From Tetrahymena thermophila SB210 (lineage: Eukaryota; Ciliophora; Oligohymenophorea; Hymenostomatida; Tetrahymenidae): a stretch of 64,000 nt of DNA. Of the stretch, positions 1 through 64,000 are shown piece after piece. Below the pieces are notes generated by a model. The model did not search any database. It saw nothing but the letters and a program-made list of their open reading frames with translations, and was not told where the DNA came from. The stretch spans positions 463,036 through 527,035 of the forward strand of contig NW_002476186.1 of the NCBI RefSeq assembly GCF_000189635.1, written 5' to 3'. The number at the start of each line of letters is the position of its first letter. Position 1 is the stretch's first letter. The translations under genes and the position numbers were made by a program.

Positions 1-315
1 ATTAACAAATTTAATAAATAGGATAAAAAGATCTTTAATAGGTTCGAAAGATAAGTTAAATATAATAATACCAATATTGAATGAAAATATTTTATAGATA
101 CAGAAGTATTTGAATGAGTACTTAATAAGTAACCTTATTAGTTGACTCTACAAGTTACTAAGTCTCATGAAATTTAATCTTTTCTCAAAACTAACTATTG
201 GGTGTATCTAATTATTTTTAGCAATGAAAAGCGGTTTGAAATATTGTTGATATTAGGATAGATTTATAAATAGATAAATAAATTGATAGAAATTATATAA
301 TATTTTGATAAATGA
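1..315 (+). CDS. 3' end of an unidentified protein gene (partial)
   Basis: The gene enters from outside the window, so only its C-terminus is visible. In frame 1 the last exon reads, with TAA/TAG as Gln, through residues such as YWVYLIIF, NEKRFEILLILG and KQINKLIEII and stops at TGA 313-315. Upstream, frame 1 is open to about 54 and could be joined by an intron 55-141 (GT..TTATTAG). Frame 2 is also open from 2 to 142 and could instead be joined through an intron 106-221 (GTATTT..TTTTTAG). Both models give the same final 30 residues. The tail is hydrophobic and lysine-rich. I do not recognise the family; the exon structure is uncertain. Confidence 0.4.
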
Positions 316-1827
316 ATAAAAATTGAAGAAGAAAAATATAGCCTATTTGGAATTTTACAAGGAAAATAGTTATTAGCAATATAAATTACACATCTGAAAA
401 TTAAAAAATTGACAATAAATAAATAAATCGAACTGTGTGTAATAAATAGCTTTTGAAAAATAAAAAATAATCAATCAAAAATTATTAAAAATTTTTACTC
501 TCACGCTAATATTTTTACTATTCCTTTTTAATATTTGATAAATAACAATTATTACTTGACATTTTTTATTGTACAAAATTACATTTTTTTATAAATTTCA
601 TAGTAAACATTTTTATAAATTAAAAATTTTTAGAATTGTTATTAAATTATTTCCTTTTTCAAATTATATACTAAATTATTTTGAAGTAATATTTTTATAA
701 AATATATAATAAATCTAATAAAAATAAAATAGATAAAGATAACTTTATCTAAATTTTAAAGAATTTTATTTTTTATATCAAATTTTCTATTTTCATTTAA
801 TAAGAAACTATAATATTTATCTAAAAAATTAGTTAAAAATCTAAAACTGATTAATATTAAAATTCTAAAACCCTCTCTATTTGGCTTAACAATCTAAAAA
901 ATTTCATTTATTAGTAAAATAGAATAGCTTTTATTCCAAATAAGCAAAAATATTAATACTAGTTAGAGTTTTTTATCTTTTAATAATAAAAATAATAAAT
1001 ATATCACTGATATGATGTGAAATTATTGATAATATTGTGTATTTTTTTCAAATAATTTAATAAGTACAAATTCTTCTTTTTATCTTTGTGTTATTTATTA
1101 AATTTTTAAAGCTATATTTCAAAATATTCATAGAAAATATCTTAATATAATAAAATAATCATAAAGAATTTATTAACATTTAGTTTTAAATTTCTCAACC
1201 TAAGTAAAATTTACTAGTAAAAAAGATTTTAATTAGCTTTGTTTGTTTTATAAATTTTAGGAATTTTTAAAATTATTTTTATTAAATAAAACTAACCTAG
1301 CTTTAAAATACTAAAAACGTATTTATTATATCTACAATTTCAAAAACTTGAAAGTAAAACAGTAAAAAGTTATAAATTATAAATGCTTTTAAAAATTAAA
1401 AAATATAACTTACTACACATAACTTTGAAAATTCCATCTGATTTGATGAAAGAAAGATATTTTTAATATTTAGCTTTTAGATAGAATAAAATTATTACAA
1501 AATAAGAAGAAGTAACAAAATTAAAAAAAATGAATTTATTAGTACTTTAACTACTAAAGCCTAAGTATAAAAGATAGCAATGCTTTTTAAACAACAAGCA
1601 AGTTATTTTTATTTTAAAAAAATGTATAAAATTAGTTTCCTAAAAAAGAATAAAATAATTTTTTGAAATAAATTCACATTCAATTTATGTGGGATTATGT
1701 ATGATTCTAAGATATTTATTTTTTTAAAAGAAATAATAATATGTTAAAATTCTCTAAAATTCATAGTAAAATAAATAAAAAACTTAATTTTACTTTATAA
1801 AATGATTTAACAAAAAATAAAAATTAA
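316..1827. other. Intergenic, AT-rich
   Basis: About 1.5 kb with dense A/T runs and no frame that looks coding in either direction. It separates the end of the left-hand gene from the convergent 3' end of the first two-TM paralogue. I see no RNA gene or repeat of note. Confidence 0.6.
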
Positions 1828-3588
1828 TCAATTATTAAAGCCATATGTTTTTTTTAAGCAATCAATTAAACGTTAGTTCATTTTCTTTTCATGCTCATCT
1901 TAGTTATAAAACCCCTTTTCAGCATCTTATAAGAATTTTTCTAACTACAACTAGAAATATTAATCATCATAGTCTATTTTATCAATTAATTCAATATGTG
2001 TATATTGTTTTTACATTAGTAGTTCAGTCTAAGACTCTATTTCTAAATTTTCAAGCTGTTCTTTTTCAGGTTTAATTTGAGTTTTTTTTATATCATTCTA
2101 ATTGCTTCTTTCAAGTAAAAATGGAATTTGATCACTCAATGAAGATCCACAGCATTTAATAGCTGCGTATTACTAAGGAGTTAAGGCAATTGCTAAAATC
2201 TTTTTAATTCTCAGCAATTCTGTCTATAATTCAAACACATCTTGGGATTAAGAAGCTTAGAAAAATAAGGCTTCATATAAATCTTTGTTGCCTCTTTTTT
2301 TCTTCATGTAATCTTCTTTTTATTCTCCCAACAATGATCGAACCACTCTCTCAAAAAAAGAAACATTAAACTTTTTCTTCAGCTCTTTATTAAAATCATT
2401 TTCTTCCAGCTCTTTTATTGATCGTAAAATATCATCTTTAGTGAGTTTAGATTGACTAGCAGATGTTTCTTTTAACTAACTTCCTTTTTAATTTTCATTT
2501 TCTGATTACTGCTTTAAAATTTTTAATGCAGTTAATTTGTAATACTCTTTTAGCTTCAAATCAATAAAGTACTGTTATATATCTGCTTTTGCAATGATTG
2601 CTCCTAATATACTTAAGAGTAGTAATACATTAAGAATACTTCCAAATTGTGCTAAAATCTCAGGATATTACACATTCTACACTGATTGTACATATTAAAT
2701 TGAATCAACAGAAATTACAAATTTTGCAATTAAATTTTAATTGGAGCTGTTAGCTCTTGTTTTATACGAATCATTACTATTTGCATCTGATAGATGAAGA
2801 TACTTTTAGGGTTGCTGTACAATAAAGCCACTCTGTATAGAAGTTTAAGATGTTTGTAGAGTTATTCTAGATGTAGTTAATAGAGTTTGATCTAAATCCC
2901 ATGATAGAGTTTCCACTTTTGTCTCTAAATTATCATTATCTGAGTTGAATTATTTCCCTTTAATATTCAATTAAAAAGTTTGAGTATCACCAAAAACATA
3001 TTGCTAAAAATCACTAGAACTCAAGCATGTTATGACATCTCCAGTACAAATAGCATTTAGCTCAATGAATATTTTTGTGTCATATCCCTTTCCTGCGTAG
3101 ACCTTAAACTCTACTTCTTCTGAAGGAAGACCTGAGAAATCTAAACACTGAGCCTCTCCATCTACTTCAGGATCATCAGTCAATGTAGAGCAGAAATTAG
3201 TAGGGATATGTATATTAGGTTATATTAATTATCCATTACTATCAGTTTATTAAAGACTTACAGTATAGGAAATAAGCTAAAAATTTTGCTGCTATTGCTA
3301 GTAAATTAAATATGATTCATCATCGCTATTTTATATGTCAAACCATATTAAATTTTTTGCTATAGGAAAAATTAAATCTTTAGTAATTCTTTTTTACTAA
3401 GATGATATCTTTGGCTATAAATTTCCACTTCCATACATATAGTTAAGATAACCAAAGTAAACCATAGCTATTATTATTACAGCAAAAGAGAGAAGGCCTC
3501 CTAAAGTTGTTTTCATTTTTTCATTTCCAGTTCCCATTTCAAATACAAATGGTGTACCGAATATGTCTAGTTTTTTAAAAAATGACAT
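1828..3588 (-). CDS. Two-transmembrane Cys-containing protein, paralogue A
   Basis: A single exon of 587 codons from ATG (CAT at 3586-3588) to TGA (TCA at 1828-1830), giving 586 aa. The order of parts is: N-terminal cytosolic motif MSFFKKLDIFGTPF then FEMGTGNEKMKTT and GG; TM1 (about residues 32-48); a long extracytoplasmic part with spaced cysteines (QCLDF; C then TC a few residues on); TM2 starting YPEILAQFGSILNVLLLL near residue 320; and a charged cytosolic tail with ALFFQASQSQDVF and a C-terminal RLIDCLKKTYG. Three close relatives follow at 6872, 9159 and 11471. The FG.PF..GTGN..MKT..GG start and the two-TM layout match a large ciliate family usually annotated only as transmembrane proteins. 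Function is unknown; a surface receptor or adhesion role is only inference. No signal peptide precedes TM1. Confidence 0.85.
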
Positions 3589-5276
3589 CTTTTTTCTTGC
3601 TCTAAAAATTAATTCTACTTAATACTTAATCTTTTTTGTTAATTTAATTTTTTTGTTATTTCAGCCACTAATTTAATTGATTTTAAAACAAAATCAGAAA
3701 GATAATCTTACCATGATTTTAATAAAATTTAAACTCGCATATTCATTCTAACTTTTTAACTTTAAAGAAAACAAATTATAGCCAGAATTCATTCATTAAC
3801 TTAATTATTTATTATAAATTATTTTTATACTAGTTGGCAAATGAATAGAAATTAAATGTAGAAATTAGCATAACTGTTTTAAATAATATATCATTTATGA
3901 TTTAGATTTATTGATTTATTTACAAAAAATTGTAATATATATTTGAAATTTTATTATAATATATTAAAAGTGTTATATAAATTTTTTTTATTATTTAATT
4001 AATTCTATTTTAGGTTTCTGTTTTAACATAAAATCAAAAATAAGTTAATATTTTAATTTTATTCTTCTAAGATATTATATAAAGGGTAATAAAATGCTTA
4101 GATAATTTGCTTATATTTATGATTACTCACTCTAAATTAAAAAAACAAAAGCGAAACACCAATTTATAAATAGCTTTTTGATGATAACTATGAATTACCA
4201 ACAAATATCAAAAACTTAGCTTTGCATCAAAAGAAATTTAAAAATATTTGGCAAATAATTTTAAAAATATTTTAAGAATATTTCTAATGTGCTTGAATGA
4301 GAAAAATAGGGATGATAAAATAAAAATTCAATTATTGTATATAATTTAGGTAATAAAAAGTGACATTTTTATTATTAATTTAAATATATAACTATTTTTA
4401 TTTTACTAAAAGCTTAGGGTTTAAATTATGAACATTCGGCTTTAGAATTTGGCTGGCCATTCTTATTAATTCTAGCATAGTAAATAAAGGAATATAATTA
4501 GGGTCAGACTGAATATCACTTTTTTAAAGAATGTCAATTATCTAATTAATGATGCTTTAAAAAATATTTATAAAATACTGAATAAGTTAAAAAAACTATC
4601 ACCTAATAAGGTATTAATGGACCTCAAGAGTTTTTATGCCCCAAATCAAAGAATTAAATAAATTTTGATAATAATATTTTAAAAATTAATGATGTAGATA
4701 AAGTTTTTTTGAAGCTATTTATATTCAGTTAATATTATTTTCAATTTATATTTTTTGTAATAAAATAATGAATGTTCCACTTAAATAAATAAAATAAAAA
4801 AAAATTATTTTAACATGAAATAAATTCAAAGATAAGTTATGTTATTAAATTTTTTCAAGACATTTGTAACAATTTTCAATCTATAAATTTAGTCACCTTA
4901 ATTCTAATTTATAATAAAAGTTACTATCTAATTTGATATGTGGCATTTAAATTTTAAATAGAGCTTATAGAGCTTACCTTTTAGTTTTATATTAATTTGC
5001 ATACATTGAATTTTTCATATGATAAAGTAATCAAATAAAATTGAAAAGGAGAATATTTAGATTTATAAATGACTTAAAATGTTCATCAAACAAATTTCTT
5101 TAAAATATTCTATAGATTATTAAAATGCTTAACCATTAAATAAAATTATTTAATATGTTTTCATATCTTTATTAAAAAAATAAAAAATTAATAATCTTTT
5201 TACTTTGTAATATTTCATATAAATTAAAAAAACATTTCATTTCAAAAAGAAAAAGAAAGGAAAGAATTAACTAAAA
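3589..5276. other. Intergenic between paralogue A and the M20 gene
   Basis: Divergent promoter region about 1.7 kb long. Most is featureless AT-rich DNA. The stretch 4420-4720 is less AT-rich and has an open frame on the plus strand (ATG 4428 to TGA 710-712 of that kilobase, 94 codons) and a coding-looking stretch on the minus strand (SDPNYIPLF, LELIRMASQ). The two cannot both be real and neither matches a family I know, so I leave it uncalled; it may be a gene remnant. Confidence 0.4.
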
Positions 5277-6723
5277 ATGGACTCTATAAAATTAAGAAAA
5301 GAAGCATTAGAAATAGAACAAGAAGTTATTTAAATTAGAAGACATATTCATGAGAATCCTGAGCTAGGATTTGAGGAATTTGAAACATCAAAATTTATAG
5401 CTGAAAAATTAGAATAATTAGGATATGAAATTATCAAAAATGTTGGAATTACAGGAGTAGTCGGTATATTGAGAGGAGATTAACCTGGTCCTTGTGTTCT
5501 TTTTCGTGCAGATATGGATGCTTTAAAGGTTGACGAAAATAGCGGAGATCCTCACGCAAGTAAGAAACCAGGTATTCATCATGCTTGTGGTCATGATGGT
5601 CATGTTGCAATGCTACTTGGATTTGCTAAGATTATTTCTACTTGGAAGAGTAAAATTAAAGGTAATATATTTTATTTTTTTAGAAGAAAGATAATTATTT
5701 AAATAGATATTTTTTAGAATGTAATAAAAAACATTTTAATACACATAATTTATTTCACTATAAATTTAGTAAAAAAGTATTTAATATATATTTATAATTA
5801 ATTAAATTATAACTAATACTAATCATAAAAAGGTATTGTTAAACTGTGCTTTTAACCTGCTGAAGAAGGACTTGCAGGAGCTAAAAAGATGATAGAAGAA
5901 CATGTTTTAGAAAATCCAAATGTGGATATGTGTTTTGGAGCACATTTAGTTAACTATGAATATCCTGGTTACGTAAGATGTGTTCCTGGTCCAATTACAG
6001 CTAATTCTGATAGAATTTTTATTGATATTGAAGGATTAGGAGGCCATGCTAGTACACCTCAAGATGCTAAGGATGCAGTAGTAATTGGATGTCAATTAGT
6101 AACAGCTATGTAAACAATTACAAGCAGAAATCTTTCACCATATGAAACGGGAACTATATCAATAGGAAAAATAGAATCAGGAACTCAAGCTAATGTAATA
6201 GCATCAAAATGTAGAATTGAAGGTGATAACATTAAATAAAACTATTAACAAATTAATTACGATTTAGTTTTTAAAATAAAAATATATAAAATTAATAATA
6301 GGAACTGTTAGATCATTTAATTAGAAAACACAGAGTTTATTTGAAGAAAGATTGAATTAATTATGCAATGGATTTGCTATTTCTTATGATTGCAAAATCA
6401 ATTTGGTATTTAAAAAGCTATATCCTGCAACAATAAATGATTAAAAATGTTACGAGCTTGCAATTGAGAGTATAAAAAAGGTCGTTGGAGAATCAAACCT
6501 TAAAAAAAAGGATTTTGGATTAGCTGGTGAAGATTTTTCATTTTTCAGCTTATAAAAACCTAGTTGCTACTTTTGTATAGGAAGTGCTCCTTAAAATTCA
6601 TTAATTAATGATGGGACTATTGCACTTAGACCTCATCATTCTCCTTTCTTTACTATTGATGAATCTAGCTTGGTGATTGGAGTTTCCATATGGGTTTAAA
6701 TGCTAGAGGATATAATGTGTTGA
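5277..6723 (+). CDS. M20-family amidohydrolase (hippurate / IAA-amino-acid hydrolase type)
   Basis: Three exons (5277-5661, 5833-6222, 6302-6723) join in frame to give 398 aa, the normal size for the family. Introns of 171 and 79 nt have GT..AG ends. The metal-site signatures of the M20D group are all present: ACGHDGH (Cys and His ligands) near residue 105, QPAEEG (paired Glu) near 137, an AH after MCFG, GGHAS in the lid domain, and a terminal RPHHSPFF with the last His ligand. The N-terminus RRHIHENPELGFEE is also typical. The enzyme should hydrolyse N-acyl amino acids in a metal-dependent way; the substrate cannot be read from sequence. No targeting signal is obvious, so a cytosolic location is inferred. 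It lies alone on the plus strand between two members of the minus-strand two-TM array. Confidence 0.93.
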
Positions 6724-6871
6724 TTAAAATTAATTAATAAATAAATAAAATCATTTTAAATTTTTATTTTATTTTTAATAAAATTGTAAACTAAATTCAT
6801 TGTTAATTCATTGAAGATTAATAAATTTTTCTATTTGTCAGTATAATACATTATAAAAAAACTAAAAAAAA

Positions 6872-8680
6872 TCAACACTATAAATCAATACTTTATGAAG
6901 ACTTATTATAATACCCATATGTTTTATATAAACAATCTAATAAACGTGTATTCATTCTTTTTGATGATTCATCATAATTTATAAATCCTTTTTCAGATTC
7001 TTATAAAAAGCTATCTAATTGCCTCTAAAAATACTATTCATCATAGTCTATTTTATCTATCAGTTCTATGTGAGTAAAATTTTTTTCATTAACAAGCTAA
7101 ACTTATGACCCGATTTCACCTAATTCGATTAAAGAGTTTTTATCAGTTTAAGGCACCACCTTATTAGAATTGTTATCATCATTGTCACTTTTTTGAAGCA
7201 AGAAAGGAATCTAGTCATTCAAGCTAGTTCCACAACACTTTATTGCTGCATATTGTTGAGGAGTCAAGATGAGAGCTAAGGTTTTTTTTATTCTCATTAT
7301 TTCCGCTTATAATTCAAATACATCCTAAGACTGAGAAGCTTAGAAAAACAGTGCTTCATATAAATCTCTATTACTTCTTTTTTTCTTCATATAATCTTCT
7401 TTCTCTACACCTATAAATGATCTAAAAGCTCTCTCTAAAAATGAAACTTTAAATTTTTTTGTTAATTCCTTATTGAAATCTTTTTCATCCAGCTCTTTGA
7501 GAGATTTAACAATGTTATCTTTGGTTAATTTAAAATCTTGGATATTATTTTCTTTAGATGTAATATCACCTTTATCTATTCCTTCATTTTGCTGTCTTAA
7601 AATTTTGAAAGCTGTTAATTTGTAATATTCTTTCAGTTTAAAGTCTATAAAATATTAATAAATATCAGTTTTAGCGATAATTGCACCTAAAACTCCAAAC
7701 AAAAGAAGCACATTTAGAATACTAGCAAATTATGCCAAAATTTCAGGGTATTAAGCATATTATATATTTTGTATGTATTATGTTGAGCTTAAAGATATAA
7801 AAAATCTAGCAATTATAGATTTTTTTATAGTAGAAGTTGAATCTCTAGTTTTATATGAGTTATTATTATTGTTCACATCTGAGAAGTGTAAATATTTAGT
7901 TTACTATTATAAGATAAAACCACTTTAAACAGTTGTTTATGTTGATTAAAGAATAACCTTAGATGTTTATATTAAACTAGGATCTAAATCCCATGAAAGA
8001 TCCACTAATTTAATGTCTAGTTTCTTTTAATCTGAATCAAATTATTCTTCTTTAACTGTCATAATAAAAGATGCGCTATCTCCAAATACATATTAATCAA
8101 AAAGATCAGAATTCAAACATGTATTCAGATCTCCGCTACATACTGCATCTACCTCTATATATATCTTTGTATCGAATCCATAAGCAGCGAATACTTAAAA
8201 TTTAGCCTAATCCTTACTCAAACTTGAAAAATCTAAGCATTAAGAATTAGGATCAACCTAATCATTATTTGTTATTAAGTTCTAACAGAAATCTACTGGA
8301 ATTTAGATATCGTTAACTCTGTTTCCTTTTGAATCACTCTACTAAAGGTAGGCTTTGTAGGAAATAAATTACTATCCTAATAATTTTTATTTCTGCATTA
8401 AAGTTTCGTCTGTATCTAGATTTCTTATATCAAACCATAGTAAGTCTGGTAAAATAGGTAAACTAAAATTTTTTGTGAGTCTTTTTTGTTGAGCAGATAT
8501 TTTTGGTTAAAAATTTCCTTCGAAAAACATATAATTGAGATATCCAAAATATAGTAAAGAAACTGAAATAATTATTAATGTTAGTAAACCACCAAAACTA
8601 GTTTTCATTTTATCGTTTCCAGTTCCCATTTCAAAAGCGAATGGTGAGCCAAACAAGTCTACTTTTTTTAAAATTCTCAT
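6872..8680 (-). CDS. Two-transmembrane Cys-containing protein, paralogue B
   Basis: A single 603-codon exon (602 aa), start CAT at 8678-8680 and stop TCA at 6872-6874. It opens MRILKKVDLFGSPFAFEM then GTGNDKMKTSFGG and a TM1 rich in Ile, Leu and Ser ending YFGYLNYM. The extracytoplasmic part keeps the same spaced cysteines as A, C and D. TM2 and the cytosolic tail align with the other copies, and the C-terminus is again RLLDCLYKTYG, here with a short extra extension before TGA. Only 148 bp separate its stop from the stop of the convergent M20 gene. Function unknown; membership of the array is certain from the shared motifs. Confidence 0.87.
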
Positions 8681-9158
8681 TTTTAAGTTGTCTGTTTTAT
8701 TTTTAATTTGCTGTTTGATTTTAATTTAATTAATTTATGAATGCATAAATAACTTAGAATTTAAATGAATACATACATATATTGATTTTTACTCTTTATT
8801 ATTTTAATAATACTCAAAATACTAAAAAGAGTTTAAATCAGGTTTATTTTAAATTCATTATTTATTTATTAACTGCAATAATTATATATTGAAAATATTA
8901 TTAAATAGGGTTTTAATAAAATTTGAACATATTTATTTGTGTTAATATAAATTATCAAATTTCTTTTCATCATCAAATAAATACCACTTGTATATTTATT
9001 TACCCCTCCTTCTTGAGGAAAATTTAATAATAATTTGGAAATATTATTTTGTTATAATTTCATTTCATTATTCGTAATGATTCGTAATGATAAATTGTGA
9101 AATATGTAAAAATATATACACAATTTCACTAGTAAAAAAATAAACAAAAAGAAATATA
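8681..9158. other. Intergenic between paralogues B and C
   Basis: About 480 bp upstream of B and downstream of C. It holds a short perfect direct repeat, ATTCGTAATG twice in a row near 9067-9087, and nothing else I can name. It presumably includes the promoter of paralogue B. Confidence 0.5.
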
Positions 9159-10943
9159 TCATTAAAATTATAATTTTTCTTATTTTCCATATGTTCTATT
9201 TAAACAATCTAATAATCGCATATTCATTCTTTTTGCAGACTCATCATAATTAATAAATCCTTTTTCAGATTCTTATAAAAAATTATCTAATTATGCTTCA
9301 AAATATTACTCATCATAATCTATTTTATCTATTAACTCTATATGAGAATAATTTTTTTCATTAATAAATTATATATCAGACCCTATTTCACCTAATTAAT
9401 TTGAAGCATTTTTATCAGTTGTAGGTAAAATCTTGTTCTAATTTTGATTAATATTATTTTTTTCAATTAAAAAAGGAATTTAATCGCTCAAACAAGTTCC
9501 ACAGCACTTTATTGCTGCATACTATTAAGGTGTTAAGATAAGTGCTAACGTTTTTCTTATTCTCATAAGCTCTGCTTATAATTCAAAAACATCTTGAGAT
9601 TGAGAAGCTTAGAAAAATAGAGCTTCGTATAAATCTCTATTACTTCTTTTTTTCTTCATATAATCTTCTTTCTCTACACCTACAAATGATCTAAAAGCTC
9701 TCTCTAAAAATGAAACTTTGAACTTTTTTATTAATTCTTAATTTAAATCTTTTTCATTGAGTTCTTTTAAAGATTTAACAATTTTATCTTTTGTCAACCT
9801 CAGATCATGCATACTATTTTCTTTCGATTCAATTTCACCTTGATCTAAACCCTCATTTTACTGCTTTAGAATTTTGAAAGCTGTTAATTTGTAATACTCT
9901 TTCAATTTAAAGTCTATGAAGTATTAATAAATATCAGTTTTAGCGATAATTGCACCTAAAACTCCAAATAAAAGAAGCACGTTTAGAATACTAGCAAATT
10001 ATGCCAAAATTTCAGGATATTAAGCATATTGCACAGTTTATATATATTAGGTGGAGCCAAGAGAAATAAAATATCTAGCTATCGTTTTTTTGGTAGAATT
10101 GGAAGTACTATCTCTTGCTTTGTAAGAGTCGGTACTACTTGCATCTGATAAATGAATATATTTGGTTTATTATTATAAAATAAATCCACTTGTTATAGTT
10201 GTTTATGATGATTAAAGAATAATTTTAGATGTTGTTATTAAAGAAGGATCTAAATCCCAGGAAAGATCTACAATTTTGCTATCTAACTAATTTTATTCGG
10301 AGTTAAATTCTTCTTCTCTAACTGACATTACAAAAGAAGATTCGTCGCCAAAAATATACTAATCAAAAATATCAGAATACAAGCAAGTTTAAATATCTTC
10401 ATTACAAACAGCATCTATCTCTATATATATCTTTGTATCAAATCCATAAGTAGCGAATACTTATAATATAGCTTAATCTTTTTTCAAAATTGAAAAATCC
10501 AGACATTAAGCTGTAGGATCCATTTAATCATTATTAGTTAAGTTCTAACAGAAGTCAGTAGGAATTTATATATCATCAATCCTATTTCCTTATGAATCAC
10601 TTTACTAGAGGTAGGCTTTGTATGTAATTAATTGTTAACCTAATTATTGCTACTTCTTCATTAAAGCTTCATCTGTATCTAAATTCCTTACATCAAATGA
10701 AATTTATAGAGATTAAATAGGTAGACTAAAGTTTTTTGTGAGTTTTTTTTGTTGAGCAAATATTTTTGGTTGTATATTACCTGACGAATACATATAATTG
10801 AGATAACCAAAATATGATAGAGATATACATGCAATTACTAAAGTTAGTAATCCACCAAAGCTAGTCTTCATTTTATCATTTCCAGTTCCCATTTCAAAAT
10901 AGAATGGAGAACCAAATAAATCTAGTTTTTTTAGAATTTACAT
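9159..10943 (-). CDS. Two-transmembrane Cys-containing protein, paralogue C
   Basis: A single 595-codon exon (594 aa), start CAT at 10941-10943, stop TCA at 9159-9161. The N-terminus is MQILKKLDLFGSPFYFEM followed by GTGNDKMKTSFGG and TM1 (LVIACISLSYFGYL). Extracytoplasmic landmarks are DFCQNL, QCLDF, GFDTKIYIEIDAVC and TCLYSDIFD; four cysteines recur at these places in all copies, so disulphides are likely. TM2 and the C-terminal RLLDCLNRTYG match the family. It is closest to paralogue B, suggesting the most recent duplication in the array. Function unknown. Confidence 0.87.
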
Positions 10944-11470
10944 CTGATTTTGAAAATTTAATTTAATAGTTTTTTTTAATACTTTTTAATTATAGTTGAT
11001 TATTTTAAAGATTTGATAACCAAAAGAAGTAAATGTACTTATCATAATTAAAACAATAGAAATAATTTCTCAAATTTAAAATATTTGTAAAAAATAACTT
11101 TATCACATTTATGATGCTTTATTATGCTAATAATCATGATTATAAATAATATTTAAAAAAAAAAAACATTTTCGAAATTAATCTATCATACCATCTTATC
11201 AATTAAATATATATTAAATCAAAGTCAATAAATAATACTTAATTATGATTATTTCTACTTTATTTTTCATGTTTTCATGAAAATTATTAATTTAAAAAAG
11301 TATTTTTTATGATTTAAATTAAATATATTCTAAGTAAACTTCAATAATTTATAGAATAATTAAAAGGCATAAAGTTGAGAAGCAAAAAAATCAATCAATA
11401 AAAAGTAAAAAATAAGGGCAATCAGTTAATTTAATTTTAATAATTTATTATTTTTTCAATGAGATTTTCT
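10944..11470. other. Intergenic between paralogues C and D
   Basis: About 530 bp of AT-rich DNA, with a run of A near 11156-11167. It must carry the promoter of paralogue C and the 3' end of D. No other feature seen. Confidence 0.5.
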
Positions 11471-13246
11471 TCAAATATTAATACTTCCGTATGTTTGATT
11501 TAAGCAATCTAATAAACGTGAGTTCATTCTTTTTGCAGATTCATCATAGTTGGAAAATCCTGCTTCAGATTCTTTTAGAAAACGTTCTAGCTATCTTTGG
11601 AAGTACTAATCATCATAATCTATCTTATCTATTAACTCTATATGAGTAAATGTTCTATCTTCCTCTAATACCACTTATGATCCAATACCTTTAAACTCGT
11701 TTAATTAACTTTTATCAGGTTCTACTGAGATCTTACTAGATTTATCAGTATTTTTATTTTTCTAAAGTAAAAATGGAATCTAATCACTCACACAAGACCC
11801 ACAGCATTTAATAGCAGCATACTATTATGGGGTTAGGATGAGAGCTAATGTTTTTTTTATTCTCATCAGTTCTTCTTACAATTAGAAAACATCTTAAGAT
11901 TATGAGGCTTAGAAAAAAAGAGCCTCATATATATCTTTATCACTTCTTTTCTTATTCATATAATCTTATTTCTCCTCTCCAACAAAAGCTCTAAATGCCC
12001 TCTCGAAATATGAAACTTTAAACTACTTTGTTAATTCTTAATTTAAATCTTTTTTATCTATCTCTTTTAAGGCTCTAACTATCTGATCTTTTGTAAGCTT
12101 TACATCGCGTTTAGTATTTTCCTTGCTATCTTTAGAAAAGCTGACGCTTTGATTAATATTATCTTATTGCTTTTTTAATATTTTCAACGCTGTTAATTTA
12201 TAGTATTATTTAAGCTTAAAATCTATAAAAAATTAGTAAATATCTGTTTTTGCAATTACAGTTCCAATAAACCCTAGAAGTAAAAGAACGTTAAAAATGC
12301 TTGCAAACTATGCCAAAATTTCAGGATATTGAGAGAATTATATTATCTGTATATATTGAGTTTCGCTAAGAGTAACAAAAAATCTGGCAAGAGCCTTTTA
12401 ATTACTACCACTTCCTAGAGTTTTGTATGAATCATTATTAATTGCATCTGATAAATGAGAGTATTTTTTTTATTGCTGTAGTAAAAACCCACTTTGAATT
12501 GTAGTTTAAGATATTTTAAGGCCAATATATGAAGTTGTTTGTAAAGTAGAGTCTAAATCCCAACTAACATCGACTACTTTTGTATCTAACTAATTACTAT
12601 CTGAGTTAAATTATTATTCTTTGAAAGAAATTACAAAAGAAACCTCATCGCTAAAAACATAATCCATAAACATTTCTGATTAAAGGCATGTTTAAATATC
12701 TCCACTGCAAACAATATCTAACTCTATGTATATTCTCGTATTAAAACCTTAAGCAACAAAAACCTAAAATTATGCTAATTAATTTGTTAAACCAGACAAA
12801 TCAAGACATTGAGAATTTTTATTAACTAAAGGAGAATCAGTTAAACCACTGCAGAAATTAACAGGGATAGTAATATCATTGATCCTTTTTCCTTTTGAAT
12901 CACTTTACTACAAGACAACCTTATATGATATTAATTATTAAGTCAAATTCTTTTATATGACCATTAAATTTTCATCAGTATCACTATTTTTGATATCAAA
13001 CCATAATAAATCAGATGTAATTGGTAGATTGAAGTTGCTTGAAATTTTTTTTTCTTAAGATGTTATTTTAGGCTAGATATTCCCTGATATAAACATATAA
13101 TTAAGATAAGTAAAATATAGGACAGATATTGCAATTACGAGCAGTGTCAGAATACCGCCAAATGTTGTTTTCATCCTATCGTTTCCTGTTCCCATTTCAA
13201 AAAAAAATGGAACTCCAAATAAATCTAACTTTTTAAAAATACTCAT
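11471..13246 (-). CDS. Two-transmembrane Cys-containing protein, paralogue D
   Basis: A single 592-codon exon (591 aa), start CAT at 13244-13246, stop TCA at 11471-11473. The N-terminus MSIFKKLDLFGVPFFFEM, then GTGNDRMKTTFGG, is followed by TM1 (LLVIAISVLYFTYLNYMF). The remaining parts follow the family plan: Cys-bearing ectodomain, TM2 near the middle, charged tail and a C-terminal RLLDCLNQTYG. It is the outermost member of the array and lies head-to-head with the cyclase gene, 2 kb away. Function unknown; the four copies being collinear on one strand indicates tandem duplication. Confidence 0.87.
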
Positions 13247-15295
13247 TTATTTTTCTCAATTTTGTTTAATTTTTTTGTTTTCTTTAATTTAATATTTTGA
13301 ATATTTATGATTAACAGAAGATAAATATCACATACATTTTAAATTGATTGATTATATTAATGTAGTAATATTTTCATTTTAAAAAAGTAACTTCAATTTA
13401 ATTATCAATTTGTGGTTAAAATTTTCTTTATTAACGACCATAGATTATTTATGAGGAATAGAAAATTTTGGCTTACTAATTTTTCATTTATTTTGAGGAA
13501 ATTCGAAAATAAAAATAGACATTATGTGTCTGTCTGTCTGTTCAAAATTTTATTAACAACACTTTTTTTCTAATTATAACTTCTCACTTTTTTTAATTCA
13601 TTTTTTTATTCACAACGCACATTTATCGAATTCCAAATTCTTAATTTATAATTATAGATAGTGTTTGTAAATTTTATTAACCAGTGTACTGAAAATTTTC
13701 TTTAAAGCTCTTAAGCTCTTTAAAAACTTTAGTCATTTATATTTAAAATAATTTTAATCTGGTATTTAGAATAAAAGAGATAAACAGAAATAGTTCAATT
13801 AAAATAATATTTTATGAGTGAAATGATTATCGGATATCAATTAACTTACTTCAAATTAAAATTTTTTTAATCTTTTAAACTGAATGATTAAAATATCTAA
13901 ATTTTCTATATATAAGAGTTTCATTTTAGAAAAATAAAACGAAAAAAAAAATTAGTAAATAAATAAGAACAAATTAATCAAATTAAAATTAAATAGAATT
14001 TAAAAGTATCTAACTTTAAAAGAGTAATTTTTTGAAAAAATTCAATGTATTTCCCAATTTTAAATGTTTATTTTTTCATTTTAAAAATAAATAATCTTAT
14101 TTTAAATTAAACTATTTTTAGGGGTTAGATAAATCAACAAATTTTACATCTCATAAAAATATTTTTTTAAAATTTTACAGAAAGTAAATTTTTTTGAACT
14201 CTTTCGAAAAAAAATATTCTAAACTAAAAAATAAGATTTTATCATTCAAATAAATTTGAATGAAAAATGAACTTGTTTTTATTTCTAATTTGTCAATTTG
14301 AAAATTTTAATACAATTTTATGAATTTAAAACAAAAAGTTTTTTTCACTAAATTAAAGTACTTTTGCTTGATTTTAAAATAAAGATAAATCTATCTGATA
14401 AATTTTGATTTAAAAATGAAAAAAAATCACTTAAACTCTTAGAATTTCAAAACCAAGAACAACTATAATCAAATTTAACAAATTTTGCTACTTTATTTTT
14501 GCAACTTTCAAAACATCCATCCGATTATTAAATTATAAATTTTTGAAAGAGTTTATTTTTTTTAATAAAAATATAAATTTTAATAAAGGTAATATTGCTA
14601 TAATCAGATAATTATTTCTTCAGTAAGAAATTATTGCTACTAGAGAAATAATTATCTGAGAATAGCAATAAATAGAAAAAGTATTAGATCTCGTTTAAAT
14701 AATAATATTAAGCTTAAAGTTAATAAATTTTTAATAATTTAAATAATTCTATAATTTGAGTAAAATATAGATTTATTTATGGTAAAAATGAATGCTTATA
14801 AGTATAATAAAATTTCAAATAAGCTATTTTATTCAGTGAACAATTTTTAGTAACTTTAAATAAAAAAGTAATATTTAGAAAGAAACATGTTATCAAATAT
14901 AATAAAAGAAAAGGCAAGCAATTTTGAATAATTAAATTTACTCTCGTTAAATAAATAATATAAATATTTTTAATAAATAAATAAAGATAATGAACATTTA
15001 ATAATGTAGATGACCATAATAAAAAATTAAATGATAATTAAGTAAAATTAAAATCTTAGTTATTTTCTTGATTATTTAGTATATATGTAGTTGATGGATT
15101 AACAGCAAATAGCTCATTTTACTTGGTTTCTATAATAAAAACTAAGTAAATTTAATTGCTTTTAATAATCAATCATAAGAAAGAAGATAAATAACATCAG
15201 CAAAACCAGCAAAATAAAAACAAAAAAAATTTATTAATTAAAATTTTTCGAATTTTTATAAGTTAATATATTAAAGTTGCTTAAGGTAATAATGA
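13247..15295. other. Long intergenic region between paralogue D and the cyclase gene
   Basis: Two kilobases with no convincing coding frame. It contains a (TGTC)n tract near 13527-13542 and the hairpin described separately at 14594-14669. As the two flanking genes diverge, it must hold both promoters. Confidence 0.55.
14594..14669. repeat. Inverted repeat, 26-nt arms
   Basis: The left arm 14594-14619 and right arm 14644-14669 are reverse complements at 24 of 26 positions, with a 24-nt spacer. A second, perfect inverted repeat overlaps it: ATTTCTT, loop CAGT, AAGAAAT (14614-14631). ATTGCTA occurs twice in the left part and its complement once in the right arm. It lies about 630 bp upstream of the cyclase start. 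It could be a structured non-coding element or a mobile-element relic; no function can be assigned. Confidence 0.75.
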
Positions 15296-18200
15296 ATGGA
15301 CATACACTATAAAGAAAACCTAGCTCAGTAATTATAAGTACTAGCACAAATTCGAAAGCGGCAGACCAAAAGTATTTAATAAAGAAATTATTTCAAACGA
15401 AAGCAAACAATGAAAAATATCAAAGAGAAGTAATAAATATATTTATATATCAGCCGCTTTTATAATTCTTATTACTATTATTCTACTTTGCAGCTTTCAA
15501 AGAAAGGAAAGAAATGCATTGGAAAGCAGTTTGAGTAAATAAAATAATGGCTTTTTATAATTTTAAATTAATTAGATTGAACTTTTGAATGGTGAAACAG
15601 TTTCAGTGAATGGTTTTCAGAAAGGAGTTTAACTGAAAAATAAGTTATCATTTAATTTTATTAATGTAGAACATTTAATTATTACAAATAAATAAATTAA
15701 TTGGCTAGAATAAATGCGAATTAATAGGTTCAACAACAAACAAATTTTACATTTTTAATAAAAAATAGTATAAGAACTTCATAATAGCAATAACACGAAG
15801 CTACTTTGAGCGATTTGGAAATTTGTTGATGTTTTTCTTTTATATAGTGTTTATAGTTTCTCCATATTATTCAATAGAATCTTCTTATGTCTCTTTTCAA
15901 TAGTAAAATAAATATTTCTTTGGCATACAAATTTAGCTTGATTTGCTAGCAATTCATAAAATTATATTATTTCTCAATCTATATCAATATAAACTAGCGA
16001 TGAATACAATTATTTCATTTTAGTGAGCATACTATTAAGCTTCTTTGGTTAATTAGCTATGGAACTCTACTTTGACTAAAGGAGATGGAGATTTTCTGAA
16101 TACCTAAACAATCAAGAAGTTTAGATTTTAAAAAGATTTGATGATTAAACTAGCTTTGAGCAAGATGCTAAACAAAATTCTCATATTTCAATTTATAAAA
16201 CAGTGAAAGCTAAAGATGTAGAAGTAATTAATTAAAAAATTAAATAATTTATTTCTATTTACATTTTGATAGGATTAATTCTTAATATTCGTTTTTTTCT
16301 ATTCAAGATAGGTGATATATTATTTATTAGAAAGAATGAAATTTTAGCAGCTGACGTTATTCTACTAGAAATGAGTGATAGTAGCTGCTGCTTAAATTCT
16401 TCCTTTAACGAAGGATTAACTACTCAGAAAAAAGCTATACCTCCATCAATCACTTATAGTATGTTTTTTAAAATGTTTTATTTTTTTTATATGTTTTATT
16501 TTTTAAATAAAGTATCCAAGTCTTCGAAGATAAAGGGACATCATTTTGATTACAAAAAAATATTAAACGGAATTATAGAATATGTGTCAGCTGATGTCAG
16601 AGATAAAACAAAATTTGAAGGCTTTATGAAATTATCTAAGGATCCACAAGGTATTATTATAACAAGCTAAAACATAGGGTACAGAGGCTCTGTCCTTGAA
16701 TATGCTGAATGGGCTTTAGGTATTGTGATTTACTGTGGTCATGATTGCTATTACTACAAAAAGGATAGCCAAAAAAGATTAAAGAAACCAAGTTTCTTTT
16801 CAAAAAAAAGTGGAAAGCTTTTTGCAATATCTATCTTTTTTTATTTATTTGCAGCTTTTGTTAGTGTTATTAATTATTTTACTAACTCTTGCTTTCCTGA
16901 CTTACCTCAACTTAACAGTGAAGGAAAAGAATTTAGAAATAAATCTACAGGAAGAATTGGTGTGAGCTATATGTATGATTACATATTATTTCTTCCTTAA
17001 TTTTATTACTTTGTTAATGATTTAAAAACGCTCATTTTCGCTGTCTTGTAAAATAGATATTACGAGAAAAATAAATGTATGTCTTTTAAATTAAATAAAT
17101 AAAAATTTAAAACTATTTTTCAAATTAAATAAATTTAGCATAAAAAGAAGAAAATGAAGAAAAGTAAGAACTTGATTAATAAGTTTAAGAAATAAAAGAA
17201 GAAGATGAAGAATCTTTAACAAATAAATAATCTGCATAAAGCGAAATTCAATAAAAAGTTGACTTCATTATTAAAGAGAATGCTGAATCTAGTTATGATA
17301 AACCTATTTCTCCTACTAATAACATTCCTCCGATTGAGAAGATACCTTCATTAAAAGATCTTAAGCAAAGCTAAGAACTTAATAAAAATAAATCAAAGGA
17401 CATCTCCTAAAAGCCATACATATATTCAGTTAACTCATCAAAACCTCTAGCAGATCTTACACTCACTACTCATTGTTTTTTGGATAAAACAGGCACTTTA
17501 ACTTAAGGAAGATCCTTTATGGTTCATAAACTTTATCTTGAGGAATGCTCTTACTTTATAAGTGAAAACTATGTAGATCCATTATTTAAATCAGTAAATG
17601 GAGCACACATTCACAGTGGTAAAAATATTTAGATTGATGATAACAAAATTTCAAATGAGAATGGTATGCTAACTTATTTATTTTTCATAATAAATCAATA
17701 ACTTTTTCAATTAAATTTAAAACTATTTATTTATTAAATATGAAAAAATATTTTTAACAAATTAATAATTTATTTTTATTTAAAAAAATTAGATAGATAA
17801 ATAGGAAACCTTTTGGGATTCAAAATATAACCATCTTAAAAAGTAGAGGTACAACCAAGTATATTTATAAATAACTAGATTTCGCATAGAGGCTCCATTT
17901 TAAATACTAATCCAAACATTTATACAACTATGTATACTGATAATCAAAATGATATTGTTGGAGAAGAAGGTGTTTTCCTTAGGTAGAAGCTACGTTCATA
18001 AAAAGAAAAAAAGAAAAAAATAGATTTAGAAAACATTAAATATTGTGAGCAATAAATGTAGAGCCCAAAAAACTTATTTTAAAAATCCCCAAGGAGATCT
18101 AGACAATCATTTTAGTTAGATACTAAAAATTTAATAGCAAGAGAATAGATTAGTTTTGCTTTCAATGAAGAAGAGTGCCAAAACGAATTAAATGTTCCTA

Positions 18201-21200
18201 ATCTCATTTCTATCAAAAAGAGTTCATAACAATCAATAAAATCTTCAAATCAAATAAAAAGCTAAGCTAATATTCAAGCAAATTCTTAAACTGAAGTAAA
18301 ATAAAATCAGAAGAAAGTTAGGAAAATATCTTTTGCATAAAATCTTCCTTTATCAATAGATACCTACAAGGCTAATTCAGAATTAAACACAGTAGAAAAT
18401 AATCCAGAAAGCTTTAAAAACTTAAAGCATCCTGAAATTTAAATTAACTTATTTGATTAAGATAAAGTTTCTAACTAAAATAATTCTTTTTAACACATCT
18501 CCTCACCACATAGCAGGCAATCTCCGTAAAAATTATTTATTTAGTTCCCTATTTTTCTATTTATCTATTTGCACGTTTATTTATATAATTGCTCACATAC
18601 TTGTTGTTAGTCCTCATTAATCAAAACATAAAAAAAAAAATTGGAGAGCAAGTATCCAAACAAGCATATGAAACAATTTTTGGGAATTAAAAAATGAGGA
18701 TTAATATGATTTATTTACCTATTTACTAAATAACTCCTTATTTAATTACTTATATTTTTATTTAATTGATAAAAAAAAAGAGTACCAGATTTAAATAAAG
18801 ATATTATTAACTCTTTTAGAGTCAATACATAAAATTATAATAACATTGATACTATTTCAGAAACAAGCTATGCTAGCAGTTAAGTAAAATATAACAATAA
18901 TAATAATCAATCTCCTCAAACTTCAAATAATTCATGTAAATAACACTTAGTTAATTCATATATTTTTATATATGATATTTTAATATATTAAATAGTATTA
19001 TTAAACCGATTCAGAAAAGTAACAAACGAAATTCTTCAATCTTCTTGCAATACTGATAAAAGTGATTTTTTTACAAGCAGTAAATTAGCAGGAATATAAA
19101 CTTCTAATGATTCAATTTCCCCTTTAAGGAAAATTAACAAGAGATATGCTGTTGATAGTGTAATACCTCAAAAAGATGAGCAAAGACTTTATGAAGAATT
19201 AAGATCTGAGATAGTTAAATTCGTACCTTAAAGAGAAGCAATAATTGCTTTAACTATTTGCCATGTATCTAAATCAGTTTTACATGATGAAATTTCATAA
19301 TTAATTACTGATCATTAATCAATATATGATGAGCTATTTGTTGAATTTTCTAAAAGGTTTGATTGCAGGCTAAAGTGCATAGCTAAAGGTGCCAATCATT
19401 TAGAGTATATTTTCAAGCTCAATAAAGAAATTCATATTTATGAAGTAGTCGTTCCACCTGTTTACAATTAGAGAGGAACAAGATTAGCTATTTTAGTTAG
19501 AATATTTAAAAATTATTTTCTATACACAAGGTAGTAGCTAAATTTATTAATTTTACTTATTTGTTTTTTTTTTTAATTAGAGAGGAGTTAGTTAATGTGC
19601 CATTCTATTTAAAATCTATAAGAAACTTAAAAGAAAGAATGGAAAAGCATTTGAAATATATGATTGAGAATGGATAAGTAGGTGTCCTTTTCTGTAAAAA
19701 ATAGCTAACTGAATTGTAAGCAGCTTAAATAATAGAAAAGTATATAAGCATAGAAAAAGGTTTGAACTTTTTAGAAAAAGAAAAATAAATTGAAGCTTTG
19801 TACAGAGAATAACTATCAAATATGGATATGTTAACTCTTGTTTCTCTTAAAGAAAATTTAAACCCGAATGCTAAAAGCCTGATTGAGAATTTAAGGTAAG
19901 CAAATATAAATACTTGGCTCTTGACAGGTGATGACTATTAAAGAGCCTTAGCTACTTCATATGAAACAGGCATGCTTCAAAAATTTTCTAAAAATGACAT
20001 TTTTCACTTTTAATCTGAAACAGAAGAAGAAACAATTAATTTAATGAAATCAAATTTAAAAACAATAAGAGAGCTTTTAGACTCTGATAGAACTGATCAA
20101 AAAGCAACCTCGATAAGCAGAAAATACCAAAATAGTAATTTTATTTTTTTTTTAAAAAAATTTTTATTATTTAATAAAATGTTTTGAGATTACTTAATTA
20201 ACAATTACTCATAACAAACCACGCCTTTAAATAAATTTTTAAATTTTAACTGATACCTAAAAAATCAAATGAACACTTTTTATAATAAATATGATTTTTA
20301 AAAGTTTATTATTTATTGCAAATCAGTTCAGTATTTATTTGTGATAATTTTTTTATAAAATATTTAAAATAATTTTTAATAATTAAATATTTTTATGAAA
20401 TGCTAAAAAAAATAAAAACTCATCAATATTTGTTATAATTTAGCTACATTATAAAGAGTTTATAACAGAATGTTGAGCTTTTAGAGTTAAAGTTTAAAAG
20501 TTTCAAATATTTCATAATCGAAAGGGATGAATAATCAAAAAAATCCAAATGCTGTTTAAGTTTGTGTTATTGTAAATGGATAGTGCTTGGAAAAAATATT
20601 AAATAATTAGTACTTAAAAGATCATTTTTCTTTCATATGTTTCTTTTGTGAGAGCTTGATTGGGTATTCTTTAAAGCCTAGCTAAAAAGCAGAATTAGTC
20701 TCACTGGTTAAAAATGTTAAAAGAGGTATTTAGCTATTTATTGGAAGTTTTTACAAATTTCAAATTTAAATTAATTAAATTAGATTCAACATTTACACTT
20801 GCAATTGGAGATGGGTTAAATGATTTATAAATGATGTAAAGAGCTGATTTTTCTATACAGTATTAAAATTAAAATTTAAAATCTGTATAATTTGAGCACG
20901 GCTTAGCATAAATTACTGTTTCTCAGTTAGGAGCAATTAGTAAATTAATATTTTCTTAGAGTAGGCACGAGGCAGAATTATTTGAAGAGACTTTATTCTT
21001 CACTTTTTATAGATCATTTTTTATCTTTTTTGTCGTTTTCTTTTGGAATTTCATGAGTTGTTCATATGGAGATATAGTTCTTAGCTTTTTAGACTTAATT
21101 TTAATTCACTTTATTAGCTTATTCTTTTAATCTGTATTATATTTTATAAGAAAATACTAAATGCTTTATGAGAATAAATATGATAGCTTTACAGTTATTT

Positions 21201-24200
21201 AGCAATACTTTCATAATAAATTTTACTTTTAGGACGTTTTTAAGAAATTCTTGCTCCATTTAATACCTTAATCATTTATAGATGCTTTTATTCTATTTAT
21301 TTTAATGTACTAAATGAAAAGTACTCCAATGGAATTGAATGGACGTTAAATTGAAAAAGAGTAGCTCATATTAATTACTGTGATGATTTTTTATTTTTTA
21401 GTGCATATAAAAGTGATGATTATACTCAGCCAGTCTCGCAAAACATTTATTGCAAATCTAGCATTTCCATTTATATTACTTTGCATATACATGGGAGTTT
21501 ATTATGAGGCGCAAGATGTTTCATTCTACTTTAGTCATTTAACTATATTACTAATAGCAGCTATAGTTTTAAATTTTATAGTAACCAACTTTTTTTTTAG
21601 AACTTTTATCCCACTTATTGAGGTAGGAATGATGAGAGATACTAAAATTTTTAAAAAGATATTTAAATAAATAGAAAATTAGTATTAGAAATTATTGTAA
21701 ACTTTACCTGTAAATATATTTAGTAAATAGCAATAGCAGTACTTATCTGAGTCCTAAGTATTATAGAACGAAAACAATAATTCCTATAGCAATAATTAAC
21801 AGATCAACAGAGAGCAAAATAGCAATTATAGTAATTTAAATGCATTCCAATTAAATTAACTAACAATTGGTGCTTTTAACGATAATAAATCTAATAAACT
21901 CACTGAAGAATAATAAACTGAATAAGATAATTAATCAAAAAAAAATACTAACGAGCGAACAGTAGATAACTAGATTTTTCATAAAGCAAACTATTTTATC
22001 TCAGAATAAACTTCAAATTTAAATGCAAACAATCTGAAAAACAAAGTCATAAAATAAAATGCAAATAAATATATTGATAAATTGGGCTTAGATGACATTG
22101 AATATGATAATTTACAAAATAAAACAGTACTAAGAAATAGATAAATAAGCATAACTAAAAACGTAAATTTAAAAGAACTTCACAATAGTAAAATTGAAAC
22201 TAATAGCAATCAAGGTAATTAATCTGTAAATATTTAAAATGAATAAAATATACCAAGCAATCCAAGTACTGATCGTAAATTAGGTAAACCTCAGTAATAA
22301 CAAAACTAAGAAAATATTAACAAAAATAAAGTAGAAGCTAGAAGAAAAATGAAGTTTAAAGGCTACACTTTTGACTAAATTTTTAAAATGGTATTTAAAG
22401 ACAATGAAATAGATTAAATTTTGCAAGACTTAAATACAGAAAATGTTAGTGTAATTTCATCAAAAATAGATAAAGTATTCTTACATTTCCCATCAAAAGA
22501 AATAGAACTTAAATTTGCATAAAGTATTATTTAGCAATGGTTTAGATTTTTCAGAATAAGTACAATTATCTTATCTCTTATATGCGAACTTGCTTTATCT
22601 TAAATCATGAATTACCTTTATTAAGATTAATTTGGGTTTAATCTGTATTCAGTTTCTTTTGGGCTATTTCTTCTAACATGGGGATTTATGTTTACCCCTT
22701 ATTACACAAGATTTTTCTTTAAAGTAAACTAAATACTTTTAATAATTAGAATACTCACAAGGTTAACGTATATAGTTTTCGATAGTGGGCATCCTTTCGA
22801 TAATCTATAAACAATGTTTTACTGTTAAATTTTACAATATAGTGTCAAAATAACGCCTCCAGTCTTTTTTTCCCTCTAATTTGCTGTTTCCATTTCTTTC
22901 TGCTTAAAGTTTTTAATTATTTATGATGATTATCAAGTATCTAATTCAGATGATAACTATCTTAAAATATATCTGATATTTACTACATTCATTTGCATAT
23001 TAGCTTTCTAAATTCTATGCTTTTATAAAAAATATGAATATGATTTCATTGAAAGGAAAAACTTCTAAAGAATAAATAAGGTATTTTTTCACTTTTTATT
23101 ATTTTTAATTTTTACAATTTTATTAATTTGAAAATTTTAATATGCTAAAATTATTTTTAAAATTGGATTAATTTATTATGGGGAGTAGAATATTAAGAAT
23201 ATACAATAATTTAAAATTAAAAATAATCTAATTATATTTTAAATTTTAATAAGATATCAATTGAAACTAAAAAAATAAACAATGTTCTTTCAATATTACT
23301 ACCTAAGTTTATTCTTGATAGCATAGATGAAAAAGGAAGAGAGTTTTAAGAAGACTAAGGAGATGTAGCTATTTTGTTTTGTGATATTTGTGATTTCGAT
23401 TTAATCATTTAAGAAGAACAATCGAATATAATTAAATTATTAGATAAATTGTTTAGGTTTTATGATAATGCCTGCTCAATAAATGGTATATAAAAAATAG
23501 AAACAGTTGGTAAGACATATATGGCAGCAGCAGGTAAATTATTTCCCTTTTTAATATGCTTTTTTTGGAGAGTTTGTTTTTATATTAAATTTTACAGGAA
23601 TCAAAGGAATAAAATATGATGAATCCTAGAAAAAGTTTAATATTTTTCATCCTGTAATTAGATGTATTCTAATGGCCAATCAAATGTTTGAAGCATCTAG
23701 AAAAATTACTTATAGTAAATAATAAAAATAGATTGGAATAAAAATTGGAATTCACTATGGTCCAGTGCTAGCAGGTGTTATTGGAGGTCATAAACCCTAA
23801 TTTAGTTTAATTGGGGATACTGTTAATATGGCTTCTAGAGTATGTAGCACTGGTGAAGCTAATTTTATAACTCTCTCTGAACAAGCTAAGGAAAGCTGTT
23901 AATTTGAAGTAAGTTTTTAATTTTATCTAAAATTTTAACATTTTATATAATTAATTAATTAATTAATAAATTAGCTGTAAATATTAAATGAAAAAAGATT
24001 CCATCAATAAAATGGCTTTTAAATCGTTCTTTTTGAAAGAACAGTTAATGCTAAAGGAAAAGGAAATATCAAAACATATTAAGTTAAATTTAAAAAATAT
24101 AAAAAGAAAGAAATTCATTTATTGAGAAAGTTTAGTGAAAAGCTTTTGCAATAGAGAAATTCTGTTTAGATGATCAATAACGAAAATTCCAGTAGTGACT

Positions 24201-26478
24201 CTTATTCTTCTCCTTACTATAACATGGCATCACCTAATAAAAAGAATTATAGTATATTTAGTCCTGAAGCTAATCATGGCACTTCTATAGCTGCTTTAGA
24301 CTATAGTAGATAAGGGGAAATAAAAGAAGAAACTGAAATCAACTCTTCTAATGTTATAAGTACATTCAATAATACATCTAAAAGCAAAGAAAATATTTAT
24401 ATTGAAGAATAAGTATATCATAATAAATATCTTTATAGTAATAATCCAAAAGACTTGTAGGATATCTAAGAAATAAGATCTAATTCTGTTTCTTCTAATG
24501 CATAATCTATATTTGAAGCCAATTAAGTATTTATTTATTTAAATTGATCTTTATTGTAATATTTTTTTAATTGCAAATAATTTTTTTTTATTAAATTTAG
24601 AAATAATTGGCCTACATAAAGATAATAAAGGATTTAGTAGAAGAAATACAAATAGTGCCCTAGCTAGAGCATGCTCCTATTCTTAAAGATTAAGAACTTG
24701 ATATTGAAAAAGTTAGAAGTCATTTCTAAGAATTAAAAAATGAAGCGATTAGCTTAACAAATCAGCAACATAAAATAAATTCTAAAGTAAATATTCAAGA
24801 CATTATTTTAGGAAAATACAATTTAGATCTTTAATTATTTTATGACACTGAGCTTTAAAAATCTTACCAAATGGTAAAAAGTAAAAATGCCTTTTTGTGT
24901 GGGTTTGAAATTTTTAAAATGCTTATTGCTAATTTGATGAGAGACTACTTAAGTAACGAAGGTGTATATATTACATTTTTTATGCATATGGCAAGTGCTC
25001 TGCTCTTACTTAGCACTATTTTTGGTATAAACTATATAACTCGCATAGGTCTTAAATACTTAAAGTTTATCATATTCATAATTTACTCAACTGTAATAAC
25101 ATCTATAGTTTTTGAAGGATACCTTAACATAAAATATTTTCCAAATAGATAGCTAATTAATCTTCAAACCGCTGCAGTTATTATCATTTTTTATGTCTTT
25201 CTTTCCTTTAAATTCTTCACGTAACATATTTTTGATTCGATTCATTATTCTCCATTTTTACTATTCGATATTCATCTATTTATTTTTTTTACTAAAATAA
25301 TTTATTTAATAGAATTCAAGAGAAGACATTCATTTCTTTGTGTTTAATTTTAAACTATTACATGTTTACATATGTGAATAATATTTTTGAATGGGAATAC
25401 TGCTATTTAACTTCTGCGATAATATTGAATATTCTCTACAGATCATTTATGCAATTAGAGCTTGATTTTTCAAGCTATTTACACACAAAGAGCTTAGATT
25501 AAAAGATGAATGACTAGAATAAATTACTTGAATATCTTCTACCTAAGCATATACGTGACTAATTCTTGGAAAATTAATCGAAGTAAATTAATTTAATTGA
25601 TAAATTCGATTAGGTTACTATACTCTACGCAGACATAGCAGGGTTTACAAAATACTCTGCAAGTGTGTAACCAGAGCAAGTCTTCTTCATGTTGAGGGAG
25701 CTATTTACAAAATTTGATTAAAAATGCTAAGAAAATAATGTTTACAAGCTATATACTATCGGAGACTGTTATGTTGTTATGGGCTTAGTTAATCTTAATG
25801 ATAGAAACACTGTTAAAGAAGCTATGAATGGTTAGATTACATTATTAAAAATTATTGTATTTAATATTTTTTAATATGAAAATAGTTATTGGAATGGGGT
25901 TTGAAATGATAGAAATAATCAAACAAGTGAGATCAATTGTTAACTTTGATGAACTTGATATGAGAATAGGCATACATACTGTATAAATATTTTATTATTA
26001 AATTAATAATTAATTTATATTAAATGATTTACAGGGCAGTATAATAGGTGGAGTTGTAGGAACAGGTGTTGTCAGATATGATATATATGGTCCTGATGTC
26101 GTTATAGCTAATAAAATGGAAAGTAATGGGGAAAGTGGTAGAGTTATGGTAAGCGAAGCTACCTATAACTTAGTTCATGAAGCTTCTACTGGAGTTTATG
26201 AATTTGAAAATCCACAAATAATTTAACTTTCAAGCGACAAAGACAAAGATAAAGACAAAGACAAAAACAAAGACAAAGACAAAGACAAAGACGAAGATGA
26301 AGACGAAGACGAAGACGAAGGCAAAGACAAAGACAAAGACAAAGACAAAAACAAAAACAAGACTATTAAAGCTTACTTTGTTAAAAGGCCAATTGACAAT
26401 GAATTTGATTACTTCTCGAGCTAAAATGATTCAAATTTTAATGCATATTAAAACAGAACACAATAATTTCAAATGTGA
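15296..26478 (+). CDS. Guanylyl cyclase fused to a P4-ATPase-like domain
   Basis: About 19 exons encode roughly 3,100 aa, ending at TGA 26476-26478. First exons I resolve: 15296-15429, 15494-15626, 15670-15902, 15950-16223, 16308-16458. The N-terminal part is a P4-ATPase (lipid flippase) fold: SYFERFGN before M1-M2, GDILFIRKNEILAAD, the phosphorylation loop DKTGTLT (17483), LLTGDDYQRA, and the hinge GDGLND (about 20805). The DGET actuator motif is replaced by FNEGLTTQK, and the M4 region lacks PISL. Then follow six membrane spans, a first class III cyclase half (FCDICDFD, IETVGKTYMAAAG, GDTVNMASRVC), six more spans, and a second half (YADIAGFTKYS, TIGDCYVV, YGPDVVIANKMES). The first half is C2-like with the guanine-type Glu; the second is C1-like with both metal Asp. 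This swapped order is the known ciliate/apicomplexan arrangement. It should make cGMP at a membrane. Confidence 0.93.
26236..26361. repeat. Lys-Asp / Glu-Asp low-complexity tract in the cyclase C-terminus
   Basis: An imperfect hexanucleotide repeat (GACAAA with GACGAA variants) codes about 40 residues of alternating Lys-Asp, a central Glu-Asp block, then Lys-Asp and Lys-Asn. It lies just after the second cyclase half and before the last 30 residues. It stays in frame. Such tracts vary in length by replication slippage and form charged, disordered linkers. Confidence 0.85.
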
Positions 26479-28777
26479 TATATTATTTTTAAATTTGTAT
26501 ATTATTAATTTTTAAATATAAAATAATTATTTTATGTATAAAATATCAACTTATTAATTATTTAAACATCAATTCATTTTAATGTAAATATTAGTAATTA
26601 TTTATCATTAATATCCGATTATTTTTTTTAATATAATTCTATTAACTAAGTTTTATTATTAAAATATTTTCACTATTTATTTAGGAATTCACCTTATCAT
26701 CTTTATAAAACAAATATTAAAAGTGTATTTATTCAAAAATAAATGATTAAAAATGAAGATTATGCTGCTTTCTAATTAATTTTAAGCAATCTATTTTCAT
26801 ATTTTTTTTAGATATTTTCATCTTTTGTTTAAATAATTGTTTTAATAAAAGTAGAAGTAAAAATATTTTTAACATTGTGAATAGATTTCATTGATTTATT
26901 AAAAAAATAGATTTTCAAAATAAAAATAATTTTCTAAAAATTAAAAGTTCTAATCTACTGTAAAAATGCAAATAAAGCTTCTTAACTTTATTTTTTGATT
27001 CTACATATTAAGCTTGATATTGATAAAGATAAACGAGCTGTTTTAACTAATAAAAGTATTGAATGAAAATTAGAAGTATTTATTTTTGAAATTCTAAAGA
27101 TGAATGATAAATAAAACTTTTTTAAAAACATGAATATTTCAAAATAAATATTTTAAACTTCCAAAAATTCATTTTTAGTCAAATCCTTATTTAACATTTT
27201 TTTGTATTTTTATTTCTTTATGATAGATTTTAATTTAGTTTTAGAAAAATAAAAAACAGTTAAAAATGAATTTTCATTTTTAAGATATTTTGCATACATT
27301 TTAGGGAAAAGTTATATTTAATTAAAACACAAGTAAAAAAAAATTTCTTTTATATAAATTATGATCAACATTTTATAAATAAAAAGCTTTGTTTCAAAAA
27401 AATAACAAATATAAATATAACAAATTTTAAATTCAATAGTTTGACCATTTCTATTTTTTTATAATAAAAGCTTTTATCATTCTTTATAGATAGAATTATA
27501 TTTAATCCATTAAGCAAATTTAATTATATTTAATTAAAATCCAACACTTGTTAATTTTTACTTTTATATTTACAACATTTTAAAAATTCTAATTAGCTTA
27601 ATTAATTGATAAATTATGCAATTTTTCTAGTAAATTAATTGTAATATCTTTATAAAAACGAGGAATTTAAAGTAAAAATATGTTTCAAGTTTTTAGGATT
27701 AATCAAAATAACATAAAAAAAAGTAATTTATATGGAAGTCCAAAAAATTATAAAAAAAGCTGTAAAATATTTCAAATTTTTTTTTTAATACAGTTTGAAA
27801 ATCAAAAATAGAAAATTCAATATATTCTTTACTTTTTAATTATTTCTATTTAATTTAATTATATGAAATTTTTGATAGGATTTTTATTAAGCAATTATTT
27901 ATTATAAGGAATTTATTGCTAATGGTTAAAACTACCTTTATTTCCTATTTCTAGATAAATAATAGATTTAGTAAAAATATCCCTACCTAATTGTAAAGAA
28001 TATTATTCAATGGATAGTAATTGTCTATCTATTTATAAATAATGTGGATATGTAAATAAATATATAAATCAAAATACAAATATAATTAAAAAGGAACGCG
28101 TGTGATGTGAAGAAAGTAAAAATTAATTTATTAGAGGTAAATAGAAAGATAGTTATAAGATAAACTCAATTAAATTTTGATTATATATTTCCTTTGCATT
28201 GGGACTTATTTTTTAGTTAAGGAGTTGAAAAAAATCGAGCAATATTAAATTTACTCTAATTACACTTTTTATAATGAATGTTTCTAAATTTTTTCTTCAA
28301 ATTATCTAAAATGCTAAACATTTTAATTTCCTATAAATAAGTTAAACATGCTTTGTGTTTTTATCTTCATCATTCAAGATGAGTTACTATTAATAAATAC
28401 ATATTTTAAATACCATTCAATAAAAGAAATATCTTTATTTCTTTTATATGAATGTATTTCAATTAATAGATTCTATTAATCAAGTTCTTTTATTAGAACG
28501 TGCATAGAACTCTTATAGAAATATTTAATGTGTTAATTTATAATTTTTTTTGTGTAGCAAAAGAATTTCTTTATTTTTTGGATAATCTTTATAAACGAAT
28601 CTTTCCTGTTTTCTATTAAAAAGATATAATCTGAAAACAGAGCAAATAAGATACAAGCTTCTTTGTTTGTTTGTTTGATAGATAAAAAATTTTATTTAAA
28701 ACCAACAATTATCAATTAATTTTTATAAATTTTAGTTAATAAAAATATTAAAAATTTTCTAATCAATTTTAAAAAGA
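26479..28777. other. Intergenic, AT-rich
   Basis: About 2.3 kb after the cyclase stop and before the LRR gene. I see long A and T runs, a TTTGTTTGTTTG tract near 28664, and no frame with protein-like composition on either strand. It holds the 3' region of the cyclase gene and the promoter of the LRR gene. Confidence 0.55.
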
Positions 28778-30769
28778 ATGACAAAGGAAGGAACCACATC
28801 AACAGGCACTGTTAAACCTAGCGTAGCCTTAAAGAACAAAAAGTAGGCTGAAACCAATAAGAACTATTTAATTTGGGGTTTAATTGGTATTGGTGTTTTA
28901 GTTAATGCCGTTATCATCTATTAAAACTACATTTAAATTCACCATCCTATTTCGAATTTGGGAAACGGTAAATTCTTATTTGACTATCAAAGTACCATTA
29001 AGAATCACAACAAGGCCAGTCAAGACTTTGCAAGTGAATTAAAGACCTACCGTAACTAAATTACTCATCTTGAACTCTAATTGAGTCTCAATCAATTCAA
29101 TGCCGAATAAATGGGATTCTTATCTCAAGGTCTTATCTATCTTGACTCAGTTCAAAATATTAAGATTTCTCTCTCTCACAATGAAATTGGTGATAAGGGT
29201 GCTTTAAATGTATGTACTGTCTTAGCTGCTCTCCCTAAACTACATACTCTTCATCTTGGTTTGGATGCCATGAAACTTAGCAATGAAACTTTAACTTAAT
29301 GTATGTCATTCTTAGGAGAATCAAAATCTCTTACTGCCTTGACCGTCTCTCTTATTCACAACAAGATCAAGGATGAAGGTGCTAAGGCTTTGGTTGAAGG
29401 CTTCACTGAATTAAAGAAAAAGCTTACCACTCTCAATCTCATTTTGATTTCTAATGAATTCACTGCTGATGTTGGAAAAATTTTTGAAAGTTTCTTACCT
29501 AGTCTCGAAAAAACTACTTCTCTCTACCTCTCTTTATATGCCAATAAAATAGGTAATAAATTAAAAATATAGGAGTTTCTCTCTATCAGACTTCATATTA
29601 TTTTTTACTTAAATACTTAGTTTTAAAGCAAATTATTCACTTTTTCATTTATTTTAAAACACCCATAGAAAATAATCAATAAATCTTTGATTGCTTAATT
29701 AAAAAAAGTAATAATAAAGCAACGTGTTTAATCAGAAAACATTAATCTTTTTCTGTTGAAAATATCAGAAATCATTTGTTGTCTTTAAATTTAAAAAATC
29801 TGTGAATGACCTTATTTTAATTATAATAAAATATCTTAACTTTACATAAAAAAAAAAACACAACAGAAAACAAAAATATTAATCCTCTTTCTATTAAATA
29901 ATATAGGTGCTGAAGGTGCTCATTACTTATCTAAGGGATTAGAAACATAAGGTCAATTAAAGAACTTAAACTTAGATTTATTCTTCAACAATATCACTGA
30001 TACTGGTGCTCAATCCCTTTCTAAGGCTTTAACCAAGTTAACATCCTTAGAATCATTGAAGCTCAACTTAGAATTCAACTACATTTAGAATGAAGGTGGT
30101 CAATATGTTGGTGAAGCTCTTAAGAATTTAGTTAACTTAAAAACTTTACATATTAATGTTGCTACTAAGAACTTTGGATACACAGGTTTCAAGCATATCA
30201 CTGAAGGTCTTTAAGCTCTTGTCAACTTAGAAGAGTTATACATTCACTGCGGTGTTAACAAAATCGGTCCTCTTGGTATTCAAGATCTCAAGCTTGTTTA
30301 CTCTCGTTTGACCAAACTTAAGAGAGTACGTTTGAATTTCTATGAAAACTCTTTGGGAGATCCTAATGCTATCAAGGTTAATGAAATGTTTGATGCCTTA
30401 AAGGGTGTTGAAGAACTTGAACTTAACTTTAACTTCAATAATCTACTTGAATATGGTATTAATCAAATCTTAAAGGGTGTCTAAAAGCTTCCTAACTTGA
30501 AGAGATTAGACCTTGATGTAGGCCAAAGTGAAGTTAACGATGAAGACGTCAATAGTATCTTTGTTGAACTCGATAATGTTGGTAAAAAAGTACCTGAAGT
30601 TGAATTCTCATTCCTACACACTGCTATTACTTAAGAAGTCGCTGATAAGTTAGCTCAAAAATATCTTAATCACTCTAGCATTAAGCTCAACATTAATTCT
30701 TCTGTATCAAAGGATTACCTTGAAGAAAGAAAAAAGAAATAAGAATAAGAAAAAAAAGACAACTTGTGA
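28778..30769 (+). CDS. Membrane-anchored leucine-rich repeat protein
   Basis: Two exons (28778-29552 and 29907-30769, intron 354 nt) give 545 aa. Residues about 30-47 (LIWGLIGIGVLVNAVIIY) form one membrane span close to a short N-terminal cytosolic tail, so this is probably a signal-anchored type II protein. From about residue 90 there are ribonuclease-inhibitor-type LRRs with the pattern LxxLxLxLxxNxIxDxGA, for example LNLDLFFNNITDTGAQ. The C-terminus is a charged helix ending KKQEQEKKDNL. Codons differ sharply from its neighbours, with many GGT, GCT, AAG, CTC and ATC, the pattern of highly expressed ciliate genes. LRRs bind proteins; the partner is unknown. Confidence 0.88.
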
Positions 30770-31355
30770 GAAAAAATATTTAGGTATTTAAAAGCAAAAA
30801 AAAAGCGTTGTATAAATTAAATAAATTAGCTTTAATATTTATAATCAAATATTTATATAATGCTATTATGTTATTAATTTAAGGTCTAATTTATTTGTAT
30901 TACTTTTATTTTTTACTAAAACTTTACTCCATTCCTTGCTCTTTACAATTTTTATTTTCATTTTTTTTAATTTCAAATAAATTATAAACTATAATATCAA
31001 TAAAAAATTGTTTCTTTGCTGAATTTATATTTTAGAATAACCAAAAAATCCATATTTTTCTAAATTTTTAAATTGGCCAAAATAAGTCGTTTTCAATAAA
31101 ATAGGTTTAGGTATATTAATTTTTAATTATTTTATTTGAAACAAAAGGATTTAGTTACCAATATTATTAATTTAAAATATTGAAAATATAAATTAATAAA
31201 CTTTTTATTATTAATTAACTTAGTTTTTTAAACTTTAAATTTTATAACTTAAAATATAAACTTTAAAAAAAAAAAAATAGAATTACCTTTTAGATAAAAT
31301 ATAAAAATTTTACAAATAAGCAAAATAATTTATTTATTTAAGGTTATTATTTTAT
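30770..31355. other. Intergenic between convergent LRR and TatD genes
   Basis: About 590 bp of AT-rich 3' flanking sequence shared by two convergent genes. No further feature seen. Confidence 0.5.
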
Positions 31356-32396
31356 TCACTCATCTTTTAAATTAAACATTTTAAGTGTATTTTTATAGCA
31401 AATTTCAGATAATTCTTTTTCATCTTTACCTAATACACCTGCAAGAACTTCTAAAACTTAAATAATTTAGCATGGTTCATTTCTACCTTTAACCATAAAT
31501 CCCTTTACAAATTTTTCCTTTTTCTTTTATTCAAAAACTGTTTTTACAAACTTTCTTCCAGGGTGAGTGTTTCTAATTTCACAATAAGGAGCATCTGTTT
31601 CAATTTAGATCTTATCAAGTGGTATTTTTTTAACAATTTCTAAACTTGCTTCGTCACGAAGGGAACAACCATTTATGCCAACATATAAATCTAATTCTAA
31701 AATTTATTTTAATTCCTCTTCAGTTCCTGTAAAAGAGTGAACTACTCCTGTAGGGAATCTTTTTCTATTTCTTCTAACAATATCAAAGAAATCATTTCCT
31801 GTATTACGATTATGTAAATACATAGGTAAATTATATTTTTCAGCTAAATTAAAATGAGGTTCGAAATGCTTTAATTATGTTTCTTTGCTTGCGTAATCAA
31901 ATCTAAAATTATATTAAAAAAAAAATCAATAAATAAATGCACTAACTAATATAATTAAAATAAATTTTATTCTTTTTATTCATTTTAATAAAAACTTTTT
32001 ATATTTTATTAAATTTGTCATTTAAAATTACCTATCATAATCTAAGCCACATTCTCCTACAGCTACACATTTATCTTTATGCTTAGAAATTAATTCATCT
32101 AGTTCTTTAAAGTAGTCTTCTTATGTTCTTCCATTAGCTTCTACTTCGTTTGCTCTGCAGGGGTGAACTCCAACTGTGCAGTAAAATTTATTAGATTTTT
32201 AACAAATTTTATAGCTCTCAATAGAATCTTCGATATATCCTCCTACAATCAAAAGACGATCACAACCAATAGAGGCTGCACGTTGTATTACTTCGTCAAC
32301 ATCTTCATCGTGAACCTTCTTCTCATAATAGTGACCTTTAAAAGTGTGATCTGCTAAATTTGCTGCTATATCAAAAAATCTATGTTTTGCTTCCAT
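31356..32396 (-). CDS. TatD-type metal-dependent deoxyribonuclease (TATDN1-like)
   Basis: Two exons (32032-32396 and 31356-31902, intron 129 nt) give 303 aa, normal for the family. The TatD landmarks are in order: [14 protein letters not shown] at the N-terminus, VGVHPCRA (His), [10 protein letters not shown] (metal-binding Glu) spanning the splice site, YLHNRN (His), VVHSFTG (His) and IETDAPY (catalytic Asp). These residues build a two-metal TIM-barrel hydrolase. Family members act as DNases, with roles proposed in DNA repair and apoptotic DNA degradation. No targeting signal is visible. The closest type is the eukaryotic TATDN1 group rather than bacterial TatD, judged from the start motif. 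Confidence 0.92.
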
Positions 32397-33727
32397 TTTA
32401 TTAAATTTCGAGCTATTAATTGTTGCAAAATATAATTTTTATAAATTTTTAATCATATCTATTATTTTTATGTGAGCTTAATTAATTTGAATTTAGCTTC
32501 AATATATTTTCTAAGTTATTTCGAAATTAGATTTTATCTTTACCTATTTTTAAAAGACAGATAGATATATTAACCAATAATTTCTAATAAAATATTCTAA
32601 ATTTATTTCTGCTTTATTCAAGTGTAAATCTAGACTTGTTTTGATAAACTATTTTATTAATTTAAAATATTTATTTATTTTAAATTAGAAAGAATAAATT
32701 TAAGTTATTACACATCCTCAAAAAGTTAAATTAAAATTAAAAATATTTATAATAAATACTTAAACCCTGCAAATTTTTTACTAACCTAGTCATTTTATGA
32801 ATAAAAAATAATAAATTAAAAAAAAAAATTGATTAAAAATATTTTGGAATATTTCTTTTAAAATAAAATTATATAAATCAATATAATAGCTTGGTTTTGT
32901 TCATCAAAAATAAAAATTAAGAGATTTATTTTTGAAAGGTATTTATAAATATTGTAAAAAATTTAAGCTCATTCAATTTACTAGCTTCAAATATATTTAA
33001 TATCAATGAGTTTTAATTTTTTTTTTTAATTTGAAAATAAATATTTCATTAAATTTAATGTCTTTATTTTAATTTATAATTAATTTATACGATATTAATT
33101 CTTAATTATTTTAATGAAAACAGAATATAATTTAACGAAAAATTATGCTATTTTCTTTTTTCCTTGTTCTAAATGATAATATATTCCTTCTCAAACTATT
33201 TCATACCCTCCAAAAATATAATAATTTGTATAATTTAAACGTTTTAAAAGAAACTATTAGATTAAGAGCCATTTTTCTATGTTCTTCTTTAATTTAATCA
33301 ATTTTTTTTTGAATGATAATATTTTCCATTAAATTTAAATATTATTAAACTAAATGATATCTTTGTAATAATTTATTATAAAGGTACCATATACATACCT
33401 TGCTTGATAACTGATTAGAAGTTATTAATTAATGATAATCTAAGCAAAATATAGAAAGTTAATAAAAAAATCATGAAAAATCTTTTTAAAATATAAATTT
33501 AATTAATAATACAAAATAAAAATTGATTCACAATAAATTCTATTTTTTGCAGAGAGTGTGTTTTACAAAAAAGTTATTTAAGAATTTAATATTTTATATG
33601 AAAACTCAGTAAAAAATATAAAATTCATATATTTCTTCAGTATTATTTATTTATTTGATTTATATTATTTATTAGTAGCTTATTTACAAAAAATGAATGA
33701 TACATACCAAAAATTTATGATAATAAT
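32397..33727. other. Intergenic, AT-rich
   Basis: About 1.3 kb upstream of the TatD-type gene and downstream of the PG-rich repeat gene. Nothing beyond AT-rich runs was recognised. Confidence 0.5.
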
Positions 33728-35043
33728 TCAAATGACTACTTTTTTTATAGTGTGGTAATTTTTTCTATTTCCTTACTTTTTATCTGAAATTTATATTTAC
33801 TCTTACTTAATAAAGCTGTTTTCTAGAGATGAAGTATAGAAATTTTGAGTCAATGATTTTTTCAAATTAGACCTGCTTCTTTTCATAAAGTCATCCCCTA
33901 AAAAAGAAGAATTGTGTTTAATAGAACCCCTTCTAGACTTTTCAAAAGATAGATTTGCACCGCTATATGCTCTGCTAGAACCGTACTACCCAAAATCACT
34001 TGGCAGTTTATACCCACCAGGGCCAGGTCCATAAGAAATATTTCTAATTGGTTTACGGGGTGTGGTTGCAAATTTGGTTCTAGATTAGCTTAAGTATTTA
34101 GAATTTCTGTATAGTCCATCAGGAGAGAGGGTATCCTTATCTTAATACTAGCCTGGGCCTTTATTTGTAGAATATTATAATTTTAATAAAGTAAGTATTT
34201 AAAGTAATGTATAAATTACCAGGTGTTAATCTTGTTTAACTTAGTTTCTGTTCAGGATTAATAAGTCCTCCATATTTCGTATCTCTAATAATATATTTAT
34301 TTGATTTTAATATAAATTTATATGGATGTTTTACATTTAGATATTTTTAAGAATCAAATTTAAAATAAATTTACCTATATTTTGCATTAAAGTATCTACC
34401 TTAGGGACTTAATGCTAGCTAATCGTTATACTTACCAGGTCCAGGTGAGAATCTATTTGTATTCTTTTCATCTAAAATTAAAAAATTTTTTAATTGCTTT
34501 TTGAAGTTTAAAATATTTTAACCTGATTTTGGAGTTAATGCCCTCATTGTGTAAGAAATATTACTTAAATAGCTCTTTTCGGCACGATAATGCTAAGGAG
34601 AAGGATTTTTATTTCCAATCGGTATAGCACCGCATTTTACTTGCTATTTAAAATTCAAATTTGATTTATCAAGTCTAAGCTTTTATTTTTTTAATGTTTA
34701 CCTCTCTATTTAATTTAAAAGAATATCCATGCTTAGTATCAAACATAGTATTAATTTTGTAAACTGATCCAGGAGTAATAGGAGCAAGTTTACTAAAATC
34801 AGTTTTTGTACCATATCCAAAACTTGTTGCTCTATTATTTTTTATTTCTGGTAGATTATAGTACTTATCACAGCTATGAAAAAAGAATAAATTTTTTAAA
34901 TTTACTTCAAAATCTAAAATTAATTACTTAATCTTGGTGTCATGAAAACGCTATCCTCTTGGAATTGAATAAAGCTATTTTGATTTTGAGTTATTTAATG
35001 GATTGTAACATATTTCGTAGCAATTTGATAAAGTCTAAAGCAT
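33728..35043 (-). CDS. Sperm-tail PG-rich repeat (SHIPPO/ODF3-type) protein
   Basis: Six exons joined by five short AT-rich introns give about 335 aa from ATG (CAT 35041-35043) to TGA (TCA 33728-33730). The protein carries repeats with the motif PGPGxY: ITPGSVYKI, FSPGPGKYN, LTPGPGQYQ and YGPGPGGYK, with LSP and SxxG elements between them (LALSP, DTLSP). Proteins with these repeats (ODF3/CIMAP group) are microtubule-associated and line the inside of ciliary doublets. Two introns fall at the edge of a PGP motif, one inside TPG|PGQYQ. The Ser/Arg-rich C-terminal part is less conserved and the last 25 residues depend on reading TAA as Gln. An axonemal location is inferred from the family. Confidence 0.85.
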
Positions 35044-36354
35044 CAGTAAAGGTTTATAAGCTATATCTATTATAATTTACAGTATTAAATGTTCCTAAAT
35101 ATATTATTTGTATAATTGTATAATGAAAATATTTAGCGCAATTATTATTTATTAATTGTTTGATGAAAGTATTAATTTAATTAATTTTATTTTGATTACT
35201 TAAATTCAAAGTTGCAAATTGAATGGCTGCTAGTATTTCATGAAATTACATTCTAAAAAATTTTAAAGAAAAAATACCATTAATTTATCATTAAGATATT
35301 TTTGCTCCCAAAATGTAATTTATATGAGAAAATGTATCATATCATTTTTATGAATGAATACTTAATACTATTGCAATATTATATCACTCCAAAAATATTT
35401 TCAAAAATTTTTAGAAATATTAAAAAATGAATTTGTTTATTATTATTCCTGCTTTAGCAAAAATTTTGATTAATCATAAAAAATAAGGATTTGCTAATTG
35501 TTTAATACTTAGTTTAATCTTTTTATTACCTATGTTTTTATATAAAAAAATAATTAAATCTATAAAAAGTTTATCAAATCTACATTGTTTTATATCCTCA
35601 ATTTTATATCGTTGAGATTCACTATATATGATTGATTTTGAATATTTTTATAAATATAATAAATAACAGATAAAGTTTAAATTGCACTTATTTTTATTGC
35701 TTTTTTTTCAGTGATAAACTTTACAAAATATTTTTAAAAATTTTAATTAATTTAAAATGATAAATTGGAAAAATTTTAATTAAAAGATATTCTTGTAAAA
35801 AATATTAAAAAATTCATTAATGTGCTAAAGTCAATCATTGAAAATAAATAAATTTCTTTTTAAAATCTTCTAACTTAAAAAGTATGCTTTATTTAATTAT
35901 TATTTATTTTAAATTTAATTATTTTATTACTAATTTTCTTAAAAACTAAAATAATGATATTAAAATATTCCTTTTTTAACATCTGATTATTATACAAAAT
36001 TAAAAAAAAATGTATTTTGATATATTTGAGAAGCTAATATGAGATTTCTAAATTATAAATATTATAAATTATCAATCAGTGAGTGAGGATGATCCAATTT
36101 TGTAAAGTATTACCCAGATATGAAAAGATTTTAAAAATTTAAATTAGTGAAATAAATTTTATTTTATTGACTTTATAAATTATATTTCTTAATATTAATA
36201 TGCAAACTAATTCTACTCAATTGACATTTAAATGATATTTGTTTTAAAATATTTATAAATACATTTTTTTTCTATTAATTTCAACTAAGAGCACCTTAAA
36301 TTAAAATATTTAATACTTAAAGAAGCCTTTTTTTTGCCATCTTAAAACCTGATT
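35044..36354. other. Intergenic, AT-rich
   Basis: About 1.3 kb upstream of the PG-rich repeat gene and downstream of PPP4R2. No coding frame or repeat recognised. Confidence 0.5.
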
Positions 36355-36967
36355 TCAATTAGCAGTAACATTTACTAACTAATTGTATATAAGATAAAAT
36401 ATATATTAGTAAATATCAGTGGTAAAACTAAAATAAAATAACTTAAAAAAATATTTACTTTTTCTAAAGCAAATAATATTTTTTTAGAGCTTTTGTAATT
36501 CTTCTTAGGATTTATAAGTAGTTCACATATTCTTTGTAGTGTGAAAGGTGGTCTATTAGAAATTTTTTAAAAAATAAAATTTCATTCTTACATTTTAACA
36601 GTATATTTATATATTACTTTGATTCAAAACCAGAAATAAATTGCAAGATAACATCTAATTCTTCTTCAAATGATTCGCCTTAGTTTGATTTCATATCTGG
36701 GAAAGCGCTATACATTTAATTCAAAACATCTCTGGCCATTACAATAATAAAACTTCTAAGACACTTCCAATCATAAGGGGAGGGTTCACCTGTTTTAGAT
36801 ATATCTTCAACTACTTTTTCTAATTCTTACCTTAAACTTAAATATTCTGGTGTTTATTATGTAGGTTTTGTAACCTTCTCACCAGAAGTAATCAAATTTA
36901 TTTCTACTTCTACTAATTTATCAAAAGAAGCTAGCTTTTCATTTAATTTTTCACGAGAGATTTCCAT
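36355..36967 (-). CDS. PPP4R2: Protein phosphatase 4 regulatory subunit 2
   Basis: Three exons (36618-36967, 36459-36552, 36355-36378; introns 65 and 80 nt) give 155 aa. The key match is PPFTLQRICELLINP then KKNYKSSKKILFALEK, which lines up with the PP4R2 core (PFTIQRLCELL.DP..NY) including position and spacing. The N-terminal half contains PSPYDWKCLRSFII and a stretch DVILQFISGFES just before the first splice site, as in other PP4R2 proteins. The family protein targets and modulates the PP4 catalytic subunit in DNA-damage and centrosome control. This copy lacks the long acidic C-terminal tail of animal homologues, ending eight residues after the core. The small last exon is the least certain part. 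Confidence 0.85.
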
Positions 36968-37597
36968 TTTTTACTACCTAAATTCTAATTAATTAAATAA
37001 ATATTAAAAAATATTAATATCTTAACTAAAAAATTAAACAAATTTTGTCTAAAAAGTTTATTTTAAAAGAAGTAAATTAAGTGCTATTGGTTGAATAATA
37101 TAAAATCTAATTTACTAAAAACAAAATTCTTAAGTAAAATGGTGAAAATATCTTTTAAAATTAAATTTTTTTAATCCAAATATAATTTTTTTTCATTCTC
37201 CTAAGAAATTATTTCGATTTACACAAATGATTATTATGTAGCATTTTTCTAGAAAGTAGTAAAAAAATAATAATAACACAATTGATACAATAAATCTACT
37301 GATAATTAATGATGCAAAAAATATGATTGATTGACTCAAAAAGATTATATTTTTTCTATGATTTTCTCTTATTTTTATAAAAAAATATCTCATAAATAAA
37401 TTTACATAAAATTTGTTTTACAGAAATCATGATTTAATTCAAAATTATTTATTAATTTTTTCTTGAATCGATAGAATGTGTTAATAATTTATAAGCAAAT
37501 ATTTTTTTTTGATTTTAATTAAAAAATTAAGCAATAAATATCAATTTTTTTTTAAAAACCACTAAGTAGAAATAAAGTTAGTTATTGTGCATATAAA
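36968..37597. other. Divergent promoter region, PPP4R2 / kinase
   Basis: About 630 bp between two divergent start codons. No motif recognised beyond AT-rich runs. Confidence 0.5.
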
Positions 37598-40499
<2,902 letters not shown>

Positions 40500-41244
40500 A
40501 ATTATATTTAAAAAATGATTTAATTATAAAAATATTGAAATGAAAAAAATAAATAAAAATAGTTAATGTTAAAAATTGCTCAATTAATTTAAAAAATTTA
40601 ATTAAACTAATTTAAAAATAAATTTTTCTTCAACAATTATGCTTTCTTTTATTTAGATGATATTTTGTATTTATTTACTGAATATTACTCTTTTTAAAAA
40701 ATACCAATTTAGTAAAATAAAATAAAAAATTTAAATTTTATAAACAATAAAATAATAACAATTTTGAATATTAAATTTAGTAAAAATTATTAAAGCTAAA
40801 AAATAATACAAAAGTAATTCAACCTCAATTTAAAAAAGATGAATGATCATTAAATTACTTGAAATCAACCTTAATAATATGCTATTTAGTAATAAATGTT
40901 ATAGTTTTGTATTCTATTTTGTAAATTTCAATTTAATACAAACAAATTTTACTCATATTTTAAAATATTTTTTTTGCATTTTTGTTTTAAATTTTGGTAA
41001 AAATAAGATTTTATTAAATAATCTTCAAATAAAGCTTTTTAAAAAAGAGTTATTTTAATTTAAATACATTTTTTAAAATTAGTTTACATATTAAAAGAAG
41101 TAGGTTAGATTTACAATAAGTTCTTTTTAAATTCTTACTTATTTAAAAAATTAAATAAAAATAACAAATTTTTATAATTCTTTTGAATTTGAAAAGAGTG
41201 TTAATTGTTTATTTTTTTGTAGTAAATTGAAGATGGTAAAAGTT
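40500..41244. other. Intergenic between convergent kinase and RAP genes
   Basis: About 745 bp. A hydrophobic open frame at 40843-41058 looks like chance AT-rich translation. Nothing else seen. Confidence 0.5.
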
Positions 41245-43203
41245 TCAAACTTTAGAAATTATTTATTTATTTTTCAAAATCTTAGTGACTAAATCTTCAA
41301 ACTTTTATGAGTCATTAATAATTGGTAAATATTCATTTGAGTCTATTATTATAACTTAGTAGTTTTAGATTTTTAAATAGAATAATTTTTATAGAAAGTT
41401 TTATCTAATTTGTGATTTAGTCTATTAATTGTGATGAATATCTCCGTTTACTTCAATGATAGTTTTCTCACCAATCAAAAAGTCAACAATATAGATGTCA
41501 TCTATTAAGACTCCTCTTTAGATTTAATCTTGTATGAGGTTTTCTTTTTGAAGCTTTTAAAAAACAGCCATAAATTTATCTTCTGTTTTAGAAGGGTTAT
41601 CGTTTGCTATTGCATATTTTTTATAAAAAGAGTATAAATCAGCTAAGAAGGAGGGTTTGAAATAGTTTTAGCTTATTTATTTTGTATTTATCAGGTAAAT
41701 TAAGTTTAAATATAATGAGCAATTTTGCTTTTCAGAGAGGGGTTGCTTAGTCATCTGCATTCTTGAAATAAGCATTTTCACAACTAAAGGTAAGTCTATT
41801 AAATTTTAGCTTGGATTGAATTTAAAATTACTATTTTCATTATAGACATATTCTATATTTTTATTCATTTGATATCCGATAAAGCATTACAAAAGAGATA
41901 GCAAATGTCTTATTTATAATTACTGGATATCTTAATTTATGCTTTTAAATAAAGATTCATACAGTTCCTCATTTTTATTGCTGTAATTTCTGATTAAAAT
42001 CCATAAGACATCAACTTTAGCTTAAGGATTAAGTGGAGGGTTTGTTTCTTCTATTTCATCTTGAAATAGCAAAGTGGGACTTTTATTTTGTTCATCTCCT
42101 TAAATAAACTTTAATACATCTTGATTTGACTATATGTAAGAATAGTTTGCTTTTTTCTATTGATTTTCTTATAATTAACTTTTTTGTTGGTTTTCATTAA
42201 TTTAAATATTGTTTTTTACCTTTTGTAAGAATACATTATAAATTTTATCATCAACATTAACGTTTTTAGAAGTTGTATTAATAAAAAGCTGAATTAGTTA
42301 TTACAAATTGATTTAATTTAAATCAAGGGCATTGAAAATCTTTAGCAACAAATCTTATCTTTAAAATTTTCCTATATACACTAATTCTGAAATTAAATCT
42401 AGTAACTATTCATTTGAATAGTTCATTGCTAAAGTATTTTCTATTATAACCTCATATAAAAGCTTATCTGAACCTATTTAATTTTCCATCATGTATTATT
42501 ATCTAAATTGTTATTCTATTTTAACTTATTGCTATTATGATTTAATTAAAAAATTGTTTTCTTTGTCAAATAGCTTGTATTATTTTTTAATTTATTAATA
42601 GTAGATTATAAGTAATTAGCATGCAGTGTAAGGAGATAATTTCATAAATTCACTAGATTTTTATAAAATATTATTAATGTGCATTGTTAATTGCTATTCA
42701 CAACTTTTATTGTTTAAGCAAAACATAGAGCTCCTAACTAGATAAATATACTCTTTGCTATTAAGACTATTATTTTAGAGCTTTAAAGTGATGTAGTTAA
42801 CTAATTCCTTTTGGTTATGCTTAAAAGCAGAATGATCTAGCAATAATAGGTTAATTATGTCTATTGGATTATATTTTTCTAAATCTTTCATAAAATTTTA
42901 GCTTGACTATGATAAAATTCTTTAAACTTCAATGCCTTTCAACTCTGAGATCCTTCCCATAGTTAAAATGCTTTTTCTTTTTACTATCATATATTTCTCT
43001 AAGTCATTATATTCTCTTGTAGAATTAAATTATTTTGTTTATTTATTAATTCCAAATTATTAAAGCTGCATTTTAGTAACATTTATTAATTATGGAGACT
43101 GCTAACTGACTGAAAAAAATTTGTTGATATTGCAAATCAAGTTTATCCTATTGTTTACTTATTTTCTATATGCAAGTTGGCTAAATCTTAAAATTTGATT
43201 CAT
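41245..43203 (-). CDS. RAP-domain protein, probably mitochondrial RNA factor
   Basis: One exon of 653 codons (652 aa), start CAT 43201-43203, stop TCA 41245-41247. The C-terminal part (about residues 570-640) is a RAP domain: YIVDFLIGEKTIIEVNGDIHH, then QNFLQKLFYLKIQNYQVIII and SNEYL. This PD-(D/E)xK-related fold marks FASTK-type and ciliate/apicomplexan organelle RNA-binding proteins. The N-terminus MNQILRFSQLAYRKQ is basic and lacks acidic residues, as expected for a mitochondrial presequence. The middle is a helical-repeat-like region with LLxLI/LLxLF motifs. It likely acts in mitochondrial RNA processing or ribosome assembly; the target RNA cannot be read. It is tightly followed by NDC80 on the same strand, 368 bp away. 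Confidence 0.85.
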
Positions 43204-43571
43204 CTTATTTATACCTTTTATACTTTGCCTATTAAACTCTAATTAAATTTTTGCAAATATCTTTCTTCAAAAATGTTAAAAGTGTATTTACAAATACTAA
43301 TTTATCTTAGAAATCTAAGATGAAATTTATTATCACTATAAATTTTTAACAATATTACATAAATTAAAGATGAATTATCATAAAATCTTAAATTATTATT
43401 TTTTTAATAAAATAAATAATAAAGCGTTATGGTTTATTTATTATTTTTAACTAATATATACAAAATAAATGTTTTATTCAATAATTTAAAGTGTTTTTAA
43501 TACTATTTATTGAGTTGTTTATAATTTAAATTATTTTATTTTTTATAAAGAAATTAATTTCTTTTTGTCTT
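43204..43571. other. Intergenic between NDC80 and the RAP gene
   Basis: 368 bp on the same strand, holding the NDC80 3' end and the RAP-gene promoter. No other feature. Confidence 0.5.
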
Positions 43572-45729
43572 TCAAGATTTATTAATTAAGAAGGACTTTT
43601 TGTTTAATGCTTAGTAATAAGAGTGAAGTTACTGAAACTTTAAAATTATTTATTATTTTGCTTGGTTGATTTTAATAGCCTAATTTTCTAATATCTAAAT
43701 AGATTCTTCTTTTTCTTTTTAAAGGAGCTTTTTGCGAACTTCAATTTAGTTCATGAAGTTTGTTAGATCATTTTCTAAACTAAATTATTTTTATTTTGAC
43801 TAGTTTATTTATTGTTTTATATTTGAATTCGCTTAAAGTTATTCTTCTGATTTGTGTTTAAAGTTCACTTATCTATCTTAAATTAGCTAAATTAATTACT
43901 TTAACTCGTCTTACTTTTGCTAAGATTTAATATTAAGTTAATTTATTTTGATATCAAGATCATTAATATTTGTTTTTTTCTCTTCAATTTATCTATTTAT
44001 TTGTTTAATAGACTCCTCCTATTTCACCACTGAAACCTAATAATCTTACAATTTAGCCTTTAACTGCTCAGATACCTTTTTGAGGTCAATGTTTATCATA
44101 GATTTTATTATTATTTTACTATTATTCTTAGAATTTGTGAAAGAATCCAATCCTTACTTTAAATCTTCGCTTTTAATTTACAAACCTTTAGTTAAAATAT
44201 CTAAATTATCTGCTCTTATTTTTTCTTCATTTACAAAAGCTTCTATTCCTTAACACTAAATGAACAATTCATTAGAGGTATTAAGGATTCTATTATAATC
44301 GTTTATGAGCTGATGTATCTCATTTATCTAACCTTCATTTTAAGTATAACTCACAGTTCTTTAATCACTAGTTTGACTGATTTGTAAATCAATTTAAGCT
44401 TTTTATTTTTTTAATCTTTCAATTTCTTTTAACTTTTTTTCAGCTTCAACAATGCTATATTCTTAGTCAGTTATTTACTTTTAAATGTTTGATTTTTCTT
44501 ATTCCAGTTCTATTTTTATTTCATTTATTAAAATTATTTTAAATAAATCATTAAAAAGTTATTTTTACCATGGATTGCTATCATTTTTTCATTAAAAATA
44601 TTATGATAATTATCAATATCTTTTTAATTACTTTCTATTTCTGAAGATAATTGATAAATTAGCTCTTATTCCATATTTATAACATCTTGCTGCTGTTCAA
44701 TCTTATTTCCTACTTCTGATAAATCTGGCTATTTTAAGCATAGGTTTTTATTTGATAATTGTAAAGTCTCTATTTTTAGCTCTAATTCTTTTATTACTTA
44801 CTAAAGATAAATATTTTTTTACTTAAGCAAATCTGCAATATCCTTAGCCTCCTTTTCATCTTCACTCATTCCAATCTATGATATCAGCATACTTTGATTT
44901 TGCTAAGGATTCTTTTTAGAACTATTGTGCTTGGAGAAGTTAGCTCCTTTCAAAAGATCATTATCTTTTCTCCTAAAAGATTGAGCAATGTATTGATTAA
45001 GTATTTCCATATCATTCTAATAAATTTAAGTATTATTTTTAATATTTTATGTCATTTTTAAAGAAAAATTACTCTTTACGATTAGCTTTAAGAGTTTTAT
45101 AAAATTGACTTTTAATTATCAAGCAAGCTTTCAGACATAGATTTTACTTCTTTTGACAATTAATATAACCAAAAGAGAAGATTTTATGTTTGTTTGAGAG
45201 TATGAGGAGCTCCAATAGTAGTAAGAATATTTTTATTTAGCTGAAAAGGGCAATTCCAAAACTTCATTAATTAGGGTATCTCATCAACACTTATAACTTT
45301 AGAATTTATTGAAGGATCAATAATTCGAATAAACCCCCAAAATATCTCAAAAAATATTTTTTAAGTAGGATTTTTAAGCTATTGTTCGCTGATTGGAGAA
45401 TCTTAATAAATATTTAAGTTTATAAAAGACAATAAATCTTGTAAAATAAATATATTTTTTTCATTTAAGTTATTTTTATAATTTCCATCCTTTTTGTAAG
45501 TATTTTAAATCACTGTATTTCTTATTGGTTGATTCAAGTTAGTCATTCTTATAGAAGAGAAATTCATAGATTAATTAAGTTTATCACTATTATAGTTTGC
45601 ATTATAGTTTCCTTCTTTAAAAAATAAATGAGTATTATTATTTGATGAATTTTTTTAACTCTATGATGCCTTGCTAGATCCTGAATCACTAGTATCATTA
45701 GGTCCTCTGAAAAATTCAGTGTGTCTCAT
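43572..45729 (-). CDS. NDC80: Kinetochore protein NDC80 (HEC1)
   Basis: Three exons (45073-45729, 44569-45016, 43572-44509; introns 56 and 59 nt) give 680 aa. After a Ser/Asn-rich, disordered N-terminal tail comes the calponin-homology domain (about residues 85-195) with the NDC80 pattern: DSPISEQQLKNPTQKIFFEIFW, VDEIPQLMKFWNCPF and the diagnostic IGAPHTLKQTQNLLFWL. The rest is a long coiled coil (EKEAKDIADLL, QVIKELELKIETLQ, KLKEIERLKKQ and others), as required for the rod that joins SPC24/25. NDC80 binds spindle microtubules through the CH domain. The family has one member per complex, so this is probably the only copy. Its length fits homologues of about 600-700 aa. Confidence 0.93.
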
Positions 45730-46341
45730 AAAATAAATTAATAAATAAATAAATTAAATGAACCCAAAAATATTATTTTCTAATAAAGATTTTTGATAAA
45801 TATTCAAAAATAACAACTATATCTTAATCTAGCTTAAAAGCAATTATAATTTGATTTTTTTTCAATTTTACCGCAAAAATTTAATTTTAAAGAACATAAT
45901 TGCCAACTTCATTAAAGCATATCATTTTTATTAGAATGCTTATGAGAAGGTATAATAAAAAAATTAGCTTAAAATGTAAATTGGAGTCATTCATTTGTTT
46001 ACTGACAGATTAATAAATAATATTTGGTTATGTCTATAATAAACATACAAAATGAAATAAACTTTAAACAAACAAACAAGCATAATTATAAAAATAAATA
46101 AATTGATTCTATTTTTTATTTATTTTATAAGTAAATTTATATATCAATTAAATTGGTATGTTATATAAAAATAGATATAAAATGAATAGCAGATATTTCT
46201 TAATATAATTATATATAATAGATAAAACGAAATTTAATTTAAACAAACATAATTTAAATTAATTTATAATCTTTATTTTTTATTCTTTTACAATTTTTTA
46301 TTTTTTTTTAAACATTTTTATTTAATCTTTCAACTTTATTA
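45730..46341. other. Intergenic, AT-rich
   Basis: About 610 bp upstream of NDC80 and downstream of inhibitor-2. A short tract of AAACAAACAAACAAGC lies near 46068-46081. Nothing coding seen. Confidence 0.5.
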
Positions 46342-47234
46342 TCAAACATCTTCTTCCTCGTCCTTTATTCTATTATTCCCAATATAAATATATTTATAAA
46401 CAAAAATTTGATTTATTTATGTATATTAATTAGTAAGTACATTGCTTTTTTTATGAAGACTCCTTCATTATAATGTGCCTTTCTTTTTTTCTAGAATTCT
46501 TCTTCTATAATAATCATTATTCATATTTAATGGTCTGTATTATTAAAAAATATATTTTATTTACTCTTTTTCTTCTTTATTTCATCTTCTTCATCAGAAT
46601 CTACTGCCATTTCTTTTCTCCTAAATTTAAAAAAAATAAATTATTTAATACTATTTCCTTTTCTATATTTTATAGGAATTAATTACTCCCTGTCTAAATC
46701 TTCTTTAAGCATTTCGTTTAGTTTGGATAAATCTAGTTTTCCTTTTTCCTTTTAATTTTAAAGTAATTTATCAGTTTATTTGAATTAATGGTATTTATTG
46801 TAATATTCTCTATACTTATTGATGTTATTTATTAATTTCAGCTTGTTATAACCCATCTATTTCGCTATCATGATGCTCATTTTCATTCTTATCAATTATT
46901 AAAAAAATAATATAAACATATATTTTAAAAGCTAAATAACTTTTAAATACAAAATCATTATTATAAGGTGTTTTTGGCTCAGTTATCTTCATTGTTTTTC
47001 CTCTTTCCTTATCATGTTCCCTAATTTTTATTAGATTTTTTTATTTCTACAATTTTTTTAAAAGTAAGTAATGTATCTTTTACTCAATAGTTTTCTCATC
47101 CCATGTTAAATCCTTTTTTCTATTATTATAACGTATTCAATAATTTTATATTCACCTACTTTTTAATTTAATTACTCTAAGGTCCTCTTCTTAGAGAGTA
47201 TTCCTTTTTTTGCATGATGATCTTCTGTATTCAT
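46342..47234 (-). CDS. PPP1R2: Protein phosphatase 1 inhibitor-2 (IPP-2/Glc8)
   Basis: A compact gene of about seven short exons gives about 150 aa, ATG at CAT 47232-47234, TGA at TCA 342-344 of that block. All three PP1-binding signatures of inhibitor-2 appear in order: HHAKKGILSKKR (the GILK element), DLTWDEKTIEEHDKERGK with TEPKTPY (the WDE and the TPY phosphosite region), and KKRKAHYNEGVFIKKA (the active-site-blocking HYNEG helix). Acidic stretches (DSDEEDE, KDEEEDV) complete the protein. It should bind and inhibit PP1 and be regulated by phosphorylation at the Thr of TPY. The introns are 47-72 nt. The first splice join is the least certain. Confidence 0.87.
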
Positions 47235-48188
47235 ATGTAGTTTTTTATATTGTTTTAAGATTATTTTTTTAGATTAATGTGAATTAATTTTTTTTGATGA
47301 ATATATATATATATATATATATATATGTATTTTAAACAGAAAAAGGTAGCTTTTAAATTAATCTCTATAATTAGATTTTTTATTAAAAAATATAAAATAT
47401 TTAAAATAAAATTATAAAAATAGAAATATAAAATGTTTGAATTATTGCTGAAAATTATATAATCAAATTGTAATATAATATTATAAATCAACTAATTATG
47501 TAAAAGTATTTGTCTAACTAATTAAGTCAAGAAAAACGACCAAATACATTTATAATTTTTAAATTTTGTTTTGTAATTAATAGAATTTTTCTTTTAAAAA
47601 TAAATAATTGTTTAGATTCAAGAATATTTTTTAGAAAAGATAGTAAAAATATAGATATCATTAAAATTTCTCTAATAATATAAAAAAAATTTTTCTACTT
47701 GTAATAAATTTATGAGTAATCATAAGTTACTATTAAATTAAATGATTTATTTTAATGCTCATCTTCATATTTTTTTTCTAAAAAAGAAAAAAGTTAAAAT
47801 TTAAAAAAATAAGCTGCAAAAAAACTTTAACGAATATTTTTGCAATCTTTTTTCAAGAAAAATTTCAACTTAAATAAGTAAAAAATAAAAGTAATTTATT
47901 TATTTGATAAAAATATTTTTATTTTTAATATCAACTAAATTGAGATAAAAATATTTATTAAGTATAGTAATTAATTATATATAATCCTGTCTGTATTTCT
48001 GTATGAGTATTATGAGCATGAAAGAATTTGAGTGATGAACATTTGATTCAAAAAAGATAAAATTGAATTAATTATTTTATTTTAGTATTATTTAAATTAT
48101 TTTTAAGTTGAAAATATAAAGATAGAAATGATATTATATTAATCTAAAACAATAAATTTATAATAATTTTGTTATAATTATTAAAATA
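47235..48188. other. Intergenic with AT dinucleotide repeat
   Basis: About 950 bp containing a pure (AT)13 run at 47301-47326. It separates the inhibitor-2 promoter from the 3' end of the large two-TM gene. No gene seen. Confidence 0.6.
47301..47326. repeat. (AT)13 microsatellite
   Basis: Thirteen AT units in a row, 67 bp upstream of the inhibitor-2 start codon. Confidence 0.9.
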
Positions 48189-51100
48189 TCAAATGTCAAT
48201 ATAAGAATTTCTCATTGTAAATTTTTTTTGTTTAAATTATTACATTTTTAATTCTATTTATTATAGATTTTCTTTTAAACTATCATTCGCATTAGATGAT
48301 TAATTGCATGAACTTTCTTCCACAGTTTCATCTTTAAAATTATTTTAGGCAGCTTAAACAGTAGAATGTGTATCAAATTAATAGTTTTGGCTCACTATTA
48401 ATTTATCTATCATTGGTTTTATAGAATTAGCTTAGAAATCATTATGCTCATTATTAGGAGAGTTTTAACTTATTTTTTATGAAAACTTCTAAACAGAATC
48501 TTCTTTCTAATCTGGTTAATTAATGATTTTTTCACTTTCTTCTATAATTTGCTGTTAAAATAGCTCAAGTAAGTGAGGATCAATCATATTTAACAATTTT
48601 TTATCTTATTATGTTTAATCATAGTTTTGCTTTGTTAATTCCAAAAAAGATTCGTATGCATCTTTTGCTCTTTCTATTTCAGTTCTATTATCCTCGTAAA
48701 GGAAATTAAATTTTTAAAGATTCTCTTAATTTTCTTAAATTTAGTTTTTCTCAATGTAAATTTTAGGACGAGGTAAGTATTCAAACAAATTTATCTATTA
48801 TTCGTCTAAAAGCAGCATCTTTAACTTATCTATTTCTGTCAACTTCTTTAATATATAAACAATATCTAAGTGATGATACAGCTTCTTTGCTCCATAATCC
48901 ATTTGCTTTTTTTTAATTTAGAGTGTTTTTGGGGTACAAATGAAGTATCTGAGATACTCAGTAAATTTTATTTTTATTCTATTTGCAGTGACTTTAAAAA
49001 AATTTTAGAATTATTTATTTATATCTTTTAATATTGTTTTAAGCTATTTTTCTTGCTTCTTTTGTTATTTTATTTCTTTTTTACTTAGAGGACTCTGGAC
49101 TCGATTTTATGTATTATTTGCATTTGATTTGGAATTTGATCTATTAGTTTAATCAATCATTATGGAAGCTATTTGTTACTTTGTTTTATTAGGAGAAACT
49201 ACTTAATTGAAATGAAGATTTGATTTTTAAATAGCAAATAAAGATGATGTGGGAGGTTAGTTATTTAAAAAATAGGTTTAGCTCTTTTTCTACTTTGAAC
49301 GATGCAGAATTTATTTCGGGCTTTTAGACCTTTGTTAAAAAGATGGTTTTTCTATTTAAAGGTTATTGATTGATTTCAATTTGATAAGTTTACTGCAGGG
49401 AGACTATATATTGTTTGTACTTGTATTAACTTATTATTACTGTTGAGTTAGTTATTGCTGTTAGTATTATGAGTTAAGATTATATTCTTTTTCTAAAAGA
49501 TTTAGTTATTTATTGTTTTAATCTGTGTCTATTCTCAAAACATTTAGCTTTTAATCTTTTAATTTAACTCCTTCATCGATTTCTTTTTAAGCTTAATTTA
49601 GAAATTCTTAAATTAAAATCGTTTTTTTCTTTGGAGATTTTAAGTTCATTAAATCAAGATTTCCATATGATTTATGATGCTTATTCCCATTTTAGTTTTT
49701 AATGGAATTTTGTGAAAATAATTAAATAGTTCCATTTAAATCTTTAAAAGCTTAATTATTGAATACTTACGACCGCGCTTCCTTAGCTATATTTTTTGAA
49801 ATATCTATTTCCCCTTTGTTAACAATAACTGATTCTATTTTTTAACTTATTGGTTTTGCGTTCTTATTGTTTTTCTCTTAACAAGAATTTTCAAAAGAAA
49901 ATATTTGATTCATTAACTTCCTGTTTAATTCAAATTAGCTTATTGGAAATAGTAATAAACATCCTAAAGCAACTAAAGCCTGGTAAATTCCTCCAATTTA
50001 GCTAATACCTTAACTTAAAGTTAAGTATTTTCTTTGCCACTTGTTTTATTTCTTTTTTTCTAACCTCAAAGAAATTTAATACATTAAGTTATCATCTCTA
50101 TCTGTTATAACGCTCTAATTTTATTTAAAGTATTTAAGTATTGCGTCAATTAGTCAATTTAACAAAAAAGAAATTTATAATTTTGAGAAAAGAAATTTTT
50201 TGACCATATATTATATTACAATTAAATTAAAATAAGAATATTTTCTATAACTACAATACTTAGCTGAATGTAGTCTTTAACAAAGAGCTGGGCAAATACT
50301 CTAAATTCTAAAAAAATACATTTCTAAAATGTCTAAATTTAACAAAAATATATTTCATTTTTTCAAAACTTGCATGATAAGTTTCATTTGTTAACTGCCT
50401 GAAACAAAAATTTAATATTTGATACCTGTTATTAGTATTAAGAAAAGCTCATTCCATTATGTACTATCTCATTTGATAAAATGATTCCTTCTTGACTCCT
50501 CACTTCGTTTTTTATCATAAAGACAGTAATTTACTATTGTAAAGTTTAACTACTAGTAAAAAATAAGTCTCTTCCTATAGGTTTAATAGGCTGATAGCTG
50601 GTAGGATCAACTAAAGCATCTGTAAAATACATAGCAAATTAGGGTTATTTAAAATACTACTAGTAGGTATCAGGATCACTAATATTCTTGCACTTGTTTC
50701 CAGAGCATCTATATATATTAATTTAAATATAAGCAAAATAGTAAAGGTCAAAATCCCCTCCAATTTAAAGACCAGTTTGATTTCTTGAAATACAGTATAG
50801 ATTTGTATAAGGCTATCTATAAAAATAATCTTATGTTTAAGGGTTTTAAAAATTATCTTTTGTACATCTGTCTAAGGTTACATTTTAATAGTGATACTCT
50901 ACTTGGTTTGTTTAGTTGTTTCTGATTGAAATAATTTATTGAGCTTATAAATAATAAACTCCTTCATCTATAAAATGTTAAAATTTTGCATCTTCCATAC
51001 CAATTGCAAACTCAAAGACATCTGAATCAAGACTAAATAGCTCCACGCCATCTACATATTCCTAATTATAAACAATTTCTGGATTTAGCCTTAATACTAA

Positions 51101-51256
51101 AGTCTGAAATATATTTATTATCTAAATAAACATGGTAATAAATATCAAAATTGTAGCAATTCCTCCACAAGTGGTTTTATGCTTATCTACTCCATTCAAA
51201 CGGAGTAGAATTTATTTTCCAAACATATCAAATTTTTTAATAATTCTTAGTTTCAT
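48189..51256 (-). CDS. Large two-transmembrane protein, diverged relative of the array
   Basis: Two exons (50426-51256 and 48189-50114, intron 311 nt) give 918 aa. The start MKLRIIKKFDMFGKQ, then HKTTCGG and TM1 (IATILIFITMFIQIINIF), follows the same plan as the four paralogues at 1.8-13.2 kb, but the Cys pattern differs (LDRCTKDN, LYCISRNQ, IYRCSGNKCKN). TM2 is near residue 315 (GISQIGGIYQALVALGCLLLF). The cytosolic tail of about 580 residues is Q/N/S/K-rich and then has a block with KKLYHHLDIVYILKKL, EIDKLKMLLLDEQQINLFEYLPRP, a motif typical of the larger ciliate family. Ligand and partners unknown; a receptor or scaffold role is only inferred from topology. Confidence 0.85.
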
Positions 51257-52430
51257 TTATAATTGTCAATAATTAATTAATAAATCACTTTTTAACTCTT
51301 TTTAAAACAATTAGGTTTAATACCAAACATAACAATTTAGATTAACTTTTTCTTAATCAAAAAACTTAGTTTAACTTTACATGTTTTAATAACCTTTCGC
51401 ATAAATAAAACTAAAATTACAGAAAATAATCCTAATAACCTTAAATTATTTAAAAAAATTAAAGGTTTTATATTAATGTAATTTTATATTTAATAAAAAA
51501 TCAACCAAGCTTTTTTTTCAATCTTTAGCTGCTGCATGCAATAACCATAATACTTTTTTAATGGTCTATAATATATATATATATAAAACAATATTGTTAT
51601 TTAGACATTATTACAAGAAAGTAATTTAATTAAAAACCAATTAATATAATTTTTATTTAAAAGTTCTTAAAACCTTTTCTTTTATTAGTTAGTTAAAATG
51701 ATTTATGTAATTAATTAACTTAAATTTTAAAAAACTAACAAACTAAATAAATAATTTTTTTTTGATTAATCAAATTAAAGTTTTTGTAAATTAAAAAAAT
51801 TTTAAATAATTAAATGTAATTTAACTCTATTATTAAAAAAATATTTCAAAATTATAAATAACTTTATATTTCTCTACTTAACTTTCACTTTCACTTTATC
51901 TGCATATTTCCACCTATATTGAAATTAAAAAATATTAAATTAATTTAAGTTTTTTAATAATTAATTATTGAATGAAATAAAAACTTATTTTTTCCTTAAA
52001 TTTTTAAAGAAACATTTAAAAATATAAATTTAATAATCAGCATATTATTTATTTAGATAATTTTTAAAAATTTAAATACAATTAAATAAAAAATAATTAA
52101 AATATTTCTTATAATAAATTGAAATTGAAGAATATTTTTATACTATTGCATAGTGTAATATTGTAATATTGATATTATTCAATGTTGTGATCGAATGGTA
52201 AAGCAATTTTATGATTTGAAACTAATCATTCGAGATTTAATCAATTAATAATTTTAGAAAATGAATTAGTTTAATTTTTTATTATTTTAGAATGCAAAAA
52301 AATTTATTAATTAAAATTTTTAACATCAGAAACTATAAAGTGATTTAGAGTTAAAGTGATTTATTAGTATTGAAATTAATTAAAATAGGAAATTCTAATT
52401 AAATAATTTGACAAAGGAGACTATCTATAA
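51257..52430. other. Intergenic; right half is the 5' flank of the duplicated unit
   Basis: The left part is featureless. From about 51855 the sequence is repeated upstream of the second LRR-like gene (from about 54355), so it belongs to the duplicated unit. An ATATATATAT run lies near 51573. Confidence 0.6.
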
Positions 52431-54285
52431 ATGAATAAAATATACTAATCTTAAGAAACTGAAGATATTAACTTTGAAAATATATATTAGACATGTGTAG
52501 AAAATTAAGCGAATATAGAATAATTAGAAAGAACTTAAATAGATAATCTACATATTTAAATTTATGATTTGTCGTTAACATATATTTAGAGTATTTTTCA
52601 TAAAATATATCCTTATAAAATAATCAAAAACCTCAAATTATCTTTCAGAACTAACTATCATATTTACAAATAGAATTAATACATTCAAGTTCTTGCTCAA
52701 CTGCTATTTAATATTTGTTAAATAGAGCATATAATCATAAATAAATATAAAACAGCTATTACAATTCAAAACATAATTCCATTTTTGAAAGAAGCTCAGA
52801 ATAATTTAGAATTAAATTAATTAACAATATGCTTCAACTTTTTAAAAGAAAAATATGAAAAAGAAATCAATTATAATTTAATGCTTTTTAGTTAAGAGCT
52901 TGGATATCTTTCTTAAATAAAGAAACTCAATTTTTCATTGCAGAATTTTCAGTTGAATTAACAATACGCATAAGGGATTTTTCAAGGCTTTAGAGATTAT
53001 CATCATATTGAGAAACTTGATTTAAAAATTTTAATCAATGATGTTTAAATATAGATTTTTTAATACATAAAGGAATAAATTTCGTATTTAATTAATTTAA
53101 AAGAATTGAATTTTTAGATACAAATTTCAGAAACAAATTTAGAGTAGATTTAAAAAATAATTTAAGAATTAATGATTTCTTTGAAGCTTTTAGAAGTTTT
53201 TTCTATAAATATTCTTTTCAAATAAAGAAATAATATTGCATATAAGTAAACAGTATTAGAAGAAAATTTAATACCTTAAAATAGTATCAAAAAGCTAACA
53301 GTCAATATAAAAAATGATGAGAGTATAGCAAATAATATTTCATTTTCAAATTTTAGTAATCAAATATTTTTTGGATTAAAACATTTGGAATAGATTTCTT
53401 GGGATTTAACTAACTGCAGCGAAATAAATTTTGAACATTTTTGTTAAATCCTTAACAATAATATTAACCTAAAAAATTTAAAATTAAAAATAGGTAATAA
53501 TAAAAACCTTAACAGTTTATGTCTTTCAATTTAAAGAGCTTAGCTTTTAGAAAATCTCAATATAAAATTAAAATATGCTATAAGTTAAGTGGATGGTATC
53601 TAAGAGATATCATAGCTTTTTAAATGCATTAAACAATTAAAGTACTTGAAGTTAGATTTGTTAAATGTTGAAGTTAATAGTGAAATTTTAAATGCACTTG
53701 CATTTGAAATTGGTAGCTGTTAATAGCTTTAAATTTTAATTTTTAAATTTGATTTTAATGTTATAAAGAATATAGACTAAGTTAAATTTTTTAAAAATTT
53801 ATAAAAAAATTAATACCTCAATTATTTATAGCTTGATTTTAGCACCTATAAGAGAGAGAAAATCCTTAAAATCAAAATATAAGAAGATTTTTCTTTTTAT
53901 AATTGTAATACATATAATCCTTTTAGGTAAATGGAGAAAAATAAATAATAATTATAATAATTTGAGTCATTCGAAGAAGAAGTTAATATGAATATAAAAA
54001 AATTTAAAAGACTAGTAAAATGTGATTGCATTTTAGATAGGCTTATTGAATGGTTCGAATGTGGATATGATAATGAATAAAATTACATATTTCTAGATTC
54101 TGATGAAGATTCTTATTATATAGATGATTTCTGAAAATAATTTAAGTTTATAAATTATTTTATCAATAATTTCTAAACGTATTTTTATAAATTAATATAA
54201 TTTATTCATATACCTTGAATTATATCTCATTTATGTATTTCTAGGCTAAAAATTTGTTTTTATGAAATTATATTTATTTCTAATT
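51855..54285. repeat. Tandem duplication, unit 1
   Basis: The 5' flank, whole coding sequence and 3' flank (ending near GGCTAAAAATTTG at 54243) are repeated in unit 2 with a high match. Differences are point changes and small indels; in the coding part the indels are multiples of three. Confidence 0.85.
52431..54134 (+). CDS. LRR-like protein, tandem copy 1
   Basis: A single exon of 568 codons (567 aa), ATG 52431 to TGA 54132-54134. It starts MNKIYQSQETEDINFENIY. The body is made of leucine/isoleucine-patterned segments such as IEKLDLKILI, LKELNFQIQI, LENLNIKLKY, LKYLKLDLL and LQILIFKFDF, spaced about 25-60 residues, which fit an irregular LRR solenoid. The end is acidic and Tyr-rich (LDSDEDSYYIDDF), after a basic stretch KKFKRLVKCDC. 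There is no membrane span or signal peptide, so it is probably cytosolic. Asn/Ile/Lys-rich composition is typical of ciliate-specific LRR families. Function unknown. Confidence 0.8.
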
Positions 54286-54909
54286 TAATTTTTGGAGATT
54301 TAGAAAATATTTTCATTTTTTTTTAATCAACAATTATCTAGTATAAAAATTTATTATTTATAACTATATATTTCTCTTCTTAACTTTCACTTTATCTATT
54401 GAAATAAAAAAATATTAAATTAATTTAAGTTTTTAATAATTAATTATTGAATGAAATAAAAACTTATTTTTTTCTTAAATTTTTAAAGAAATATTTAAAA
54501 ATACAAATTTAATTATCAACCTATTTTTATTTAGATGATTTTTAAAAATTTACACACAGTTAAATAAAAAATAATTAAAATAATTTTTTATAATAAATTG
54601 AAATAGAAGAATATTTTTATATTATTTCATACTGAAATATTGTAATATTTATATTATTCAATGCTGTGATTCAATGGCAAAGCACTTTTATGATTTGAAG
54701 TTAATGATTGGATATTTAATCAATAGATAATTTTAGAAAATTAATTAGTTTAATTTTTTGTTATTTTAGAGTAAAAACAAAATTAGAAATTAAAATTTTT
54801 AACATCAGAAACCATAAAGTGATTTAGCTTTAGTGGGATTTATTAGTATTGAAATTAATTAAATTAGGAAATTCTAATTAAATAATTTGACAAAGAAAAC
54901 TATCTATAA
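54135..54909. other. Spacer between the two LRR-like copies
   Basis: The first 150 bp are the 3' flank of copy 1; from about 54355 the sequence repeats the 5' flank of copy 1. No separate gene. Confidence 0.6.
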
Positions 54910-56747
54910 ATGAATAAAATATACTAATCTTAAGATACTGAAGATCTTAATTTTGAAAAGATATATTAGACATTTGTAGCAAATTATGTCAATGAAGAAT
55001 ATTTAGGGGAAAGAACTAAAATAGATAGTCTACATATTTTAATTTGCGATTTGTCGTTAGCAGATATTTAGAGTATTTTTGATTAAGTATATCCTTATAA
55101 AATAATCAAAAACCTCAAATTATCTTTGAGATTTTACAAAAGTTTTAAACAATAGAATTAATATATTCAAGTTCTTGCTCAACTGATATTTAAAATATGT
55201 TAAATTGAGCATATAATCATAAATAAATAAGCATAAACTATTACAATTGAGAACTTAATTCCATTTTTGAAAGAAGCTCAGAATAATTTAGAGTTAAATT
55301 AATTAACAGTATGCTTCAACTTTTTAAACGAATAATATGAAAAAGAAATCAATTATAATTTAATGCTTTTTAGTTAAGAGCTTGGATATCTTTCTTAAAT
55401 AAAGAAACTCAATTTTTCATTGCAGAATTTTCATTTGAATTAACAATACGCATAAGGGATTTTTCAAGGCTTTAGAGATTGTTATCATATTGAAAAACTT
55501 GACTTAAAAATTTTAATCAAAGATGTTGAAATATAGATTTTTTAATACATAAAAGAACAAATTTCCAATTTAATTTATTTAAAAGAATTGAAAATTTAGA
55601 TGCTAATTTCAGAAGTAAATTTAGAGTAGATTTAAAAAATAATTTAAGAATTAATGGTTTCTTTGAATCTTTTAGAAGTTTTTTCTATAAATATTCTTAT
55701 ACAATAAGTAAATACTATTGCAAAAAAGTAAATATTATTAGAAGAAAATTTAATACCTTAAAGCAGTATCAAAAAACTTACAGTCAATATAAAAAATGAA
55801 TAGGGAAAAGCAAATAATATTTCATTTTCAAATTTTAGTAATCAAATATTTTTTGGATTTAAACATTTGCAATAGATTTCTTGGGATCTGACGAACTGCA
55901 ACGAAATAAATTTTGAACATTTTTGTTAAATCCTTAACAATAATATTAACCTAACAAATTTAAAATTAAAAATAGATAAGAATAAAAACCTTAACAGTTT
56001 ATGTCTTTCAATTTAAAGAGCTTAGTTTTTATAAAATCTCAATATAAAAGTAAAATATGATTGTATAAGTTAAGTTGATGATATCTAAGAGATATCATAG
56101 CTTTTTAAATGCTGTAAACAATTAAAGTATTTGAAGTTAGATTTCGTAAAAACTGTAGTTAATAGTGAAATTTTAAATGCACTTACATTTGAGATTGGTA
56201 GTTGTTAATAGCTTTAAATTTTAATTTTTAACTTTGGTATTAATGTTATAAAGAAAATAGACTAAGTTAAATTTTTTAAGAATTTATAAAAAAATTAATA
56301 CCTCAATTATTTATTGTTTGATTTTAACATCCATAAGAAAAAAAAAAGCCTTCAAATCAAAATAAAAGATTAGCCTAAATATTATTGTGGTACATATTAC
56401 ATAACTGTAAGCTAGTAGTAGTAATATGTGAAATAATATTTATAGTAATTCAAAAAAATAGCTAATTTAAAAAAAAAAAAATTTAAAAGACTAGTAAAAT
56501 GTGATTGTATTTGTGATAGGTTTTATTAATGCTTCGAAAATGAAAATAAATAAAGTTACAACTTTCTAGGTTTTGATGAAGATGATGAAGATTATTTCTG
56601 AAAATTTTAAGTGTGTTAATTCTTTTATCAATAATATATATAAATATGTATTTTTTGTAAATTAATATAATTTATTCACCTTGAATTATTTCACATTTAT
56701 CTTTTTTTAGGCTAAAAATTTGTTTTTATGAAATTATATTTAAACAT
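54355..56747. repeat. Tandem duplication, unit 2
   Basis: Second copy of the 2.4-2.5 kb unit, directly adjacent and in the same orientation. The 5' flank keeps the segments TTAACTTTCACTTTATC and ATTAATTTAAGTTTTTAATA; the 3' flank keeps GGCTAAAAATTTG. Confidence 0.85.
54910..56601 (+). CDS. LRR-like protein, tandem copy 2
   Basis: A single exon of 564 codons (563 aa), ATG 54910 to TGA 56599-56601. It is the tandem sister of the gene at 52431 and aligns along its whole length, starting MNKIYQSQDTEDLNFEKIY. Two A-runs (10 A at 56338-56347 and 13 A near 56469) look like frameshift sites but the counts keep the frame, and the C-terminus KFKRLVKCDCICDRFYQCF to DEDDEDYF matches copy 1. The region between the LRR part and this tail (QPKYYCGTYYITVSQQQQ) has diverged most. 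Both copies appear functional. Function unknown. Confidence 0.8.
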
Positions 56748-56874
56748 TCATAAAGAACTTTTATTAATAAATTAACAAGTTAATGCTATTGGAAAATTTT
56801 GTCCAATAGAATTTGAGTTTTAAAATATATCTTCCATTTAACTAAAAATAACACTAAATACCTTTAACTCAAAA

Positions 56875-57361
56875 TCATACTGGCAACAATAGAATATAAT
56901 CACTCAAGTTACTCAAAAGGATAAAGATTAAAAATAAAATACAAATGATAGTGAAAATTGAAATAAACTTCTTAGCCATTAATTTTTGTTCTCTTCTAAG
57001 TTTAATGTTTTCTCTATAAATTTGGTTTTCTATTTTGACTGAGTCTACAGTCATAGTTAGATCAAAATAATAATAAAAAATGTTAATAATAATACTTTAC
57101 ATTATATCAATAAACTTAGATAAAACAAATTTTAAAAGTCATAATAATCTTAATACCATATAATAAGAAATTCGAATATGAGTGCACTTGTGACTGTTAG
57201 CCTATTTTTAAAATTTTAAGAGCCGTCAGTTTCTATACATATAGAGCATGATTATATTAAACGAGCTATTCATATAGGCAGTGACAAAACAAATAATAAC
57301 TATTCTAACTAACAATATAAATGAGATTAAAACATTATAATACTTTTTATCTTTTAGTCAT
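56875..57361 (-). CDS. Small tail-anchored membrane protein
   Basis: Two exons (57157-57361 and 56875-57044, intron 112 nt with GTATTA..CTGTAG) give 124 aa from CAT 57359-57361 to TGA 56875-56877. The N-terminal half is soluble, the middle is helical and charged (DSVKIENQIYRENIKLRREQK), and the end is one membrane span (FISIFTIICILFLIFILL) followed by about 14 residues. This is the shape of a tail-anchored protein such as a SNARE, but I see no clear SNARE zero-layer motif. If the intron is wrong, the second exon alone is a 59-aa protein starting at 57054. Function unknown. Confidence 0.5.
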
Positions 57362-58181
57362 TTATTTTTCTTAATTTTTAATATTTTGTATCAATACTCT
57401 AGCTTTGAAAGTAGTGAAATTATTAAAATATATATCTTATCAAATGCTAATTGATATAAATAAAATACATTTTGGTAAAGCGAATAATTGTTTATTTGTG
57501 AGGAAATAAGCGAATTAGCATATATATTTATATTTTATATTTTATTTTTTATGATTTATAAACAACCATTCTAGAAGCGTATTGTTGATCGTAAGCATAA
57601 TATCTAAATATTCCAATAATGATATTTTAGTTTTATTATTGATTAACAATATAAATTGTACAAAGTTATGGGGGAAATTTTTTATTTTTTAATTATCTCA
57701 AGAAAAAAAAGATTTTTTAGTTTTAATTCGTGAGTGAATTTTCTAAAATAATTTTATGGATTACCCTTCAATTATGTATTTTTTAAAAATTGTGCCTCAA
57801 ATAAGGGATGAAAATAATTTTTTGCCTAATATTTTTGAACAATTATAAATTATTTTAAAAATAAATTTAATAATTTAGGTTTGTTGAAAAATAAAAAAAC
57901 TTTCAAACAAAGAAAAAAGAAAATAAAAAGGAAAATTAAAAAATGAAAGATAGAATAAAACATAATTGTTTAAAACTCTTAACTCTAAACTCTACGAAAA
58001 CATGAATGTTAACTAATTAAAATATTTGATTAAATATATTTAATAAAACTGTATTCTTAAATACGAGGGTATTTTAGGTAAAATGGCGATAGGATCAATC
58101 TAATGTGCATTCAATTAAGAGATTATTGCAAAGTATGAAAGCTGATGTTTAATTTTATAATAATTTTTGCTAATACTAAAA
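57362..58181. other. Intergenic, AT-rich
   Basis: About 820 bp upstream of the small membrane protein gene and downstream of the zinc-finger gene. No gene recognised. Confidence 0.5.
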
Positions 58182-60592
58182 TCAAAATATTGTTAATTAT
58201 TGCTAAATTTATTGAAAATTAGGGGGAATCAAGATGGCAAAGTTGTTTTTTGCAAATTGGCATTTGTTGCAAAGCTTTCTGAAAGAATAGTTTAAATTTG
58301 TGCAACGAGGACAAATCCAATCTTATTTTTTTGCATTTACTTACTAACCTTAAGAATTATTATTACTTGATTATTAGCCTTATAAGCTGTTGTTGTGAGG
58401 ATTGCTTAAAGGAGTTTGCATCGAATTAAAGTTATTATTTTAACTTATAGATTAATTTTCTTATTGAAGGGAAAGGCTACAAGCTTCTTTAATAGAATTC
58501 TCATCTTTGTATAAGAAATTCTAAGAATAATTATAAGCAACGTTAGGACTATTAAAATTATTGCTTAAATTGTTATCAGTGTTAATAGCGTTGCTTTAGT
58601 GGTGTTAAATCTTGCTTTTCTTTTTTGATTCTACATTGTTTCCTTACTTACGCTTTTTACGAATATTATTTGATTTTTTAGTAGATCTCATGATTCTACT
58701 TTCGCTATTTGAATCTCCCTCATCATCATCTGAATCAGACATATCTGCATAATCGTCATTAACCGAATAGAGCACTGTACCTTTGCCAGTATTTTTTTAT
58801 TTTCCTTTATTAATAAAAGAAGAAGCCTATTCAAAATTCACTGTATTTTGGTTGATTAAGTCTTCTTTCTTATAAAAATTATCAAATTTAGCTATTTTGT
58901 TAAATACATTTTAGGAAGGAAGAGTGTTAGAATTTTCATCTACATTGAATAAAGTGCTTTTAACAACTGCACTAGTATTTTAATTAGAGAATAAACTAAA
59001 TTGGCTTTCCTCCTTCCATAAAGATGTATTTTATTAGTTCATGAATAGTGATCTGATACTGTTGCTGTTTGATTTTTAGGAATTTGCATCATTGTTATTG
59101 TTATCTGATTATTCCTTGATCTTTAATTGATTGCTAGACTTTGTAAACTAATTACTATTAAGAAAGCTACTGTAATTAGAAAAATTAATTCCATTGTTAT
59201 TGCTATTATTTGAATTGTTAGCTTTTAAATTATTGGTTGGCTACTCTCCATAAACTTATTAAGCATTTGAATTAGAAAAATAATTGAAAAAGCCTGTGTT
59301 GTTATTGATATTATTGTTATTGTTATTATTATATTAGAAAAACAATCCTCTGGATTATTGTTATTGATTATTTTAATTAGATTGCAAGTTAATTAATTTG
59401 TCTGTGCTGTTCATATCTACTTATTAAGACTAACGGCTAAATAAATTATTTCCATTTCTTTGATTTTGCTAAAAACCTGCTCCAAAAGAATAGATATGCT
59501 AATCTTCATTTTTTTATGTAGGATTAATCAAATTTAAGCTCTAAACAGCACTACTGTTCTAAGCCTCAGAGTTATAATAAGACATTACTTCCATTTAATT
59601 ATTTTACTTATTTATATTTTATTGACTTTGTTCTTCCTAATTTTATCTTTTATTACTGTAATCATCCTCTTCTTCCATTATAATATTATTTATCTACTAT
59701 TGAATTTCCTATTAAAAATTTCCACTATCACTTTCATTTAAAGACTCATCTCCATCTCTCATACTGCTAGGTGATAAAATAAAATTAGGATAATCAATAG
59801 ATGGTTTGTTTGATCCAAACAGCTAAAACTCTCTTTTTTCTTCTTAAAGTGGCGGTTAAATATCTTTGTTTAACTGCTTGCTATTTTATTAAGCTAATTT
59901 TTAATCGCAATATGGCGCGAAAGTACCTACAGAGTTTTAAAAGCTTATTTCATCTATTTGATCCTATTTTTAGTAAGCATACTTTGCAACTTCTGGAGAA
60001 GAAAAATCAAGCATAGCTCCTAAAGGTTTCATTTATTCATGTTTATTGCTGCTATCAGAAAAAATATCTTCCTCAAATTACATTTTTTGATTGGCTTTAT
60101 TACTATTGTGATAGTTTGAGCTATTGTCATTTATCATCATATTTTTGACTTTGTTTTTTTTATTATTTTTACTGCTTTGGTCAGGATCACTTTTACTATT
60201 ACTGTTATGGCTTTAAGGTCCTGTAGCAGTAGTATTCATTTTATGGTCATAACAATCGTCTGAATGAATACTACTTCTATTTGGTGTAAGAAGCAAAAGC
60301 ATATTTTCAAATCCAGCACCTGCTCTATTTTGGTATTTTGCGTACTCTAATAAATTTTCTTCTTCTTTTTTGTCTTATTAGGGACTTAAATTATTGTTTT
60401 CAGATATGCCATTTTCTGCTATCACGTTATTTTAATCATTATCTAAATTTTAAATATTAAAAAATAATTGATTTTATTTGAAAATTTTCCATTTTAAAGA
60501 TTTTATTTACTCATACCTGAAATAAAAAATTGTTGTCCTTCCTAGACAAGCATCAGGTTTTAGAGAAGGTTTTGCTTCTTAGTTTAAATCAT
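58182..60592 (-). CDS. Q/N-rich protein with C-terminal RanBP2-type zinc finger
   Basis: Two exons (60517-60592 and 58182-60442, intron 74 nt) give 778 aa. Near the C-terminus is one RanBP2-type zinc finger: DWICPRCTNLNYSFRKLCNKCQ, with the C-x2-C-x10-C-x2-C spacing and the W, N and R typical of the fold that binds single-stranded RNA (ZRANB2 type) or ubiquitin. The rest is low complexity, rich in Asn, Gln and Ser with (AAT)n and Gln runs, plus an acidic block DSDDDEGDSNSE followed by a basic nuclear-localisation-like KKSNNIRKKRK. An RNA-binding nuclear role is inferred. The first ATG at 60592 is chosen because it keeps frame through the splice; an in-frame ATG at 60553 is an alternative. Confidence 0.8.
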
Positions 60593-60627
60593 GCATCTGT
60601 TACCTAAATGATTATAAAAAATAATAA

Positions 60628-61119
60628 ATGATAAAATAAATATATCTATTGTCAAAAATAAAATTGATTGAAAGTATTTATTTTTTTAAACTTATACATT
60701 CATTTCTAAATGAGAAATTGAGATTGTTGCATAACAAGCAAACCCAATCTCCAGCTCTTAGTTAGTTGCAATTGATATTTCCAGCTAAAGAAGCAGATGA
60801 ATATTAATTTTAGCTGCCTACAGCAACTTATCCAACTCCATTTGCTAGAGGTAAAGGTGAAGAATTAGGATTGCAAGACAGAACTTTTTAATTAGAGCAA
60901 GTATTTGAGAGTTAGTTTTGTAGTGCTTATTATTGTTATTAAGATGTAGAAGATGTAGAAATAGATCCTTGTACAATTTCTGTTGAACCAAGTGATTACT
61001 ACTTTTAAAATTAAGGTTGTTATCTTGTTTATTTTTTCTTCATGGCAATGTTGTAATTTTCTAACGTTGAGACCTCTTTAGAGTTAGTGAAGCTGATCTA
61101 TTCTTTGAAAAATTAATGA
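60628..61119 (+). CDS. Uncharacterised ORF (164 codons)
   Basis: Open plus-strand frame with TAA/TAG as Gln, ending TGA 61117-61119. From about 60714 the composition looks coding: LLHNKQTQSPALSQLQ, FPAKEADEYQF, TYPTPFARGKGEELGLQD, VEIDPCTISVEPSDYY. The 5' end is doubtful: the only upstream ATG (60628) is 35 bp from the start of the divergent zinc-finger gene. The true start may be in an unseen exon, or this is an old gene fragment. No family recognised. Confidence 0.4.
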
Positions 61120-62567
61120 TCAATAATTTGATGTGATCAGTGAAAAAAATAATTATTTTGAATTTTAAATTTTGAATGAAATAAATGCTTTTATGTTGGA
61201 TAAAAAAAACGATAGAGGTCACTGAATCAAAGGAAATATTATGTTTAGAAAAGTAAATTAAAAAAAATGGTATTTCTAACGTTAATAATTTAATTATAGT
61301 AGAATTTATTTAGAATAAAATAAAGTAATATTAGTATTTTGAATGAAAGTTACTAATTAATCTAAGTAAGATACGCTGTGACTCTTAAATTGACTTTACT
61401 ATTGGTCTTTTTATTCTTATTAAAAAAAGAGCAAAGTTAAATTTCTTTTTTTAATATTAATCAACTTCTTTTATTTTCCTCTTGATAATAAATTATTAAT
61501 AAATAACAAGCAAACTACCCTTATCACTTATATTTCAATATCAAAATTAATTAATAATTAATCAAATATTTGAAGTAAATAAATAAACATTAAATAAAAG
61601 AAACAAAGATCAATCAAACAAGCAAATAATTAAATAAACAAACAAACAAATAAACACTCCACTTTTAGGGAATTAACATCTTAAAAATATTTATTGCATT
61701 TAAAATACTCTTTTTTTTGATAAACAATAAATTAAATTTTAGATGATCATTTTTTGTTATAGATTATTAATACTTAGAAATTATTTATATAATTTAATTG
61801 CTTAATTATGATAAATGTAAATACAATTATTATTTTAAATTATAAATATTTAGTTAGTTAAATTATATAATGAGTCTTTTTTCTTTTAGAAAATAAACAT
61901 AAAATTCATTATAAAAAATCAATTAATTCCCTCTATTAGCAAATATTATTATTATTTGGTTAAACTGTAATTTTAAATTGAATTTGAATTTTCGCGTGAA
62001 CTATTTTGAAATCTTTTCATGTTTTATTTTTTATAGCTAATTAAAATAATTAAATATTTTAATAGCATTTCATTTCCTTAATAAATCTCAAATTTAAATA
62101 AAATTAAATTCAAATATTTTTTTAAATTAATTTTTACATCAATTTATTTAAACATTTTTAGGAGGGAAATAATTTATTTTTTTCAAATTACATCAGTTTT
62201 AACAAATTTAAATTTTTAAGATATTGTTTTAGATTAAATAAATGTTTTCTACTAATTGTGTTTCTGTAATAGATAACAATTAAAATATATCAAAAAATAT
62301 TTTTTAAAATTATTAAATTTAATTATGAAAATTTTAATGTTTAATTTTACTAATTTAAAATGATAAAATAATAAATTAATTAAAATTTATTTAAATAATA
62401 AATTGAAAAAACTAATTTATTAAAAATTATTAATGCTAATAATAAAAAAAAGATATTTTATATGATGCAAAGTAAATGATATAAATGATAATAAAAATAA
62501 TAAATTATTTGTTTTATTAATATTTTTCAATTTGAATAAAAATAGAAATTAATTTGATTGATTTTAA
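61120..62567. other. Subterminal intergenic DNA
   Basis: About 1.45 kb with AAACAAAC-type runs near 61610-61650 and long A/T stretches. No gene or subtelomeric repeat family seen. Confidence 0.55.
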
Positions 62568-63605
62568 TCAAAGTTGGTTTAAAATTTCTTATAAATTAGG
62601 AGAATCCATTGTCTTCAATTAGTTGACATAATTAACGAGACTTTGTAAATCATCAATGTATTCTTGTTAGAGGTAGTTCTCAATAGAGTTTTATTTTTTT
62701 TAAATGTATCTTTCTCTTAAATTCAAATAATCGAAGTCCTTATGGGTAACTAACCAAAAAAAGTAAGCTAAACCAATATCGAATATTCCAAAAAGACAAG
62801 TAATAGGTTCCATAATATCCCAAGATAGGAGAACATATGTGCAATATTAGAGAGCTAAAATTTTACTAGCAGATATATAGAATATTCTTTTCATATATTT
62901 GTTAGATTTTTTGTCAATAACTTCAAACAACTCCTTTTATTTTTATAATTATCTCTAAAGCTTTTTGTTTAAAGTATTATAAATTATGTTATAGATTTCC
63001 TCTTTGTATTTTTAATTCAAAGAAAGCTCAGTTAACACCTTTTAATTAACTAAAGATATAAAATCTCTATCAACTTATTTATAAACAGATTATGTTAGTT
63101 ATTCAGAAAAACGTGTTACATAATCTGATAAGATGTGCTACTCCTAAGGGTTTAAGTTGAATCCTTTACATACTTCGTTTAGCAAATACTGATCATAGGA
63201 GTATTCTTTTGATTTATCTAAAGGATCATTTTTTAAAATAGCTATAATTTTGCCATCATCCTATGATGCTACAAAAAAGTCGCTTTGGAATAAATATGAA
63301 ACTTTAGTGTCTGGTGAATAAATATTTTTTGCTGTAAAATCATAAAAAACAGGGTTTTTTATTGTTGCCATTATTTTTTTTCCATTAAGACTAATATCTC
63401 TATCTATATAAGTTAGTTCTTTGATATCTTTCAGCTTATCTTCTCCTTTAAATTTTCCAATAAATTCAGAGCTTGAAACAACATCAGAAAGGAGATTTAA
63501 ATTCAAAGATCTGCTAAAATTATATTAATTTAGATGCAAAAAGCTTTTTGTAAAATTTTATCCTTTATTATTAAAATTTGGTTTTAAAATACCTTTAAGA
63601 AACAT
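62568..63605 (-). CDS. MCU: Mitochondrial calcium uniporter pore subunit
   Basis: One exon of 346 codons (345 aa), start CAT 63603-63605, stop TCA 62568-62570. The selectivity-filter signature WDIMEP is at residues 262-267 between two membrane spans (ILALQYCTYVLLS and CLFGIFDIGLAYFFWLV), exactly as in MCU. A coiled coil (LNKKLQRQLQKQKELFEVIDKK) precedes the first span and a helical tail follows the second. The N-terminus MFLKGILKPNFNNKG is basic and free of acidic residues, fitting a mitochondrial presequence. The protein forms the Ca2+ channel of the inner membrane. No MICU or EMRE gene is in the window. It is the last gene before the telomere. Confidence 0.95.
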
Positions 63606-63974
63606 TTCTAATAATAATTTTGTAATGAAAGAAATATTTCGCTAAAATTAATCTGTTATGATAATTTGTTTGCTTTTGCTATATATTTATATATATCTGA
63701 AATAAAATTTGTTTAAAAATAATAAATTAATTTAATCAATTTCCATTTAAAAACGATAATTTATTTATTATTTATCATAATTTATTTAAAATTCATGTTT
63801 TTTTTTACATCAGCATTAAATACATAAATTAAATCATTTTTTAAATCCTAATTTGATTAAAATTAAAAAATTGAGTTTTTTTTATTAAGTAAGAAATCAC
63901 TCAAAAAATCACATTTCTAAAAAAATTAATTTTATTTTTATTATTTAAAAGTTAAAGAATAAATTAAAAATAAT
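63606..63974. other. Subtelomeric spacer and MCU promoter
   Basis: 370 bp of AT-rich DNA between the MCU start codon and the first telomeric repeat. It must hold the whole MCU promoter. No subtelomeric repeat or breakage-site remnant seen. Confidence 0.6.
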
Positions 63975-64000
63975 GGGGTTGGGGTTGGGGTTGGGGTTGG
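63975..64000 (+). repeat. Telomere, (GGGGTT)n
   Basis: Four full GGGGTT units plus GG run to the end of the window, G-rich strand 3'-most, so this is the right end of a macronuclear chromosome. The unit is that of Tetrahymena and Glaucoma telomerase. Confidence 0.98.

Follow-up and report, generated by a model that had tools for sequence, protein, structure and literature searches.

P-type ATPase/guanylyl cyclase fusions of Paramecium and Tetrahymena pyriformis were reportedly described by Linder et al. in 1999. The fusion itself and the inversion of its two cyclase halves are in print for alveolates and, by their published descriptions, the fusions of Paramecium, T. pyriformis and T. thermophila (PAC1 and PAC2) have the same architecture and the same inverted halves as the gene analysed here; the deFuser paper describes two fusions (PMC3143110), against the 14 that we model below. 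Among apicomplexan relatives, the account in PMC6592433 describes the ATPase domain of PfGC-beta as degenerate, with most signature residues not identifiable, reports that P. yoelii GC-beta without its ATPase domain still makes cGMP, and has the localisation and function of the Toxoplasma GC depend on the ATPase domain. For PfGC-alpha, attempts to replace the phosphorylatable Asp in the parasite are described as unsuccessful and the ATPase domain is interpreted as active (PMC7858053), so that in apicomplexans the module is more than a scaffold. Receptor guanylyl cyclases, in which a kinase-homology pseudoenzyme domain regulates the fused cyclase, offer a working analogy from unrelated proteins of different fold and topology.

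The window, a 64,000-nucleotide stretch of T. thermophila SB210 (contig NW_002476186.1, positions 463,036 to 527,035), contains on its forward strand a predicted P4-ATPase-like/guanylyl cyclase fusion gene at 15292-26478, with 20 predicted exons encoding 3112 amino acids in the table 6 code, a predicted start ATG at 15292, a TGA stop ending at 26478 and no internal stops (UAA and UAG being read as Gln). The exons, whose junctions are all predicted, were drawn with a splice model of our own and corrected by visual inspection; confidence is lowest at the 5' end and at junctions 15626/15670 and 25220/25313. An earlier self-trained model cut the gene into too many exons and was discarded. The first-pass annotation, made from the letters alone, had proposed one gene starting at 15296, and apart from this shift of the start its proposal holds: a single predicted exon at 20784-23080 (~765 codons, within an open frame of 823 codons) carries the end of the P domain with GDGLND, M5-M10, a linker and the first cyclase transmembrane (TM) block, as judged from open frames and hydropathy. 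Because GDGLND and the first cyclase TM block share one exon, the fusion is well supported in the predicted gene model. The module, the cyclase halves, their order and their active site together place the gene among the ciliate representatives of the alveolate P4-ATPase/guanylyl cyclase family, a fusion type that the annotation had rightly called established for ciliates and apicomplexans.

The N-terminal module shares with the stand-alone flippases ATP8A1, Dnf1 and Drs2 the sequence and order of the A, P and N domains as well as M1-M10, and differs from them in its changed catalytic base, its M4 ISL, its KGAD and its fusion to a cyclase. A PDB phmmer search with its N-terminal part hit eight sequences, every one a phospholipid-transporting ATPase (best 6k7g, 4.9e-6), and the P domain with M5-M10 matches another, 6lcp, at 9.6e-19. 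The M1-M2 region spans 15670-16223 in two exons (15670-15902 and 15950-16223; family hydropathy) and is followed by the actuator-domain exon at 16308-16458 (GDILFIRKNEILAADVILLE...FNEGLTTQKK), which was assigned from the PDB P4-ATPase alignment and the paralogues, and by the rest of the A domain, M3 and M4 at 16513-17076. Among the marks of an active flippase, the P-domain set is present: DKTGT is intact at 17483-17497 within exon 17139-17663, TGD lies at 19924-19932, and GDGLND is intact at 20807-20824. The actuator DGET is absent, with EGLT at 16410-16421 in its place and the Glu replaced by Leu; EGLT stands opposite DGET in both P4-ATPase alignments shown, 6k7g and 8ox7, which place the motif independently. 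PISL of M4 reads PQFY, so that the reported loss of this motif applies to the ISL, while the proline (16995-16997) is kept. KGAD is likewise missing from the N-domain and TGD region, which lies at 18996-20134 in two exons around an intron at 19534-19580 and scores above the Pfam cut-off for Hydrolase (PF00702); the corresponding stretch, which spans a predicted splice junction, is RQEE-like with Lys changed to Arg, a change that the first-pass annotation had not mentioned, and the closest paralogue, C262, also has RQEE there. We rejected a missed exon supplying a normal DGET: EGLT lies inside the single exon 16308-16458, so that another exon could not easily provide the motif, and the only [DN]GE[TSG] strings in the three forward frames of 14201-27000 are LNGET at 15588, 5' of M1 and outside the actuator domain, and one at 26125 inside the second cyclase half.

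These residue states set the gene apart from both apicomplexan types. It resembles Plasmodium GC-beta in being a fusion with a degenerate ATPase domain, but it keeps the P-domain motifs, the scored losses being the actuator Glu, the M4 ISL and KGAD. With Plasmodium GC-alpha and Toxoplasma GC it shares the fusion, the composite cyclase and DKTGT; those proteins, however, are described as keeping the actuator Glu (LNGET and LDGET; PMC6592433) where EGLT is found here, and for PfGC-alpha an M4 reading PISI rather than PQFY (PMC7858053) and a degenerate rather than intact GDGxND (PMC6592433) are given.

The cyclase part is complete in its scored residues. Half 1 and its linker occupy three exons at 23254-24526 (PF00211, 130 bits), the second TM block and the start of half 2 occupy two exons at 24601-25830, and the rest of half 2 lies at 25886-26200 (PF00211, 156.9 bits). 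Half 1 is closer to the C2 than to the C1 domain of transmembrane adenylyl cyclases (AC9, 51.8 versus 43.0 bits) and half 2 closer to C1 than to C2 (AC8, 108.5 versus 75.3 bits), confirming the inverted order, C2-like first and C1-like second, that had been claimed for this gene. As also claimed, the guanine-type Glu lies in half 1 (23500-23502), together with Ser, Asn and Arg and with Lys in place of the second metal Asp, and both metal Asp residues lie in half 2 (25632-25634 and 25764-25766), together with an Arg. The roles of these residues in metal binding, phosphate binding and base reading are in part those that we take them to have. For the rest they follow the description in PMC6592433. 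In our model, the two halves would fold against each other to form one working GTP site, to which half 2 would contribute the metal Asp pair and the phosphate Arg, and half 1 the Glu/Ser base readers with Asn and Arg. The two six-TM blocks of the first-pass annotation are recovered in part: family-averaged hydropathy gives ten peaks in the ATPase module, five in the first block and six in the second (a further peak, inside a cyclase, is false), thus detecting 21 of ~22 helices and missing the sixth of the first block, while hydropathy of the studied sequence alone gives 17 peaks. A 10+6+6 layout is therefore plausible.

We found 16 cyclase loci in the same genome and modelled 14 of these, the studied gene included, as P4-ATPase/guanylyl cyclase fusions; the other two, C36 and C171, could not be aligned as fusions, are not counted here and look like another kind of cyclase. 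The paralogues, aligned from home-made gene models, are 15-46% identical to the studied gene in the ATPase module. The DGET Glu is missing from all 14 fusions, its position being taken by L, K, S, N, K, K, Q, K, Q, I, V, V, D and K, of which the Asp of C309q is the one conservative change, whereas it is kept in nine of ten stand-alone P4-ATPases sampled from 23 matches in this genome (L050, with DGQ for DGE, is the exception). No fusion has a complete PIS in M4. Conversely, all 14 agree in the seven scored residues of the cyclase, and also in the Gly of the A-domain GD, the M4 Pro and the P-domain Lys. The same residue occurs in at least 11 of the 14 at 55 positions (27+2+20+6) over 1584 residues of the ATPase module, compared with 77 of 229 and 82 of 195 positions in the two cyclase stretches. 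CDC50, a potential partner, gives 14 exon matches in the genome, 12 of them above the cut-off.

We suggest that the N-terminal module is probably a pseudo-flippase that has been retained, embedded in the membrane, to regulate a working cyclase. Consistent with this reading are its P4 homology, the loss of the Glu from every fusion against its retention in nearly all stand-alone pumps sampled, the invariance of the cyclase residues, the persistence of the pump's structural marks throughout the family, the weaker conservation of the ATPase module and the published findings on Toxoplasma GC, PfGC-beta and P. yoelii GC-beta. The module has kept the P4 scaffold and lost the general base for aspartyl-phosphate hydrolysis and the ISL of the lipid path; lacking both, it should not flip lipid by the normal cycle. 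Most likely it serves in regulation and trafficking, the position of the A, N and P domains being set by a ligand (nucleotide, lipid or a CDC50-type partner), in the studied copy perhaps also by a slow aspartyl-phosphate, and being passed on to the cyclase halves. Several observations sit less easily with this: the studied copy has intact P-domain motifs, for which a pure scaffold would have no use, the PfGC-alpha ATPase is read as active, C309q has its conservative Asp, and the paralogue models are home-made. That a working flippase has another residue in place of the Glu is nevertheless very improbable. The intact P domain, the Glu two residues upstream in EGLT and the apicomplexan relatives that keep the Glu, among them PfGC-alpha with its reportedly active domain, speak for it, but the actuator motif of C262 is CGKT, which lacks any acidic residue, and the scatter of substitutes and the incomplete M4 motif extend over all 14 genes. 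It is also unlikely that the module simply decayed into an evolutionary remnant serving only as a membrane anchor; its weak conservation relative to the cyclase and the loss of even the phosphorylatable Asp from half of the fusions would fit, yet it is present in 14 of the 16 cyclase loci over long branches and retains the invariant Lys, Pro and Gly.

The phosphorylatable Asp bears on a further possibility, somewhat doubtful in our view, that the module is a switch in which the Asp is self-phosphorylated from ATP and hydrolysed very slowly, the long-lived phosphoenzyme conformation gating the cyclase. The studied gene has DKTGT, TGD, the P-domain Lys and GDGLND intact, and the DGET Glu is described as the catalytic base of dephosphorylation (PMC11460456). 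Across the family, however, this Asp is kept in seven fusions and lost from seven, as determined by locating motif I in the raw frames by means of a small profile, the whole-family alignment having misplaced C122 and several others; placement is weak for C187 (9.5 bits), C269 (6.4) and C158 (4.7), and C158 and C187 are among the seven losses. The Mg-site Asp accompanies it in 7/7 copies and occurs in 1/7 copies without it (Fisher 0.0047, ignoring relatedness; 6/6 versus 1/5, Fisher 0.015, without the three weak placements), but the tree offers only one well-supported independent pair and at most four, so that the co-retention is not significant. The altered KGAD also argues against such a switch. 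The first-pass annotation had proposed a pump that can load but not turn over; this fits the retained P-domain motifs and the change of Glu to Leu, less so the N domain, and we consider it chemically possible for the studied copy and some paralogues, while the seven Asp-less copies exclude it as a function common to all members. Of the two functions that the annotation offered, the sequence comparisons make a regulatory or sensor one plausible, whereas a chaperone role finds no support in the gene or in the family comparison. It is tempting, if quite speculative, to imagine that at least five of the 14 kept autophosphorylation and dropped self-dephosphorylation, giving a persistent aspartyl-phosphate, formed from ATP and removed from outside, that acts as a timer or memory gating the fused cyclase, with the Asp-less sisters relying on ligand binding alone.

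The fusion, the inverted halves in alveolates and the degenerate ATPase of Plasmodium GC-beta were known already; added here are the 14 fusions in one genome and their family-wide pattern of Glu loss, divided phospho-Asp and invariant cyclase, a pattern of decay suggesting that the former pump may now have a controlling role. All lacking the dephosphorylation base and differing in the phospho-Asp, the 14 paralogues form a natural mutant series in which pump chemistry could be separated from cyclase control without parasites, in a manipulable genus. Finally, we note that an in-frame array of 20.8 copies of the hexamer GACAAA (26236-26360, forward strand) encodes a charged Asp/Lys/Glu tail.

The window gene is a well-kept member of a known fusion family. 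Our codon and splice model gives it 20 exons from an ATG at 15292 to a TGA ending at 26478 (forward strand), encoding 3112 aa, with all 19 predicted introns GT-AG and 43 to 309 bases long; the first-pass annotation had started it four bases off, at 15296. With Pfam, HAD hydrolase models score above their cut-offs, as do two Guanylate_cyc domains; the actuator model E1-E2_ATPase, at 18.7 bits, stays below its cut-off of 28.1, indicating that the actuator part is strongly diverged. In phmmer searches of the PDB, the N-terminal part matched eight distinct sequences at E 0.01, all phospholipid-transporting ATPases (8ox7, ATP8B1, among them), and the N domain, P domain and M5-M10 gave 23 matches at E 0.001, 20 of them phospholipid-transporting ATPases and the three lowest-ranked (E 0.00032) cation-transporting or P5B-ATPases. 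Downstream of the second cyclase half, an in-frame array of 20.8 copies of the hexamer GACAAA (26236-26360) codes for a charged Asp/Lys/Glu tail, which is absent from the closest paralogue, C262, in the alignment.

The P-domain motifs are kept, as had been noted, with DKTGT (motif I) and GDGLND intact, and TGD and the P-domain Lys are likewise intact. The reported loss of the actuator DGET was borne out: FNEGLTTQK lies opposite NLDGETNLK of ATP8A1, replacing Asp by Glu and, decisively, the catalytic Glu by Leu. This Glu is the catalytic base, according to PMC11460456. The supposed loss of PISL in M4 applies to ISL but not to the proline, which stays (LPQFYYFVND), and the N-domain KGAD is altered to an RQEE-like reading across a predicted splice junction, with the same reading in C262. 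The proposed inversion of the cyclase halves was confirmed, the first being closer in alignment to C2 of tmAC and the second to C1; the first has the Glu, Ser, Asn and Arg with its second metal Asp replaced by Lys, whereas the phosphate Arg and the complete pair of metal Asp are in the second. The ATPase module looks like a pseudo-flippase, and for this gene taken alone the suggested loading without turnover is possible.

The family-wide pattern is of more interest than the gene itself. A PF00211 search of the assembly (101 Mb, 445 contigs) gave 50 exon matches, sorted by eye into 16 loci; the window gene and 13 of the 15 others, each alignable from actuator to second cyclase half, form a set of 14 fusions in the form of predicted gene models, Pfam domains having been scored on the window gene only. 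Two further cyclase loci, C36 and C171, lacked such an alignment and were set aside. All 14 fusions agree at each of seven scored cyclase positions, and none has the actuator Glu (one has Asp there; the actuator Gly persists in 11). The M4 Pro and the P-domain Lys occur in 14/14, a complete PIS in none, and the KGAD Lys position holds Lys (5) or Arg (9) throughout. This suggests that what the family needs to conserve is the cyclase and a P4 scaffold, not the full pump cycle.

As a control, we examined 10 of the 23 PF16209 matches in the same genome, none of which falls within the fetched fusion loci. The actuator Glu is present in 9/10 of these stand-alone P4-ATPases (DGET, DGEK, DGEV) vs 0/14 fusions (Fisher 7.6e-6, overstated because kin are counted as independent); DKTGT was read in 8/10 and PISL in 7/10 within 2.6 kb, and the missing ones may be interrupted by introns or lie beyond that stretch. 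The exception, L050 (G000:C406:42850-45430), has DGQ for DGE and is possibly another turnover-deficient pump.

Motif I Asp is retained in 7/14 fusions; the remaining seven carry Ser, Gly, Asn or His. Five have DKTGT (the window gene, C99, C262, C39 and C122), the only loci with an exact DKTG[TS] in raw frames; C422 has DKTQT and C269 DKIGV. The first Asp of GDGxND, the Mg-site Asp, is found in 8/14: in 7/7 fusions with motif I Asp vs 1/7 without (Fisher 0.0047), or 6/6 vs 1/5 (Fisher 0.015) once the weak motif I placements of C269, C158 and C187 are removed. On a tree from cyclase columns only, the motif I Asp label takes four changes, and as just one (well supported) to four independent pairs exist, co-retention of both Asp is a mere hint. 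If real, autophosphorylation would be held as a unit in about half of the family and self-dephosphorylation dispensed with in all 14.

The fusion and the inverted halves are already in print, as PMC5746546 and PMC6592433 attest; these papers cite Linder 1999, which reportedly described them. PMC6592433 describes the ATPase domain of PfGC-beta as degenerate and the actuator Glu as retained in PfGC-alpha and Toxoplasma GC, unlike in the 14 Tetrahymena fusions; D756 of PfGC-alpha resisted replacement (PMC7858053). Among the matches listed, in a search mostly outside the subscription literature, we found no paper on 14 ciliate fusions or on family-wide loss of the actuator Glu. According to PMC9600588, CDC50.1 and UGO are partners of Toxoplasma GC, which is responsive to phosphatidic acid. 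In Tetrahymena, five CDC50 exon matches, one with an internal TGA, lie within 3 kb (G000:C290:41977-45025); they seem to belong to two or more tandem CDC50-like genes, which are candidate partners.

The window, of 22% GC, is the terminal part of a macronuclear-type contig, and its reading frames open once UAA and UAG are read as Gln. A (GGGGTT)n telomere runs from 63975 to the final base (64000), making this a chromosome end. Such features point to a Tetrahymena species. A domain scan of 10 of its 30 long frames found a protein kinase domain (6.3e-19) at 37830-40496 (+) and a DUF559 match (4e-6) at 41248-43266 (-), in neighbouring frames. The 527-kb contig C309, whose final 64 kb is the window, carries four of the 14 fusion genes, with no sister pair among them in trees; two, C309m and C309q, are seemingly divergent neighbours near 102 kb.
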